Origin: Halococcus sediminicola
Lineage (GTDB): Archaea; Halobacteriota; Halobacteria; Halobacteriales; Halococcaceae
Length of the DNA: 64,000 nucleotides
NCBI RefSeq assembly: GCF_000755245.1
Contig: NZ_BBMP01000001.1
Coordinates: 1 to 64,000, forward strand
Direction: 5' to 3'
The notes under the pieces were generated by a model that did not search any database, had not been told where the DNA came from, and was given only the letters and a program-made list of their open reading frames with translations. The translations under genes were made by a program, and so were the position numbers. This document shows, piece after piece, positions 1 through 64,000 of the stretch. Position 1 is the stretch's first letter, and each line of letters opens with the position of its first letter.

Positions 1-265
1 CCTCGCCACGGGTCGCCTCAACGCTCGACGCCCCGCCCTTCATGAACTGGAGCATGTGGACCCGGTATCCGTGTCCAGCCGCTCGAAATCCCATCCCCAT
101 CGCCGCCGTCGTCTTTCCTTTTCCGTCGCCCCACCATGCTTGGACGAGTCCGAAATCCTCCGGCGCTGCTGGTTCGATTGGTCTAGCATCCGGCGATGTT
201 CCCCGCCCGGGGGTTTTTTCCAGCCGTTCATCCTCGTGGTGGTTGTCGGTAGTGTAGTTCGTCAT
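1..265 (-). CDS. cobA: Cob(I)yrinic acid a,c-diamide adenosyltransferase, CobA/CobO type (3' end outside window)
   Basis: This ATP:corrinoid adenosyltransferase attaches the upper adenosyl ligand to the corrinoid. Reading the minus strand from the ATG at 263-265 gives an acidic N-terminal tail of about 35 residues, then WWGDGKGKTTAAMG, a Walker A P-loop typical of CobA, followed by RAAGHGYRVHMLQFMKGG. The reading frame stays open to base 1, so the gene continues beyond the window and about 88 codons are seen. It is the last visible gene of the leftward cobalamin operon, 67 bases after cbiZ. In this pathway it would feed adenosylated corrinoid to CbiB/CobY/CobS. The family assignment is firm. 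The exact start is chosen because it is the only in-frame ATG after an upstream gap. Confidence 0.9.
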   Translation of the reverse strand, partial: MTNYTTDNHHEDERLEKTPGRGTSPDARPIEPAAPEDFGLVQAWWGDGKGKTTAAMGMGFRAAGHGYRVHMLQFMKGGASSVEATRGE

Positions 266-332
266 TGGTGGTGCCGTTGGTGCTGTTGTATGGTATTCAG
301 TCGTCGCTCCGTCGTGCGTAGCAGCAGTACGT

Positions 333-1028
333 TCATGGTACGAACACCGCCGCACGCTGGTCGGTAACGACCCCGTATTCTGCGTCCGCGATGGATTGGG
401 GGAGTTTCCGTTCGGCGTATCGTGAGTCGAGGCTAGCCCGTACTGCCTCGCGGACACATGCCCGTGCCGCGCTACCCACCGCCGTCGCGCTTCCCGAAAA
501 CGTCGCCGATTTCCCGGTTTCGTCGCTCCCGACCACGACCGCGTCGGTCGTTGTGCCCGGAAACCCTGTTTCAGCCACCAGCGTCGCGGTCTTCGCTTCC
601 ACTACGACCGAGAGAAGGTTCGCAAGCGCCGCATCGTCCAGACATTGTGTCGTCCCGACAAGAAGATTGACCGTTCCGACGTCGAAGTCGGCGGTCCGCG
701 TTCCCTCTTCTTCTGCGGGTTCCATTGGAAGCGCGGCGGGGTTCGACACCCCGGCAGTCGCGTATGCCACGACGGGACCGAGCCGCGCGCCTCGTGCGTG
801 GCTCATCTCAACGCCGGTGAGTAGCGTCGGACCGACCATAGAAAATCCGGCCCGCTCCCGGCGTTCTTCGATGTAACTCCCGAGGTCCGTCCGCTCCCAT
901 CCTTCCGGGACCTCAATATTGTAGGCGACCCCGGCCCGCTCGAACCCGCCATCCCACCCTGTCGAGAGCCAGTGGGTCTCCGGTCGTCGGAGACGAAGCA
1001 CACCGTCAACGATAGCGGTTTCAAACAT
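333..1028 (-). CDS. cbiZ: Adenosylcobinamide amidohydrolase
   Basis: CbiZ cleaves the aminopropanol side chain of adenosylcobinamide to give adenosylcobyric acid, so that scavenged corrinoids can be rebuilt with the cell's own lower ligand. The 231-residue protein carries the family hallmark GTTTDAVVVG around residue 160, and a conserved stretch with ETH followed by LSTGWDGGF near the N-terminus. Its start overlaps the end of cobD by 8 bases, consistent with translational coupling in one leftward operon. Archaeal CbiZ is known to act together with CbiB (both present here) in cobinamide salvage. Length and motifs are complete and no damage is visible. Confidence 0.93.
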   Translation of the reverse strand: MFETAIVDGVLRLRRPETHWLSTGWDGGFERAGVAYNIEVPEGWERTDLGSYIEERRERAGFSMVGPTLLTGVEMSHARGARLGPVVAYATAGVSNPAALPMEPAEEEGTRTADFDVGTVNLLVGTTQCLDDAALANLLSVVVEAKTATLVAETGFPGTTTDAVVVGSDETGKSATFSGSATAVGSAARACVREAVRASLDSRYAERKLPQSIADAEYGVVTDQRAAVFVP

Positions 1029-2058
1029 TCAGCACCTCCAGAAGACGGTCGTTTTCTTCCGATAGGCGCACTGCGACGCGAACGTGCGAATCAAGACCGC
1101 GAAACGTGGTGGCGTCCCTGAGTGCGAGTCCGTGCTCACGTGCTTGATGCAGAAGTTCCTCAACCTCTCTGTCTCCCACATCAAGTAGGAGGAACGGCGA
1201 GTCAGAGGGATGAACCTCGAAGTTCCCCGAGAGCGCGCTCCGTAGACGGGTTCGTTCCGTGCGGACTCGTTCGCGGGTTGTGGTGATAAACTCCTCTCGG
1301 GCCATACAGAACGCACCGACCGCGAGCGCCGGCGCGCTCATGTTCCACGTCCGACGGGCATTCTGGAGCGCCGTACCGAAATCGCCCGTCGAAACTGCGA
1401 AGCCAGCTCTGAGTCCGGGTAATCCGAACAGCTTGGTAAGCGAACGGGCGACCACAACGCCCCTGCGGCCAGCTAGTGAGGGCCGATTCGTAAAGCCCAA
1501 AAACGCCTCGTCAGCGAGCAGTATCGTTTCACTCTTTCGACACCGGCTTGCGAATGCTTCGAGTCGGTTGATATCGTATGCGTTGCCGGTCGGATTGTTT
1601 GGGTTGCAGACAATGGCGAGTGCGTGCTCGGCTGGGTCCGCAGCGAGCAGCTCTGCCTGTGGCACAAATTTCGGTTCACCACCCTGTAGACGAATTTCAC
1701 GCGCGTATTCGGCGAAACTAGGATACGGCACAAGTACCGATTCACCCGCTTCGACGGTGAGGGCAATCGTCGCTCGAATGGCGGCGAGGCCACCCGGCGT
1801 TGGAATCACCTGCTCCGGCTTGCAACCGACGTATGTTGCCGCTGTGGCACGATACGCCATTGGAGGTTCGATTGGATAGGACCGCGCTTCGGCGAACGCC
1901 TCACGGTAGACCTCTTCTACTCCATCGGGAACGCAAGGATTGGTGTTCGCACTGAAATCGACAACGTCGGGATCGTCGCTGCTACCGTGTGGCTCCCGAC
2001 CGACCTGACGCACCGCTTCAGGCCGCAAGTATTCCCTCCCGTCTGCAGCCACCACCAC
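1021..2058 (-). CDS. cobD: L-threonine-O-3-phosphate decarboxylase (PLP fold type I, HisC-like)
   Basis: This enzyme makes (R)-1-aminopropan-2-ol phosphate, the linker that CbiB attaches to cobyric acid. The 345-residue protein is a fold-type I aminotransferase relative: the early FSANTNPCVPDG motif, the central CNPNNPTGN and LADEAFLGF segments, and ARSLTKLFGLPG with the likely PLP lysine. HisC is the close alternative because the two families are hard to split by motif, but the position inside a complete corrinoid nucleotide-loop operon favours CobD. It overlaps cbiZ by 8 bases and is separated from cobY by 90 bases, the longest gap in the operon. No frameshift is seen. Confidence 0.88.
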   Translation of the reverse strand: MVVAADGREYLRPEAVRQVGREPHGSSDDPDVVDFSANTNPCVPDGVEEVYREAFAEARSYPIEPPMAYRATAATYVGCKPEQVIPTPGGLAAIRATIALTVEAGESVLVPYPSFAEYAREIRLQGGEPKFVPQAELLAADPAEHALAIVCNPNNPTGNAYDINRLEAFASRCRKSETILLADEAFLGFTNRPSLAGRRGVVVARSLTKLFGLPGLRAGFAVSTGDFGTALQNARRTWNMSAPALAVGAFCMAREEFITTTRERVRTERTRLRSALSGNFEVHPSDSPFLLLDVGDREVEELLHQAREHGLALRDATTFRGLDSHVRVAVRLSEENDRLLEVLNV

Positions 2059-2148
2059 TGTCGCCGACGCTGGAATCGCTATCAGTCCTTGATGAAGTGA
2101 TATTTCGGTGTCTGCTCTTGCTGTCTGTTAGTTTTGGTGTCGTGTACA

Positions 2149-2700
2149 TCACAGTAATTTCTCCGCGATTTCACCGTCCGACCGATGGTTTACGTTGACC
2201 GCGAATCGGACGTCGTAGCTCACAATGGTGTTGTCTATATTTGTCTCCGAAACGACGTTGACGCCGGTGGGCGCGATAGCCCTGCCGTCAGTCTCCATCG
2301 TTGTATCGGTGCTGACGCCCAGTAGTTCCTTGAGTGCAGCGGGAGTAGCCACCGTGAGCGAACCTCTCCTACACTTCCCAAGAACGTCGTTGATGGCACT
2401 ACCGGTCAGCAACGGTAAGTCAGCGGCCACAGTAAGTATGGGCAGGTTGCTACGTTCGAGCGCGTACTGAAGGTCGGCGACGTAACCCCTACCGGGGGCT
2501 TCAATAACCCGTTCATTGAGATGTTCGCGCGTTCGCGGCGTGTGCGGCGAAACGACATACTGGACCGTCTCGATTCGACTGGTAACAAGCGCATTACATA
2601 CGTGGTCAATCATCGGTCGGCCACCGATTCGGTAGAGTGGTTTCTCAGTGTCGGCGTTGAGTCGCGTTCCACAGCCACCGCACATCACCAGTGCGTCCAT
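2149..2700 (-). CDS. cobY: GTP:adenosylcobinamide-phosphate guanylyltransferase
   Basis: CobY is the archaeal non-orthologous replacement of bacterial CobU guanylyltransferase: it activates adenosylcobinamide phosphate as the GDP derivative for CobS. The 183-residue protein starts with MDALVMCGGCGTRL, a nucleotidyltransferase glycine-rich loop, followed by EKPLYRIGGRPMIDHV, which matches the MobA/CobY fold. The central TVAADLPLL carries the metal-binding aspartate expected after strand four. It overlaps the 3' end of cobS by 16 bases, so the two are probably translated together. The size equals that of known archaeal CobY proteins. Confidence 0.92.
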   Translation of the reverse strand: MDALVMCGGCGTRLNADTEKPLYRIGGRPMIDHVCNALVTSRIETVQYVVSPHTPRTREHLNERVIEAPGRGYVADLQYALERSNLPILTVAADLPLLTGSAINDVLGKCRRGSLTVATPAALKELLGVSTDTTMETDGRAIAPTGVNVVSETNIDNTIVSYDVRFAVNVNHRSDGEIAEKLL

Positions 2701-3431
2701 ACGAATACCCCCACATGGAGTGCAACGATTCGGATAATTTCATTGGTGGCACCGAGGACATCGCCGCTCACCCCGCCAAGATTGATGCGTGCCCAACGGA
2801 GTGAACCGAATGTCACGATCACAGCGGCGAGGAGCACTGTTGTGGCGACGCCAATTCGCGGCCACGTCAACACCGCTGCGGGAACTGCCACTGCTCCAAC
2901 TAGAATCGCGGAATGAGGATCAGCATGCGTGGTGAGTGCTGAGCCGAGACCCTCGTGAGGTGCGGAACCGAAACAAACGAGCAGCGCCATCCCGAGTTTC
3001 GCCCCCACTTCGGCGGTAATGACAAGCAAAACGGCTTGGATTGGGAGAGCCGCCAGCGTGAGTCCGGCTGTTGCGAGTCCCAAGACGACCATCGCAACTG
3101 CGAGCGCACCGCCAGCACCGATGGTAGTGTCTTTCATCACTACGCGCCGCTCCGTTGGCCCACCGTGGACGACAAGCGCGTCGCCGAGGTCGATCACACC
3201 ATCGATATGATTGATACCTGTGACGAGGTACACGGCGACGACGAAAGCGAACGCAATCGTCGGTGGCGATCCCGGAATCACCAGCGGGAGTACGATGAGC
3301 GAGCCGATAATGTATCCTGTGAGCGGCATACTTGCTGGCCGGTCTCTGAACGCATTCCATGCGGTAGCGTCGTGGCCGACCGGAAGCCGCGAAAAGAATC
3401 CTAACGCGCCTTGGAGTGCTTTCAGAACCAT
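2685..3431 (-). CDS. cobS: Adenosylcobinamide-GDP ribazoletransferase (cobalamin synthase)
   Basis: CobS is an integral membrane enzyme that joins adenosylcobinamide-GDP with alpha-ribazole (or its phosphate) to close the nucleotide loop. The 248 residues contain LQGALGFFSRLPVG at the N-terminus, a family signature, and NHIDGVIDLGDALVVHG, the acidic metal-binding loop, at about residues 95-112. Five to six hydrophobic helices follow. It overlaps cbiB by 10 bases upstream and cobY by 16 bases downstream. All three enzymes handle the same membrane-associated intermediates, which fits the tight coupling. Confidence 0.93.
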   Translation of the reverse strand: MVLKALQGALGFFSRLPVGHDATAWNAFRDRPASMPLTGYIIGSLIVLPLVIPGSPPTIAFAFVVAVYLVTGINHIDGVIDLGDALVVHGGPTERRVVMKDTTIGAGGALAVAMVVLGLATAGLTLAALPIQAVLLVITAEVGAKLGMALLVCFGSAPHEGLGSALTTHADPHSAILVGAVAVPAAVLTWPRIGVATTVLLAAVIVTFGSLRWARINLGGVSGDVLGATNEIIRIVALHVGVFVWTHW

Positions 3432-4324
3432 GCGGCTACCCCCGCGAGGAAGAAGGACAGCAGCCCAGCAGTGCCGATTACTCGAACCCCACGGTGAGTA
3501 TCCTCAGTAGTCGGTAACTCAGCGTTCGGGTTCAACACGTAGGTGGCGGGCTTTCGGAGTTCGACGTCAAGGACCGCTGCGAGAGTCGCCATTGGCCATC
3601 CGGAGTTCGGTGAAGACGGCTCCGTACGCCACTTCCAAGCACGTGCGAGTACTGCCGGTGAGCCACCAGCGAGCGCAATGAGCACGGCACTGATTCGGGC
3701 TGGAAGCCACATCACAGCGTCGTCGAGGCGGGCACTTCCCCATCCGACTGGCTTCGAACGATAGCCGAGCATCGAATCAAGTGTGTTCACCGCCTTTACC
3801 CAGACAGTGACTGCGACACCCACACCAAGGGTAAACTGAACGCCGAGTACGAAGGCGAGCAGCGGTGCGACAAGACCATCGGCGAGGTTCTCTGCAATAC
3901 TCTCGACGACTCCACTGCGGAGTTCGCCCGCCGAAAGATCCGCTGTCTCGCGTCCAACTAGTCCCCGTATCGCAGTGCGAGCACGTTCGATATTCATCTC
4001 GATTTTCGAGAGAACATCTGTAGCCACCGAGAGCAACATTCTGAGGCTCACCGTCGCAAACAGTGCGAGCGCCGCAATCGAACCGCCGAGAGCGGAATGA
4101 TGCCGGCTAACGAGTTCGGTGAGTACGCCTCCGAGAACGGCTGCTCCGAGCGGTAGACCGAGCGCGACGATTATACCGACCAGTCGTGGATGGGACCACG
4201 GCCGGTCGAACCGGCCGACGATTCGCCCGAACAAAGCGACCGGATGCACACGATCCGGAAATTCCTCGAAAAGAAGGTCCAACACTAATGACACTCCGAT
4301 CGCCGCCACGGCTACTAATCCCAT
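3422..4324 (-). CDS. cbiB: Adenosylcobinamide-phosphate synthase
   Basis: CbiB condenses adenosylcobyric acid with aminopropanol phosphate. The 300-residue membrane protein shows LDLLFEEFPDRVHPVALFGRIVG at the start (the D-x-L-x-G-D-P-x-x-x-x-HP-V-x-x-x-G type signature), a soluble loop with RGLVGRETADLS, and SIAENLADGLVAPLLAF, the conserved SxxEN motif. Several hydrophobic helices are visible. It overlaps HAD and cobS genes by 10 bases on each side. With cbiZ nearby this gives the archaeal salvage route cobinamide to cobyric acid to adenosylcobinamide phosphate. Confidence 0.93.
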   Translation of the reverse strand: MGLVAVAAIGVSLVLDLLFEEFPDRVHPVALFGRIVGRFDRPWSHPRLVGIIVALGLPLGAAVLGGVLTELVSRHHSALGGSIAALALFATVSLRMLLSVATDVLSKIEMNIERARTAIRGLVGRETADLSAGELRSGVVESIAENLADGLVAPLLAFVLGVQFTLGVGVAVTVWVKAVNTLDSMLGYRSKPVGWGSARLDDAVMWLPARISAVLIALAGGSPAVLARAWKWRTEPSSPNSGWPMATLAAVLDVELRKPATYVLNPNAELPTTEDTHRGVRVIGTAGLLSFFLAGVAAWF

Positions 4325-4977
4325 TCTTCCTCCAAGTTTGCCGGAAGATCTGTGAGCGCAACTTCGGAAACGAGACGGCTTGTTGCACCGACCTTGTCCG
4401 CATATCCGTCTGTTGCCGGATTATCGCCGACATGGAGCAGTTCATCGATGCCGACGCCGAGTTTGTCAGCGACAGCTTTGAATGAGTTTGGGTGAGGTTT
4501 TCGCCAGCCACACTCAATGCTCGTAACGATCGCTTCGAAAGCAGTCTCGTCGATTGCTGCTCTGTGGAGTACCCGTTCAGCAAGAGTCGGCACGGCACAG
4601 TTCGACAGTACCCCAACCGGAACATGGGTTCTAAGTCGCTCGACAGCTCGAATCGCACCTGGTCGTGTCTGAACGTCCGTCTCGAAGGCGGCCATCACAG
4701 CGTGTGTTGCCTCTGTATGTACATCGATTGGACGATAGTCCTCGAAACGGCTCGCCACCGCTGCTGCAACGTGGTCCGGTAGCGAGCGTTCCCGGCCAGA
4801 AGGGCAATCGATATGTGATTCCGTATACGCGGCGTTCCAGTCGCTCGGAACGGACAGTCCGCGAGACTCGAGTTCGGTAGCAATCGTTTCGGCCGGGTCA
4901 TCAGGTTTCTCAACCGATACGAGCGTCCCGAAAAGGTCGAACGAGATTCCGGTGATCGTCGTTCTGGATTCATTCAT
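4315..4977 (-). CDS. HAD-superfamily phosphatase in the cobalamin operon
   Basis: The 220-residue protein is a haloacid dehalogenase-type hydrolase: [10 protein letters not shown] (motif I, DxxGT class) at residues 14-23, LSNCAVP (motif II serine/threonine region) near residue 125, a lysine in CGWRKPHP (motif III) and [16 protein letters not shown] (motif IV acidic residues). It overlaps cobT by 4 bases and cbiB by 10, so it is cotranslated with cobalamin genes. No CobC or CobZ alpha-ribazole phosphatase is seen in the window. Inference: this enzyme could dephosphorylate alpha-ribazole phosphate or adenosylcobalamin phosphate, but a general housekeeping phosphatase role cannot be ruled out. 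Confidence 0.8.
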
Positions 4978-5981
4978 GTATCTACCGATGGCTCGTCCCT
5001 AGTGAGGTCCCCATAGACCGCGATGATCTGCTCACGAACGTCGCGCATCGGTATGTTGGCACGGTCAGCAAGCGCTAGCGCGCCGCCCATCCCAGCTCCT
5101 TCTTTGGCCTCGCCGGCGAGATAGGCGTTTGTTGCCGGATGATCTGCTTGGTCGAATTTCGGGTCGGTGATGGTTACTGCCAGCGAGAGGTCAGTGGCGA
5201 GTTCGTTGAGATCAATTGTCTCATCAGCAGCGATGAATGCGGTTGTCGCAAGCGAGAGTGGAGCATTCACACCGGCATGACGGACGAGTGCGGCGGCGGC
5301 AACGAGTTGCGTCCCACCTGCAAGCGTCACCCTGGTCCCAGTTTCGGTGGCTCCAATAACCAATCCTGCCACGCCGGCAAGCACCGGGTCGCCCATTCGC
5401 CGCACTGTTTCGACCGGCTCGCCGGCAGTCGCACCTGGCGAGAGACCAGTAGCCGCCAGCGCCTCGTTGACGACCTCTCGTTTGAGCGCAAGAGGATTCT
5501 CCGGCAGCGATGAGGAAACGACTGCCCGTTCACCAAGCGCAGTGAGAACACCCAATGAAGTGGTCGTCCCGCCTGGAATGGTTTCTCCGATCATCAACTC
5601 GTCATCTGGGAGCGTTCGTCCAAGTCGCCGAGCGTCCTCGAACACCTCAGCGGCAGTCGGAACGGGAACAGCCTCCCTGATATCCGCTCCTGGTTCGGTG
5701 CCGATGGCGACCGTCGGCGCAGCGGTCGAACGGGCAAGACCGGCATCGAGCAGCAGTAGATCAAACCCGATCAGTTCGCAAACAGCACGTGTGACGACTG
5801 CCGGCGTCGGACAGCCCGTTGGACTCACCGGCACAATATTTTCACTGATCGGCTGACCGTATTCGATAATTTCGAGGTCCGCGCTCGGAGTGTGTACTAG
5901 AACATCCGGGTTGGCTCCAGCAGCGCTGACCCCGTCAATTCGAGCGGTAGTCGTGATTCCAGCGACAACGACAAATCTCAT
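4974..5981 (-). CDS. cobT: Nicotinate mononucleotide-dependent phosphoribosyltransferase, archaeal CobT type
   Basis: CobT activates the lower-ligand base to its alpha-ribotide. The 335-residue protein contains [32 protein letters not shown] and [20 protein letters not shown], a glycine-rich C-terminal signature of the archaeal TIGR00303-like group. An upstream in-frame ATG at 6017 exists, but the start at 5981 (MRFVVVAG) is chosen because the second copy at 46449 begins at the equivalent residue. It is the first gene of the leftward operon; the divergent btuF start lies 223 bases away. The paralogue at 45.5-46.4 kb is damaged, so this copy is probably the working one. Confidence 0.9.
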
Positions 5982-6204
5982 GCAATCACTGATAGCACTG
6001 TATGATGTCATCATCACATCCTTGATCGTGATTGATTCTTACTAGTGTGTAAACCGAGCAGAACGAATCAAATTCCGTAGAACTTGCTGATTCGTGATAT
6101 TGTTTGAACCTTGGCTTGAGTCGTATAACTGTCATCGTCCCCTCGCCAGCAACTGAACTTGCTTTAGGTAAATACTTGTTTACTAAGCTCTGCGGTTGTG
6201 CTGA
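5982..6204. promoter_or_regulatory. Divergent promoter region between cobT operon and btuF
   Basis: AT-rich intergenic stretch separating the leftward cobalamin operon from rightward btuF. A TATA-like GGTAAATAC lies about 30 bases before the btuF ATG, which would give an almost leaderless transcript as is common in haloarchaea. On the minus strand GGTTTACAC around 6045 is a candidate TATA element for the cobT operon. No long riboswitch-like fold or B12-box sequence is recognised. Confidence 0.45.
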
Positions 6205-7455
6205 ATGCTTAGATCAATGCTCGGTGTGGTTCTCGCAGTAGCGATCATAGCGACCGGCATCACGCCGGTTGCAGCAACAAGTGCTGACGTTGAGGCAGCA
6301 CCACAACAGCTCACGAACAATTCATGCTCATTCCCAGTAACGGCAACCGACGCCACCGGTTCCGAAGTTACGATCGAAAACGAACCGGAACAGATCGTCG
6401 CGCTCGGGCCAAGCACTGCACAGACTCTCTGGGATATTGGCGCGAAAGAGAAAGTTACCGGTTTACCCGTAAACCAGTATACAACCTATCTCAACGACAC
6501 CACGAATCGGACGGATGTGATGCAAGCCGATGGCTATACTGTGGCTGTTGAGGAAGTTGCGGGCCTCAACCCGGATCTTGTACTTGCACCGAACATTATC
6601 CCGAACGAAACTGTCGAGACGCTTCGTGGAGCAGGTCTTACGGTGTATAAGTTCGATATTGCTCGCTCGCTCGCAGACATTCATGAGAAAACTAATCGGA
6701 CAGGCCAACTCGTCGGAGCATGTGAGGGAGCCGCGGAGACCGTTGGAGATACCAAAGACCGAATCAACGCTATCAGGCAAGCCGTTGCCGGCGAGGAGCA
6801 ACCAAGAGTGCTGTATCCCCAAAGCGGCGGGTTCGCTCCGGGTAACGGAACGTTCATTCACGCAGTTATGGAAACCGCTGGCGGAGACAATATCGCTGCG
6901 AACGCCGGCATCGAGGGCTATCGGCAGATCAGCAACGAAACGATTGTCGAACGCAACCCTGAATGGATTATCACATCGAACGTCACAACGATCCCCACCG
7001 GTGGGCCGTATGCAAGCACGACAGCAATCAAGCAGAATCAAACGATCATCGTCAGTCCGGACCTCATCAGTCAGCCCGGTCCTCGAATTATCGTTCCGAT
7101 GACTGAAATTGCCCGCCAGTTGCATCCACAGGCCATGCAGGAAGCAAACTTGACCACTACGGCCGCCACAACACAATCCACGAGCGACGATAGTCAAGCT
7201 ACTATCACCCCCGACGAATCCCAAGAAACAGTCGTTACCGACGGCGGCACGACAGAGAGGATGGCTACTGAAACGACCACTAAAATCACCAGTGGTTCAG
7301 ATGCCTCCAGTACAATGACTGGTGGTGAAAGTGGTAATAGAGCTGAAACGACCAGCAACACGGAGACAACGACCGGTAGCGGACCAGGATTCACTGTCTT
7401 TGTAGCAGTCGTAGCACTACTCGGGGCGACACTACTCGTCGCTCGGCGGCGGTAG
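6205..7455 (+). CDS. btuF: Corrinoid/iron-chelate-type ABC transporter substrate-binding protein (BtuF-like) with PGF-CTERM anchor
   Basis: The 416-residue exported protein has a signal peptide (residues 1-24, ending near AAT), a type III periplasmic binding fold starting with VTATDATGSEVTI and EPEQIVALGPSTAQTLWDIGA, and a Thr/Ser-rich linker from about residue 315. It ends with GSGPGFTVFVAVVALLGATL and a basic tail, a PGF-CTERM signal recognised by archaeosortase. It would sit on the outside of the cell membrane and hand corrinoid to a BtuCD permease, which is not in this window. Substrate is inferred from the divergent cobalamin operon; siderophore binders share this fold. Confidence 0.82.
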   Translation: MLRSMLGVVLAVAIIATGITPVAATSADVEAAPQQLTNNSCSFPVTATDATGSEVTIENEPEQIVALGPSTAQTLWDIGAKEKVTGLPVNQYTTYLNDTTNRTDVMQADGYTVAVEEVAGLNPDLVLAPNIIPNETVETLRGAGLTVYKFDIARSLADIHEKTNRTGQLVGACEGAAETVGDTKDRINAIRQAVAGEEQPRVLYPQSGGFAPGNGTFIHAVMETAGGDNIAANAGIEGYRQISNETIVERNPEWIITSNVTTIPTGGPYASTTAIKQNQTIIVSPDLISQPGPRIIVPMTEIARQLHPQAMQEANLTTTAATTQSTSDDSQATITPDESQETVVTDGGTTERMATETTTKITSGSDASSTMTGGESGNRAETTSNTETTTGSGPGFTVFVAVVALLGATLLVARRR

Positions 7456-7809
7456 CGACGAATAATCGAACTAAGAATAGCATATTCCGGGATATTTCTT
7501 GAAACTGGGACATAGCGTCCTGCGGCACTGTCTAGTTGAGCGGGTTGAGGAATGAGCAGGTCGTAGCGAGCACTGACCATGAAACTCGGAGACCTGCTCA
7601 GAGAGACGTTGAGCGTGGATTGTGATGAGGTTTGGGACAACGAGCGCACCCCGACACCCGTCAGGGTGTTCGGGGTGCGTCTCCATTCGATGGGGCTGTC
7701 GCTGCGGGAGGTCGTCGCAGTGTTCGACTGGCTTGGCATCGACCGTTCGCACGGAGCGGTCTGGAACTGGACGCACACGCTTTCAGAAACACAGGCTGAC
7801 CCGCCGACG

Positions 7810-7865
7810 TTCACGAGAGCGAAGCTCTCGTGCAGCACATCAGAACGCCTCGCGTTCTGAGGACG
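7810..7865. repeat. 56-bp double-hairpin insertion element, copy 1
   Basis: The insert consists of a first stem CACGAGAGC-GAA-GCTCTCGTG (9 bp) and a second stem CAGAACGC-CTC-GCGTTCTG (8 bp), separated by CAGCACAT-type spacer sequence and ending in AGGACG. It sits between codons for DPPT and AEPS of the IS6 transposase, after ..GACG and before GCG. No convincing target duplication longer than CG is seen. Compare copy 2 at 8010. Confidence 0.9.
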
Positions 7866-8009
7866 GCGGAGCCGTCGCGGGTCGCCGTCGATGAGAAACA
7901 GATCACTGTCGACGGCGAGAAGAGATGGCTCTACGCCGCAATAGACACAGATTCGAAGCTGTTGCTCGATATCGAAGTGTTCAGCCGACGCGGGACCGAT
8001 CCCGCGTCG

Positions 8010-8065
8010 TTCACGAGAGCAAAGCTCTCGTGCAGCACATCAGAAATCGAAGATTTCTGAGGACG
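8010..8065. repeat. 56-bp double-hairpin insertion element, copy 2
   Basis: Same length and layout as copy 1, exactly 200 bases downstream. The first stem is conserved with loop AAA instead of GAA. The second stem is CAGAAATC-GAA-GATTTCTG: three base pairs differ from copy 1 on both sides, so pairing is kept by compensating changes. It lies after ..GTCG and before GCG in the transposase gene, between codons for DPAS and AFLH. Confidence 0.9.
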
Positions 8066-8387
8066 GCGTTCCTTCACCGTCTTACCACCAAGCACGACGT
8101 CTCAGATACCGAATTCCTCGTTGACGCCGGCGGGTATCTGACCGCTCTCGCTCGGCGTGAATTGAGCGGTCACCTCGACTATAACGAGCGCAACCTCGTC
8201 GAGAAGCTGTTCCAGACCGTGGCGATGCGAATCGACCGCTTCCATTCGTTCTGGCGGGGGAGTCCAGCCAGCGCTCGGCGCTGGCTGCGACGGTTCAAGC
8301 ATCACTACAACCACGACCGACCGAATCAGGCGCTCGATGGACGAACGCCCGTCGAGGAGGTTCTCAACTAGACAGTGCCAGGACTAC

Positions 8388-8669
8388 GGTGTGATAATCA
8401 AACCAATCGACCGAGATCTCTGCGAATACGAAATCGATCACGAAGCCACAGCGGATCAGAGAAGCTACATTCGGAACAATCGTAAAGAATGGCTTCGTGA
8501 AGATCCTGAAAGTGTCGTTACGCGCTATCAGAGTGGAGAACTCGATAAGCTTGACCTCATTCGCCAGTACGGCGTAATTCTAGATTGGTCAACAAATGAA
8601 CTACTTCGCCAGACCACCGAACAGTTTCGAGAAATGCTGAAACGGAGAGCCGAATCTGAATGGGAATGA
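8388..8669 (+). pseudogene. C-terminal remnant resembling hydantoinase B/oxoprolinase family protein
   Basis: An open frame directly right of the IS6 element encodes about 93 residues beginning DYGVIIKPIDRDLCEY. The later part, REDPESVVTRYQSGELD..IRQYGVILDWST, resembles the end of N-methylhydantoinase B-type subunits, where a DV..GYVS..AA...YGVV pattern is typical. The N-terminal 400-500 residues are absent; the IS boundary marks the cut. The family call is from motif resemblance only and is moderate. If right, it is the leftover of a larger imide/hydantoin-degrading locus next to the deacetylase and asparaginase. Confidence 0.45.
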
Positions 8670-8675
8670 GCGTTC

Positions 8676-9845
8676 TCAACCCTTGTTAGGATTGTTTTGT
8701 TGATCAGCTTCTTCGAAGGCGTTGGTCATCTGGTCGGCAAGGTCACCGGCTTCGATATGCGAGTAGTGCTCGCGAACGACCTCTTCGGAGTTGTCGAGTG
8801 CTCGCGCAGCGGCTGCATGGCCTGACGTACGGACGAGAACCTCGCCAGCACCGCGCCGGGCACCATGAGGCATGAGATATCCTTCGTCGTCATCGAGTTC
8901 GATACCTGCTTCCTCACAGAGTCGTTTGAGAACGTGCCGTCCTGCATCGGTTGTTATCGATGGCGGTTCGATGTCGTACTCAACACAGACCTCGATTAAT
9001 GAACGGTCGGTGCGCATCTCCTCAATCTCCATGTCGGTGTATCCACGACTGTCCAGCTCGTCGGTCACCCGTTGGGAAAGCGTTGGGCGATGAAACGAGG
9101 GAAAGACTGGCCAGCTTTCGCTCGGTGCGTCGAGAACCTTCTGGTACATCTGAAGCGGATGGATCACCGGGTTGGGAAGACCTCGATCGTCGAGACGCTG
9201 CTTTTTGGCGAAGACCGTCGCATAGCGATCTTCGAGGTGGACGTCTTCCCACCGAAGCCCCTGTCGTCGTTCATCACCCCGATCTCGCAGTATCTCCGCA
9301 CCACGCACGCCAGAGTACGAGAGGAGATAGACCAATGCCCGGTCGCGACAGGCTTTGATCGCTGCTTCTCGGTCTTCACCAATGTCGTCGATCGCCGCGC
9401 TCGCTTGCTCGTCGACGAAGCTGGTGAGTTGCTGGCGGTCCTCAGCTGACCAGGCTTGCTGGTCGCCGCTCTTGTGACCTCCACCGTCGGGAATGGGCTC
9501 GGTCGCGTTGCGCCGCTGGGCGACGTTCTCGGCGAGATGACCTTCGCGGACGGCCCAGCCACAGAACGCAGATACGTACGCGTAGTAGGTACGCACAGTG
9601 CCCGCGGTCCAGCCCTGACGCGTGAGGTGGCGCGCGTACTCGCGAAGGTGGCTTGAACCCAACTCATCAAACGTTGTCGGACTGTCCTCATGCTTGACGA
9701 GGAAGTCAACGAAGCGATCGAGTTCCCGACTCGCGTCCTCTCGGTAGTTGCCGCTCTCGCCACTCTGGCCTTTGCCCTTGTCCGTCAGGAAGTCCTCGAT
9801 AACTGCATCAATCGACACCACGCTACACGCCACCGTCAAATCCAT
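8676..9845 (-). CDS. Tyrosine recombinase/phage integrase family protein
   Basis: The 389-residue protein has an N-terminal SAM-like core-binding domain (about residues 15-120, with LREYARHLTRQGWTAGTVRTYYAYVSAF) and a C-terminal catalytic domain. Visible catalytic residues are Arg in YSGVRGAEIL, His-x-x-Arg in PHGARRGAG and the nucleophile Tyr in EEVVREHYSHIE. It is complete and looks functional. Its upstream region (9860-9969) shares a 110-bp repeat with the region upstream of the second cobT at 46.5 kb. Whether it serves an integrated element or a chromosomal resolution role is not clear; no att site against a tRNA was found. Confidence 0.88.
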   Translation of the reverse strand: MDLTVACSVVSIDAVIEDFLTDKGKGQSGESGNYREDASRELDRFVDFLVKHEDSPTTFDELGSSHLREYARHLTRQGWTAGTVRTYYAYVSAFCGWAVREGHLAENVAQRRNATEPIPDGGGHKSGDQQAWSAEDRQQLTSFVDEQASAAIDDIGEDREAAIKACRDRALVYLLSYSGVRGAEILRDRGDERRQGLRWEDVHLEDRYATVFAKKQRLDDRGLPNPVIHPLQMYQKVLDAPSESWPVFPSFHRPTLSQRVTDELDSRGYTDMEIEEMRTDRSLIEVCVEYDIEPPSITTDAGRHVLKRLCEEAGIELDDDEGYLMPHGARRGAGEVLVRTSGHAAAARALDNSEEVVREHYSHIEAGDLADQMTNAFEEADQQNNPNKG

Positions 9846-9859
9846 CCGATTGATGGCTA

Positions 9860-9969
9860 TTCTCGGGACGAGTAACCGAGATCCTGGGCCGTGGCATTGT
9901 GTTCACCGTGGGTAAGGGCGGGGAGTGAATAAGTCTACGTGCCCTTAATTCGGTAAGCACGAATAAACA
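9860..9969. repeat. 110-bp intergenic repeat, copy A (upstream of integrase)
   Basis: Begins TTCTCGGGACGAGTAACC and ends with GTAAGCACGAATAAA. About three quarters of positions match 46505-46618, with conserved blocks TTCTCGGG, AGTAACCG, CTGGG, GTGGCA, AGGGCGGGG, ACGTG and TAAGCACGA.TAAA. It lies just before the integrase start. The rest of the gap to 10152 is AT-rich and no gene is seen in it. Confidence 0.7.
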
Positions 9970-10152
9970 GCAAATTCGCCAATTCATGCGATTACAACGC
10001 TTTCAGCCACTTATTCTCGAAGAGTCTTTCTTACTCTTTTGTGAATCACCATCTCAAAATGTCATTGTTGGTTTGACAATGGCGACACGATAATACTTAT
10101 CAAATGACCCAAGCGTCGTTCCTAACTTGTTAATGCAAGTCTATAACTCTTT

Positions 10153-11052
10153 TCAGACGTAGTCTCCACGGGCTTCGTATACGGACGGGTCATCATTGTA
10201 CTTCCGAGCGATATCCTCTAGTGTGCTGAATTCGGCGTTTTCGTGGTCTTTGACGTAGCTGATGAAGTCTTCGAGGTGTGTAATCATGTGAGGGAGTCCA
10301 TGGAGATCAGGATGGATAGTGAACGTGTAGACGCCAGCACCACGGCGATTATAGAGATAATCGAACTGCCGTTTGTAGTATTGTTCGTACATCATCTCTG
10401 GGTCCTTGTAGCCGGCGTGGTAGAGCGGCTGTTTGATGAACAGCATTGCGGGGATATCATCTCGATACCAGCTAATAGGGATTTCCACGACGTCGGTTTC
10501 TTCACCAAATTCGTATGGTGTCGTCCACGAATCGGGATCTTGGTCGTAGTTAATTTTCTCCCAACTATCGCCCTTGCGCATGTAGCCAGGCTCGAACTCT
10601 CGCTCCATGAGGCTGCTATCGTAGAGGAAGTCGTACTTCTCGACGAGATCCGGCGTATTCTCGCTAAACTCCCACCAACTTGCCCGGTGGCCGACTGGTT
10701 TCTCGCCAGTCACATCTTCAACGAGGTCGATAGACAACTGGAGAATTTCGTCTTCCTGCTCGCGTGAGAGATCGGTTGGGTTCTCGTGAGAGTAGCCGTG
10801 GACGCCAATTTCGTGACCAGCGTCGGCAACCGCTTGAACTTCCTCGCGGAAGGTCTCGATAGTGTGCCCCGGAATGTACCACGAAGTGTCGATACCTTCA
10901 TCTTCGAATAGTTGGAGCATGCGCGGGATTCCCTCATGACCGGCTGAGAGTCCGCGTGAGAGGTCCGCGGGCGAATCTTCGCCGCCGTACGACCCCAGCC
11001 AACCGGCAACACAGTCCGCATCGACACCAATTGCTACGTCAATATCGCCCAT
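10153..11052 (-). CDS. Polysaccharide deacetylase family protein, PgdA/PuuE-like
   Basis: The 299-residue protein is a NodB-fold metal amidohydrolase: VAIGVDADCVAGWLGSYG near the N-terminus (metal-binding Asp pair), VHGYSHENPTDLSREQ (the HxxxH zinc motif) at about 84-99, and HPDLHGLPHMI in the C-terminal part. It has no signal peptide, so it acts in the cytoplasm. Cytoplasmic members of this subfamily include allantoinase-like PuuE and cyclic imidases rather than cell-wall deacetylases. The neighbours (asparaginase, hydantoinase B remnant) support amide or imide nitrogen catabolism. Substrate is an inference. Confidence 0.8.
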   Translation of the reverse strand: MGDIDVAIGVDADCVAGWLGSYGGEDSPADLSRGLSAGHEGIPRMLQLFEDEGIDTSWYIPGHTIETFREEVQAVADAGHEIGVHGYSHENPTDLSREQEDEILQLSIDLVEDVTGEKPVGHRASWWEFSENTPDLVEKYDFLYDSSLMEREFEPGYMRKGDSWEKINYDQDPDSWTTPYEFGEETDVVEIPISWYRDDIPAMLFIKQPLYHAGYKDPEMMYEQYYKRQFDYLYNRRGAGVYTFTIHPDLHGLPHMITHLEDFISYVKDHENAEFSTLEDIARKYNDDPSVYEARGDYV

Positions 11053-11157
11053 TGATTGTCACCACACCACTGCTTCACGCGTTCGAGTGATAGCCGTAGT
11101 CGTCATCGCAAATGTTGCTGGTATCTGCGCCCGTGTGGCAGAGTGTATTGCTGTTCA

Positions 11158-12144
11158 TCAGTTATCAGTCTCGAACGCTTCGCGGAGGGTGGTGAAGTCG
11201 TCTGTCCCGAATTCCTCGATAAGCAGCATCAACTTCAAGCGTGCTTTGTGTGCGGGGAGGTCGCCACCGTTGATAACGCCATGCAAGCGGAGCGTCTTTC
11301 CACCACCGGGGGTTCCATACACGGGCGCGACTGCTCCGCCCTGACAACGCGAGGTAATAACCACAGGGACATTCGCTTCGAGGGCCTCGTCGATGGCATC
11401 ACCGAGCGCACTCGTCGTATTCCCGAGGCCGGTCCCCTCAACGACGATGCCATCGACACCCGCTTCGAGAGCACTATTCAGTTGCCGTGCACCGACGCCG
11501 ATTCCTGTTTTCACCACTGGAACATCGGCTGATGTCGCGGTGACACTGATCGAGTCAGACCGACTTCCTGGGTCGCGATGCACGCGTACGTCATCGCGAG
11601 TGAACCGGGCGACTGGACATTTGTCGGGCGACACAAACGCCGAGAGGTCGCTCGTGTGTCCTTTTGTGACGTCACATGCGGCGTGCAATTCCTCGTCAAA
11701 GGCGATATAGACGCCCCCCGCGCCGTGGAACCGCTCGTGACTCGCTGCCCGCACCGCCGTGAGGAGGTTGTTTGGGCCGTCGGGACTCGTCTCGTCCGAA
11801 CGGCGTTGGGAACCCGTGAAGACCACTGGCTCGCTGAGATCAAGCACGAGGTCCAGATAGTAGGCGGACTCTTCCATGGTGTCCGTGCCGTGGGTGATGA
11901 CGACGCCATCGGCCCCGTCGTCAATAGTAGTACGAGTCTGCTCAGCCAGCGCTGTGAGCGACTCAATACCCATGTCGAAACTGGGTGTCTGCACTACTCC
12001 CGCTGCCTCGATGTCAGCGTACGATTCAAGTTCCGGAACCACGGCGATGAGGTCTGCGCCGCTCTTGCTCGGCGTGGCGCCATCCTCGGCAGGTGTACTT
12101 GCGATTGTCCCACCAGTACTCAGCACGGTGATTGATGCCGACAT
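11158..12144 (-). CDS. L-asparaginase
   Basis: The 328-residue protein hydrolyses asparagine to aspartate and ammonia. It begins ITVLSTGGTIAST, the first active-site threonine motif, and has VITHGTDTMEESAYYLDL, the second, at about residues 82-99. SQRRSDETSPDGPNNLL and the C-terminal VVITSRCQGGAV complete the fold. No signal peptide is present, so it is cytoplasmic. It is transcribed leftwards, divergent from eutB, with 105 bases to the deacetylase gene and no strong terminator between them. Confidence 0.92.
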   Translation of the reverse strand: MSASITVLSTGGTIASTPAEDGATPSKSGADLIAVVPELESYADIEAAGVVQTPSFDMGIESLTALAEQTRTTIDDGADGVVITHGTDTMEESAYYLDLVLDLSEPVVFTGSQRRSDETSPDGPNNLLTAVRAASHERFHGAGGVYIAFDEELHAACDVTKGHTSDLSAFVSPDKCPVARFTRDDVRVHRDPGSRSDSISVTATSADVPVVKTGIGVGARQLNSALEAGVDGIVVEGTGLGNTTSALGDAIDEALEANVPVVITSRCQGGAVAPVYGTPGGGKTLRLHGVINGGDLPAHKARLKLMLLIEEFGTDDFTTLREAFETDN

Positions 12145-12299
12145 TCATAACACGGTGACCGCGCTTCACCGATAGCCTTTCCGGGCAGATTTCGGAGGAT
12201 ATCGCTCATGAGGATGCTAATCATACTTGAGATTAGTTCATAATTGAGACTGTTTATTCATATTTAGAGACGGTTCTTGCTTGAGGAATACATGGAGAA

Positions 12300-12498
12300 G
12301 AGACTGTCTGGTTAAGGCAGATTGGCTGATTCCGGTGGGTAAGGGACTGCGTTTTGAGAATTGAAACCATGAACTGAAACGACCACTGGTGAGTCAGAGA
12401 AACGATCAGCGGCTTAATCAGCAATCCTCGTTCGAACTCGAAGCAATTCTCCGGACAGCTGCGCTCACTCGTTCGAAATCGCTTATCTATACAGTGCT
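12300..12498. mobile_element. MITE related to the IS6 element, older copy, 199 bp
   Basis: The left end (12300-12316) reads as the IS6/MITE terminus with three changes (ACTGTCTGGTTAAG), and the right end CTTATCTATACAGTGCT matches in inverted orientation. The interior shares blocks with the 31.0-kb MITE, such as a shared GATCAGYGGC core. Flanks ATGGAGAA and ATGAGAAT are only a decayed duplication. It encodes nothing. It ends about 150 bases before the eutB start and extends the eutB frame with a spurious upstream start at 12499. Confidence 0.8.
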
Positions 12499-12540
12499 AT
12501 GAGAATTTCATCCACTTCAGATGACTATGTTAGGAGTGCG

Positions 12541-12648
12541 TACCTGGCTAAAGGCCAGGTAACGCAAATAAACTTGAACAACAACAAGAGAACATTGGTA
12601 AATGTTAGCAAACATTTAGATTGTAGCACTACAAATCCCACTGTGTCC
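12541..12648 (+). promoter_or_regulatory. eutB promoter with two palindromic operator candidates
   Basis: TACCTGG-N7-CCAGGTA (12541-12561) and AAATGTT-AGCA-AACATTT (12600-12617) are both perfect inverted repeats. The second overlaps the TATA-like CATTTAGA about 32 bases before the eutB ATG at 12649, so a regulator bound there would block or position TBP. No regulator gene is adjacent. Confidence 0.5.
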
Positions 12649-14010
12649 ATGGCAATTACATCAGCAGTTGGCGACGAGCGATACGAATTCGACTCGTTCC
12701 GGACACTGCTCGCCAAAGCCAATGAGCAGAAATCAGGCGACGAACTCGCCGGTATCGCCGCTCGCTCGGAGGCCGAGCGCGTCGCTGCGAAGGACGCGCT
12801 GAGCCGCGTCACGCTCCGCGAACTCCGCGAAAACCCTGTCGTTCCCGTTGCGGACGATGAGGTGACGCGCGTCATCCAAGATGCCATCGAGGAATCGTCC
12901 TACGAACACATCGCCGACTGGACTGTTGCCGACCTTCGGGAGTTCTTGGTCGATTCGACGACCCGTGACGATGACATCCGTGAGATTCGAGCCGGGTTGA
13001 CGAGCGAGATGATCGCAGCCGTGACGAAACTCATGTCGAACATGGACTTAGTGCTCGTCGCCTCGAAGATGACCGTGACCGCCCGCTGTAACACGACCAT
13101 CGGCGAGCCGGGAACGCTCTCGTTCCGACTGCAGCCGAACGATCCGACGGACGACACCCAAAACATGCTCGATGCGATCCGCGAGGGACTCTCGTATGGG
13201 GCGGGCGACGCGCTCATTGGCGTCAACCCGGTCGCGGATGACGTCGCCAACACGATGGCGATTCTCGAAGCGACGGCGGAGTTCATCGAGGAGTGGAACG
13301 TGCCGACCCAGAACTGCTGTCTCTCGCACATCACTACCCAAATGGACGCCGTTCGTGACGGAGCGCCGGCGGACCTGCTGTTCCAGAGCCTCGCCGGGAC
13401 CGAGGCTGGCAACGAAGAGTTCGGCGTTGATGTCGCCCTCCTCGACGAGGCACACGACCTCGGGCAACGCCGCTGTCGTTCGTCGGGACCGAACGTTATG
13501 TACTTCGAGACCGGCCAAGGATCGGAGCTTTCGGGCGACGCACATGAGGAGGTAGACCAGCTGACGCTCGAATCCCGCTGCTACGGGCTGGCGAAGCGCT
13601 ATGACCCGTTCATCGTCAACACGGTCGTCGGATTCATCGGTCCCGAATATCTCTACGACGGACGGCAGGTGATTCGCGCCGGATTGGAAGACGTGTTCAT
13701 GGGAAAACTTCACGGGATATCGATGGGTATTGACGCCTGCTATACGAACCACATTCAAGCGGATCAGAACGACATCGAGAATCTCGCCGTGTTGCTCGCG
13801 GCGGCGGGGACGAACTACTTCATCACCGTCCCAATGGGCGACGATGTGATGCTTAACTACCAGTCGAACAGCTTTCACGACGCGGCGGCCCTTCGGGAAA
13901 TTTTCGATCTCGATCCAATCGAGTCGTTCGCCGAGTGGCTCGACGAGATGGAGCTGTTCGAAAACGGCCGGCCGACCGAGCGCGCCGGCGACCCGACGGT
14001 GTTCACATGA
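12649..14010 (+). CDS. eutB: Ethanolamine ammonia-lyase large subunit
   Basis: EutB is the catalytic subunit of the adenosylcobalamin-dependent lyase that turns ethanolamine into acetaldehyde and ammonia. From the ATG at 12649 the protein is 453 residues, the same as the enterobacterial enzyme. It matches along its whole length, for example LLAKANEQKSGDELAGIAA, TTIGEPGTLSFRLQPND, YFETGQGSELS, RYDPFIVNTVVGFIGPEYL and MGDDVMLNYQ. The frame extends upstream to 12499, but that part is unrelated and begins at the MITE edge. It overlaps eutC by an ATGA. No shell (eutM/N/L/S) genes are nearby, so acetaldehyde is handled without a compartment. Confidence 0.97.
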   Translation: MAITSAVGDERYEFDSFRTLLAKANEQKSGDELAGIAARSEAERVAAKDALSRVTLRELRENPVVPVADDEVTRVIQDAIEESSYEHIADWTVADLREFLVDSTTRDDDIREIRAGLTSEMIAAVTKLMSNMDLVLVASKMTVTARCNTTIGEPGTLSFRLQPNDPTDDTQNMLDAIREGLSYGAGDALIGVNPVADDVANTMAILEATAEFIEEWNVPTQNCCLSHITTQMDAVRDGAPADLLFQSLAGTEAGNEEFGVDVALLDEAHDLGQRRCRSSGPNVMYFETGQGSELSGDAHEEVDQLTLESRCYGLAKRYDPFIVNTVVGFIGPEYLYDGRQVIRAGLEDVFMGKLHGISMGIDACYTNHIQADQNDIENLAVLLAAAGTNYFITVPMGDDVMLNYQSNSFHDAAALREIFDLDPIESFAEWLDEMELFENGRPTERAGDPTVFT

Positions 14011-14786
14011 CCCCTCCCGACGACCGTTCGTCATCCGAACGGAACACTACTGAGAACCCGGAAAACGCTGCCGCGCTCGAACGCATCGCCACGCGCACCC
14101 CCTCGCGGCTCGGCGTCGGCCGTGCCGGTCCCCGTCCCCGGACGGACGCGCTGGTGACGTTCCGGTCGGACCACGGGACGGCCCGCGATGCGGTGCTCAC
14201 GCACGTTTCGGGCGAACTGATCGACGACCTTGATCTTGTGAAGATCCGAACACGAGTCGAAGACAAGGAGGAGTATCTCACCCGTCCGGACCTCGGTCGC
14301 GAGATTTCCGAAGAGACGATAAAGCACCTCCATGAGAACTGTCGGCAGAATCCTCAAGTACAGCTCATCGTCGCCGACGGGCTGAGCTCGACCGCCGTCG
14401 AAGCGAACGTTCCGGAGCTGTTGCCCATCTGTATGGACGGGTTGGCGGATCGGGAACTGGATGTCGGGACGCTCATCTTCGTCGAATACGGGCGCGTGGA
14501 CGTGATGGACGCCGTTGGCGAGGAACTCGATGCGGACTGCTGTGTTGTCCTCATCGGTGAGCGTCCCGGTCTCGCCACGGCCGCGAGCCTGAGCGCGTAC
14601 ATGGTCTACGGCCCGAAGCGCGGCACGCCCACCTCGAAGAAATCGGTCATCTCGAACATTCATGCTGACGGACTGCCTCCGGTCGAGGCTGGCGCGGAGA
14701 TTGCCGACCTCGTGGCCGAGATGTGTGACAAGGAGCGTAGCGGGCTCGAACTCCGCGAGGACGAGCGCGAGTTCGTCACCGAGTGA
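14007..14786 (+). CDS. eutC: Ethanolamine ammonia-lyase small subunit
   Basis: EutC binds the adenosylcobalamin cofactor together with EutB. The 259-residue protein has TPSRLGVGRAGPRPRTDALVTF after a short acidic tail, then VADGLSSTAVEANV, VGTLIFVEYGRVDVMDAVG and ERPGLATAASLSAYMVYGP, all conserved in the family. The start is the ATG of the ATGA overlap with eutB, chosen over the longer frame beginning at 13935 because that part lies inside eutB. Translational coupling ensures equal subunit supply. Confidence 0.96.
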   Translation: MTPPDDRSSSERNTTENPENAAALERIATRTPSRLGVGRAGPRPRTDALVTFRSDHGTARDAVLTHVSGELIDDLDLVKIRTRVEDKEEYLTRPDLGREISEETIKHLHENCRQNPQVQLIVADGLSSTAVEANVPELLPICMDGLADRELDVGTLIFVEYGRVDVMDAVGEELDADCCVVLIGERPGLATAASLSAYMVYGPKRGTPTSKKSVISNIHADGLPPVEAGAEIADLVAEMCDKERSGLELREDEREFVTE

Positions 14787-14871
14787 AAGATTTCGTTTCC
14801 CAGACCGTTACTGAGGAATCGACAGACGATAACTAAATCAGACGGCCGTGCCGACGTTACACGAGAGACCG

Positions 14872-16290
14872 ATGAGCGAGAGACGACTCACCAGCATCGG
14901 CATCGACATCGGCACAACGACGACGCAGGTGCTCCTGAGCGAGTTGACGGTCGGCACCGCAGGCCACGCCGGTGCGGACAAGCTGGTGGTCACAGATCGT
15001 GAAATCCTCCATCGAGGTGAGATACACCGGACCCGACTGCTCGATGCCGAGACCGTCGACATTGAGGCGACCGCCTCCATCGTGCACGAGGAACTCGCAG
15101 CGGCTGGGGTAGCCCCGAGCGAAATCGACACGGGGGCGGTCATCGTAACCGGCGAGACGGCCCACAAGGACAACGCCGAACCGCTCGTGCACCGACTGGC
15201 AATCGACAGCGGCGAGTTCGTTGCGGCGACGGCCGGTGCGGCACTCGAGGCCGTTCTGGCCGGCCGGGGCGCTGGCACGGCGACCCGCGCCATTAAGACG
15301 GAAGCGGTAATTGCGAACGTCGATATCGGCGGCGGAACGACGAACATCGCGGTGTTCGATGCGACCGGCGTTCGTGACACCCGCTGCATCGACGTCGGCG
15401 GGCGGCTGGTCGAGTTCGATGGAGAGGGAACCGTAGCGAAGCTCTCGGAGCCTGCACGGAGTCTCGCCGAGGAACTGGGCCTTTCAATCGACGGCGGAGA
15501 GAACCAGACGTGCGATGACTTCCGGAAGTTGATTGCCGCGATGGCCGACTGTGTTCTCGACACCGCGACTGGCCCGCCGTTCGCTGACCGGACACGAACC
15601 CTTGCCATCGGTTCGTTGCCGACGGAGACGGTCCAGTTGGACGGCGTCGTTTTCACCGGTGGCGTCGGGCGGCTGGTCAATACACCGGACGAGGCGGCGG
15701 ATGCGTATGGCGACGCTGGTTCGCTACTGGCTGCTGCCGTCCGCGATCGGGCGGCCGCTCTTCCGGTGCTCCAGCCCGAAGAGGACGTTCGGGCGACCGT
15801 TATTGGGGCCGGGACACAGACGATGCGGCTGAGCGGTCGTACGCTCGCAGTCGACGCATCGCTGTTGCCCCTCCGCAACCTCCCCGTCATCGGAGCGCTT
15901 GATCTCGGAAACATCTGTCGTGAGATGCTTTTCGATCGATTCGACGACGCCGTTGCGACGGCCGAGGAAAGACATGGCCCCGGTGAGCCGTTTGTGCTTT
16001 CCATCGACGACGTCGGGCCTGTGACGTACCAGCGAGTCAAGGACGTTGCGAAGGCGATAGCGGCCGCCTGCGGGGATGCGAACGAAACGGGAATGCCAGT
16101 GGTCGTGCTGACACGACAGAACTGCGCGAAAGCACTCGGACAGACATTGAACAGTCATCTCGATGGCCATCCAATACTTACCATCGACGAGGTCGAGGCT
16201 GACGAGGGCGATTACCTCGATATCGGCTCTCCACTTGCCGATAGCGATACCGTACCGGTGGTCGTGAAGACGTTAGCCTTCGGTGGCTGA
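14872..16290 (+). CDS. eutA: Ethanolamine ammonia-lyase reactivating factor
   Basis: EutA is an ATP-dependent chaperone that ejects damaged cobalamin from the lyase. The 472-residue protein has an actin/Hsp70-like ATPase fold: SIGIDIGTTTTQVLLSEL at the N-terminus (phosphate 1), VIVTGETAHKDNAE, NVDIGGGTTNIAVFD (phosphate 2) near residue 150, and VVFTGGVGRLV. An in-frame GTG lies 24 bases earlier; the ATG at 14872 is preferred because MSERRLTSIGIDIG gives the family-like N-terminus. It follows eutC by 85 bases. Its presence shows the lyase is maintained as a working B12 enzyme. Confidence 0.94.
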   Translation: MSERRLTSIGIDIGTTTTQVLLSELTVGTAGHAGADKLVVTDREILHRGEIHRTRLLDAETVDIEATASIVHEELAAAGVAPSEIDTGAVIVTGETAHKDNAEPLVHRLAIDSGEFVAATAGAALEAVLAGRGAGTATRAIKTEAVIANVDIGGGTTNIAVFDATGVRDTRCIDVGGRLVEFDGEGTVAKLSEPARSLAEELGLSIDGGENQTCDDFRKLIAAMADCVLDTATGPPFADRTRTLAIGSLPTETVQLDGVVFTGGVGRLVNTPDEAADAYGDAGSLLAAAVRDRAAALPVLQPEEDVRATVIGAGTQTMRLSGRTLAVDASLLPLRNLPVIGALDLGNICREMLFDRFDDAVATAEERHGPGEPFVLSIDDVGPVTYQRVKDVAKAIAAACGDANETGMPVVVLTRQNCAKALGQTLNSHLDGHPILTIDEVEADEGDYLDIGSPLADSDTVPVVVKTLAFGG

Positions 16291-16344
16291 CCACGGTGAA
16301 CGGTATCGCCGTACCGTCTCTCGGATCGGTGTCTCCGGGTCGGT

Positions 16345-17577
16345 TCAATCTCCATCAGTACCGTACAGTTCGTTTACCGCCTCGATGTTTGGTGCGATTT
16401 CGGTCGCTGTCCCAGACGCTTCCATTGCGCTCTCAGTGTCTTTCAATCCGTTTCCGGTCACCACGACCACCACCGATTCGTTCTCCTCGATGAGACCTTC
16501 CCGAAGTGCCGTGCGAACGCCGGCGACAGGCGCTGCACCCGCCGGCTCCGCGTAGATGCCCTCAGTGCTTCCGAGCAGCTTCTCCGCGCGCAGAATTTCC
16601 TCATCATCGACCAGAACCGACGAGCCACTGCTCTCGTTCAATGCTCTGAGCGCTTTCACCGTATTTCGAGGCCGACCGACTGCGATGCTGTCGGCGCGCG
16701 TGCTCGCCAGTTCGTCGGCCGAACCGTGCTCGTGGAAGGCGTCGTGGATGGCTGCCGCGCCCTCGGCCTGGACGCCGAGCATTTTCGGAACCTGCTCGAC
16801 GAAGCCCATCTTCCGGAACTCGCGGAAGCCCTTCCATGCACCGTGGATGGTGCAGCCGTCGCCCATCGAGAACACCAGCCAGTCCGGGACGTCGCCACGG
16901 GTCTGCTCGGCGATTTCGTGGCCGACGGTCCGCTTTCCCTCCACTTGGTAGGGATTGATCGCCGCGTTGCGGTTGTACCAGCCGAACTCCTCGGTGGCTT
17001 CCATCGAGAGATCGTAGGCTTCGTCGTACGAGCCGTCGACGGCGAGCACGTCCGCTCCGTAGACGAGCGGCTGGGCGAGCTTTCCCACCGGCGCGTCGCT
17101 CGGAACGAACAGCCGACAGTCCACTCCAGCACGGGCGGCGTAGCCAGCGAGCGACGCCGCAGCGTTGCCCGTTGATGCGCAGGTGACGATGCCACGGCTG
17201 GCGTGCATTGCTTTGGTGACCGAGACACTCGTCGCACGGTCCTTGAGGACGCCGGTCGGATTGCGGCCGTCGTCCTTCACACGCGTTTCGACGCCCAACT
17301 GTTCGCTCAGTCGTGGCGCATCGTACAGTTCCGTGCCACCCTCGCCGAGCGTCACGGGCGTCGCATCGTCGTCGACGGGAAGAAACGCCCGGTACTTCCA
17401 CTGGCTTCGGATGTCGCCATCGAGCGGCTCGTCGAAACGCTCGCGAATTCGGTCGTAATCGTACTGCACTTCGAGGATGCCGCTCACGCCACTATGGTTC
17501 GGACAGGTGTAGCTAACTTGCCCGGGGGCGTATGTCGCCCCACACTGTACACACTCGAGGTTCTTGACGTGCTTCAT
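16345..17577 (-). CDS. thrC: Threonine synthase-like PLP enzyme
   Basis: Fold-type II PLP enzyme of about 410 residues. It has a zinc-ribbon-like start (LECVQCGATY..YTCPNHSG), GRNPTGVLKDRATSVSVTKA with the Schiff-base lysine, TCASTGNAAASLAGYAARAG for cofactor phosphate, and VVTGNGLKD near the end. ATG 17577 is preferred over 17583 because a GGAG sits 7 bases upstream of it. Threonine synthase makes threonine from O-phosphohomoserine. The convergent placement against eutA and upstream divergent permease raise the possibility of a related catabolic lyase, but motifs fit threonine synthase well. Confidence 0.82.
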   Translation of the reverse strand: MKHVKNLECVQCGATYAPGQVSYTCPNHSGVSGILEVQYDYDRIRERFDEPLDGDIRSQWKYRAFLPVDDDATPVTLGEGGTELYDAPRLSEQLGVETRVKDDGRNPTGVLKDRATSVSVTKAMHASRGIVTCASTGNAAASLAGYAARAGVDCRLFVPSDAPVGKLAQPLVYGADVLAVDGSYDEAYDLSMEATEEFGWYNRNAAINPYQVEGKRTVGHEIAEQTRGDVPDWLVFSMGDGCTIHGAWKGFREFRKMGFVEQVPKMLGVQAEGAAAIHDAFHEHGSADELASTRADSIAVGRPRNTVKALRALNESSGSSVLVDDEEILRAEKLLGSTEGIYAEPAGAAPVAGVRTALREGLIEENESVVVVVTGNGLKDTESAMEASGTATEIAPNIEAVNELYGTDGD

Positions 17578-17765
17578 CGACATACTCCTTCGAACGAGAA
17601 CTATCGATAAATAACGTCCACCCTGATATCCGATGCGACCGGCGTTTGTGTCGGTTTTGGGTGGGGAACAAAATCTGCTGATAACCTTCTCAAAACCACG
17701 AGAAATCAAAGATTCCACCTGATTATTTATACTAGGTATGACAACAGCACGGCACGAGGTATCAC

Positions 17766-19235
17766 ATGTCTTCAGACACAGAAGAGAGCGGTCTCGTTCG
17801 TCAACTCAGTTGGGTTCACGGCGCTACAATCATGGCGGGAATGATGATCGGAGCCGGGATCTTCGTCATTACTGGCCAGGCGGCTGCTGTTATGGGACCG
17901 ACTGTTCCCCTTGGATTCCTTGCGGTAATTCCACTCATCATCGTCACTGCACTCATATATTCGATTTACATGAGTGGACCGCTGGGAGAACACGCCGGGG
18001 GCGCATACGTTCACATCTCCCGGACGTGGAACTCGTTGTTCACTGGCTACATCGTCATGTGGGTAAAATGGGTCGCTTATGCGGGAACGATTGCTGCTAT
18101 CGGAATCGACCTCGGTGGTGTACTCCACACCTTCGATGTACTTTCCTTTCTTCCGGCCCAGACGTGGGCGCTCTTGGTGATTACCGTCCTGTTCGTAGTC
18201 AACTTGATAGGAATCGATATCTACGGCAACGCACAGGCGTTTATGACCATCCCGCTCGTCGTTGCTCTCCTTTTGCTAGTTGTCCCTGGACTGTTTGCCG
18301 TCAGCGGTGGCAACTTCACACCCCTGCTCCCGGCAGAGCTGTACGCGGATGGCTATATTGACCCCGTACTATCTGGTACTGCGGTACTTCTGTTCTCGTA
18401 TATCGGCTTCGAGGCGCTCGCACAGGCTGGCGAGGAGATGAAAGCCCCACAGCGAACGCTGCCGAAACTGTTCGTGTACACTTCGGTTGGCGTTGGAATA
18501 CTCTACACGCTCGTCACGTTCGTGGTAATCGGCGTAATCGGGTGGCAGACTGCGGCCTCGGTGGAAGCACCCCTAACCGCAGCCGCACAGTCGTACTTCC
18601 CGGCCGGAACAGCCGTCGTCATCGCGCTCGCTAGCATCCTCGCGTATTTGACCACAATAAATACGTCGTATCTGGTCCCGAGCCGATTGTTGTACGCTTT
18701 CGGCAAGGATAACATCGTTCCGAGCACTCTCGCACACGTCAACGAACGGTTTCACACTCCGGACGTGTCGCTAACGATCACGTACGTAGTTAGCGTCGTT
18801 CTGGTACTGACGGCCACGTTCCAGTTTGCGATACTAATAACCCTCTCTGCGGTAACGCTCGTTTATTTCACGCATTCCCTTTCAGGGATGGCACTGCCGT
18901 GGCTCCGGCCGGAGCTGTATGAGCAGTCGGAGTTCCGTCCGTCACCAATAGTGTGCTCGATCATCGGCGGTGTGAGTGCGCTCACGATGGCAGTGCTCGG
19001 ATGGCAGACCCTCTCGGTGAACGGACTGGAGCCAGCGGCGAGGACGGTGCTGGCTGGAAATATCGTCGAGGGTCTCACCTCAAACCCAGCACTCATGCTT
19101 CTCGTGTGGGCTGTCGCCGGTGCAGTCGTCTTTTTCGGCTACCGCCTGTATCTCCGCTCTCAGGACCTCGATATCGAGGAACGGCAAACTATCAAGGCGC
19201 TTTACGATTCTCCTGACTCAACCAACGACGACTGA
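17766..19235 (+). CDS. APC-superfamily amino acid/amine permease
   Basis: The 489-residue protein has about twelve hydrophobic helices. The first helix carries GMMIGAGIFVITG, the APC substrate-binding GxGIF-type motif, and the N-terminal LSWVHGATIMAG is typical of archaeal APC members. SYIGFEALAQAGEEMKAPQRTLP in helix 6 and its loop is a second family signature. It follows the eut genes on the same strand. Inference: ethanolamine or another amine could be its substrate; an amino acid is equally possible. A TATA-like TTATTTATAC lies about 40 bases before the ATG. Confidence 0.88.
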   Translation: MSSDTEESGLVRQLSWVHGATIMAGMMIGAGIFVITGQAAAVMGPTVPLGFLAVIPLIIVTALIYSIYMSGPLGEHAGGAYVHISRTWNSLFTGYIVMWVKWVAYAGTIAAIGIDLGGVLHTFDVLSFLPAQTWALLVITVLFVVNLIGIDIYGNAQAFMTIPLVVALLLLVVPGLFAVSGGNFTPLLPAELYADGYIDPVLSGTAVLLFSYIGFEALAQAGEEMKAPQRTLPKLFVYTSVGVGILYTLVTFVVIGVIGWQTAASVEAPLTAAAQSYFPAGTAVVIALASILAYLTTINTSYLVPSRLLYAFGKDNIVPSTLAHVNERFHTPDVSLTITYVVSVVLVLTATFQFAILITLSAVTLVYFTHSLSGMALPWLRPELYEQSEFRPSPIVCSIIGGVSALTMAVLGWQTLSVNGLEPAARTVLAGNIVEGLTSNPALMLLVWAVAGAVVFFGYRLYLRSQDLDIEERQTIKALYDSPDSTNDD

Positions 19236-19366
19236 TCGCGTGGCTACAGCCATCGGGCACGAACCATCTCGTTTGGGACCAACATCTCAGCGTCGAATGA
19301 ACGAACTCTCATGCTCTAGTCAGATGGTAGCATACCTTTATCCGCAGCCTGCGTGAAATAGTTCGA

Positions 19367-20539
19367 ATGAAAAACGGTGATCGGCATTCAGAACTCGAAA
19401 CTCTTGCCCGTGATCTCGTGCGTCTCGAATCGGAGAATCCACCGGGAAACGAAGCTGCCGTCACCGAATTCGTGGCCGATTGGCTAGACGAACACGACAT
19501 CGAGCACGAAATCGTTGAAAAGCCGTACGAGGATCGTCCACAGGTCGCCGCATGGGTCGGCTCAGGCGCGCCAACCGTCGTGTACAACAGTCATGCGGAC
19601 GTTGTGCCTGCCGGCGATGTCGACCGCTGGACGCACGATCCATATGGCGGTCACATCGAGGACGGAAAGCTCTTCGGACGGGGGGCGGCGGACATGAAAA
19701 CGGGGCTGGCCGTGGGAATGCTTGCGATCCGTACCATGCGAGATGAGATCGAGTCTGGCCACCACAGCGGCTCCATCGTATTGCACGTCGCCATCGGCGA
19801 AGAGACGGCCGATCCGGGGACCAAAACGTTGCTTGAAAAAGGGTTCGATGGCGACTACGGTATCGTCTTGGAGCCTACCGACTTTCGAGTGGCTACCCGG
19901 TCGAAAGGGCTTGCGTGCTACGAGATAACGGTTCGCGGCGAGCAGTCACACGCGAGTCGTCCCGATCAGGGCACCAACGCAATCGAAGCGGTCGGGCCGC
20001 TCATCGCCACCGTCGACGACTACGACACCGAACTCAGGAAGAGCGAGGATTCACTCGTCGGTCGCTCCTACGCGACGCTCACACAGATGGCAGCCGGTAT
20101 CGACTCGAATATGGCTGTTCTTCCGGAAGAAGCCAGCCTCCTCCTCGACCGGAGAGTTCTTCCCGGCGAATCGCTTGAAGACGTGGATGACGAGATAGCG
20201 TCCCTTCTTGCCACTCTCGCCACGGATCATGATGTCGACGCGACGTGTCGGCGCGTCCAGAAGTACGCCGCGGCATCTGTGCCGACGGATACCCATCTCG
20301 CATCGGTGCTTCGATCGAGCGTGGGTTCGGTAACGGGAACAACGCCCGCTCCGTGGGGTATCGAAGCAGCCACCGACGTGCGGAACTTCGTGAACGATGC
20401 AGCAATCGATGCCGTCACGTGGGGTCCCGGTCGTCTTGAACAGGCACACACCGTTGATGAGCACATCAACCTACGCGATGCTGCCGCCGGACTCAATATC
20501 TTGAAACGAGCAACGCGAGAGTTGCTTGCATCGGGGTGA
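19367..20539 (+). CDS. M20-family metallohydrolase (ArgE/DapE/acetylornithine deacetylase type)
   Basis: The 390-residue protein has the two-zinc M20 core: NSHADVVPAGDVDRWTHDPYGG (metal His-x-Asp), GRGAADMKTGLAVG (bridging Asp), AIGEETADPG (catalytic and metal Glu) and a C-terminal EHINLRDA with the last histidine. The insert dimerisation domain is present between about residues 180 and 290. No signal peptide is seen. CTTTATCC about 28 bases before the ATG suggests a leaderless transcript. The exact amide substrate cannot be read from motifs. It lies downstream of the permease and could process an imported N-acyl compound. Confidence 0.87.
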   Translation: MKNGDRHSELETLARDLVRLESENPPGNEAAVTEFVADWLDEHDIEHEIVEKPYEDRPQVAAWVGSGAPTVVYNSHADVVPAGDVDRWTHDPYGGHIEDGKLFGRGAADMKTGLAVGMLAIRTMRDEIESGHHSGSIVLHVAIGEETADPGTKTLLEKGFDGDYGIVLEPTDFRVATRSKGLACYEITVRGEQSHASRPDQGTNAIEAVGPLIATVDDYDTELRKSEDSLVGRSYATLTQMAAGIDSNMAVLPEEASLLLDRRVLPGESLEDVDDEIASLLATLATDHDVDATCRRVQKYAAASVPTDTHLASVLRSSVGSVTGTTPAPWGIEAATDVRNFVNDAAIDAVTWGPGRLEQAHTVDEHINLRDAAAGLNILKRATRELLASG

Positions 20540-20630
20540 GATGAGAGATTGACTCAATCGGCAGTGTTGAGTGGGTTTGTTTTCGCTGACGGATCGATCC
20601 GATTCCGCGACCCCGAAGCCACCCTCAAAC

Positions 20631-21064
20631 ATGCTGCCGACACAACTGACCGACTTGACTGAGATGGAGCCGCTTGACCGTTTGTGTCTACAACAACTCG
20701 CTGTCGACGCGATCCATCGCCGTACAGCGCCCGCGAGTTCGACACTCCCGACCACAAGGAATTCGTGAAACAGACGAGCGAGCGTGGCCACTTGCTGACG
20801 TTCCCGACTGTACGAGAGTTTCCGGACAGCGAGTACAAGACGGTCGGCGGCTACAAGCGTCTGGAGGCCGCCCGACGTGCGGGCCTCAACAAATTCACCG
20901 TGCGCGTGCTCGACCTCGACAAGTGGGAGACTGCCCGCCGGTTTGTCGACGGGCATATCCCGGATCGAGGGCGATGGGACAGCTCCCGCGAGGAGCCTGA
21001 GATTGAGGAGTTGACCGAGTTCTCACCGGCGAGTTCGTTTGAGACACAGCCAAAGCAAGGCTGA
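20631..21064 (+). pseudogene. ParB/Spo0J N-domain-like small protein, frameshifted
   Basis: The first frame from the ATG at 20631 reads LTEMEPLDRLCLQQLAVDAIHRR. The homologous continuation REFDTPDHKEFVKQT, RGHLLTFPTV, YKTVGGYKRLEAARRAGL and VRVLDLDKWETARRFVDGHI is in another frame, so one base has been gained or lost near 20728. The GGYKRLEAARRAG part resembles the ParB-like nuclease/effector domain. The tail SPASSFETQPKQG is repeated as a fragment at about 31266-31310, next to the second palindrome cassette. Confidence 0.65.
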
Positions 21065-21124
21065 AACGAGAATCTTCAGGATTCGTCCGGTGGTGGGCTT
21101 CGGCCGCCGTGGAGCGTCGTCTGT

Positions 21125-21171
21125 CTTATGTAACGCTCGGTGGCTTTATGCGCTCTCGATTGTTACATAAG
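21125..21171. repeat. 47-bp imperfect palindrome, left end of cassette 1
   Basis: CTTATGTAAC at 21125-21134 and GTTACATAAG at 21162-21171 are exact inverted repeats separated by 27 bases. The same palindrome with a related interior occurs at 31372-31418. It lies 6 bases before the DUF6788-like start, so it may double as promoter or operator. Confidence 0.85.
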
Positions 21172-21177
21172 GTGGTT

Positions 21178-21528
21178 ATGACCGAACAGGATCCGCCGGC
21201 CCCTCCGGGGCAGTTGCCGAAGTACCTCGCCGAAGGCCTGCCCAAACAGGACAGCGAGACGCTCGCAGAGACGCTCGCAGAGACCCGCGAGTACATCGAG
21301 GAGTTGCTCGCGTGGAGAGAGCGGCCGGTCGAAGAGCACGACCTTCCTGAAGAAGCCGAGCCAGTTGACGAATCCACCCACGGGCAGGGGACCGTGATCG
21401 AGGAGATGGTGACCTGTGGCGACGAATCGTGTGCGTGCATGACCGACGGCGAGAAGCATGGGCCGTATCTCTATCGGTACTACCGCGAGGATGGAACGCT
21501 CACCTCGGAGTATCTCGGGAAACCATGA
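21178..21528 (+). CDS. DUF6788-like small protein in a palindrome-flanked cassette
   Basis: The 116-residue protein has a proline-rich start (TEQDPPAPPGQLPKYLAEGLPKQ), an acidic/coiled-coil-like helix with a short LAETLAET duplication, and a C-terminal module VTCGDESCACMTDGEKHGPYLYRYYREDG with three cysteines, then LTSEYLGKP. This GPYLYRY...SEYLGK ending is that of the widespread DUF6788 small proteins. The function is unknown; cysteines may bind metal. ATG 21178 is chosen because the upstream frame runs through the palindrome. 47-bp palindromes flank it on both sides and a decayed sister copy exists at 31.4 kb. Confidence 0.75.
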   Translation: MTEQDPPAPPGQLPKYLAEGLPKQDSETLAETLAETREYIEELLAWRERPVEEHDLPEEAEPVDESTHGQGTVIEEMVTCGDESCACMTDGEKHGPYLYRYYREDGTLTSEYLGKP

Positions 21529-21541
21529 GCGGACCGCCGCG

Positions 21542-21588
21542 CCTTGTGTAACAATCTCCATTTACTTCCCACGAAAAATTACATAAGG
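21542..21588. repeat. 47-bp imperfect palindrome, right end of cassette 1
   Basis: CCTTGTGTAAC and TTACATAAGG form inverted arms 14 bases after the DUF6788-like stop codon. Length equals the left palindrome. Together the two palindromes give the 464-bp unit ends CTTATGTAAC and ACATAAGG. Confidence 0.75.
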
Positions 21589-21694
21589 GTTTGGGCATCA
21601 ATGATTGGTCCGGCCGCTGGTGAGACTCGGTTGAGATTCTTGCGACGTTTGCTGGAGACACGAGAAATTCCCCCGTAAGGCAATCGTTGGGCGA

Positions 21695-21941
21695 CTATTC
21701 GAGGGTGGCGAGAACGCGGATGTCGGTGTCATCGTGGCGCTCGCGTTCGGTCCGCGCGCTATTGTCGCGGAGGGAGGTTTCGACGCGCTTGTCGAGGGCG
21801 GCCGGTTGTGGATGGTCGATGTGGACGATGAGCGTCGAGTGGTCCGGGTCGCTGTTGTCGATAACGAGCGAGAGTTCGTTGAAGTCGTCCAGGTGGCGGT
21901 AGTCGCTGAATTCTTCGGCAATTCCGGTAGCTGTTCTTCGT
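21695..21941 (-). pseudogene. Remnant of a small haloarchaeal protein of unknown function
   Basis: A minus-strand frame without a start codon encodes about 80 residues: EEFSDYRHLDDFNELSLVID, then STLIVHIDHPQPAALDKRVE and ending DDTDIRVLATLE with a TAG stop at 21695-21697. The codon pattern and acidity are those of real haloarchaeal protein, whereas the longer overlapping frames are Ser/Thr-rich shadows. An in-frame stop lies just upstream near 21950. I do not recognise the family; it looks 5'-truncated next to the alpha/beta hydrolase gene. Confidence 0.5.
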
Positions 21942-21955
21942 CTCCAGTGAGGGCG

Positions 21956-22861
21956 CTACGATTCGATGAACGTTGTCACTTCGTAAAGGAGCTGGTCGAG
22001 GTCGTCGATCAGCGGCGAGTGGCCACAGTCGTCTAAGACGAGCAATTCGGCGTTCGCACCGATGTCTGCAACCGTCTGTTTGACCATCTCCTCGGTAATC
22101 ACGAGGTCGCGCTCACCCCGAAGTACAAGCGTTGGCATATCGATCTCGGTTGCTTTCCCCGTTCCCTCGGTGACACCATTGTCCTCTTCGGAGATGTTGA
22201 ATTGTGCCAGCGCGTAGTCGACATCGACGATATTGCGTTGGGTGAGCATATCTTCGACATACTCGTCGTATCGGGCAGGTTCTGGCTGGTTGTGAGTGTA
22301 GATGAGCTGCTCCCAGATTGCCCGCATCGTCGCTCCATCGTTCGTCCGCTGGGCCTCGGCGACGGGCATGACTTGGATCGGATCCTCGGCGATTTCTTCA
22401 CGCGTGGTGAGAAATTCGTCGGTGGGTTCACCGTTCTCGTCCTTTCTGTAGATCGGATAGCCACGCGTGCTCACCGGAGCCATGAGAACGAGTTTCCGAA
22501 CTCGGTCAGGGTGGTCTGCGGCGAATTCCATCGCTACTCCGCCGCCGGTCGACCACCCCATGAGGTGAAACGCTTCGAGGTCGAGTTCGTCCACGAACAT
22601 CTCGACGTCGTTGGCGAAGTTGGCAATCGAATCGATCTGTGTTTCATATGATGAAGCACCGAACCCTCGCATATCCATCGCATAGAGCTTGTATTCTGGA
22701 TCCATCGCTTCGAGCAGGACATCCCAGTGTTTCGAGGATGTCTGGTTGCCGTGGAGCAAGAGGAGTGGAATCGTCCCGCCCTCACGCTCGCGGTAGCTGA
22801 TGGTTTCGCCGTTCGGCAGTTCAGTTGAGTGGAGTTCGGCGGTCATATCGTCTGTTGACAT
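21956..22861 (-). CDS. Alpha/beta-fold hydrolase
   Basis: About 301 residues from the ATG at 22861; a longer frame to 22900 exists but lacks conserved content. IPLLLLHGNQTSSKHWD carries the oxyanion HG motif, LMGWSTGGGVAMEFA holds the nucleophile serine (GxSxG), RGERDLVI the acid and CGHSPLIDD the histidine, so the full catalytic triad is visible. Cap-domain residues lie about 140-220. It is cytoplasmic with no signal. The substrate (ester, epoxide or C-C bond) cannot be told. Confidence 0.85.
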   Translation of the reverse strand: MSTDDMTAELHSTELPNGETISYREREGGTIPLLLLHGNQTSSKHWDVLLEAMDPEYKLYAMDMRGFGASSYETQIDSIANFANDVEMFVDELDLEAFHLMGWSTGGGVAMEFAADHPDRVRKLVLMAPVSTRGYPIYRKDENGEPTDEFLTTREEIAEDPIQVMPVAEAQRTNDGATMRAIWEQLIYTHNQPEPARYDEYVEDMLTQRNIVDVDYALAQFNISEEDNGVTEGTGKATEIDMPTLVLRGERDLVITEEMVKQTVADIGANAELLVLDDCGHSPLIDDLDQLLYEVTTFIES

Positions 22862-22988
22862 CCCGTACAATTTCTCGTATGGACATATAATTCTTGACAC
22901 GCTCCTCTTTTGGCGTGCTTACTTAGCATGGTGCCTAGAGCTTGGAGTTTTGAACCGTGGTCAGGACTCGGTTGTAGTCGCGGGGCTT

Positions 22989-23654
22989 CTACAGTCGAAC
23001 ACTCACAGTAATGCCCTCTCCGACGGGGACGAGGACGGTCTCGAATGCAGAATTTGTGCGGACGTGGTGGTAATAATCCGCGATGCCAGCCAGATTCTTG
23101 GTTTCTGGTTCGTGATCGTCCTCTAAGACAGCACGAAGCTCTTCAGGGTCAAACTGTCCAGTGGCAGTGATGACGTTGTCGGCGATGACGACACCACCAG
23201 AAGCAACCTTCTCGCGGACGGCTTCGAAGGCGTCGACGTAGCGGTGGTTTTCGTTGTCAATGAGTACGAGGTCGAACGGGCCATCGTAGCGCTCGATCGT
23301 CTCCAGGGCGTCACCCTCCTCGAACACTGCGCGGTCATCGTAGCCGCCGCGAGTGAGGTACTCGCGGGCCTGCTCTAATTCGTCGTGGTCGACTTCGGTG
23401 AGAACGATCCGCCCATCAGACGAGAGTGCTGGTGCGAGCCAGTACGCGGAGTAGCCGTAGCCGGAACCGAACTCGAAAACGGACTCGGCATCAACCAGTC
23501 GGGCGCAGAGCCGGAGGAATTCCCCGACATCAGGGCCGACGGTTGGGAAGTCAGACTCGCGTGCCTGCGCTTCCATCGATTCGAGTACTTCGTCCATCTC
23601 GGGAGTCGTCAGATGGAGCAGTCGGCCAACCGCTTCAGAGACAAGTTCGGTCAT
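22989..23654 (-). CDS. SAM-dependent O-methyltransferase (class I, family 3-like)
   Basis: About 221 residues from the ATG at 23654. FEFGSGYGYSAYWLAPAL is the SAM-binding glycine-rich motif I, VLTEVDHDELEQAREYL motif Post-I with acidic residue, GPFDLVLIDNENHRYVDAF corresponds to the metal-binding Asp motif of catechol/caffeoyl-CoA O-methyltransferases, and GGVVIADNVI follows. An upstream frame extension to 23699 is not conserved. The acceptor is unknown. Confidence 0.87.
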   Translation of the reverse strand: MTELVSEAVGRLLHLTTPEMDEVLESMEAQARESDFPTVGPDVGEFLRLCARLVDAESVFEFGSGYGYSAYWLAPALSSDGRIVLTEVDHDELEQAREYLTRGGYDDRAVFEEGDALETIERYDGPFDLVLIDNENHRYVDAFEAVREKVASGGVVIADNVITATGQFDPEELRAVLEDDHEPETKNLAGIADYYHHVRTNSAFETVLVPVGEGITVSVRL

Positions 23655-24193
23655 GGTATTGCACGCATGTGGGCCGAGTGCTAAAACTCGCTGTGTCACT
23701 CGTCGAGTTGATATTGACTTCTTGCTTCTGGGTGTTGACCGAGTGTAGACAGTGGGTGATGGCGGTTTTCCGGTGCGTTCGAATAGGGGATTTCGTCCGA
23801 TGGTTCTGGACCGAGCGTCAGGAAGAGGTACCTTCTGGACACTCCTAGCTCACTTGGTTTCAAACTCAAAGACTCGCTGCAACTCAGTTTCTATTCGAGT
23901 ACTTGCCTTCGTGTGCTTGTCGCCGTCCATTCGGCCTGACGATTTCGTCGCTGACGAGCATATTGTCAATCGCGATATGGAGATCAGGAAACCCTCATTG
24001 AACTCACATCAGGAACTGAGAGCTGGCAAATGACGTTCCACGCACCCTCGTGCAGAGCTACGGAAATCAGAAGAACCGAGAGAGACTGCCCAGTACAGAG
24101 ATTGAACTTGAAACGAACGGAGTAGTGACAGAATTTTTTAGATGCCTCTATTACATTAGGACACAAATATGCGTGGTGAACGGTGTAAGGATC
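23655..24193. other. Gene-poor stretch of about 540 bases
   Basis: No supportable gene. Around 23800-23860 a segment with AGGAAGAGGTACC and TTCTGGACACT resembles 34737-34790 (AGGAAGGGGTACC, TTTTGGACACT), a shared fragment of about 50 bases of unknown nature. The final 60 bases are AT-rich and contain the likely promoter of the regulator at 24194. Confidence 0.5.
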
Positions 24194-25036
24194 ATGGACC
24201 CGTCGCTCGAAGACATCGACTTTCTGGCCCGCTCACAGCACCGCATCGGGGTGCTCGCCGCACTAGCTGAGAATTCCTCTGATCGTCGTGATCTGCAAGA
24301 CACCACCGAGGCCTCGGCTTCGACTATCTCCCGTGTTCTCAGTGATCTCGAAGCTCGCCACTGGGTCACCCGAGATCCGCCTCGATACGAACTGACGCCG
24401 TTAGGAACTTTTGTTGCCACGCGATTCCTCAATCTCCATGACGCAATGGGCCTCGAACGAACGTTACGCGATGTCTGGCAATGGCTGCCGCGTGAGATGG
24501 ATGGATTTTCAGTCGAACTGTTCGATGACGTCGTCGTCTCGTATCCGGGGCCTGCGTATCCCTATCAACCCGTCGAACGCGTGACTCACCTGCTTGAGCA
24601 CACCGAGACGATACGTGGCTTCGGGACGACGATCTACAAATCAGGGAACATCGAAGTGTTCTGTCGGCGCGTCATCGAAGGGATGGAGATGGAATATGTC
24701 TATGCGCCATCAGTTCTTCGAGCCATCATCGCGTGGAATCCCGACCTTGTCGCCAAAGTCTTCGCGTGCGAGAACTGCACCATCCTCCTGCATGACGACC
24801 TGCCGGATGGCGATCGGTGCGGACTCAACGTCATGGATGACTGTATCGGACTCTGTGGACACGATCGCGAGACCGCACAACTCAAGGCCGTGATCGATAC
24901 AAAATCGTCAGAGGCGCGCGACTGGGCGACTAATGCGTACGAGCGCTATCGTAGTGAAGCGCGCCCGTTTGATCCGGACGCATTCGAGACGGCAGATCAC
25001 GATCCACAAAGGATTACGTTACGCGTTGAGGCCTGA
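24194..25036 (+). CDS. Winged-helix transcriptional regulator with FilR1-like C-terminal domain
   Basis: About 280 residues from the ATG at 24194, preceded by an AAGGAT ribosome-binding-like motif. Residues 1-75 are a MarR/ArsR-type winged helix (FLARSQHRIGVLAALAE, then TTEASASTISRVLSDLEARHWV and the wing DPPRYELTPLG). The rest, with QWLPREMDGFSVELFDDVVV and LLEHTETIRGFGTT, matches the archaeal middle/effector domain of FilR1-like regulators. The C-terminal NVMDDCIGLCGHD may sense a ligand. Targets are unknown; no operator is evident nearby. Confidence 0.82.
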   Translation: MDPSLEDIDFLARSQHRIGVLAALAENSSDRRDLQDTTEASASTISRVLSDLEARHWVTRDPPRYELTPLGTFVATRFLNLHDAMGLERTLRDVWQWLPREMDGFSVELFDDVVVSYPGPAYPYQPVERVTHLLEHTETIRGFGTTIYKSGNIEVFCRRVIEGMEMEYVYAPSVLRAIIAWNPDLVAKVFACENCTILLHDDLPDGDRCGLNVMDDCIGLCGHDRETAQLKAVIDTKSSEARDWATNAYERYRSEARPFDPDAFETADHDPQRITLRVEA

Positions 25037-25320
25037 TTGTCGGTCGGTATCCCCAATTTGCTGTAGCGTTCTACTGGTTGATTTCATTTGTTGGGGATGA
25101 CTCTCTGCTCATCAGAGGGCCTCTTTTCCGTCTCGTCGGACCGAATGCACCCCACTCGCAACGATATCGGTTGCTACAAGATGCGAGAACGAGACTGCCG
25201 ATATAATTGATGGAGGATACTATTTGCAAGGGGTGAAATTTTGCATGGAATAACTACATTTCCTCATCCAGCGTACTAGCGGTCGCGGAAGGTAGACACC
25301 TGCCGCACAGGAGAGAACTC

Positions 25321-25716
25321 ATGCAGAAAGCAAAAGAAGAACTCCCAGTTGCGATAGAGACACCGGACGCGAAAGTACGACAGCAGACGGACTTCGGTGC
25401 GGCGACCGACTACGGCGAACTGGCCGCAGAACGCCTCCGGTTTGCTGCCGGAACCGACCTTACGCCGCTCCTCAAAGGTTTGGAGGACGATATGTGCCAG
25501 TGTCCCCACTGGGGCTATGTGCTGGACGGCGCAATCAACCTTCGCTACAGCGACGGGATTGAAGAAGTCAGCGAGGCAGGCGATCAACTCTACTGGCCGC
25601 CGGGACACACCCTCTGGGTTGAGGAAGACACGGAGTTCATTCTCTTCAGCCCGCAGGACGACCACATCGAAGTCTTCGAACACATGGCCAACAGGATGGA
25701 AGAGTTGGAGGAGTAG
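25321..25716 (+). CDS. Cupin-like small protein
   Basis: The 131-residue protein has a single conserved beta-barrel pattern: CQCPHWGYVLDGAINLRYSDG, VSEAGDQLYWPPGHTLWVEED and EFILFSPQDD, typical of cupin domains where the first histidine follows a cysteine pair. Metal ligands are incomplete compared with classical cupins. AGGAGAG lies 6 bases before the ATG, a good ribosome-binding site. The next gene starts 3 bases after the stop, so they form an operon. Role unknown. Confidence 0.7.
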   Translation: MQKAKEELPVAIETPDAKVRQQTDFGAATDYGELAAERLRFAAGTDLTPLLKGLEDDMCQCPHWGYVLDGAINLRYSDGIEEVSEAGDQLYWPPGHTLWVEEDTEFILFSPQDDHIEVFEHMANRMEELEE

Positions 25717-25719
25717 AGC

Positions 25720-25980
25720 ATGGCAAGGATCTACGATCAAGAGGCTGACGACGCGTTCCAGCAGGCACACCGTGAGGTACGTCAGGCAGTCTTAGAAACT
25801 CAGGATATGGTGGAGGCGATGTGTCCGCATCCCGACTGTGGACTAACGACAACCGCACCGGCCCCCGATGTAGGGACGAAGATAACGGTAACACGCAGTG
25901 CAGCCCTGTTCGGCGACTACGAGAAGATGCGCTGTCCAGAGGGACACAAGATATTCGTTCACTACTGCAAGACATCGTAA
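25720..25980 (+). CDS. Small protein with Cys/His metal-binding pattern, unknown function
   Basis: The 86-residue protein has an acidic N-terminal helix (EADDAFQQAHREVRQAVLET) and two cysteine clusters, MCPHPDCGL and MRCPEGHKIFVHYC, which could form one zinc site. I do not recognise a family. Its start is 3 bases after the cupin gene, so it is cotranslated with it, suggesting joint function. Confidence 0.6.
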   Translation: MARIYDQEADDAFQQAHREVRQAVLETQDMVEAMCPHPDCGLTTTAPAPDVGTKITVTRSAALFGDYEKMRCPEGHKIFVHYCKTS

Positions 25981-26119
25981 GGGCGGTGAGACCGATCGAG
26001 AAAACGTTTCGAGTGGTGCGTCGTCCGAACGACTGACCTACGACAGGTAGTCTTCCCGTTCGAAGATATCCTGTCACCGCTCGAAGAAACCGAATTTTTC
26101 GCTCGCTCGACTAACCCCA

Positions 26120-27167
26120 CCAGAATTCTCGGCCGATAACTCGTATCCGATCGTCCGGCAGCCGACGCTCGGTGCCGACACTCGTAAGCTCGACGTCTAC
26201 ACGGCGGTCGCTGACGACCTCGGCATCTCGCTCGCGGAGTGTCATCAGGGGATGTACGCAGATCTCGATGCGAATAGCCGCCTCGTACGCTTCGGCGATC
26301 AGGTCGCCGAATCGATCGAGCTGGACATCAATAGGACGACCAGTACGACCCAGTTGACTGGCCAGAGCGAGGAGGAATACGCCGGTAAGGCACTCACTGT
26401 CGAGTGGCTGTTGCATCGGTACAACCTCGCGCTCGCGCGCAGTGCTCTACGATGCGACCGAGTTGCGCATTCGGGTCTGGGACGATTTTGCGACGGTATT
26501 CAGCTACGTGAAGCTGTTCGGGTTGATGCACCGAATCTATCCGATTGACGAGAGCGGCGAACGCAGCTCGAGCACGGACCGTGTGGACGGATACGAAGCG
26601 ATCTTGGACGGTCCGGCCTCGCTGTTCCGCCAGTCGCGCAAGTACGGCATTCGAATGGCGAATTTCTTGCCCGCGTTGCCTCACTGCGAGCGGTGGGAGC
26701 TCACCGCGGACATTCTCACCGACGAGTCAGCCAACGAAACACGGGAGCTGACACTCGATCAGGCGGCGGGGCTCCAGACACACTACAGCGGTGGCAGCCA
26801 GTTCGACAGCGACCTCGAACGAACGCTCGCCGACAAGTGGGAGCGGGCGAACACCGACTGGGAGCTAGTTCGCGAGGACGACGTAATTGATCTAGGTGAA
26901 GAAGTGATGCTCCCGGATTTCGCGCTCGAACATCCCGACGGCCGCCGGGCGATTCTGGAGATCGTGGGTTTCTGGACGCCCGAATATCTCGATGAGAAGC
27001 TCGCCAAGGTTCGTCAGGCCGATGCGGATAACCTAGTGTTAGCCGTGTCCGAGGAGTTGGATTGCACGAGCGAGGACATCGATCTCAGGGCTGAGCGGCT
27101 GCTCTGGTTTAAAACCGGTCTTCATGTGTACGATGTCGTCAACCTCGTCGAAGAGTACGCGATGTAG
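26120..27167 (+). pseudogene. DUF790 (Bax1-like) nuclease, 5'-truncated and frameshifted
   Basis: DUF790 proteins are archaeal nucleases that work with XPB-type helicases. The C-terminal part is clear: LPDFALEHPDGRRAILEIVG, FWTPEYLDEKLAK, then FKTGLHVYDVVNLVEEYAM. The upstream part is in another frame (DTRKLDVYTAVADDLGISLAE, HRYNLALARSAL), and the two join near 26437, where YNLALA..LYDATELRI should be continuous. The first 150-200 residues, including the usual start, are missing. No XPB gene is adjacent; the next locus is another broken helicase. Confidence 0.8.
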
Positions 27168-27255
27168 TTGCCCTTCGCCTCGAATTCCCTCGTCCCGCTC
27201 TTGGAAGTAAAGCGGCAAGACCCTTAACGAATCGGCACGATACATTGCTTATACT

Positions 27256-27551
27256 GTGAACGAGACGATCACCTGGCTTCACAATCGATCACAGCATCAA
27301 GGACGGATACAGTATCACGAACGCACCCCGGACGTGAAGCCACACTTACGGATCTCGATCTCAACTACCGGATCGACATGGCGATCGCACGACGCAATAT
27401 CGACCAGCTCTATCATCATCAGATCAACGCCATCAAAGTCATCTGTACCGATCAGAACGTCGTCCTCGCGACACCGGCCACCAGCGGGAAGAGCCTCGTA
27501 TACACCATCTCAGCGTTTGAGCGCGCTATGATGACCAGAAACAGTGAATGA
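27256..27551 (+). pseudogene. N-terminal remnant of a YprA/Hrq1-like DEAD/DEAH helicase
   Basis: The GTG at 27256 begins MNETITWLHNRSQHQGRIQY, as in intact haloarchaeal homologues. After a frameshift near 27330 the sequence continues GREATLTDLDLNYRID, RRNIDQLYHHQINAI (Q motif) and VVLATPATSGKSLVYT (Walker A, with an altered T-A order), ending ISAFERAM and a stop. Only about 95 of the roughly 800 residues remain. Together with the DUF790 remnant it marks a lost DNA-repair locus. Confidence 0.78.
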
Positions 27552-27584
27552 ACACAGCATAGCTGTTGATTTCGGATAACGAAA

Positions 27585-29543
27585 ATGGTCTCACAAGAGT
27601 CAGACGGTAAGAACACCGCAGTATCGTCAGCACTCACTAATCCAACTCGTCGTCGGCTTCTCACCACCACAATCGCTACAGGCACCACTCTTGCAGGCAT
27701 CAGCAATCAGACGACAGTAGAGGCTCAATCAACTACAGAGGCCATACAGCCCTCACAGACGATACGCTTCGACGGTGCGGTTTCAGGATGGATCGGACGC
27801 ACTCCCACAGCAATACGGACTCAAACCAATCCTACGCTATTGCTGGAAGCTGGACGCACATATCATATTAAATGGAAAAACACGGACGGCCAACGGCACA
27901 ATATTGCGCTCCTAGACGCTGATGGGTCAGCACTCAAACAAACGTCATTCACAACCGAACGTGGTGTGGTCCAGACGATCATGTTCACTGCAACGCACGA
28001 GATGGCCGAATACGTTTGTGAGGCACATCCTGGGTCGATGCGCGGCGATATCACTATCGGGGACCAGCAAACAAGCACTCCAACGCACAGCCAGCCAGAC
28101 AAGCGATTCATGCCGTGGGGAGCAACTATCGGTACCAAAACGGTTGCCGACGGCTCTCTTAGTGCACCAGTCGATTTCGAAGTTGTCCCAGATGACACTG
28201 ACCGATGGTGTATCGTCGACCAGGTAGGGCAGATCTACGTCCACACAGCAGATGGGTTGCAGAACAAACCATTCCTCGATATCGCCGATCGACTCATCGA
28301 TTTCGGGCAAGTCGAAGAGGGCACGATTGATGAGCGCGGATTCCTCGGGCTTGCCTTCCACCCGCAATTTCAGGACAATCGAAAATTCTACGTCCGCTAC
28401 AGTGCACCCGCACGACCGAAAACGCCCAAGGGCTACACACACATCGAGCGACTCTCAGAGTTTACGGCGGATCAGAACCGTCAGCACGGACGCCCAGCCT
28501 CCGAACGGATCATACTGGATATCCCGTCACCACACCATACGCACAACGCTGGTTCCGTCATATTCGGCCCTGACGAGTATCTCTACATGGGAATGGGCGA
28601 CGGCGGTGGAAGTAAACTCGAAACCGGACATACCGACGACTGGTTTGAGAACAACGGTGGCAACGGCCAGGACGTCACGGATAATCTCCTCGGAAGCATT
28701 CTCCGAATTGATATCAACAACCGAGCGAGCGGCAAACAATATGCGATCCCAGACGACAACCCTCTCGTCGGAAAACCAGGCCGTGGTGAACACTATGCCT
28801 GGGGGTTTCGCAATCCTTGGCGGATGAGTTTCAACGATGGACAGTTATTCGTCGCTGATGTGGGCGAAAGCAACTACGAAGAAGTGAACATCGTCGAGAA
28901 AGGGAAAAACTACGGTTGGAACGTCCGAGAAGGATTTCATTGCTATAGTACGGACGATCCACAGAACCCGCCTGAAAAATGTCCGCAACGAACCCCACCA
29001 AACGTCCGTGGCGGCGAACCGCTAATTGATCCGATCATCGAATATCCGCACGTCTACGAAGATGAAAGCGTTGGCCTCTCAGTGATTGGCGGTTACAAAT
29101 GCGAGGATGAAACGATGGCAGATCTACAGGGCAAATACGTCTTCGGAGATTACAGTAAGGACGGCCAACCACGAGGATCACTTTTCGCTGCTACTCCATC
29201 TCCGGATGCTAAGAAGGAAACCACGGGTGGAGACGAGAACAAATCATGGGAACTCGAAGAACTCCAGATAGCCAGCTCGAACACCAACGAGCTCGACTCG
29301 TATGTTCTTGGGTTTGGACGCGACGACGCAGGCCAACTCTACGTACTCACGACAAAGGTACTCGGAGTCGATCCAACAACTACATCTGGCCAAGTACAAC
29401 AGCTTGTCTCGAATACAGCAGGAGAGCAAACACAAGACGAAGCCGGAAGTAATGTTGGAGGACCAGGATTCGGCATACTCGCAGCACTGGGTGGAGGGCT
29501 GATCGCAGGCCTTATTCGAGCGTTATCCTCGATTCGAGAATAG
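27585..29543 (+). CDS. Tat-exported PQQ-type sugar dehydrogenase fused to an N-terminal cupredoxin domain
   Basis: The 652-residue protein has a Tat signal (TRRRLLTTT at 21-29), then a cupredoxin domain with the full type 1 copper set His105 (GQRHNIAL), Cys145, His148 (YVCEAHPG) and Met152. Residues about 170-580 are a glucose/sorbosone dehydrogenase beta-propeller: FLGLAFHPQF, YVRYSAP, HNAGSVIFGPDEYLYMGMGDGG and WGFRNPWRMSFN. A C-terminal GGPGFGILAALGGGLIAGL helix ends in a basic-poor tail and anchors it, PGF-CTERM-like. Inference: the copper domain takes electrons from the PQQ-sugar reaction to halocyanin or the respiratory chain. Confidence 0.88.
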   Translation: MVSQESDGKNTAVSSALTNPTRRRLLTTTIATGTTLAGISNQTTVEAQSTTEAIQPSQTIRFDGAVSGWIGRTPTAIRTQTNPTLLLEAGRTYHIKWKNTDGQRHNIALLDADGSALKQTSFTTERGVVQTIMFTATHEMAEYVCEAHPGSMRGDITIGDQQTSTPTHSQPDKRFMPWGATIGTKTVADGSLSAPVDFEVVPDDTDRWCIVDQVGQIYVHTADGLQNKPFLDIADRLIDFGQVEEGTIDERGFLGLAFHPQFQDNRKFYVRYSAPARPKTPKGYTHIERLSEFTADQNRQHGRPASERIILDIPSPHHTHNAGSVIFGPDEYLYMGMGDGGGSKLETGHTDDWFENNGGNGQDVTDNLLGSILRIDINNRASGKQYAIPDDNPLVGKPGRGEHYAWGFRNPWRMSFNDGQLFVADVGESNYEEVNIVEKGKNYGWNVREGFHCYSTDDPQNPPEKCPQRTPPNVRGGEPLIDPIIEYPHVYEDESVGLSVIGGYKCEDETMADLQGKYVFGDYSKDGQPRGSLFAATPSPDAKKETTGGDENKSWELEELQIASSNTNELDSYVLGFGRDDAGQLYVLTTKVLGVDPTTTSGQVQQLVSNTAGEQTQDEAGSNVGGPGFGILAALGGGLIAGLIRALSSIRE

Positions 29544-29905
29544 CTTCAGAGTCGAAGTATCTCGAGTTCGCAGACTGGAATCCAGTACGCTCGCAAGCGT
29601 CGATTGTATAGCTCATCTCCTCTGGGAATCCTGCTCCTCGCGTCGTCGTTGATACTGCTCGCGGCGGCTCCGGCCTAACAAGCACGATTGAGTCTGAAGC
29701 TTTTCCGGAGTTAGAGAGCAACTGCGGTCCCACAGCGATGTGTCGCCATCATCGAAGAAAAAAGGTGGGCAGTGGGGGGAGGGGGTAATTTTTACAGAGT
29801 CTGGCGTGGTGGCTGTCAGTATGATAGGGGGACTCATCCGGGTTGATGACGATGCGGAGTCGGAAATTGAAGCGTTGGGATCGCTCCCACAACCGGGGAA
29901 TCGAT
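29544..29905. other. Gene-poor stretch of about 360 bases
   Basis: No gene can be supported. A purine run near 29755-29790 (AAGAAAAAAGGTGGG and GGGGGGAGGGGG) followed by TAATTTTTAC is a possible promoter or terminator signal. Long minus-strand frames here are Ser/Arg-rich shadows. Confidence 0.4.
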
Positions 29906-30067
29906 ATGAGTCAGCGTGACTCGACAGTGTTGCCGTCGCGGTGTCTGGAGTGTAGATTCGAAGTAGCCCCTGGCAGAGACGAGTGGGATCACGTGGAGGC
30001 CCCGCCGCTCGGAACGCTGACACAATGTCCGGAGTGTGGGAGTACGAATGTCCTGAGCCGCGGATAG
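29906..30067 (+). CDS. Small zinc-ribbon protein
   Basis: The 53-residue protein MSQRDSTVLPSRCLECRF.. contains two CxxC pairs, RCLECRF and QCPECGSTNVL, a one-site zinc ribbon of the very common haloarchaeal small CPxCG-type proteins. ATG 29906 is chosen because upstream residues in the longer frame are basic and not typical. No operon partner is seen. Function unknown, often regulatory or nucleic-acid binding in related proteins. Confidence 0.7.
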   Translation: MSQRDSTVLPSRCLECRFEVAPGRDEWDHVEAPPLGTLTQCPECGSTNVLSRG

Positions 30068-30331
30068 CACGCTGGATGATTTTGCTTGCTTTCGATAGGG
30101 TATGATAAAGCCATCTGTCGTTAGCTAAGAGACGAATCGCATGACTGCGGCTGGAATCAACACCAATTCCTGAGTGGAATGATGACGGAAGATGTGATGT
30201 CAGGGGCTGATTACAGCCGTCAGATATTCACGGACGCAATACGTGAATAGGTTCACCGATTCAATGGAGTTGAGTACAGCGAGAGCAGGTTTCGAAGCTC
30301 ATCGAATTCTTCGAAGAGCTGGTTTTCGATT

Positions 30332-30997
30332 TTACTTTGCTCGGAAGGCTTCATACATATAGACCGTACAGCAAAGCTGTACCGGCCCGAGCAGCACCGA
30401 CTGAACAGCGCTCCCATAGACAATTTGGTTGGAAAATCCCTGGAACAGCTCAGCAGTCGTCCCCGTTGAGATACCACCTGTCGCGAGAATCGAGCCACCC
30501 CAAAAGATCAGCGAGATACCGAAAAACACCGCAGCGACACCGAAAATCGTCCAGACATTCCCACTACTGATCGCCCAGCTTTGCTGGAGACCGCTACTCG
30601 GACCCCGTTCTTCGAGCATCACAGCCGCCGTCGTGAACTGGAATCGCAATGTAACGTAGATACCCGGTATCACTAACAGAAGCGTCGCGAATCCACCGAT
30701 AATACCCGCAATTAACGACGCGAGAAACGTGTACACGATCAAGATGACTCGCGACCCCTCCGTATCGAGGGTTTTCCCCATCCCTTTGTAGGCGACTAGC
30801 GTCCCAATCGCGGTGACGATTATCGACACGAATCCGCTGAGACTGGCTGAGGATACGTTTGCTAGAGCCGCAATAACGTAGAGACCAAACAGGATCGGGA
30901 CGTTTGTCGCAATTGATGCCCCTTCTTTCAGAACCTCAATCACTCCTGGTGAACGAGCGTTTTCCATTTCTTCCTTGGAGACATTCGACATGCTCAT
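30332..30997 (-). CDS. Polytopic membrane protein, unknown function
   Basis: The 221-residue protein has about five or six hydrophobic segments, with LRFQFTTAAVMLEERGPSSGLQQSWAIS between helices 4 and 5, a pattern seen in archaeal DUF7847/glycerophosphodiester-phosphodiesterase-like membrane domains. Start could be Met1 or Met3 (30997 or 30991). A MITE inserted just upstream at 31021, so its promoter has probably been replaced or moved by the insertion. No transport or enzyme motif is seen. Confidence 0.7.
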   Translation of the reverse strand: MSMSNVSKEEMENARSPGVIEVLKEGASIATNVPILFGLYVIAALANVSSASLSGFVSIIVTAIGTLVAYKGMGKTLDTEGSRVILIVYTFLASLIAGIIGGFATLLLVIPGIYVTLRFQFTTAAVMLEERGPSSGLQQSWAISSGNVWTIFGVAAVFFGISLIFWGGSILATGGISTGTTAELFQGFSNQIVYGSAVQSVLLGPVQLCCTVYMYEAFRAK

Positions 30998-31020
30998 CGT
31001 ACCGTAATTTCTCTCACAAC

Positions 31021-31221
31021 GGCACTGTCTAGTTAAGGCGGATCGGCTGATTTCGGCCGTCTGAGGGTTCGGGCCGATATGGAGATTGAGCTAGGATCGA
31101 TTTGCCGATTGATGGACCAAAGAGACGATCAGTGGCCTGATCGAGAATCCCCATCTGAATCCGACCTAATTCCCCAAAGAACTACACTCTCTTCGTTGGA
31201 TCTGCTTATCTAGACAGTGCC
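31021..31221. mobile_element. MITE of the IS6 family, 201 bp, with intact 8-bp target duplication
   Basis: Ends GGCACTGTCTAGTTAAG and CTTATCTAGACAGTGCC are inverted repeats with one mismatch in 17 and differ by one base from the termini of the IS6 element at 7524. The 8 bases CTCACAAC stand on both sides (31013-31020 and 31222-31229), the duplication length typical of IS6 transposition. It has no coding capacity and shares interior blocks with the 12.3-kb MITE. Confidence 0.93.
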
Positions 31222-31371
31222 CTCACAACTGTCTGATAAATATACTGAAAGCCAGTAATTCGCTCTCGCTGGCGAGTTCGTTTGAGACGCAGGTGGAAAG
31301 CGGTTGAGGTGGCGACTACGGACGGTTGTGTTCTGATGGTGACCTCTCCTTGTAGGGCGTTAGGATTCGAC

Positions 31372-31418
31372 CTTATGTAACACTCGATGGCTTCATCTGC
31401 CTTCGGTTGTTACATAAG
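31372..31418. repeat. 47-bp imperfect palindrome, left end of cassette 2
   Basis: CTTATGTAAC and GTTACATAAG arms identical to 21125-21171, with a similar interior (ACTCGATGGCTTCAT against GCTCGGTGGCTTTAT). A fragment matching the tail of the ParB-like gene lies about 60-100 bases upstream. Confidence 0.85.
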
Positions 31419-31422
31419 TATC

Positions 31423-31759
31423 ATGATCGAATGGGGCCCACCAGATCCGCCGGGGTGGTTGCCGAAATACTTCGCCAAAGGCTTGCCCAAACAGGACAGC
31501 GAGACGTTCGCAGAGACCCGTGAGTACATCGAAGAGCTGCTCGCGTGGAGAGAGCGGCCGGTCGAAGAAGACGACCTTCCCGAAGCAGTCGAGCTGGTCG
31601 ACTAATCCACCCAAGGGTAGGGAACCGTGGTTGAGGAGGTGGTGATCTGTGGTGACGAGTCGTGTATGTGTATGAGCGACGGTGAAAAGCAGGACCGTAT
31701 CTTTACCGCTACTATCTCGAAAGCGGGAGGCTCACTTCGGAATATTTCGGCAAGTCGTA
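31423..31759 (+). pseudogene. Decayed second copy of the DUF6788-like gene
   Basis: From the ATG at 31423 the protein reads IEWGPPDPPGWLPKYFAKGLPKQ and ELLAWRERPVEEDDLPE, close to the copy at 21178. After VELVD it meets TAA, then TAG seven codons later. Next comes VEEVVICGDESCMCMSDGEK, and a one-base shift moves GPYLYRYYLESGRLTSEYFGK into another frame. Two nonsense codons and a frameshift make it a clear pseudogene. Confidence 0.85.
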
Positions 31760-31774
31760 GTTGATTTGGGGTAC

Positions 31775-31820
31775 CTTGCATAACAACTGATGCCCACGAT
31801 CCACTGATGAGTACATAAGG
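31775..31820. repeat. Imperfect palindrome, right end of cassette 2
   Basis: CTTGCATAAC and GTACATAAGG face each other over 46 bases. It is the counterpart of 21542-21588 and closes the second cassette (31372-31820, 449 bp). Confidence 0.65.
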
Positions 31821-31859
31821 CACTCAAGATGAGACGGGGCCTCCGAGTCGGCGTAGCGT

Positions 31860-32201
31860 TCACAACCAGCCGTCGGGGATATGGACGATTTCGTTGCGGG
31901 TGTCCTCGAGTCTGAGAACGCTGAGCGCGTTGTGGACGGAGCGAACGATGTCGCTGCGCGGGGTACGCTGGTCTTCGTAGAAGAGGATACCCCAGTGGTC
32001 GGTATCGTCGACGAACTCCTTCGTGACGAAATCCAGGTCGTTGGTGAGAATCATCGCTTCGTTCTCGTTGGCGAACTCCAGAACGGCGGGATCATCCTTC
32101 CCGCTAATGGGTGTATCGTAAATAGTCACAGCGTCGATGCCCTCGCTCTGGAGAGTGTTGGCGACGACGGGGGAGATGTGCTCGTCGGTGAGCACCCTCA
32201 T
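31860..32201 (-). CDS. DUF5615 PIN-like toxin of a type II toxin-antitoxin pair
   Basis: About 113 residues from the ATG at 32201. MRVLTDEHISPVVANTLQSEG holds the first acidic residues and LTNDLDFVTKEF the later ones, as in PIN-like DUF5615 nucleases that probably cut RNA. The start overlaps the antitoxin stop by ATGA, so the pair is translationally coupled. The longer frame to 32279 lies inside the antitoxin gene. C-terminal [14 protein letters not shown] is intact. Confidence 0.82.
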   Translation of the reverse strand: MRVLTDEHISPVVANTLQSEGIDAVTIYDTPISGKDDPAVLEFANENEAMILTNDLDFVTKEFVDDTDHWGILFYEDQRTPRSDIVRSVHNALSVLRLEDTRNEIVHIPDGWL

Positions 32202-32482
32202 GCGTGCTGACGGAATTTCTCGGGATCGAGTTGGCGTTCGCTGGCGCGCTGGGCGGCTTGGTGTTTCTTTTCGCGCCACTCCTGCATCTCGTCGGGATGA
32301 TCGTAGTAGTATGCAAGGGCGTGGTGAACGGCCGCGAGATCGAGGTCGTAGTCCGCGGCCACGTCTTCGGGATGCTCGCCTTTGTCGATGACACGGGCAG
32401 CGATATGGAGCACGCCGATACGTCGGCCGTCGATCCGCGGCTCACCACCGAGCGTGTCCTCTGTAGAGACGATCTGAGTCAT
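32198..32482 (-). CDS. DUF433 antitoxin
   Basis: About 94 residues from the ATG at 32482 (an upstream frame to 32533 is less conserved). TLGGEPRIDGRRIGVLHIAARV followed by EHPEDVAADYDLDLAAVHHALAYYYDHPDE is the classical DUF433 winged-helix-like domain that binds its own promoter and the partner toxin. It is the upstream gene of the pair, as expected for autoregulated type II modules. The C-terminal basic-acidic tail probably wraps the toxin. Confidence 0.85.
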   Translation of the reverse strand: MTQIVSTEDTLGGEPRIDGRRIGVLHIAARVIDKGEHPEDVAADYDLDLAAVHHALAYYYDHPDEMQEWREKKHQAAQRASERQLDPEKFRQHA

Positions 32483-32799
32483 ATCCGTTGTTTCGTGCGT
32501 ATCGACAAAGAGGTTCGCCCTCTCGGCTTCCATCGTTCTGTGTGGCGTGAGAGTTCGCTGAGATACCTATGGAGATCAAAAGGCTGCTGGAAGATGTCTA
32601 CCTGCGAAAGCCTATACAGCGCGCTATGTGCGCGAGCAGGACCGTGGAGGTGGGCGGACCCGGAGGGCTGGACTCTCCAGTGATGTTGTTGCGGTGAGAT
32701 AGTTGAATTACATGAGAACTGCGCATATTGAAGTATCTTCTATCTCTCTTCCTACGTTCGAGATACCCTAATTCTGGAAGTATGCTATGACAACACAAA

Positions 32800-32912
32800 G
32801 GTTAGGGAAACTTATATATACTCTCTCACTAGTTACTATACTAACCAAAGTAGCCTTAACACAATATGAGGGTTAGTTTGGTTTCGCACGGGACCACAGC
32901 CTGTGTAGGAGG
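32800..32912 (+). promoter_or_regulatory. Strong TATA promoter with flanking GGTTAG/CTAACC repeats and ribosome-binding site
   Basis: CTTATATATA at 32811-32820 is a near-ideal TATA box. GGTTAG (32800), CTAACC (32841) and GGTTAG (32871) surround it and could be an operator. AGGAGG at 32907-32912 is 11 bases before the ATG of the Tat-secreted gene. The rest of 32483-32799 holds no gene that I can support. Confidence 0.6.
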
Positions 32913-32923
32913 AAAATTGACCT

Positions 32924-33638
32924 ATGGCAGACAACGCAGACACTCAATCCAGCAGCAGCAGCACCACTACTGAACCAACCACCTTCTTCAGCCGCCGCGG
33001 CGTCATGAAAGGAGCCGCCGGTGTCATTGGCGCAGGCGCGCTCGCCGGCATGCCTCTGGTACGGCACCCAGCCGGCCCTCGCCGCCAGCACCTATGAAGC
33101 AGGCGAGGATGGGAACGTCACCGTCACGACCAACGCCGGTGAGGTCATCGATGTCATGATCGCCCCCGTTGTCACGCTCAATTGGGACAACTTCGGTGGT
33201 GGTGTCGATGCGCTGGATCTAGCTGTCAGCGCGGATGTGAACGGAGATGCCAACACACCGCTCGAGGTGAACCTCACGTCTGACAGTGGGTCGTTTGCTT
33301 CTCCGGGTGTTGCGTCGATTCAGGGCGACGGTCCTGGGAACTATACTGGCTCGACTACAGTCACCTTCCCCGAAACCAGCATTATGGGCAACACCATCTC
33401 GAGTTCCTCGTTCCCGACCTCGGTCGCACAGGGCGCTTCCAAAACCCAGACCGTGAGCCTCTCGCTTGCTGCGAGCGGTGTTACCTCGATGGGCGGAACA
33501 AACGTCTCCGCCGAAGCAGCTACCCTCAGCTTCGATGTCACTGTTGAGAACCCCGATGGGACCATGACCGCAACCATCGACTCCTCGAACGCCGCCGCAA
33601 CCGGCGCAGATTCGGCGGAGACGGCGTGCTCGATCTGA
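32924..33638 (+). pseudogene. Tat-secreted Ser/Thr/Gly-rich protein, frameshifted in the signal peptide
   Basis: The first frame encodes FFSRRGVMKGAAGVIGAGAL, a twin-arginine signal. One extra base near 33053 shifts to the frame that continues WYGTQPALAASTYEAGEDGN and a beta-rich domain with VTLNWDNFGGGVDALDLAVS, TFPETSIMGN and ATLSFDVTVENPDG. The end is also unnatural: after SNAAATGADSAE it runs into the UPF0261 fragment. The mature domain is not recognised; it looks like a surface protein. A strong promoter and ribosome-binding site remain. Confidence 0.7.
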
Positions 33639-34135
33639 CGACGACCGAGTGGGCTGACGAACTCGTTGGCGGCGTCCTGAATGCCGGGCCGGAGCGTCTC
33701 GAAGCCGCAGGACGAACCGGAACGCCGCAGGTCGTCTCGACCGGCGCGCTCGACATGGTCAACTTCGGGCCGATGGACGACATTCCCGAGGAGTTCCGCG
33801 ACCGGAATCTCCACGTCCACAACCCACAGGTGACACTGATGCGGACGATCCCCGAGGAGTGTGCCGAACTCGGCCAGATCATTGCGAAGAAACTCAATGA
33901 AGCGACAGGACCAACTGCGCTTGTCCTGCCGCTTGGTGGCGTCTCGATGCTCGCTGTCGAAGGCGAGGATTTCCATGATCCCGAGGCGGATGAAGCGCTG
34001 TTCGACGCCCTTCGTGAGAGCCTCGACGAAAGGATTGAACTTCTCGAATTAGAGACGAACATCAACGACGAGGAGTTCGCACAGACGATTGCCGAAAAAC
34101 TCGACGAGTACATGGGCGAAGCGGGTCTTGTCTAA
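33611..34135 (+). pseudogene. C-terminal half of a UPF0261 (Tm-1-like) protein
   Basis: About 174 residues match the second half of Tm-1-like ATP-binding proteins: GGDGVLDLTTTEWADELVGG, TPQVVSTGALDMVNFGP, NLHVHNPQVTLMRT and LPLGGVSMLAVEGEDFHDPEA. Full-length members are about 400 residues, so the N-terminal domain is missing. The boundary coincides with the end of the secreted protein at about 33611, which implies a recombination or deletion joining two genes. A cupin gene follows, a partner often seen with this family. Confidence 0.8.
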
Positions 34136-34244
34136 CTGTTTGGACGACCGGTCGGCACTGGCACTCTGAACAGGTGGCTGAACCGGCCAGTGCGGCCGGG
34201 ACCGACCGAAGATTGATACGCTGTAGCTGCCGTCCTGTACACAT

Positions 34245-34661
34245 ATGACAAATGAAAAGTGGTTCATCGCGCCCGAAGACGTCGAGACGTTGCAATTCGA
34301 CTGGGGACGAATCAAGTGGCTGAGTACACCCGATGTGACTGACAGCGAGCAGCTCAGTGCGGGAATTGTCCAACTCGCTCCAAAGGAGGGCCACGAGCGA
34401 CACAACCATCCCGATAGCGAGGAGATTCTCTACGTCATCAGCGGCGAGGGTATCCAGACGGTCGACGGTGAGGAACGACGCATCACTGCCGGAGAGATGG
34501 TGCACATTCCAGCCGGCGCCTATCACAGTACGATCAACGCGACGTGGGAGCCCCTCCGACTTCTTGCAGTCTACGCGCCTCCAGGACCCGAGGAGGTTTT
34601 ACGGGAAGACCCGAATAATTCGATTCTCTCGGCCGGCGACCTCTCGGTTGAGACCGATTAG
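34245..34661 (+). CDS. Cupin-domain protein
   Basis: The 138-residue protein is a single cupin: HERHNHPDSEEILYVISGEG gives the first motif (HxHx..E..G type ligands) and RITAGEMVHIPAGAYHSTIN the second with the last histidine. It is intact while its neighbours are broken. In haloarchaea such cupins often accompany UPF0261 proteins, probably in catabolism of an acidic or phenolic compound, but the substrate is not known. Confidence 0.82.
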   Translation: MTNEKWFIAPEDVETLQFDWGRIKWLSTPDVTDSEQLSAGIVQLAPKEGHERHNHPDSEEILYVISGEGIQTVDGEERRITAGEMVHIPAGAYHSTINATWEPLRLLAVYAPPGPEEVLREDPNNSILSAGDLSVETD

Positions 34662-34825
34662 AGCGAGTGACCTGCACCGCGCAGGTGGCCGACAGACGGT
34701 TGCAGGCTGATTCTGGTGGGGCTGATCGACGTATAATGTCGGGTGGTTTTGGAGTGGCCAGGAAGGGGTACCTTTTGGACACTGCTCAAATGCCCTTCTT
34801 ACGACGTTCAACTGGCACACTGGCT

Positions 34826-35102
34826 TACATTCCCCGATTCGCCTCGGAGCTTGATCTGTCCGAAGAGGCCACGCAACGCAGCCGCGACCTATTCACGGGC
34901 AGTGATCGAAACTGAGGAGAGCTACCTGAGCGGGAAGAATCCTGTTGGGCTTGCAGCTGCTGCGGTTTACGCTGGAGCACTGCTCACGAACGAGAAAGTC
35001 ACTCAGCCAGCCGTTGGCGAAGTGGCCGATATCTCGACGGTCACCATCCGCAAGCGATACAAAGATTTAATCGAATTTGGTGAAGACATACAAGTTCCAT
35101 AA
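34826..35102 (+). pseudogene. C-terminal fragment of transcription initiation factor TFB
   Basis: YIPRFASELDLSEEATQRSRDL is the start of the second cyclin fold of archaeal TFB. After a frameshift near 34905 the fragment continues SYLSGKNPVGLAAAAVYAGA, LLTNEKVTQPAVGEVADIST and VTIRKRYKDLIEF, the DNA-binding helix-turn-helix. The zinc ribbon, B-finger and first cyclin fold are absent. Haloarchaea carry many TFB copies, so loss of this one is tolerated. Confidence 0.85.
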
Positions 35103-35206
35103 GTCAACTTGGCTAAGTAGCGACACTCACCCCGTGGATGAAGTATTTTGCTAGCGGCCACCACGGCCGCAGCAACACATTTCTCTCTGCCCCGCCGGCG
35201 TTGGGT

Positions 35207-36351
35207 ATGAACATCTCTCGCGAGCAGTACGATGCTATCGTCATTGGTGTCGGCGGAATGGGCAGCGCTGCTGTCTTTCGACTTGCTGAACGCGGTCTCG
35301 ACGTTCTCGGTATCGAGCGCTTCGATATCCAGCACGCGCGCGGGTCGAGCCACGGGAGTACCCGCATCGTCCGGCTCACACAGCCCGAAGACCATTCCTA
35401 CGTGCCACTTGCACGAGCCACCTTCGAGAACTGGCGCGACCTCGAGGCGGCGACCGGCCGCGACCTCCTCACGATTCCGGCTCGATTCACGCCAGCCCAG
35501 CCGACGCGGACCTGTTCACTAACGCCCGTCGCTCGGTTGAGGCCAACGATGTCGATCACGAGGTACTTACTGGGACGGCGGTGAATGAGCGCTTTCCGGG
35601 ATACGACCTCCCGGCAGACTATTGGGTGGTCTACCAACCCGATGGTGGCTTCGTTGATTGCGAACAGGCCGTAATCGCCCACGTCGAGGCAGCACGCGCA
35701 GAGGGAGCCACCATTAAAGCCCGCGAGCGCGTCCTCGACTGGCACGAAACCGGCGACGGCGTCCGGGTGAAAACCGCCAAAGGTCGCTACGAAGCTGACA
35801 ACCTGGTGGTGACGGCGGGCGCGTGGGCCAGCAAGTTCTTCCCCGATCTCGCGCCGGAACTCACCCCTTGCCGGAGGATCATGGCGTGGCTCCAGCCCGA
35901 CAGGTCCGAACAGTTTCAGCCGGAGACGTTTCCAGTGTTCAGCCTCGCCGGCGAACATGGCGACGGATACGGCTTCCCGATTCATGACGTGCCGGGGTTC
36001 AAGTTCGGTCGCGAGCCGTCGTTGCCGAACACCGCCGATCCCGACGAAATGCCCCGAGAGCCAACCACCATCAAGGAGGAACGCCACCGCGAGTTCGCCG
36101 AGGCGTACTTCCCGGATGGAGCCAGACCGACGATGCGGCTGCGCACCTGCGTGATCACCGAATCATCCGACGGCCACTTCGTGCTCGGCAGTCACCCGGA
36201 TTACGAAAGCGTCCACGTCGCTGCCGGATTCACCGGCCACGGGTTCAAGTTTACCGCCATCATCGGCGAGATTCTTGCGGATTTCGTTAGTGCTGGCAAT
36301 ACCGATCACGCCGTCGACCTCCACCGAATCGATCGGTTCTTCGACTCGTAG
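35207..36351 (+). pseudogene. FAD-dependent oxidoreductase, sarcosine/N-methyl amino acid oxidase type, one frameshift
   Basis: From the ATG at 35207 YDAIVIGVGGMGSAAVFRLAERG is the dinucleotide-binding motif and HARGSSHGSTRIVRLTQPE the FAD-attachment region of the monomeric sarcosine oxidase family. Near 35480 one base is lost: HASPADADLFTNARRSVEAN follows in another frame and joins the long second part with VTAGAWASKFFPDLAPEL and HVAAGFTGHGFKFT. Corrected, the protein would be about 380 residues, the normal length. Everything except that base looks healthy, so decay is recent or it is a sequencing error. Confidence 0.82.
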
Positions 36352-36410
36352 AATCTCCAGCCGAACTCAGTCGAGCACTCTGCACTCCCACGGGGCCCTC
36401 ACCAAGGTCT

Positions 36411-36419
36411 TATATACAT
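36411..36419 (+). promoter_or_regulatory. TATA box of pantoate kinase gene
   Basis: TCTTATATAC lies about 24 bases before the ATG at 36438. This spacing puts the transcription start at the start codon, so the mRNA is probably leaderless. Confidence 0.6.
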
Positions 36420-36437
36420 GACTACTGCTGGCAACTA

Positions 36438-37244
36438 ATGGCTACGAGAGGCCCCTCGTCGGTAACTGCATCTGCCCCTGGTAGTGTGACGCCAATCTTC
36501 GTCCCACCGCAATCTCCACAAGACGGGTCGTTTGGGGTGAGTTTCGCCATTGAGGACGGCGTCGATGCTATGGTTGAGCCCAGTCCCGATACATCGGTCA
36601 GCCTTAACGGAGAGCTCACTACCTTCGAGCCCGTTGAAAACGTCCTTCAGCAGCTCAATGTCTCAGCAGCGGTGTCGCTGACCGCGTCGGTTCCGGTCGG
36701 ATATGGATTCGGAGCCAGCGGTGCTGCAACCCTCGCCACTGCGCTTGCTGCCAACGACGCGTTCGATCTCGAACGGAGCCGCGAGGATCTCCTCGAAGCA
36801 GCTCATCGCGCAGAGATCGAAGCCGGGACCGGTCTCGGCGATGTCTTCATTCAGGACCGTGGCGGTCTCGTCTGGAACACTGGTGATGGACCCCAGCGCG
36901 CGGAGTTGTCGGCCGATCTCGAGTACACCGCGCTCGATGGCATCACTACCAGTACGGTCCTCGATGACGAGCAGACACTCGAACGAGTACGCAAATGCGG
37001 GCGGGAGAGTCTGTCGCGTTTCTCTCCCAAGAATTCGCTTCGAGAACTCCTCGACCTGTCATGGGAGTTCGTGCAGCGGAGTGGGCTCGCAACTGATCAG
37101 GTCACCAAGGAAGTCCAGCGCGTCGAACGAGACGGGGGTGCCGCCAGCATGGCGATGTTCGGCGAAACCGTCATCGCTACCGGCGCGCAGAATTTCGTCG
37201 AACGAACAACCCCAGTCACGAATGAGGGAGCACACATTTGCTGA
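36438..37244 (+). CDS. Pantoate kinase (archaeal GHMP kinase)
   Basis: Pantoate kinase replaces bacterial pantothenate synthetase/kinase in archaeal coenzyme A synthesis by phosphorylating pantoate. The 268-residue protein has SAPGSVTPIFVPP near the N-terminus, LTASVPVGYGFGASGAATLATAL (GHMP ATP loop, residues about 88-110) and GTGLGDVFIQDRGGLVWNTGDG (family-specific). The partner 4-phosphopantoate-beta-alanine ligase is not adjacent. It is complete and marks a housekeeping locus beside the decayed region. Confidence 0.9.
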   Translation: MATRGPSSVTASAPGSVTPIFVPPQSPQDGSFGVSFAIEDGVDAMVEPSPDTSVSLNGELTTFEPVENVLQQLNVSAAVSLTASVPVGYGFGASGAATLATALAANDAFDLERSREDLLEAAHRAEIEAGTGLGDVFIQDRGGLVWNTGDGPQRAELSADLEYTALDGITTSTVLDDEQTLERVRKCGRESLSRFSPKNSLRELLDLSWEFVQRSGLATDQVTKEVQRVERDGGAASMAMFGETVIATGAQNFVERTTPVTNEGAHIC

Positions 37245-37363
37245 TTCGAGAGCCGATAGAGAAGTTACATGCGCTTCTCGGCTACTGTAGCGGGCAATCG
37301 GTCCTACGTGACGTCCCATGCCAATTGGCAACAAGAGCTAAGTGATAGCCACCCATAACGAGA

Positions 37364-37520
37364 CGTGCAGGCGTGTTTGCCTGTGCTACGTGCGGTCAAC
37401 ACGGGAACACCGTGCGTAGGAGTATACGTGAACCACGGGCCGGGGGCCAAACCGACCGGCCCACTTTCCAGCCAGATACTCGCCGGGGGATGGGACCAGG
37501 CTGACGCACTCATCGATAGT
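37364..37520 (+). ncRNA. Candidate structured RNA of unknown type (several hairpins)
   Basis: In the 516-base gap between pantoate kinase and tRNA-Met three or four inverted repeats follow each other: CAGGC-GTGTTT-GCCTG, CTACG-TG-CGGT...ACCG-TG-CGTAG with a symmetric internal loop, GGGCCGG...CCGGCCC, and CAGCC...GGCTG. A 69-codon frame spans the area but has no recognisable relatives. It is not SRP RNA or RNase P RNA by their conserved cores. Strand is uncertain; AACTTAAAG near 37655 could be a promoter in either direction. Confidence 0.35.
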
Positions 37521-37760
37521 TCTGATAGCGAGATCCGACTGGTGGTCACGACTCAGACCGTCTGGCTACTGTGAGCTAACGGATACGCCTCTGTGGCATT
37601 CTATGTCGCGCAGAACCCAGCGGACCTCTCTCATCATCACCTTATCGCCAGGACAACTTAAAGAACCAGCGACCACGTGGCGATGATGCGGCATGCCGCT
37701 CCATCAAATCGCAGGGTGAGTTTCGCTACTCTCACTGGCGTCCGAGACCGACGAAGCGAT

Positions 37761-37834
37761 AGCGGGATGGGATAGCCAGACATTCCAGCGGGTTCATATC
37801 CCGCAGATCGGTGGTTCAAATCCACCTCCCGCTA
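37761..37834 (+). tRNA. tRNA-Met(CAU), initiator type
   Basis: AGCGGGA pairs with TCCCGCT, giving the A1-U72 pair typical of archaeal initiators. The anticodon stem-loop is GCGGG-TTCATAT-CCCGC with three G:C pairs in a row beside the CAU anticodon, also an initiator trait. The T arm is GGTGG-TTCAAAT-CCACC and the discriminator is A. No CCA is encoded. Confidence 0.92.
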
Positions 37835-38149
37835 TCCAAATGTTTCTCACTGAGTGGCTTCGAGAGATGCTGTCGACGCACTTGTCGTTAGCTTCGGTAT
37901 CTGAAGTGCCATTGTCGTCGCTGTGAGCTTTGTGGATGCTCCTGAACGTTTGTCGGGTGGTTCGGCAAGTCACTTGCAATTGCGTGACAGGGTTCATATG
38001 CTTCGATACGTTCGGGAATACTCCGAACGGTTCCCCCTTGATCGTTGAGACGCTTGATAAGTTGCAATACTCTTCTTCGGTGACCGCCGCGGAGGCGTCT
38101 ATGATGAGATTCCATCCGTGTTCGGTTACGGAAATCGGGAGATTTAATT
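37835..38149. other. Gene-poor stretch of about 315 bases
   Basis: Between tRNA-Met and the amidase stop. Overlapping minus-strand frames exist, one with HRRRVLQLIKRLND, faintly like a haloarchaeal winged-helix DUF7344 core, but it is split over frames and cannot be supported as a gene. Confidence 0.35.
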
Positions 38150-39604
38150 TCAATCTCGGTCACTATACTGCGCCGTCCACGGCCGTGCCCGTTCGATCGC
38201 TGCAACGACACTGAGTATATCGGCTTCACCGAACCGCCGTCCGATGACCTGTACTCCGACCGGCAGTCCATTATCGGTGAACCCTGCGGGGGCGGATGCT
38301 GCAGGATGGCCGGTCAGATTGAACACCCATGTCAACATCATGTCGGTCGGAACTCCGAGCACGGACTCACCATCAATCTCAGTCGGATAGCCCTCGTTGA
38401 GTTGTTTGCTGTAGGGTGGAACCGTTAGCGTCGGCGTCATGAGTACATCATAGCCGCTCAGTGCATCCTGAATGCCGTCGTATGCGGTGGTGCGGGGAAT
38501 GTTGCGACGTCGTTCGTTGACCGCTGTCGTATCTTCTCCGAGAGCAATCGTCGAACGTACTGTCTCCTCGACATCCGCCGTTTCGAAGTCGATGTCGTAC
38601 TGTTCCGCGATCGTTTGCGCAAACGTGCTGAAGAACACCCCGACCTGTTCGATATATGCCAGCGAGAGTTCTTCGTACGAGGGCAGCGAGACGTCCACAG
38701 TATCGTCCGTTGCGCCAGCGGCTGCCAGATCGTCAACAGCAGCACCGACCGTCTCACGTATTATCGGTGCGATCGGCTGCAGTCCAAGATCCGGGCTGTA
38801 TGCCACCGATAGCTCATCCGTGGGACGATCGGTCGCGTCAACGTACTCTACACTGGAACGAGGGACGCTGAACGGGTCGCGATCGTCTCGACCTGCGAGG
38901 ACATCAAGCATGAGGGCGGTATCCACCGCAGTCCGGGCCATCGGTCCACCGACGAAAAACGGGCTATGAGTGCTGAACCCGTCGGCCGGGAGACGTTCGG
39001 GAACGAGTCCGAACGTCGGTTTCAGTCCGATCACGTTGCAGCACGCGGCCGGCACTCGGAGCGATCCACCGATATCCGAGCCGGTTGCGAGCCCGGCCAT
39101 TCCGGTTGCTAGTGCGACTGCCGATCCGCCCGATGGGCCGCCAGCAGAGCGATCGTGATCGTACGGCGTCGGCGTCGCTCCGAAGAGCCGGTTGTCGGTT
39201 TTGATAGTATGGCCGAGCGCGGGCGTGTTTGTCGTGCCGATGATAACTGCTCCCGCGGCTTCCAGTCGTTCAACGGAAATCGAATCGGTTTGGGCGACGT
39301 TCTCGGCAAGAGGAGTAGGGCCCATTGTATGTCGGATCCCAGCTTTCCGACTCCGGAGGTCCTTGATGGCGATGGGAACACCGTGAAGCCGGCCGAGATC
39401 TGTACCGCGTGCGGCTGCTGTATCCGCCTTGCGTGCGCGTTTACGCGCCGATTGATCGGTGACTGTGATGAAGGCGTTCAGTTCGTTGTGGGCTGCGATA
39501 CGATCCAGTGTTCTTTCGACGAGCTCTAGCGATGATTGATCGCCTTCACGGATCGCTGCTGCAATATCGTGTACCGATCGTCCGATAAGGCGATTCCTGC
39601 TCAT
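38150..39604 (-). CDS. Amidase-signature family amidohydrolase
   Basis: The 484-residue protein has the Ser-cisSer-Lys triad: GVPIAIKDLRSRKAG (Lys), RSAGGPSGGSAVALATGMAG (cis-Ser) and LATGSDIGGSLRVPAACC (nucleophile Ser). The C-terminal DVLMTPTLTVPPYS and LTGHPAASAPAGFTDNGLPVG are typical. It is cytoplasmic. GatA is excluded because GatB/C are absent and the N-terminus differs; a general amide or nitrile-pathway amidase is likely. Complete and apparently functional. Confidence 0.9.
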   Translation of the reverse strand: MSRNRLIGRSVHDIAAAIREGDQSSLELVERTLDRIAAHNELNAFITVTDQSARKRARKADTAAARGTDLGRLHGVPIAIKDLRSRKAGIRHTMGPTPLAENVAQTDSISVERLEAAGAVIIGTTNTPALGHTIKTDNRLFGATPTPYDHDRSAGGPSGGSAVALATGMAGLATGSDIGGSLRVPAACCNVIGLKPTFGLVPERLPADGFSTHSPFFVGGPMARTAVDTALMLDVLAGRDDRDPFSVPRSSVEYVDATDRPTDELSVAYSPDLGLQPIAPIIRETVGAAVDDLAAAGATDDTVDVSLPSYEELSLAYIEQVGVFFSTFAQTIAEQYDIDFETADVEETVRSTIALGEDTTAVNERRRNIPRTTAYDGIQDALSGYDVLMTPTLTVPPYSKQLNEGYPTEIDGESVLGVPTDMMLTWVFNLTGHPAASAPAGFTDNGLPVGVQVIGRRFGEADILSVVAAIERARPWTAQYSDRD

Positions 39605-39726
39605 GTTCAGTGGCGGTTTCGTTGAGGGATATACTGTTGGAAGATTCTATCAATCCAAAGTGAAAATTGTTCACAAGCTATTCATGCTCTGGCTTCTTTA
39701 TGCTAATCCCCGTACTACTGCCATGG

Positions 39727-40100
39727 GGGGAGAACGTAGGGAAGTGACATAATACCGCTTCTGTCCTACGTTTTCGAGGCAACATAAATCGGATGGGTGT
39801 CAACCAGCCAGAAATTATTTGTTCTTCCTCTGCTTTACACAAATCCTCGGTACTATCACCTGCATGGATTCGTCCGGGAGAACGTGGAGTAGGCATCATG
39901 GTCGTTCCTACCTTCCACGTTTCTGAGTTCTGAGTGTTATGGCTGATTTGGCGCATGCTAACTAACCGCAAGGAATTCATCACCATGAATTGTTGAGTCG
40001 GGTACGGTAGGTGTTTCGAGTCAGACAACAAACATGGGCGGAATGGTCGTCATGTCTTCGTTCGCTCGTGCCCACGTTTTCGAGGTCAACCGTGCCTCAC
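39727..40100. repeat. Three degenerate hairpin-forming repeats at roughly 150-base spacing
   Basis: Unit 1 GAGAACGTAGG...CCTACGTTTTC (39732-39773) and unit 2 AGAACGTGGAGTAGG...CCTACCTTCCACGTTTCT (39877-39922) form long imperfect stems. A third related unit (40035-40095) keeps CCACGTTTTCGAGG and ATGGTCGTCAT but pairs poorly. All end in an ACGTTT(T)C block. The surrounding 39605-40168 gap has no supportable gene. Confidence 0.5.
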
Positions 40101-40168
40101 GCAACCCTCAGAGTAGGCCAGGTCGATCACAACTCAGACGCGATTCTTACTCGTCGCATAACCGGAGA

Positions 40169-40243
40169 AGCCGAGAGAGGGATTCGAACCCCCGACGTGC
40201 TCCTTACAAGGGAGCTGCTCTGACCAGCCTGAGCTACCTCGGC
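40169..40243 (-). tRNA. tRNA-Thr(UGU)
   Basis: On the minus strand the acceptor GCCGAGG pairs with TCTCGGC (last pair G-U). The D arm has AGCTCAGGCTGGTCAGAGC, the anticodon arm GCTCC-CTTGTAA-GGAGC reads TGT, and the T arm is CGGGGG-TTCGAAT-CCCTCT-like. The discriminator is T. Upstream on this strand CTTTTATTTTG about 30 bases from the 5' end is a good TATA element. Confidence 0.93.
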
Positions 40244-40360
40244 CCACTCCCTATGGCTGACACAGCGTCGTACAAAATAAAAGACTCTGAATCATTCAAG
40301 AAGTGGTGCAGTAACAGTTATACTCCGTGATACCGCTCCATTTGTCCAAATTGATTTTCG

Positions 40361-40400
40361 CAAGCGTACTGGGGATTAGAGAGCTAAGTACGAGTAAAAT
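40361..40400. repeat. 40-bp repeat, copy near sulfatase locus
   Basis: Matches 57772-57811 at 36 of 40 positions, including GGATTAGAGAGCTAAG and ACGAGTAAAAT. The end part also occurs in 46505-46618 and, weaker, in 9860-9969. It lies in the 330-base gap between tRNA-Thr and the sulfatase. Confidence 0.7.
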
Positions 40401-40574
40401 AGTGGTCCGTTGTGCGGCATCACCATTGACCCCGTGAGTTCTGCACGGGCCATTTGCTTAAGTTGACTGGCCGATCTCCGTTTCAGGAGCTTCAGGAATC
40501 GATTCGAATGGAGTGAATTGACCGAAAGAGGCCAAAAAAGGAAAGCGGCTCACGCTTCAAGCACCGTCATACAA

Positions 40575-42125
40575 ATGCCCAACCAATCTATAACACAGCC
40601 CAAGAATAAAATTCACCGTCGAAGTGCTGTGAAGACGATTGGCGGGGTTGGGGCTGCTAATCTCCTTAGCGGCTGCAACTCACATATAGGTGGTTTTTCC
40701 CGACATGATTCTAATGAACAGAAGCAGCGGAATATGGTCTTTGTGCTGAGCGATGACCACCGCTATGACTTCATGAGTTTCATGGATGGGCCAGGTACGC
40801 CAGACTTTCTTGAGACACCGAACATGGATCGAATGGCAGAGGAAGGAGCGCATTTGGCGAACGCTTCGGTCAGCACACCACTTTGTGCACCGAGTCGTGC
40901 TTCGATTCTTACCGGCCAGTACGCCCACGAACACGGAGTGATCGATAATCAGCGCACAAAAGTAGATCACGTACCATTCTTCCCACAGCATCTGCAGGAT
41001 GCTGGCTATGAAACTGCTTTTATCGGTAAATGGCATACCTATCATGCCGACAACGCGCAACCCCGTCCGGGATTTGATCACTGGGTGAGTTTTGAGGGCC
41101 AGGGTGAATATTTCAGTCAAGTTTTCAACGTCAACGGCGACCGAGTCAAACGCAAAGGCTATATTACAGATGTTTTGACGAATTTCGCACGTCAATGGAT
41201 CAACAACCGTGACAGCGACAAGCCGTTTTTCCTCTTCCTTTCGCATAAAGCACCACATGCCTGGTTCCACCCAGCTCCCCGTCACAAAGGCCGGTATGCG
41301 AACAAATCGATTGATTATCCGAAAACGATGGCCAGCAAAAACGCAAATTATGGCCAAAAACCCAACTGGGTGAAAAATCAGCGAGAGGGCGTTCGTGGGG
41401 TGAATTACATCTTTGGTGGCCGCTTCAACTACAAAAGACTGTATCGCCGATATACAGAGACTCTCTTGGCACTTGATGAGAGTATCGGCACGATAATGGA
41501 CCAACTCGACGAGTCGGGTCTCGCTGACTCGACATTACTGCTGTACATGGGTGATAATGGATACTCACTTGGAGAGCATGGTCTGATAGGCAAACAAACT
41601 GCCTACGAGACATCCGTCCGCGTACCCTTACTTGCGTATGCACCCGGACTGATTGAACCCGGAACAGTTGTCAACGAATGGGTAGAAAACGTCGATATCG
41701 CGCCAACGTTTCTTGAAGGGGCCGGACAGTCTCCTCCGGACTACGTGAGCGGTGAGTCGTTCCTCTCCGAAATAAAGGGCAACAGTTCATCTCGGCGGAA
41801 AGAGCCGTTCTATGAATCGTTCTGGGGCGGAGTTCCTCAGCATCCGACGATGTTTAGCACACGTAAGGGACGCTACAAGTACATATGGTATTACGGTCCA
41901 ATAACAGATGAATTGTACGATCTAAAGTCAGATCCGCTAGAGCAGCACAACCTGATTGGAGACAAAAAATATCAAAAGCATTTCAAAGAAATGCATGATC
42001 GATTATTCGACTGGATCGAAGCGAACGGTAATATTCAAATTCCTCTTCAGCGTCGCCGCAAAGGGAACAAGGAGAAGAAACGACCGAAGAAAGCTCCGAA
42101 GACTGTACCCGACGACATTGAGTGA
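40575..42125 (+). CDS. Tat-exported lipoprotein sulfatase (formylglycine-dependent, type I)
   Basis: About 516 residues from the ATG at 40575; a TTG start at 40518 is possible but would bury the signal. HRRSAVKTIGG followed by LLSGC gives a twin-arginine signal with lipobox Cys34, so the enzyme is membrane-anchored outside. LSDDHRYD has the metal-binding Asp pair (60-61) and TPLCAPSRASILTG the CxPxR motif with Cys104, which is converted to formylglycine. GKWHTYH and YMGDNGYSLGEHG supply further active-site residues. The tail is strongly basic. It desulfates an external sulfate ester, perhaps a polysaccharide. The maturation enzyme is the next gene. Confidence 0.92.
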   Translation: MPNQSITQPKNKIHRRSAVKTIGGVGAANLLSGCNSHIGGFSRHDSNEQKQRNMVFVLSDDHRYDFMSFMDGPGTPDFLETPNMDRMAEEGAHLANASVSTPLCAPSRASILTGQYAHEHGVIDNQRTKVDHVPFFPQHLQDAGYETAFIGKWHTYHADNAQPRPGFDHWVSFEGQGEYFSQVFNVNGDRVKRKGYITDVLTNFARQWINNRDSDKPFFLFLSHKAPHAWFHPAPRHKGRYANKSIDYPKTMASKNANYGQKPNWVKNQREGVRGVNYIFGGRFNYKRLYRRYTETLLALDESIGTIMDQLDESGLADSTLLLYMGDNGYSLGEHGLIGKQTAYETSVRVPLLAYAPGLIEPGTVVNEWVENVDIAPTFLEGAGQSPPDYVSGESFLSEIKGNSSSRRKEPFYESFWGGVPQHPTMFSTRKGRYKYIWYYGPITDELYDLKSDPLEQHNLIGDKKYQKHFKEMHDRLFDWIEANGNIQIPLQRRRKGNKEKKRPKKAPKTVPDDIE

Positions 42126-42232
42126 CATCGTACAGATTGTATGCGATGATAATTTTTGTTTTAGAGTAGTTCGGTAGATCGGATAGTCGCGATGACCGTA
42201 ATTGCTTACACCATACAGCTCGACAACCTCAT

Positions 42233-43237
42233 ATGACACAGCGTGATTCTGCGTGCTGTGCAGCTTCACGTGGCAAAAAACGCCACTCTAAGAGAGACAA
42301 TAGCGAGCTCTCTGTTGCACGCACACGAGTTGAGAATACCTCACTGGCAACGGACGAAGATGAGCGCACTAACAGAATGGTGCACTTGGATGGTGGGACG
42401 TTCACGATGGGGACAGACGAGGAGATTGGGTTTGCTGCGGACGGGGAAGGCCCAGCACGCGATGTGACACTTGACTCGTTTTACATCGATCGTTTCGCAG
42501 TGACAAATGCCGAGTTCCTCCAATTTGTGCGCGATACGGACTACACCACCGATGCCGAGCAGTTCGGGTGGTCGTTCGTATTCCGAGACTTCGTCGCACT
42601 TGGCGATGATAACCAAGAGACAGAGAGAGTTGCAGATGCTCCTTGGTGGGTTGCAGTCGAAGGGGCAAACTGGCTTCGGCCAGAGGGACCGGATTCGAGC
42701 ATCGGTATCGAAGAACGGCTGAAACATCCAGTGACACACGTTTCGTGGAATGATGCCAAAGCGTATGCAGACTGGTCAGGGAAACGCCTTCCGACCGAAG
42801 CAGAGTGGGAATATGCAGCACGGGGAGGGTTAGAGAGAAGGCGATACCCATGGGGCGACCAATTGCATCCAGAGGGCGAGCATCGGTGTAACATTTGGCA
42901 GGGAGAGTTCCCCTCGCACAATACCGGTGATGACGGATACTACGGAACTGCACCTGTCTTTGAGTTTCCTTCGAACGGATATGGATTACACAATGTCTCA
43001 GGAAACGTTTGGGAATGGTGTGGAGACTGGTTTAGCGCGGATTACCACACGAGTGACGATTCATCGCGAACGAATCCGACCGGTCCACCGAATGGAACAG
43101 AGCGGGTAATGCGAGGCGGATCGTATCTGTGTCATCACTCATGGTGCAACCGATACCGGGTAGCTGCCCGTTCGAAAAACACACCAAATAGTTCGACAGG
43201 CAACATTGGATTCCGTTGTGTCGTCGATGCTGCATAA
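42233..43237 (+). CDS. Formylglycine-generating enzyme (FGE/SUMF1 type)
   Basis: This copper-dependent oxidase converts the sulfatase cysteine into formylglycine. The 334-residue protein has MVHLDGGTFTMGTDE at the domain start, HPVTHVSWNDAKAYADWSGK, RLPTEAEWEYAARGG and YPWGDQ. The end, MRGGSYLCHHSWCNRYR and NTPNSSTGNIGFRC, keeps both active-site cysteines (300 and 305) in the same spacing as the eukaryotic and bacterial enzymes, so it is a true FGE rather than only an FGE-fold protein. No signal peptide: it acts on the unfolded sulfatase before Tat export. It lies 107 bases after the sulfatase. Confidence 0.93.
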   Translation: MTQRDSACCAASRGKKRHSKRDNSELSVARTRVENTSLATDEDERTNRMVHLDGGTFTMGTDEEIGFAADGEGPARDVTLDSFYIDRFAVTNAEFLQFVRDTDYTTDAEQFGWSFVFRDFVALGDDNQETERVADAPWWVAVEGANWLRPEGPDSSIGIEERLKHPVTHVSWNDAKAYADWSGKRLPTEAEWEYAARGGLERRRYPWGDQLHPEGEHRCNIWQGEFPSHNTGDDGYYGTAPVFEFPSNGYGLHNVSGNVWEWCGDWFSADYHTSDDSSRTNPTGPPNGTERVMRGGSYLCHHSWCNRYRVAARSKNTPNSSTGNIGFRCVVDAA

Positions 43238-43323
43238 GTATCTGTTCGCGATTCAACTTTGTAGACGGGTATCAGTCGAACGGAAAAGAACACTCTAATG
43301 CGAGCACACGCACGAACGCTGAC

Positions 43324-44445
43324 GTGGGAGAACGCATTTACAGCATCGATAGTCTACGCGCTATTGCCGTGTTCTTCGTCGTTGTTGCCCACGTCCAGCC
43401 TTTCGCTGGAGTTGGATCATATGGGAACCATATTTATTTCATTTTGGATACAATTGGACAGTTCGACGTTCCGTTCTTTTTCGTGACTTCAGGATATTTT
43501 CTCAAGGACAAACTAGATTCTGATAGGATCAAATCGACGATCCAGGGTTCCTTTCAGAAGTTGGGTTCACTGTATCTTTTCGGGATTGGTCTCTACATCT
43601 CGTCAGTTGCGCTCACAACTGGTATTGCACTTCTCGCAGGGCGACAACCGAGGACGAGCCTGAGTAGCTTGTTCGAGAGCCTCTCCCCAGTAGGACTGAT
43701 ATACTATGGCGATGCAGTTGCACCGCCGCTTTGGTTTCTGACAGCCTTGTTCTTCTCTATCTGTTTTGTCTCGCTGTTCGTCGCCCTCGATAAGACTCGT
43801 TGTCTTCTCTCGGCGGCTGCGGCGGCGCACGTTGTGGGCCTAATCGGTCAGAACTATCCAATGATCGCTGAGTTCTCGGTTCCGACTCGTGATGCACTCT
43901 TTTTCGGCTTTTTCTACGTTGCCCTTGGCTTTTGGATCAGGTCCGTTCGTTGGTCACCGAGTACGAATCGTCGTCGAACGTATCTCGGGATCGTTATCGC
44001 CGCAGCGATCGGACAGATAGCTGAACAGTACGTCGTTAACTATCTCCTGCGAGGCCTTACGATCAGCCAGGGAACATACACTACGGAGTACACTCTGTCA
44101 ACTGTAGTCCTCGTGTTCGCCTTGTTTGCGTACGCTCTGTCGAACCCGAATTGGGGAAAGAGGACAGTTGCTCCGCAGTTGGGAACTCTCGCTGTTGGAG
44201 TCTATCTGGTCCATTTTCCTGTGTATCAGATTTTGAAGGCGCTGAACAGACTTGTGATGGTAACGGGTGGGATCGATCCGATGACGACTGTTGTATGGCA
44301 GATCCTTGCAGCGCCGGTTGTCTACATCCTTTCGTTAGTCATGTATGTCCTTTTGGCAAAGATGGGGCTCATCGAGATTGGCGGGAGCCACGTTCCACGG
44401 CTTGATCGCGTCCGCACTCGGTTGGGTTCTCAAGAAGGAGCATGA
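43324..44445 (+). CDS. Membrane acyltransferase family 3 (OafA-like)
   Basis: A protein of about 373 residues with roughly ten hydrophobic helices. YSIDSLRAIAVFFVVVAHVQPF is the acyltransferase-3 signature with the catalytic-type histidine in helix 1, and QFDVPFFFVTSGYFLKDKL follows. It O-acylates extracellular sugars in related systems. The start is unclear: no ATG is in frame, GTG 43324 just before the conserved part is preferred, and the open frame reaches back to 43216 inside the FGE gene. Placement behind sulfatase and FGE suggests work on the same glycan. Confidence 0.78.
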   Translation: MGERIYSIDSLRAIAVFFVVVAHVQPFAGVGSYGNHIYFILDTIGQFDVPFFFVTSGYFLKDKLDSDRIKSTIQGSFQKLGSLYLFGIGLYISSVALTTGIALLAGRQPRTSLSSLFESLSPVGLIYYGDAVAPPLWFLTALFFSICFVSLFVALDKTRCLLSAAAAAHVVGLIGQNYPMIAEFSVPTRDALFFGFFYVALGFWIRSVRWSPSTNRRRTYLGIVIAAAIGQIAEQYVVNYLLRGLTISQGTYTTEYTLSTVVLVFALFAYALSNPNWGKRTVAPQLGTLAVGVYLVHFPVYQILKALNRLVMVTGGIDPMTTVVWQILAAPVVYILSLVMYVLLAKMGLIEIGGSHVPRLDRVRTRLGSQEGA

Positions 44446-44589
44446 ATACGTTCCGAGAGACAAACGGCTTCGACGTCTCTAATCTGATCGGAGTTGTAGC
44501 AATGCTCAAACTTGGCTGGTTATCTTATTGTAGCAGCAAAGGCGGTGGCGCAGAAGTCCTCACATGGAATGCGGTAGGATAGATTTGAT

Positions 44590-45510
44590 GTGTCTACAAT
44601 CAAGTCCATCCTACCGGATAGCGCGACGGTCGAACAGGTCTTCAAAGCACTGGAGACCGAGACAGCAGCACTTTTCGAGCATCTTGAGTTCTCGTTTCTC
44701 GTTGACTATCCCGTGTTCGCCCCCGATCCGAGGGGGCGAACACGGATTCACCAGCTACCGGAGCTCCTGAAGGGTCTTCTACACTGCTTCTACCACGATA
44801 TCTACGGGCCGCGTCCAATGGCCCGAGAACTTCACAACGAGGACGTCTGGCGACAGTGTGGATTCACGCGTCCGCCTGCACGGCGGACGTTTGAGCGGTT
44901 CATCACTGACTTCGCTCTCGTTGCCGAGGACGTGTTCATCACGCTGGTCCACGAGCTTGCCGAGCAGGTACCGCTCGGCAAACTCTATCGAATCGATGGC
45001 ACCGACATCCCCGTCGACCAGCGGGATGATGATGCTGGGTGGAACTACGATCACGCTGAAGACGATTTCTACTACGGATACGGCTGCTGTCTGGTGATCG
45101 CTGCTGACAATATTTCGGTTGCAGCTACGTTCACACCTGCGAAGAAGATAGATCAGGAGACGGCGATGCGCGTCACCAGTGACGCGTTCGCCGTCAAGAA
45201 ACCGATCTGGATACTGGGTGATGCGGAATTCGATATGCTTGACTGGCACGACCGCCTGCTGGAGCAGGGGGTCATGCCGGTCGCCCCGTATAACCAACGC
45301 AACGCTGCTGATCCTCATTTCTGCTCGAAAATTCCACCATCTAATTCTTGGCAAATTCCCGATACAAAGAAACGCCCATATGAATCGGAATCAGCCTATA
45401 AAGAGATGGCAACGGCTTCCTCTATCGAGTCGGTGAAACAACCGCTTGATATTCGATTCACCGATAGCGAACTTGAATCCGAACATGACCGTATTCTCTC
45501 GTTCATAGAC
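44590..45510 (+). pseudogene. DDE transposase fragment (IS4/IS5-type), 3' end lost
   Basis: From a GTG start the protein has TFERFITDFALVAEDVF, LYRIDGTDIPVDQRDDDAGWNYDHAED with the first catalytic Asp, WILGDAEFDMLDWHDRLLEQG with the second, and VAPYNQRNAADP. After SEHDRILSF the frame enters antisense cobT sequence, so the C-terminal glutamate region and right IS end are missing. The IS therefore cut the second cobT and then lost its own end. Family is not resolved beyond DDE type. Confidence 0.7.
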
Positions 45511-46449
45511 GACCTGCTCGCGTATGTCCGCCATCGATACGCCAGCTCGGTCGGCCAGCGCCAGTGCGCCGCCCATCCCGACGCCCTCCTTGGCCTCACC
45601 GGCGACGTACGGGTTCATTGCTGAATGGTTGCGACGGTGGAAGTCCGGGTCGGTGACGGTCACGTCCAACGAGAGGTCATTCGCCAGTTCGTTCAGCCGT
45701 ACCGTCTTGTCGTCGGCGATAAAAGAGGTCGTCGTGACCGAGAGCGTCGCGTCCACGCCTGCGTGTCGAGCGAGGGCGGCAGCGGCGATGAGCTGTGTCC
45801 CTCCGGCGAGTGTCACTGACGTATCGGTGGTCGTCGCTCCGACGGTCAATCCGGCCACAGCAGCGAGCACTGGGTCGCCGACGTGGCGTACCGTTTTCAC
45901 CGGCTCGTCCGCGGTCTCGCCCGCCGAGAGACTACTCGCTGCCAACGCCTCGTCCACCACTGCTTGCTTGAGCGCGAACGGGTTCTCGGGGAGCGAGGGC
46001 GACACTGCGGCGCATTCGCCGAGCGCAGTGGTCGTGCCGCCGGGAATTGTCTCGCCGATCACGAGTTCGTCGTCCGGCAGGCTCCGTCCGAGCTGACGGG
46101 CAGCCTCGAACGTGTCCATTGCGGAATCGACGGGCCGAGGATGGCGGATATCTCTTCCAGGCATCGCTTCGAGGGCGACAGTCGGTGCACTGGTTGGACG
46201 AACGAGACCCGTATCGAGAGCCAGGGTATCGAACTCGATCAGTTCGCGGACGGCGCGTGTAATGACCGCAGGTGTCGGGCAGCCAGTCGGACTCATCGGT
46301 ATGACTGGTGCCTGGACTGGCTGCCCATATTCCACGATCTCGAGGTCCGCGCTCGGAGTGTGGGCCATCAGATCGGGGTCCGCTCTGGCGGCACTGATCC
46401 CCTCGATGTGTGCGGTTTCAGTGGTGCCGGCGACCAAGACGAACCTCAT
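45510..46449 (-). pseudogene. cobT: Second cobT copy, truncated at the C-terminus by an IS fragment
   Basis: Paralogue of the cobT at 4974-5981, beginning [17 protein letters not shown]. It keeps [28 protein letters not shown] and [20 protein letters not shown]. Compared with the intact copy it lacks six residues after GGTTTALG, apparently lost between two ALGE repeats. After DIREQVV at about 45510 the frame enters the transposase fragment, replacing the last ten to fifteen residues. It might fold, but the internal deletion and new tail suggest a relic. Its upstream region holds a 110-bp repeat shared with the integrase. Confidence 0.8.
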
Positions 46450-46504
46450 TGGACGAACGATTCCATCACTGCGACCCTCTCCGTCGGTTGCGACTGGGCA
46501 ACGT

Positions 46505-46618
46505 GTTCTCGGGCCAAGTAACCGTGGTTCTGGGTTGTGGCACCTGGTACGCTGTGGGAGAGGGCGGGGTTGCGGATAAATTCACGTGTCCTTACTAAGC
46601 TAAGCACGAGTAAATTAA
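46505..46618. repeat. 110-bp intergenic repeat, copy B (upstream of second cobT)
   Basis: Begins TTCTCGGGCCAAGTAACC, contains AGAGGGCGGGG and ends GCTAAGCACGAGTAAA. It matches 9860-9969 at about three quarters of positions. Its last 15 bases are also the core of the 40-bp repeats at 40361 and 57772. Confidence 0.7.
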
Positions 46619-46709
46619 CCACTCATCGATTAACTCGGCCATGGTCTGGTGTTGCGTCTCAATTTTGCTGCCGACTGGATCAACCACTTTCTGAACGTCA
46701 ATAAGTTGA

Positions 46710-47897
46710 TCATGCAGGATATAGTCGCCTGAGAAAGTCTTCGATGGTATCTGCAGAGCTCATAAATGTCGTTCCAAGCACGCTCATGACAAGTACGTAG
46801 CCGACGGCGAGGGCGGGCAGGGTCTCGGTCAGTATCGGACCTGATCCCTGCGAAGCGGCAAGCGTGGCGATGATGAGCGAGAACTCTCCGCGAGTGACCA
46901 TGCTGCAAGCGACCCGTACTGACCGACGCGAATCAAGATCGTACAACCGTCCGCCAAAATAGCCCGAAACGAGTTTTGTCGGCGTCGTGAGTACGATTAC
47001 GAGTACGAGCGGGCCGGCGACTGCGAGCACCAATCGCGGATCGGTTGTCAGACCAATCCAGAAGAAAAAGACCGCAGCGAACACATCTCGAAGGGGCACG
47101 AGTAAATCCTCGATGCGTTCGATGTGTTCGGTTGAGCTAAATCCCATCCCGATGAAAAACGCCGCAACCGCCTCGCTGGCTCCAAGCGCGAGCGCTGTGC
47201 CCGCTACCAACACTGCGGCCGCCACCGTTCTAAGGACGAACAGCTCGTCCGATCCGGTGGCGAGAAACCGTTCAAACAGTGAGCTGCCGAAATAGACGAC
47301 AAGAACGAGCACGACGAAAAATCCACCAACGACACCGACGTTCGTGAGAAGTGTTCCGAGGTCACCGCTTCCGCTCAACAGTGCTGCGAGTGTTGCCAGA
47401 TAGACCGCGATAGCGAGGTCTTCGAAGACGAGGGTGCCGAGGATGGGACTGCTTTCGGCGTTGGCTATCCAGCCCAAATCGATGAGCGATTTGGTGATAA
47501 CAGCGCTAGAGGAGATATAGACGATGCCGCCGAGGACGAGCGCCTCCAATCCACTCCAGCCGAGCGCCAGTCCGACGGCGATTCCCATGGGGAGATTGAT
47601 TCCAATGTCGAGCAGGCCCACCTGCGTCATCCGTCGCCCGCTCGCCAGTAGCTGGTCGATGGAGAACTCAAGCCCGAGGAAAAAGAGCAAGAAGACAATA
47701 CCAAGTTCGCCAGCCACGGTGATGACCTCGTTCGCACCGAGCGCGGGCAGTCCGAGGGAACCGATGACGAACGGATTGGCCACGAGACCGGCGATGATGT
47801 AGAACGGAATCACCGACTGATCGAGCGACTGCGCGACGGTGCCCGCGAGCGCAATGGCCGCAAAGGCCACCCCGAGTTCGAGTAGGATTTCTGCCAT
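46710..47897 (-). CDS. CPA2-type cation:proton antiporter (KhtU/KefB-like)
   Basis: The 395-residue protein has about twelve helices: QSLDQSVIPFYIIAGLVANPF, LGIVFLLFFLGLEFSIDQLLASGR and LGTLVFEDLAIAVYLATLAAL, in which the last contains the ED-L motif of CPA2 exchangers. ACSMVTRGEFSLIIATLA is the conserved RGEF near helix 11. No C-terminal RCK domain is fused; the separate TrkA-C gene directly upstream supplies it. Gene order and 0-base spacing match KhtT-KhtU. It exports K+ (or Na+) in exchange for protons, relevant to pH and salt stress. Confidence 0.88.
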   Translation of the reverse strand: MAEILLELGVAFAAIALAGTVAQSLDQSVIPFYIIAGLVANPFVIGSLGLPALGANEVITVAGELGIVFLLFFLGLEFSIDQLLASGRRMTQVGLLDIGINLPMGIAVGLALGWSGLEALVLGGIVYISSSAVITKSLIDLGWIANAESSPILGTLVFEDLAIAVYLATLAALLSGSGDLGTLLTNVGVVGGFFVVLVLVVYFGSSLFERFLATGSDELFVLRTVAAAVLVAGTALALGASEAVAAFFIGMGFSSTEHIERIEDLLVPLRDVFAAVFFFWIGLTTDPRLVLAVAGPLVLVIVLTTPTKLVSGYFGGRLYDLDSRRSVRVACSMVTRGEFSLIIATLAASQGSGPILTETLPALAVGYVLVMSVLGTTFMSSADTIEDFLRRLYPA

Positions 47898-48422
47898 CTA
47901 CCCCTCGGTGTCGGTGTCAAGGTCCGTTTTGTCGCCACCGTTGCCGGCAACCACTTCGTCGAGTCGCTGGCAGGCTTCGTGTGAACCGAGCACCACGAGC
48001 GTATCGTCCGTTTCAATAGGGGTGTCCGGGTCGGGGTTCGTGATGGTCTCATCGCCGCGCTGGACGGCGATGACCGAGACGCCGAGTTCCTGCCGAAGAC
48101 GTGTCTCAGCCAGCGTCTCGCCGACGAGCGGTGATTCTTTGGTGACGCTCACCCATTCGATGAGCGTATCGTCTGATAATACTGTGTCGATGGTATCGGT
48201 GCGAATCGGCTGGAAGTACGCGCCTTCCATGATAGTTCCTACTTGACGAGCCATGCGATCGGTGAGTTCGAACAATTTTTCGGCGTCCTCGTCGGGATCA
48301 TCGCGGACGAACAGCTCACGCTTGCCGGTATTGTGAATAACGATGATGAGCCGGCGCTCGCCGTCAAGTTCGACCTCGAACTTCTTGCCGACGCCCGGGA
48401 GATTGGCCTCGTAGATGGTCAT
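47898..48422 (-). CDS. TrkA-C domain regulatory subunit of the antiporter (KhtT-like)
   Basis: The 174-residue soluble protein has an N-terminal beta-rich domain (IYEANLPGVGKKFEVELDGERRLIIVIHNTGKREL) as in KhtT, and a C-terminal RCK-C domain from about residue 88 (EWVSVTKESPLVGETLAETRLR, GVSVIAVQRGDE, DTLVVLGSHEACQRLDEVV) that binds nucleotide such as cyclic di-AMP in bacterial relatives. Its stop codon directly abuts the antiporter start. It should gate the antiporter. The 338 bases to the MOSC gene hold the promoters of both and no other gene. Confidence 0.87.
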   Translation of the reverse strand: MTIYEANLPGVGKKFEVELDGERRLIIVIHNTGKRELFVRDDPDEDAEKLFELTDRMARQVGTIMEGAYFQPIRTDTIDTVLSDDTLIEWVSVTKESPLVGETLAETRLRQELGVSVIAVQRGDETITNPDPDTPIETDDTLVVLGSHEACQRLDEVVAGNGGDKTDLDTDTEG

Positions 48423-48760
48423 ACTGAAACTCCGGAAGCGGACGACAAAACAGTACGGTCCGAGAGCTGGAAGATATACTCCAACGCTTGCTGCGATAGG
48501 GATCGGCAGAAGTCTTGGTACACTGCTTGTAGCGGCTGATTATTGCTGACCTACGGCTTCTGGAAGGGTGATTTCTGAGGATTTTTGGCTAATCCCTATA
48601 GCAATATCGTTCTCGTTTCGTCCCTTCGTTTTCCACCTTTGAAATTCGACAGAGATCAGTCGGCCAGATTCCGCTCTGAATGCTCATTCTGACCTTAGGC
48701 GATAGCCAGTGGTCTCACACGAAACAACACCTAAGCGAGTTCGGTCCAATACGTCCCGTC

Positions 48761-49645
48761 ATGGCAGCAGTCTCCCGGATTAGGCTGTATCCGGTCAAAT
48801 CGTTGTCCGGTGTCGATGTCGATAGCGTGCCCATCTCTGATTCAGGGCGGATGCGATACGACCGAGAGTATGCCCTATTCAGCGAGGATGGAACATACGT
48901 GAATGGACGACAAAACAAACTGGTACACGAGATCAACACCACAGTCGATCTCTCGGCTAACACGGTCGAATTCAAAATCTACGATACGGACCGTACCTTC
49001 TCCTGCGGACTCGATGAAATCAACAGTAATTCGGAACTAGAAGAGTGGCTGACGGACTTTTTCGGCGAACCGATCACGGTCGAACGGGCCGAGCAATCGA
49101 ACTTCACTGACAGCGCAGGAGGCATCGCCCCGATTCGAGTCACCGCCACGGGCCCTACTCTCGTCGGCGAGGAAACGTTGGCCGAAGTCGCATCGTGGTA
49201 CGAGGACCTCGATGCGGACGCGATTTTCAGGCGATTGCGGACCAACGTCGTAATTAGTGGTGTCGAACCGTTCTGGGAAGACAAACTCTACTCGAACACG
49301 CCAGCCACACGTCGAAACCCCGGTACTGGAGTAGAGTTCACGGTGGGAAACGTCACTCATTACGGAATCATGTGCAAGCCGCGGTGTGTCGTTCCATCTC
49401 GTAATCCGGAGACTGGTGAGCGAAAAACGAATTTCGCAAAGAAATTCACAGAAAAACGGAAGGAGCGATTCCCCGAATGGGCTGATGTGGAGACGCTAGG
49501 GACGAACATGGACCGTGACGGGGTGAAAGATTACTACTATCTGACGGTCGTAACGCGAATTCCGTCGCGTGAGTCCGGCAAGGAGATCGCCGTCGGTGAT
49601 GAGATCTCTATTGAGGGGGAAGTTCCCCTCTTGCAGACGCACTAG
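48761..49645 (+). CDS. MOSC domain-containing protein
   Basis: About 294 residues from the ATG at 48761 (upstream frame is unrelated). The N-terminal beta-barrel (VSRIRLYPVKSLSGVDVDSV and MRYDREYALFSEDG) is followed by a MOSC domain with RRLRTNVVISGVEPFWED and the sulfur-carrying cysteine region IMCKPRCVVPSRNPETGE. MOSC proteins bind molybdenum cofactor or carry sulfur, as in amidoxime/hydroxylamine reductases. No redox partner gene is adjacent, so the substrate is unknown. Confidence 0.87.
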   Translation: MAAVSRIRLYPVKSLSGVDVDSVPISDSGRMRYDREYALFSEDGTYVNGRQNKLVHEINTTVDLSANTVEFKIYDTDRTFSCGLDEINSNSELEEWLTDFFGEPITVERAEQSNFTDSAGGIAPIRVTATGPTLVGEETLAEVASWYEDLDADAIFRRLRTNVVISGVEPFWEDKLYSNTPATRRNPGTGVEFTVGNVTHYGIMCKPRCVVPSRNPETGERKTNFAKKFTEKRKERFPEWADVETLGTNMDRDGVKDYYYLTVVTRIPSRESGKEIAVGDEISIEGEVPLLQTH

Positions 49646-49756
49646 TTCTGACCTTCCAGCGTTTAGCCACTTCATCCGGACTACGGTTTTGCCGTCCGAG
49701 CGCGAGCGTGGTATCAGACGAAATCAGTCACCCAACCCCCATTCACACCGCTCATT

Positions 49757-51044
49757 TCATCTATCTCTATGAAAATTAACGGATCGAGAGCTATTCTGTC
49801 GTTCGACGACTGTCTCCCGCGGTTCCGTGCGCGCGATCGGTCGGCCATCTCTGAGAACGAGCGCACGCGGGGCGCGGGTCCGAAGCGTGTTGAACGCATC
49901 CGGGCTGTGGTAAAGCACGAGCGAACCCCTGTTCCCTTCTTCGAGGCCGTACTGCTCCGTGCCGAACATGTCGGCGTTCGCATCGGTCAGCATTTCCCAG
50001 ATCGTCTGCACGTCCTCGCGGCCGTTCATGTGTGCGTAGTGGACTAAGAGATGAGCTGAGTCGAGCGGATCGGCTTTTCCGTAATGATACCACGGGTCCA
50101 TCACCGAATCGTGGCCGATACCGACCGTCACGCCTGCCTCGTGTAGCTCGTCGATCCGCGTGTGTCCACGCCGGCGCGGATAGTCGTCGTAACGTCCCTG
50201 CAGGACGCTGTTGTCCGGTGGGTTCGTGATGACGCCCACGCCGCTTTTCGCTAGCAGTGAGATCACCTTGTCGGCGTAGGCGTTCGGGTACGAGTGCATC
50301 GCCGTCGTGTGACTCGCGGTAGTCCGTTCGCCGATGTCGTGATGGAAAGCTTCGCTTGCAAGCACTTCGGTCAGTCGGGAAGTCGGGTCGTCCGTCTCGT
50401 CGATGTGGAGGTCGATCTGCAGGTCGTGGTTTTGAGCGATCTCGACGGCAGTCTCGACTTCCTTCACCCCCTCCTCGCGCGTGTGCTCGTTGTGGGGAAT
50501 GCCGCCGACGAGGTCCGGGCCCATGCTGGCGGCCTCACGGAGGAGGTCCTCGTTTCCTTCCTCCGTGAACACGCCCTCTTGGGGGAACGCAACGACTTGG
50601 AGGTCGACGATGTCGCTCACCTCTTCGCGGAGTTCGAGCAGCGCCTCGAATCCGGTGAGTGTGTTCGGTGACGTCGGCGTGCGTTCTGACCCGCGTCACG
50701 CCGTTGGCCGCGAGCCACTCGACGACCTGTTCAGCCCGCTCTTTGACGTCCTCGGTGGTGAGGTCCTGCTTTCGTTCCTCCCAGATGTCGATGCCTGCCG
50801 CGAGTGTGCCGACGTCGTTCCAGCAAGGGTCGCCGGCCGTGAGTGCCGCATCGAGGTGGATGTGTGGTTCGATAAGTGGAGGCGTGATGAACTTCCCAGC
50901 AGCATCGTAGTGCTGGTCATCGTCGAACGCTGTCGGGTCGCCCTCACCCGCTGGCACGATGCAGTCAATCACGCCCTCTTGAATCTCGATGTCCACCGCC
51001 TCATTGCTACGGGTGGTCGCGCCCGTCACGATGAACTCTGCCAT
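49757..51044 (-). pseudogene. Cytosine deaminase-like amidohydrolase, one frameshift
   Basis: The N-terminal part from 51044 has LIEPHIHLDAALTAGDP (metal HxH) and GVTRVRTHADVTE. After the loss of one base near 50669 the rest continues in another frame: TGFEALLELREEV, VDLQVVAFPQEGVF, HIDETDDPTSR, GERTTASHTTAMHS and VTVGIGHDSVMDPWYHYGKAD, with all metal and catalytic residues of the CodA family. Corrected length is about 428 residues. Only that single lesion is visible, so it is a young pseudogene or a sequence error. It would deaminate cytosine or a related ring. Confidence 0.85.
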
Positions 51045-51289
51045 GCCGTTGGTATGGCGGCCGCTGCGAAAAATGCGTTGTTGAAGAACTGAGGTCAGGT
51101 AGGTGGATTCTCACGTGCGACTAATCTCGAAATCTATACCGGTTGTCTGAATTTCGCAGATAGCTGTGCATGACGAATCCAGCCGTCTGAGATCAGAAGA
51201 AACGGATTTAGACCGTGAGAAATTCTCAGAGTTGATTCGATCATTTGTTTCCTCGTCCTGTCGATTTAGCTAGGGAGAAATGTGTCGAA

Positions 51290-51566
51290 AACACCAGGTA
51301 GTGACGTCGCTGCGAGAGCGAACAGAGGACGACGAGAACGAGGTTAATCGCGTTCGTGACGAGTCCGTTGGTATATTTGCCCATCGTCTCCTCGTCGTTG
51401 ACCGCCCAGAATAACAGAGCAGTTGTGATCGGCAAGCTGATGATGCCGTCGTAGGCCGGGAAGGTAATGATCATCTCGACGACGCTCATCCCGGTTAGCG
51501 AAGCGATTGCCGGCGCGAGAACACCCAGAGCAGTTCCGACCAGGTATATTACTTGACCTCGCACGT
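51290..51566 (-). pseudogene. C-terminal fragment of an NRAMP-type divalent metal transporter
   Basis: GQVIYLVGTALGVLAPAIAS, MIITFPAYDGIISLPITTALL and AVNDEETMGKYTNGLVTNAINLVLV resemble the last helices of NRAMP-family permeases. The N-terminal 300 residues are gone; upstream sequence on this strand is antisense IS701 transposase. The open frame starting at 51645 mixes the two. The insertion therefore destroyed a transporter gene. Confidence 0.6.
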
Positions 51567-51607
51567 TTATAAGTGGCCGCTGCGAACCGGTCGCTACGCG
51601 ACCGATG

Positions 51608-52774
51608 ATGCCGATCACGAAATTTCTGTCCTGCACGGATCTCATCGATGACTTCGAGTGCTTCTCGTATCAGTAGAAACACCACGCCAAAACCTACGTG
51701 ACGGGCCTTATTGCCGGAGGCAATAAGACCGTCGAGAGCATCTCGAAACGCGTTCTTCAATCGAAGAGCGAACGCGCTCTCAACAACTTCCTGAATCAGT
51801 ACGACTGGGACGAAGATCGCCTCAACCGCGAGCGGTTGACCGCGCTCCAACAGCACAACGAAACGCGGTGGTCACAGGACGGAGTCGTCATTATCGACGA
51901 CTCCGTCACCCATCGAACCGGCGACCAACTGCCGAACGCTGGCTGGTTCTACGACCACGCGGAAAACGACACTGTTTGGGGCCAGAACCTCGTGTTCAGC
52001 CAGTACGCCGACGAGAAAACCACCTACCCGCTCGGCTTCCGTCTCTGCGAGAAGGAAGCCGAGACGAAGATCGACCACGCCAAAGCACTCGTCGATGAAG
52101 CTCACGAGATAGGTGTCCCGGCAGACACCTACCTCTTCGATTCGTGGTACTGTGCGCAGGAACTCGTCGAACACGTCGAATCGTACGACAAGGACTGATT
52201 TCCGTGCTCAAGAGCAATCACCACGTCGAGTACGGCGGCGAGATGATTCGCGTCGATGCGCTTGCCGAGCGCATCGACACGACCGAGCGGGAGGTCGACG
52301 GCGAGACCTACAACATCTGGACGAAGAAGCTGAACGTCTCGAAACTCGGCGAGAAGAAGATACTCATCTCGGAGAAGGTGACCGACGATGAGGACGAAGA
52401 GAATCCGGTGAAGTACCTCGTGATGAACAAGATCGACGCACCGACGACGCAGCTGATTCGCGTACTCGATGCGCTGGCGCATCGAGACGTTCTTCAGGGA
52501 CAGCAAGCAGGACCTGGGCTTCGAGGACTGCGAGGTCGAGCGTGACGCAGGTGCCAATCGGCATAGGCACCTGCTCATGCTGGCCTACAGTTATCTTCGG
52601 CTGGGTGTTGCCGATAGCGCTCTGGGAACCGTGCTGTCACAAACGACGTCGCTGTGCAACGATCTCAAACACTCGCTGAAGGAAGCAGTGCAGAATCTGC
52701 TGTCGTGGACGCTGAACAACGCTGATCAAGGAGTAGACGGCCTCATGGATGAACTCGAGGGAGTCTTTATATAG
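51608..52774 (+). pseudogene. IS701-family transposase, one nonsense codon and two frameshifts
   Basis: From the ATG at 51608 the frame reads FLSCTDLIDDFECFSYQ and then TAG (51674), followed in frame by HHAKTYVTGLIAGGNKTVES, VVIIDDSVTHRTGDQLPNAG and YLFDSWYCAQELVEHVES. At 52197 one base is missing, and LKSNHHVEYGGEMIRVDAL continues in the next frame. A second shift near 52466 leads to MRWRIETFFRDSKQDLGFED with the last catalytic Glu and the C-terminus LMDELEGVFI. All three lesions are typical of slow decay. Terminal repeats were not identified. Confidence 0.9.
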
Positions 52775-53389
52775 GTGTGAGGCCCAGTGATTACTCATGC
52801 AATAAACACATAGTGGCATGATAGAAAATTTCAACCGTCCAACATCGTTTTCAGAACCAAAACAAGTACCCGACGGTTGAATATCAATTCGAAATCACTA
52901 TATTTGCACGTCTACAACAGTCGCCCGGGGTCCACTTGGTTGGACTTCTCATCACCTCTAACCGGACCCCTTCAATTGACTGCGATAACGAGGGTGTCAA
53001 CGATGCCGGCGGCTCTGTCTTCGGATGCATTCTATGAAATCGCGTAACCGGACAACCCATCACCGAAACTTAGATCCACAGCATTAGACATGTGAAAAGA
53101 TTCAGCAAGTTTCAACGCCATGCTCTTTATATTGCTATCCGAGGCAGTGCTCTAGCGTCGCCGGCCACGCTCGCTATCGCAGTCTCCGGAAGAGTTCATA
53201 GAGTACACTCGTATAGGCTGTTATGAGAATGACTTATGTTCTCGCTGTGTCAAATCTGTAGCGGTCATCCCAATGAACCGGTTTCACCTAGTGAATGTGT
53301 CTATCTCTTTCGTTCGTGAGTGGTGTTCGGTAATTCTGAGCGGATCTGGCAACCATGCAATAGAGTAGACAATTCCGGATGCCAGATTG
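52775..53389. other. Gene-free stretch of about 615 bases
   Basis: Nothing coding can be supported on either strand. An inverted pair GGGGTCC...GGACCCC spans about 52926-52970. The segment contains many stops in all frames and probably includes the right end of the IS701 copy. Confidence 0.5.
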
Positions 53390-55558
<2,169 letters not shown>

Positions 55559-55588
55559 CTAAAATAGCGTATCGGCGTTAAGCCTGTT

Positions 55589-55683
55589 GACTTCGACCAA
55601 TCCTTGTGGGGTTGAAGCCCGACGCGGTCAGTTTGCCGGAGGCGATTCGGACGGTTTCAGACAAACCCTTGTAGGATTGAAGC
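55589..55683. CRISPR. Relic CRISPR: two 30-bp repeats with one 35-bp spacer
   Basis: The repeat at 55654-55683 begins GTTTCAGACAAACCCTTG and ends GGATTGAAGC, differing by about two bases from the well-known haloarchaeal type I-B repeat. The unit at 55589-55618 keeps AATCCTTGTGGGGTTGAAGC at its 3' end but is degenerate in its first half (about 22 of 30 match). The spacer 55619-55653 is 35 bp, a normal length. No cas genes are in the window and no further repeat is seen. Confidence 0.7.
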
Positions 55684-55780
55684 GACGAGCGTCAAGCGCG
55701 AGCCGTGTTTACGTGGGTTTTAGGGTGGCGAAAAGATGATGCCTGTCTGAATTCGGAGAAGACACAAGAGATATTGCGAG

Positions 55781-55981
55781 CTATTCGGTTTCAAGCGCGG
55801 CGTAGATGTCGGCATGACGCTCTGCATCGAGTTGTCCCATCTCGAGTGCGATCTCGTGGCGTTCTTCCTCAGTGGTCGCCGAGTGGTAGCGCTCGTACAA
55901 CTGGCGAACATCGTCGTCGGGCTCGGTTGAGGAATCAACGCTCGATGCCATGTTTCTACCAAGTATATTCATTGCATCCAC
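55781..55981 (-). CDS. Small acidic protein next to Doc, possible antitoxin
   Basis: A 66-residue acidic, mostly helical protein (DDDVRQLYERYHSATTEEERHEIALEMGQLDAERHADIY). It starts 3 bases after the end of the doc gene, so the two are cotranscribed. I do not recognise the family; context suggests an antitoxin for the Fic/Doc protein, although antitoxins usually come first. Met4 or Met11 are alternative starts. Confidence 0.5.
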   Translation of the reverse strand: MDAMNILGRNMASSVDSSTEPDDDVRQLYERYHSATTEEERHEIALEMGQLDAERHADIYAALETE

Positions 55982-55984
55982 TAA

Positions 55985-56381
55985 TCAGTTGCGACGAGCA
56001 CATGCTCGGAAGTAGATGACAACTGTCTCGGTATCAACCTCAGCTTCGTCGGTTGCAAAACGGTGTAGTAGGGCACGGATTTCATCACCGTATTCGAACC
56101 TATACCCGTTCAGCATGTAGAAAACGACCCCTGTACGGAGTGCTGTTCGTTTGTTCCCATCGACAAACGGATGATCTGCAACGAGTAGTCGCATCAGCTG
56201 GACTGCTTTCTGGTGGAGTGAGTCCGGTACCTCGCCGAAGAATCCCTCAGAGACGTACTGGAGAGCTGATTCGATCGCGTCCTCCGACCTCACTCCTGGT
56301 TCAGTGAGGTCACTCTCCGTGACGATCTGTGTGGAGATCGAGGATCATTTCGACGGAGGGGTACACGAACTCGTCAGTCAC
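55985..56381 (-). pseudogene. doc: Fic/Doc-family toxin, frameshifted near its N-terminus
   Basis: The C-terminal frame has RSEDAIESALQYVSEGFFGE and LLVADHPFVDGNKRTALRTG, the HPFxxGNKRTA active site of Doc kinases/AMPylators. The N-terminal part FVYPSVEMILDLHT is in another frame: two bases appear lost near 56330, where DLH.QIVTESD should continue. A GTG at 56293 could start a shortened 102-residue form that keeps the active site. Whether that form is toxic is unclear. Confidence 0.72.
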
Positions 56382-56469
56382 ACTCGTGGTTTCTTTCTAA
56401 GCTCGCATAGGCGTTTCTGACCGTCATATTTGCTTCGATAGAGTTCTGATCAGGTCATATAGCGAATTG

Positions 56470-57258
56470 TCACTTGAATCTCACTCCCGTTCCACTCGGT
56501 GCCGAGTCTGGGGAGGACCGGAGTTCGTCGAGAGCACGGTCGAGATGGTCGTCAGTAGCCACGCCGTCGAGATAAATCGCGCGGCGCTGTTCGTCTTCGA
56601 ACAGCCGAACGAGCGTGCTCCGTGGAATCCCCGAACTCTCAGCGACGGTTGATTTCCGTTCACCATGCTTGATACGCAGGAGCGCCTCGCGGGTCTCGAG
56701 GAAGTCGTCGGTATCGATGTGGAGGATGCTATTTTTGTCGATCACGAAGCCTCGTGGCGGTCGACCAGTCCATGTCCCAGCCCGCTGGGCGGCTCGAATT
56801 CCTGATTGGATACGGTGGAGGTTCTGTTCGTGCTCGATCTTGGCGAGGTCACCCATGATGCTGGCGATCATAGTGTAGACGGTTCGCTGGATGGGTGGAT
56901 CGTCGACGTGAATCGAGAGACCGAGATCGAGCGATTCAACGATTGTCTCTCGATCCATGCAATGCTGGATGAATCGATGAATTTCGCCAGCACCGAGCCG
57001 CGAGAGTCGTGAGAGTTCGTGAACCGCGACGAGATCGTAGTCACCGTTCTCGATAGCTCTGTCGAGTTTGCGGTACTGTTCGCCACCGTGTTCATCGATT
57101 CCTGAGACAACGTCGGTGTATGTGTCGATAGTTGTGGCCTCGGGGAACTTCGAGGCGATGTGTTCGTGGCACTCATCGAGTTGTCGCTGGAGGTCCTGTT
57201 CGGGGGTACTGACACGGGCGTAGATAGCGGCTGACTGCACTGTTGAGGATGTAGCCAA
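56470..57258 (-). CDS. Serine recombinase (resolvase/invertase family)
   Basis: The 262-residue protein has the catalytic Ser17 in AIYARVSTPEQDLQRQLDEC, VAVHELSRLSRLGAGEIHRF and YTMIASIMGDLAKIEHEQNLHRIQSG, the long E helix, all typical of the resolvase domain (about 1-145). The C-terminal part with RKSTVAESSGIPRSTLVRLFED is a helix-turn-helix DNA-binding domain. It is complete. No obvious crossover site or IS partner is adjacent; it may belong to an IS607-like or plasmid resolution system. Confidence 0.88.
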   Translation of the reverse strand: MATSSTVQSAAIYARVSTPEQDLQRQLDECHEHIASKFPEATTIDTYTDVVSGIDEHGGEQYRKLDRAIENGDYDLVAVHELSRLSRLGAGEIHRFIQHCMDRETIVESLDLGLSIHVDDPPIQRTVYTMIASIMGDLAKIEHEQNLHRIQSGIRAAQRAGTWTGRPPRGFVIDKNSILHIDTDDFLETREALLRIKHGERKSTVAESSGIPRSTLVRLFEDEQRRAIYLDGVATDDHLDRALDELRSSPDSAPSGTGVRFK

Positions 57259-57363
57259 AGACGGATTAACTAACCAGAACTCCGAAACGGAGCCAGTGCG
57301 AGCCTATCCCCTGAGGTATAATGGCCTTCGCCCACTACTTGGAGATCTGAGCTTCAGTAAGCC

Positions 57364-57591
57364 ATGAAATTGCTAGCTCACGCGAACCAGAACCCCATCG
57401 AGAACCGAGAGACGCCACCAGAAGGAGGCGATAACATGCCCTGGGGAGTCCATTCTGAGTACTCCAACGACGAGGATCCAGAGGTCGACATCGATGAGGA
57501 GCAAGAAGAAGTCGACCGAACAGAAGAGGGATCCGAGACGACCGAAGACTTCGACATCGATGACGCGATCGGGAATCTGAGCCCGGACTGA
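57364..57591 (+). CDS. Small acidic hypothetical protein
   Basis: A 75-residue frame whose second half is extremely acidic (EDPEVDIDEEQEEVDRTEEG) with the ending DIDDAIGNLSPD. An internal ATG at 57436 (MPWGVHSEYS) follows an AGGAGG-like motif and may be the real start, giving 51 residues. No family is recognised. Codon use and acidity fit a haloarchaeal protein. Confidence 0.5.
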   Translation: MKLLAHANQNPIENRETPPEGGDNMPWGVHSEYSNDEDPEVDIDEEQEEVDRTEEGSETTEDFDIDDAIGNLSPD

Positions 57592-57771
57592 AGCAGGGTT
57601 CAGCTGCCGGCCATGATTTCAACCAACTCAGTGACCTCTCGCCTGAAAGCACAGCAAAGAACTCGGCCAGCACCTCTCTCGTATCTACAGATTGTCGCCA
57701 GAATCACTTAAAGAAATATCGAATGGCCACTGCTCTGCTCTCTGTGCGGATTCACCGTTGTAACTGCGAAA

Positions 57772-57811
57772 CAAGTGTACTCAGGATTAGAGAGCTAAGC
57801 ACGAGTAAAAT
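57772..57811. repeat. 40-bp repeat, copy near D-amino-acid locus
   Basis: Counterpart of 40361-40400 (four differences). It lies in the 458-base gap 57592-58049, which otherwise contains no supportable gene. An ACTTAAAG block at 57706 with TCGCCAG before it resembles 37655, upstream of tRNA-Met. Confidence 0.7.
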
Positions 57812-58049
57812 GCGGTGGACTTCAGTAACTTTTTGCGTTCGTAGCGGGGTGTGTATAGTCGGATTCGTCGAGAGCCTCAGAAATGGTGGGCACAAGAAGG
57901 GAGGAGAGATTCTCTCGTAGCGACTGTCGCTTGCGAGTAGCTGGAACTCCAAGCCATTGAATGTGTTCGGTAGTGATTGAAACGACAGTTCTCGATAATC
58001 CGACTGTTCTTGTTTTCTGTTTCTAGATCCAATTTGGTTTTCTAACCAG

Positions 58050-59105
58050 CTACAATTGTGGGTTGACACCATGTCCTGGACCAGACGGTGCGATCTCAGG
58101 AGTGTTATTGGTTTCAATAATATCATTGGCTATGAGCTTATTCCCATCCAGATCGATATATGAAAAACCCCCTCTCCCTGAAACGAAATGGGCGCTCGTG
58201 TGAATACCAATAGCGCTTTCCAGCATACACCCGATCATCAATTCACGACCAGCCGCCTGAGCGATTGAGGCAATATCAGCAGCCCTCAACAGCCCTGATT
58301 TACCGAGCTTGATATTGATGATATCAGCAGCATCTTCATTGATAACACGGAGTGCGTCTGCTGGAGAGAAAACTGTCTCGTCAGCAGCGATTGGAATCGA
58401 AATCTTAGCTCGAATATAATTCAACCCTTTTAAATCGGTTTTCGACACCGGCTGTTCAATAAGCGAGATGTCGATGCCAGTATCTGCTACCTCACGAGCA
58501 AACTGGCATGTCTGGGCAGGCGACCAACCTTGGTTCCCATCGACTTTCAGCTCACATGTACTAGCGACGTCAGCTACCGCTTCGATACGATTGAGGTCCC
58601 TTTCGATTGTGGTACCGGTCTTCACTTTTATCTCAGTATAGCCTTGGTTAACGGCTTCCCGAGCACGCTCGCGAGCAGCATTTGGCTCCACAATGGGTAT
58701 CGTGAGGTCCGTTGAGATTGGTTTTGGGGAGCCTCCAAATAGCGCCGCTAGTGGAAGATCGAGTTCGCGACAATAGGCGTCCAGAAGTGCTGTCTCAAGT
58801 GCAAACGTGGCCGAGACCATTCCTGGAAACGTCTGATGTAGTTCTTCTATTAGATTCCGATAGTCAGTAAGGTCTGCCCCGTTTAGGAGGTCTGTCGCAG
58901 CACGAACCGTTTCAACCGCGGCATCTTGTGTTTCACCAGTAACTGGGGGCAAGGGTGATGCTTCACCGATCCCTGTCGTTCCACTCTCTGTTCGTACCTT
59001 GACAAGAATGTTGGATGCTTTGTGCTGAGTTCCAAGCGCAATTTCAAACGGTTCTTCTAGTGGGAGATCCAGCGGTTCCACAGTAATTTCTTCGATAGTT
59101 ATCAT
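58050..59105 (-). CDS. dgcA: Enolase-superfamily dipeptide epimerase, DgcA-like
   Basis: The 351-residue protein is of the muconate-lactonizing subgroup. GYTEIKVKTGT carries the KxK general base, LKVDGNQGW the first metal Asp, LIEQPVSKTDLKGL the Glu, IPIAADETVFS the third acidic ligand and INIKLGKSGLL the second catalytic lysine. Ala-Glu epimerases and the DgcA branch share these. It overlaps the DUF1611 gene by 4 bases, the gene pair known as DgcN-DgcA, in which DgcA racemises N-acetyl-D-glutamate to the L form. The neighbouring N-acyl-D-amino-acid deacylase supports that role. Confidence 0.88.
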   Translation of the reverse strand: MITIEEITVEPLDLPLEEPFEIALGTQHKASNILVKVRTESGTTGIGEASPLPPVTGETQDAAVETVRAATDLLNGADLTDYRNLIEELHQTFPGMVSATFALETALLDAYCRELDLPLAALFGGSPKPISTDLTIPIVEPNAARERAREAVNQGYTEIKVKTGTTIERDLNRIEAVADVASTCELKVDGNQGWSPAQTCQFAREVADTGIDISLIEQPVSKTDLKGLNYIRAKISIPIAADETVFSPADALRVINEDAADIINIKLGKSGLLRAADIASIAQAAGRELMIGCMLESAIGIHTSAHFVSGRGGFSYIDLDGNKLIANDIIETNNTPEIAPSGPGHGVNPQL

Positions 59106-60184
59106 TGTTCTATGGTTTCCTGGATGGCATCCATTAGCTTCTCGGCTCCATTTGGGTGGTAAACGTTTGCTACGGGGTATTGGTGATCTGTTTCATGAAC
59201 TTCCGGATCAGCCCATGTTGAAATTCCGGCAACTGATCCCTTGGAAATCCTTTCGATATGTGAGATCTCCTCTTCAATACCTGCAACTGTGAACTGCTCG
59301 AAGTGTGTTCGCTGAGTCCTGCTTGGTTCATCAGCGACGACAACTGCATCAGGCCACGCACCGTGCAAAATTCCTAGTGTGACTGCTGAATAGGCACGGT
59401 GGGTCAACGCTGCCTGTCCTTCAACCAAAACGAAATCGTGTTCTTCTGCAGCGTCGCAGACGAGATCTTCAACCACACCAGCCGTGAAGTCAGCAGGAAC
59501 ACGATCAATCACTACTCCCTCGTGAGCACCGATCATCTGTCCTGTTTGCCCAGTAGCTACCCAGGCTGCATCGATACCTCTCTGTTTTGCAGATTGGTAC
59601 AGTTCGAAGGTGGTTGTTCGCTTTCCAACTGCACAGTCTGTTCCCATAACGAGTACTATCGGCACGTCAATTTCGTCAACACGTCCGTCCCCAACTCGAA
59701 GCTGGTCTGAATCAGGCGGCTTACGAACATCGAACAATTGCACGTTGCACTCGGACGCTAACTGACGCCACTCTGGCTGATCGTTCAAAAAGACATGAAG
59801 GCCGGAAACAATATCGCAGCCTGCACGCATCGATTCTTGAATGTCGGCAACCCACTCCTCTGGTAGAGTTCCACCAGCGGGTGCGGTTCCGATAACAAGA
59901 GCTCCGGCTTCAGGGGCTATTTCTAGGGCACGAGTCACAGACTCTACAATCGGAACATCATCGATATGCTGATTCTCAAGAACCTCTGGAACAGATTGGC
60001 CTGCAGTTTCGGAATCGATGATTGCCTTTACGTCAAAGATCTCGCTGTGCATAACGACTCCATTAGCAGTTTTCCCACCAGGCTTCCCAAATTCTCCTTC
60101 TGCAAGTACGATTGTTGGGACTGAGGAACCAACTGTCTCACGTAAACTCACGGGCATATTCCCATAGTGCACAGTAGAATGCAA
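59102..60184 (-). CDS. dgcN: DUF1611 P-loop protein, DgcN-like N-acyltransferase
   Basis: The 360-residue protein has a DUF1611 N-terminal Rossmann-like domain (SSVPTIVLAEGEFG..GKTANGVVMHS) and a C-terminal P-loop domain with VLVMGTDCAVGKRTTTFELY (Walker A) and FVLVEGQAALTHRAYS. DgcN proteins acetylate D-glutamate so that DgcA can act on it. The stop overlaps the dgcA start by ATGA. The original annotation of this family as an NAD-dependent epimerase is less likely given the genomic pair. No signal peptide is present. Confidence 0.85.
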   Translation of the reverse strand: MHSTVHYGNMPVSLRETVGSSVPTIVLAEGEFGKPGGKTANGVVMHSEIFDVKAIIDSETAGQSVPEVLENQHIDDVPIVESVTRALEIAPEAGALVIGTAPAGGTLPEEWVADIQESMRAGCDIVSGLHVFLNDQPEWRQLASECNVQLFDVRKPPDSDQLRVGDGRVDEIDVPIVLVMGTDCAVGKRTTTFELYQSAKQRGIDAAWVATGQTGQMIGAHEGVVIDRVPADFTAGVVEDLVCDAAEEHDFVLVEGQAALTHRAYSAVTLGILHGAWPDAVVVADEPSRTQRTHFEQFTVAGIEEEISHIERISKGSVAGISTWADPEVHETDHQYPVANVYHPNGAEKLMDAIQETIEQ

Positions 60185-60350
60185 AACTCATACCCCTTCT
60201 ATAATGGGGTCGTAAACAGACCATGTTGATTAGAGCAAGGCTGAAGACCACTGAAGGCGCGTTCCGTAGTGATGTACTGTGACCAACAGACACGAACCAC
60301 AATGGAAGCAGGTATAGACGATCCGTTCCCTGTCTCGATCAACTTCGACT
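60185..60350. promoter_or_regulatory. Divergent promoter region of dgcN and the Bat-type regulator
   Basis: The 166-base AT-rich gap separates dgcN (leftward) from the regulator (rightward). CTTCTATAATGGGG near 60195 on the plus side and its complement may hold TATA elements. This is the natural place for autoregulation, but no clean palindrome stands out. Confidence 0.4.
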
Positions 60351-61052
60351 ATGTCATCAACTAAAATTTCCCCGTCACGGTTAGAGTTAGAGATCTGGCA
60401 TCCGGATTGCTGGACTCTAGAAGTTACGCAGGAAGCCGATGCTGGACTTATTGCGCATGGTGTTTACACTATTGGTGATCTTGTCAATGCACGCATCACA
60501 GCGTTTGGTGGTTCAATGTCCCAAATTAATTCGCTTGTCAACGAGATAAAACGATCCCAGCATACCCAATCCGTTCAGAAGATAACATCAAAATTTCATG
60601 CACGGGCTACCCAGCCTATCCCTGGTAATGTTTCGCAAGACCTGCTGGTCTCGTACCACGAGAAACAAAGCATTCACAATCCATTTATTCTCCGAGGATT
60701 CATACCTGACGAACCAATACAGATTGAAGACGGATTTGAAGTATGGACGGTTGTCACGAACATTTCGCGTTCGAATGTTCAAGATCAGCTCGAAGAGATT
60801 AGAGTTGAAATGAACGCTGAAATCGAGATAAAGAGCATCACGAGTCAGCACGCAGTAGAATCAATCACTAAACCGGAGGGAGAACTTTCTGCCCGTCAGC
60901 AAGAGGTTTTTACCCTTGCTCAAGACCAAGGCTATTACGAGTGGCCTCGAGCAGTGTCTGCAGATGATCTTGCAGCTAAGGTTGGCATTTCAAAAACAAC
61001 GCTTCTCGAACACCTTCGAAAAGCTGAAGCGAAGCTTCTTGATCCTGATTAG
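60351..61052 (+). CDS. HTH_10 (Bat/bacterio-opsin activator-type) transcriptional regulator
   Basis: The 233-residue protein has an N-terminal sensor domain (LELEIWHPDCWTLEVTQEAD) and the C-terminal HTH_10 domain, LSARQQEVFTLAQDQGYYEWPR, AVSADDLAAKVGISKTTLLEHL, a haloarchaeal hallmark. It sits between the two halves of the D-amino-acid locus. Its stop codon overlaps the end of the symporter gene tail-to-tail. It probably controls both operons in response to a D-amino acid, as an inference from position. Confidence 0.88.
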   Translation: MSSTKISPSRLELEIWHPDCWTLEVTQEADAGLIAHGVYTIGDLVNARITAFGGSMSQINSLVNEIKRSQHTQSVQKITSKFHARATQPIPGNVSQDLLVSYHEKQSIHNPFILRGFIPDEPIQIEDGFEVWTVVTNISRSNVQDQLEEIRVEMNAEIEIKSITSQHAVESITKPEGELSARQQEVFTLAQDQGYYEWPRAVSADDLAAKVGISKTTLLEHLRKAEAKLLDPD

Positions 61053-62503
61053 GTTTCGCGTGCTCCAAAATATGTTTGGAGTACTTCTTTAGATGGGGGT
61101 GCAGTCACAAGGCTAACAGCAACTGTTAGCACGAATGCTATAGTGAGTGTAATACTGATCGGGCTTCCCCCGATTACACCCGGACCCCATTGTTTGAGAC
61201 CAATGTATGACAGAAGCCCAACTAGCGACCCGATAAATGCCCCATATTTGTTCGTCCGGGGCCAGAACATACCGAGCAACAATGGTGGAGCAAGGCTCGT
61301 CGCGAGACCTCCAATTGCGAATACGACGATAACCTGAAGAAGAGGTGGTTCGACAATTGCGATGAGCATACCAATCAAACCAACAGCTGCCGTGATTCCT
61401 CCCGATAGGTATTTACGACCGTTAGCGGAGAGATCTGGATTGAGATAGTCTTCGTAGATGTTCACCACTACTGCAGAACTTACCAAAATGCTCATTGAAG
61501 CTACCGTTGTTTGCGCTGCGCCTACAATACCCGCAAGTACGATTCCAGCAAGTGGATCTGGGAGAGTTCCGAGTGCGAGCGATGGGATGTTTTGATCAGG
61601 TGCGATTCCTGCTGGATTCAGTGCTTTTCCAGCACTGCCTGCAATCAAGATGACGATTGACCAGAGGAATACGATCCCAACACCTAGGCCGGCAGATCGT
61701 CGAAGCGTCTTGCTTGAATCCATCCCAAGCACACCTTGTAGCGCATGTGGGAGGCCCAATAATCCAATAGTGAACGTGACCCACAAAGAGAGATACTGAA
61801 ACCATGGGATTCCACGTCCAGGTGGTATTAGCAACTGGGGATCGATCTGCGAGATCGAGGGATAAATGCTATCTACACCGAATATACTTGCTCCTAAGAG
61901 TGCCAATGTGCCGAGTGTCATCACTGCTCCTTGAATAATCCCGATCATACCCGCTCCTCGCAACCCACCGAGAGAGGTATATAGAATGATGATCCCGCCG
62001 AAGATCAATAGTGAGACAAGATACGACAAGTCCGTCACGGCTGCGACGATACGAGCTCCACCAACAAACTCTGCAGCAAGGTACGCTTCTAGAAAGATCA
62101 CAATCGCTAGCGCAAGCGTTAGAACCAGTGGTGTATAGGCCTCATACCGTTCTTTGTAAATGTCTATGAGCGAATTAGCATTGATGCGACGCGAGACTAC
62201 GGATACTTTCTTTCCATAAATCCCTAACAGATACAGATTCATCGGCCCTTGAGCGAGGATGAAGATGCCGAATGCTGGGCCGAATTCCCATATAAAGCCC
62301 GGTGTACCAATAAAGGTACCAGTACTCACGGCTCCGGCTGCAATTAGAATTGCAGTAACGAACATACCGAGATCACGATTCCCAACGTAGAACTCGCTCT
62401 GGTAGTCTTCTACGTCAACACTACGAAGCCGTCGAGAGACCCAGTAGGTTGCCAAAAGTATGACTGCAATATATATCGCGAAGGTGATTTGTACAATGTC
62501 CAT
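61049..62503 (-). CDS. Sodium:solute symporter (SSS family)
   Basis: About 484 residues from the ATG at 62503 (MDIVQITFAIYIAVILLAT), chosen over the longer frame because it starts at the first helix, 4 bases after the small membrane gene. YVGNRDLGMFVTAILIAAGAVSTGTFIGTPGF is the sodium-site region of SSS transporters and RGAGMIGIIQGAVMTLGTL the helix 6 motif. Around thirteen helices are visible. Context points to uptake of D-amino acids or N-acyl-D-amino acids with sodium; other solutes are possible. Confidence 0.9.
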   Translation of the reverse strand: MDIVQITFAIYIAVILLATYWVSRRLRSVDVEDYQSEFYVGNRDLGMFVTAILIAAGAVSTGTFIGTPGFIWEFGPAFGIFILAQGPMNLYLLGIYGKKVSVVSRRINANSLIDIYKERYEAYTPLVLTLALAIVIFLEAYLAAEFVGGARIVAAVTDLSYLVSLLIFGGIIILYTSLGGLRGAGMIGIIQGAVMTLGTLALLGASIFGVDSIYPSISQIDPQLLIPPGRGIPWFQYLSLWVTFTIGLLGLPHALQGVLGMDSSKTLRRSAGLGVGIVFLWSIVILIAGSAGKALNPAGIAPDQNIPSLALGTLPDPLAGIVLAGIVGAAQTTVASMSILVSSAVVVNIYEDYLNPDLSANGRKYLSGGITAAVGLIGMLIAIVEPPLLQVIVVFAIGGLATSLAPPLLLGMFWPRTNKYGAFIGSLVGLLSYIGLKQWGPGVIGGSPISITLTIAFVLTVAVSLVTAPPSKEVLQTYFGARET

Positions 62504-62507
62504 TATA

Positions 62508-62852
62508 TCACCTCCACGCTTCCAGAGACGCATCTTCTATGTATCCAAGGCCGATCAGCATTCCAATGACAAGGAATACGCAGGCACCGACGATTATGAT
62601 GAAGAAGTAAGTCGGCATTCCAAACAAATAGCTGTACCCGCCAGTAGCGGTCATAGTACCCCACGCAGAGATGCCGACGAAGAAGACTACCGTTGATGCC
62701 ATATACGCGAAAATAACTTTCGCCTCCTGTCGTGCTTGCACAAATCGCGGATCGCGCTCGATACCATATTCTTCCAACAAAGAATCCGAGCTGCTGTCCA
62801 CAACGCGATTCGATGACTGTGTTGTGGATCGTTCTTCACTTGGCTGGTTCAT
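62508..62852 (-). CDS. Small two-helix membrane protein, partner of the symporter
   Basis: The 114-residue protein has a hydrophilic Ser-rich start and two hydrophobic segments (VIFAYMASTVVFFVGISAWG and YFFIIIVGACVFLVIGMLIGLGY). Its start overlaps the deacylase stop by ATGA and its stop is 4 bases before the symporter start. Small DUF997/DUF3311/YhdT-like subunits occur in this place with SSS transporters. Role in assembly or gating is assumed only from position. Confidence 0.75.
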   Translation of the reverse strand: MNQPSEERSTTQSSNRVVDSSSDSLLEEYGIERDPRFVQARQEAKVIFAYMASTVVFFVGISAWGTMTATGGYSYLFGMPTYFFIIIVGACVFLVIGMLIGLGYIEDASLEAWR

Positions 62853-64000
62853 GAGACGATCACTTCACCAGGTTTGTTTTTGGTCACATCGCTTTCTGCA
62901 ACAACTGCCTCTCCGTTGACAAACACGTGTGAAATCCCTTGTGGGTACTGACGCGGATTCTCATAACTGGCGGAACTTGAGACGACTTCTGGGTCGAAAA
63001 CAACGACATCTGCATCCATACCTGGTTTGAGAACTCCCTTACCGTCAATTCCCATCGCTCGAGCAGGTAGCGCAGTCATCTTTCTGATGGCTTCTTCGAG
63101 AGTGAGTAGGTTTTCGTCCCTGACATAGTGCCCAAGAATCCGAGGGTAGCTTCCGTAGACTCGAGGATGAGGCTCACCACCGAACAGTCCATCTGTCCCT
63201 ATTGCTACCAATTCATGAGATAGAATCTCACGAACATCATTTTCAGCAAGAATCTTCACTCGCATACTGACGCTGAGTTCGTTTTCAATAAGGAGATCGC
63301 AAGCTACGTCAATCGCTGGCTGTTCTTCTTGAGTGGCGATTTCAGCTATACTCAGCCCCTCCTGTTCCGGGGTTTCGGGGGCACTCGTAACGTGGACGTT
63401 GTCCCATCCCGCCAATCCAGCGAAATTTTCCCATCCTTCGATTCGCCACTCTTCAATATCACGTCGCATTCGCTCACGGATCTCCGCTTCACCTAATTGG
63501 GCTATCAACTCGTTAGGGCCCTGAGAATGCACCCAAGGCGGGAGAACAGCAGACAACATCGTACTCCCTGAATCGTACGGGTACTGCTCGGCAACGATAT
63601 CAACACCTCGCTTGCGTGCCGTCTCTAATTGCTTGACTGCGTCTGTGGTCCGTCCATGTTGCTGTGTTCCAGCGAGTTTGAAGTGAGAAAGATGCAATGG
63701 AATATCGTACTCAGCCCCAATATCAATAAACTCATCAAGTGCTTCCCAGATCCAGCGACCTTCGCTTCGAATATGCGCAATAAACGGTCGACCATAGGGA
63801 GCAAGGCACTTTGCAAGTGCTGCTACTTCCTCTGTTGACGCGTAGGTCGCTGGTGTATAGATGAGACCTGTCGAGAAGCCAAGTGCACCGTCTTCAAGTG
63901 CTTCGGTTACGAGATCTTGCATCTCTTCGAGTTCGCTCTCTGAGGGAGTGCGGTCATCCATCCCCAAGACGTTGAATCGTGCGGTTCCATGCCCGACGAG
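62849..64000 (-). CDS. N-acyl-D-amino-acid deacylase (5' end outside window)
   Basis: About 384 residues of the C-terminal part of a D-aminoacylase. LVGHGTARFNVLGMDDRTPSE at the edge, EDGALGFSTGLIYTPATYAS, PFIAHIRSEG (metal histidine), LHLSHFKLAGTQQHGR, and VAIGTDGLFGGEPHPRVYGSYPRIL with the catalytic Asp are all conserved. The C-terminal GKGVLKPGMDADVVVFDPE closes the beta-sandwich. The frame is open to base 64000, so the first 110-130 residues with the HxH metal motif lie outside. It releases D-amino acids from N-acyl forms and would feed DgcN/DgcA. Confidence 0.92.
   Translation of the reverse strand, partial: LVGHGTARFNVLGMDDRTPSESELEEMQDLVTEALEDGALGFSTGLIYTPATYASTEEVAALAKCLAPYGRPFIAHIRSEGRWIWEALDEFIDIGAEYDIPLHLSHFKLAGTQQHGRTTDAVKQLETARKRGVDIVAEQYPYDSGSTMLSAVLPPWVHSQGPNELIAQLGEAEIRERMRRDIEEWRIEGWENFAGLAGWDNVHVTSAPETPEQEGLSIAEIATQEEQPAIDVACDLLIENELSVSMRVKILAENDVREILSHELVAIGTDGLFGGEPHPRVYGSYPRILGHYVRDENLLTLEEAIRKMTALPARAMGIDGKGVLKPGMDADVVVFDPEVVSSSASYENPRQYPQGISHVFVNGEAVVAESDVTKNKPGEVIVS

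Follow-up and report, generated by a model that had tools for sequence, protein, structure and literature searches.

Elements of the IS200/IS605 group are moved by TnpA, an HUH enzyme of the Y1 type, and follow a common pattern, exemplified by IS608 and ISDra2, in which the target resembles the right end of the element, the hairpins are strand specific and no target duplication is formed. Smaller palindromic elements have been described in haloarchaea and in bacteria. The palindrome-associated transposable elements (PATEs) of Haloquadratum include 52-bp terminal-only forms, presented as fused ends resulting from a deletion between two copies of one palindrome (PMC3119063). The same work describes the Haloquadratum repeat SMR-A, which is ~110 bp long, has prominent terminal inverted repeats and is given no explanation for its mobilization (PMC3119063). 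The CGTC-tagged REPs, which include some Rickettsia RPEs and Neisseria dRS3 and are reported from bacteria only, are single palindromes of 20–40 bp, often in high copy number, with stems of 8–9 bp that start with AT after the tag, loops of 4–5 nt and a CCA-like tail (PMC3733652). The units described below are, with a probability of roughly 0.58, copies of a nonautonomous mobile element of ~56 bp that occurs across the Halobacteria and is moved in trans by an HUH-like enzyme.

The window, that is the whole stretch of 64,000 nucleotides from Halococcus sediminicola that was analyzed, contains an 856-bp insertion sequence (IS) of the IS6 type, bounded by terminal inverted repeats that are complementary at 17 of 17 positions (7524–7540 on the forward strand and 8363–8379 on the reverse strand, the latter overlapping the end of the transposase gene). 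The outer flanks of this IS, GTCCT and AGGAC, form an inverted extension of the terminal repeat, and no obvious target duplication was seen around it (7517–8384). Its transposase contains two 56-bp double-hairpin units, at 7810–7865 and 8010–8065; these, their parts and the transposase segments lie on the forward strand. When the three flanking segments are joined (7579–7809, from the ATG to the first insertion site; 7866–8009; and 8066–8371, up to the stop codon), a single open frame of exactly 681 bp is obtained, encoding 226 amino acids plus a stop, as the original prediction had stated, and the joined protein matches the Pfam domain DDE_Tnp_IS240 (E-value 2.6e-8). We infer that one IS6-type transposase was broken by two separate events.

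The two units have the same length and the same two-hairpin layout, again as predicted: TT, a 9-bp stem with a 3-nt loop, the linker CAGCACAT, an 8-bp stem with a 3-nt loop, and AGGACG. Unit 1 follows the tetranucleotide GACG (7806–7809; family consensus GRCG) and consists of hairpin 1, CACGAGAGC-GAA-GCTCTCGTG (7812–7832), the linker (7833–7840; mostly CAGCMCAT in the family alignment), hairpin 2, CAGAACGC-CTC-GCGTTCTG (7841–7859), and the right end (7860–7865), within which GACG resembles the target motif. Unit 2 follows GTCG (8006–8009) and has CACGAGAGC-AAA-GCTCTCGTG as hairpin 1 (8012–8032), CAGAAATC-GAA-GATTTCTG as hairpin 2 (8041–8059) and the same right end AGGACG (8060–8065). Both score 83.2 bits with the covariance model, and they are 83% identical across a 71-base repeat that includes their flanks. 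Hairpin 2 had been said to differ between the copies by three compensated base pairs; both sides did change together, at two pairs rather than three (C-G to A-T and G-C to T-A, CAGAACGC versus CAGAAATC). Folded as single strands, the units give z-scores of −5.3 and −6.9, and none of 200 shuffles folds as well. The unit ends, TTCAC and GGACG, are symmetric over ~3 bp at most, so that terminal inverted repeats are absent; hairpin 1 begins 2 nt (usually TT) from the left end, its stem starts with CAG after this spacer, the two hairpins are mutually unrelated, and there is no CCA tail. No function of the units themselves is apparent.

They belong to a family with definite boundaries, covarying stems and a defined target motif. 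We searched for its members with a 19-base core, CTCGTGCAGCACATCAGAA, allowing at most two mismatches and using the reversed pattern as a control. The core matches twice in the window, where 0.01 matches are expected, and is present in 114 of 391 genomes of the class Halobacteria, representing 45 of 86 genera, the reversed control finding next to nothing. A covariance-model count of 365/391 genomes was not taken as a prevalence, because scores of about 24 bits are also given by the model to the opposite strand of true units; the pattern count (114/391) can be relied on instead. The pattern scan of genome contigs mixed in many chance bacterial matches, and only matches with the right end were retained. 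Four clear copies were identified in the genome of H. sediminicola itself, namely the window pair, a third at position 116351 of contig C23 and a decayed fourth at position 77373 of contig C1. Annotated plasmid records with copies include those of Salinigranum, Natrinema, Natronorubrum, Haloterrigena and Haloferax mediterranei (pHME132, 46049–46104). No match to the unit was found in Rfam or in phage records, no exact match to the pattern in IMG/VR viral contigs, and no unit in the Haloquadratum plasmid PL47.

When 60 distinct units were aligned without gaps, 98.7% of the cells proved to be paired and 8 of the 17 pairs have changed on both sides, giving a covariation score of 0.250 against 0.096 in shuffles; none of 500 shuffles reaches this value, and the signal collapses when the partners are slid. 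Since the core and the right end served as anchors for the searches, part of their conservation is a product of the search design, which does not apply to the covarying inner stem positions. Hairpin 1 can be almost fully replaced and still be paired (CGATAGAGC/GCTCTATCG in locus L183, CGAAAATC... in L203 and L216). Both stems covary, which bears out the earlier proposal that structure is kept rather than sequence.

Several related forms were also observed. Longer forms with four hairpins (L180, L186, L036, and L090) have their outer hairpins in common with the units and a conserved inner pair, TTGGA..TCCAA-TGGTC-GGCGAATC..GATTCGCC; they could be a parent form of the units or relatives of the ~110-bp SMRs. 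A variant family (L158, L177, and L253) has AGCCAAC, AGCCAAT or AGCCGAC as linker and GTGACG or ATGACG as right end, and lies after flanks that end in CG. Genome G020 has two loci (L162 and L196) at which the linker of a 56-bp-type unit contains a nested second palindromic unit (TATGGAAGACGC..ATTCTGGGGACA).

After removal of redundancy, 27 insertion sites are clearly distinct, or 42 when the sister families are included. Across the 27, the left flank has C in 27, G in 26 and a purine (R) in 24, and GRCG occurs at 17 of the 26 CG sites, compared with 16% of background CG sites within those loci (P = 3e-8). The right end of the unit contains invariant GA.C, followed by G in 26 of 27, so that GACG ends 26 of the 27 units. 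The sites had been described as G(A/T)CG followed by GCG, which is true of the gene in the window; family-wide, conservation is limited to the left motif and does not extend to the right-hand GCG. The absence of a clear duplication, also part of the original prediction, holds for the 27 sites and for the empty sites: at many unrelated positions a GRCG-like motif directly precedes the unit, without duplication beyond an ambiguous CG. At 13 sites, position −3 of the left flank is G while the right end keeps A, which excludes a target duplication of 3 bp or more. At CG-flanked units a 2-bp duplication of CG is formally possible, as it would be indistinguishable from no duplication.

Other copies and empty sites could be tabulated in haloarchaeal genomes. 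Empty copies were identified for all three IS6 sites (1, 2 and 3) as well as for the IS605 left end and tnpB; some site-1 matches proved to be filled copies matched through their right end and were excluded. Matching empty sites have a single CG; empty sites show that insertion is exact and rule out a target duplication of more than 2 bp. Three insertion sites recur in IS6 transposases; some of these genes have a unit at site 1 alone, some at site 2 alone and some at both. Among 18 examples of site 1, flank identity falls to 55% while the units average 86% identity. Because the units are more alike than their flanks, and because sites 1 and 2 are filled separately, repeated insertions at one site appear to be independent. 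Among the open reading frames next to the representative sites are IS6-type transposase genes and tnpB; several sites lie between genes. Past mobility of the units is very likely. The most pronounced hot spots, namely sites 1 and 3 of the IS6 transposases and the L025 site, are located in stem-loops. A general targeting of palindromes was considered and rejected, the enclosure score over the 42 sites being no higher than at other CG positions (P = 0.62). Units also recur at an intergenic motif resembling CCTTTTTCATnnACG joined to TTTTTGCG in otherwise different loci (L311–L313, L315, L183, and L051), which is possibly a terminator-like hot spot.

Because the target motif resembles the unit's own end, cut-and-paste of single-stranded DNA is suggested, and an HUH single-strand mechanism is plausible, at somewhat better than even odds. 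The candidate would be a trans-acting enzyme, most probably a Y1/HUH transposase like IS200/IS605 TnpA or a RAYT, that recognizes the folded top strand and cuts after the flanking GRCG and after the unit's own GACG; the element would be excised as single-stranded DNA with a GGACG-TTCAC joint, and this strand would be inserted after another GRCG. The likeness to IS200/IS605 elements lies in insertion 3′ of a tetranucleotide resembling the right end (GRCG versus GACG), in the subterminal hairpins and in the lack of duplication. Unlike these elements, the units have no transposase gene, and their dissimilar hairpins differ from typical IS605 ends. Guide sequences, which lie 5′ of each hairpin and pair with the cleavage sites, were not seen on inspection: only two bases precede hairpin 1, and the usual place of the left guide is missing because this hairpin starts 2 nt after the cleavage point. 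Y1 transposase matches were found in 22 of 30 unit-bearing genomes, including four matches in the host genome, and none was detectable in the other 8. A Y1 transposase with matching subterminal hairpins, to which the original prediction pointed, was not found: none of 30 tnpA loci belongs to an autonomous element with the ends of the unit, and the tnpA-tnpB elements found in these genomes end differently. The direction of the proposed HUH/IS200-like mobilization is supported by the target motif and by the lack of a duplication of 3 bp or more; the absence of room for a left guide, the unrelated hairpins, the parent not found among the 30 tnpA loci and the 8 genomes in which no Y1 gene was detected count against it.

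Some units sit within the left-end palindrome of tnpA-tnpB elements. The local tnpA-tnpB element was rejected as a parent, as it has ends of its own (TTAGCTGAATTGAGGCGC and GTAGTTCAC) and the nearby units have inserted into its left end. A sister family (TTGACGAGACGC..GCGTCTCGTTCGCACACCAGAA..TTCTGGGGACG; L024, L027, L044, L201, L211, and L238) also occupies the left-end palindrome in haloarchaeal tnpA-tnpB elements, and 56-bp-type units often insert into the end of this family, between GGATACAGCG and TCCCC.

With PATEs, as these are described, the units share a haloarchaeal host range, palindromes near the ends, the lack of terminal inverted repeats and of a target duplication of at least 3 bp (the CG doublet being ambiguous), a short 5′ target motif and, at 56 bp, a length too short to code for a transposase. 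They differ in fitting two unrelated hairpins into 56 bp and in the position of the first hairpin, just 2 nt from the left end. The kinship of PATEs with IS605 ends has no counterpart among the 30 tnpA loci compared, and we therefore call the unit PATE-like rather than filing it as a PATE. The suggestion of a haloarchaeal REP/PATE-like family was sound as to the family and fair as an analogy, while membership of either group is not established. Overall, a widespread PATE-like nonautonomous element whose mobility is well supported best accounts for the data.

In the IS6 transposases that they interrupt, the unit length is a multiple of 3 bp in 0 of 37 cases and most of the genes carry further frame lesions once the units are set aside, the frame being exactly restored in the window transposase and a few others. 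Two insertion sites within tnpB account for 14 units, every one of them 57 or 60 bp long and so in frame (L044, 6835–6891; L067; L098; L106; L167; L216; L203; L341–L349; and L356, 1501–1557). In L356, a plasmid of Salinigranum marinum, the 57-bp unit lies within an annotated transposase gene of 1302 bp, an intact tnpB that adjoins tnpA. The 4 units at a third site in tnpB each have a length of 56 bp and disrupt the frame. The simplest reading is that the open tnpB frame is under selection at the first two sites. The mid-site copies in tnpB have one loop sequence in common and look like a single inherited insertion, so the 14 in-frame units do not represent 14 independent events.

These in-frame copies bear on a different and rather unlikely interpretation, in which the units are archaeal counterparts of dimers of CGTC-tagged REPs (REPIN-like), propagated by a RAYT or by some other enzyme, lost or unknown. 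The unpaired CGTC tag of the palindromes would then correspond to CGTT at the left, if the flanking CG is counted, and to GACG, the complement of CGTC, at the right. The units share with CGTC-REPs such an unpaired end tag, a palindromic stem, the lack of a known transposase, and intragenic and in-frame copies, and some unit-bearing genomes lack a Y1 gene. CGTC-REPs also occur without a dedicated transposase and can lie within genes, and the tnpB copies recall the in-frame Rickettsia RPEs, some of which are counted as CGTC-REPs (PMC3733652). However, the stem that starts with CAG after a 2-nt spacer, the 3-nt loop and the missing CCA tail depart from the definition of these repeats, the copy number per genome is low (four clear copies in the host), and the left CG belongs to the target, as it is already present in empty sites. 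More speculatively, and doubtful in our estimate, the units may belong to an archaeal superfamily of double-hairpin elements with the CGTC tag, present throughout the class, that move as folded single-stranded DNA through a non-Y1 enzyme and are retained in TnpB proteins as in-frame peptide inserts, much like the RPEs of Rickettsia.

It is likewise improbable that the units are MITEs or short mobile repeats moved by a DDE or site-specific enzyme, with either a duplicated 2-bp CG or CG as a recombination core. Enzymes of the IS110 type do use a core dinucleotide, CG is found at both ends of the units, and a CG duplication looks the same as none. SMR-A likewise lacks a target duplication and favors near-terminal palindromes of IS605-type or PATE elements (PMC3119063), and units occupy the left-end palindrome of tnpA-tnpB elements; the units are set apart from SMR-A by their 56 bp and the lack of such inverted repeats, some longer four-hairpin forms notwithstanding. 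Against movement by a DDE or site-specific enzyme are the terminal inverted repeat of about 3 bp or less, the extension of the target to GRCG, and the covariation of the hairpins as folded strands.

That the units are not independently mobile, being an old inherited sequence spread with transposase genes and IS ends, is very unlikely. Several genomes have many copies in one repeated context (for example, 7 similar copies in G052 and 3 in G387), which may have been carried along with a host element and which we count against mobility, and the shared loop of the tnpB mid-site copies points the same way; the 27 distinct sites with exact boundaries, the empty sites and units more alike than their flanks argue otherwise. 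Removal of the inserts from RNA, or their bypass by the ribosome, in a transposase that still works can be dismissed despite the exact frame restoration in the window and a few other genes, because most insert-bearing IS6 transposases are damaged further, and units are also intergenic and in IS ends.

If the units are indeed a nonautonomous element moved in trans by an HUH-like enzyme, they would constitute a mobile element of very small size whose boundaries and target motif are exactly known. Since both empty and filled sites are resolved to the single base, they would offer a testable substrate for how palindromic repeats move without a transposase of their own, a question that also concerns CGTC-REPs, PATEs and SMRs. 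Related copies reside in named, culturable archaea such as Haloferax mediterranei, and the question would therefore be open to experiment.
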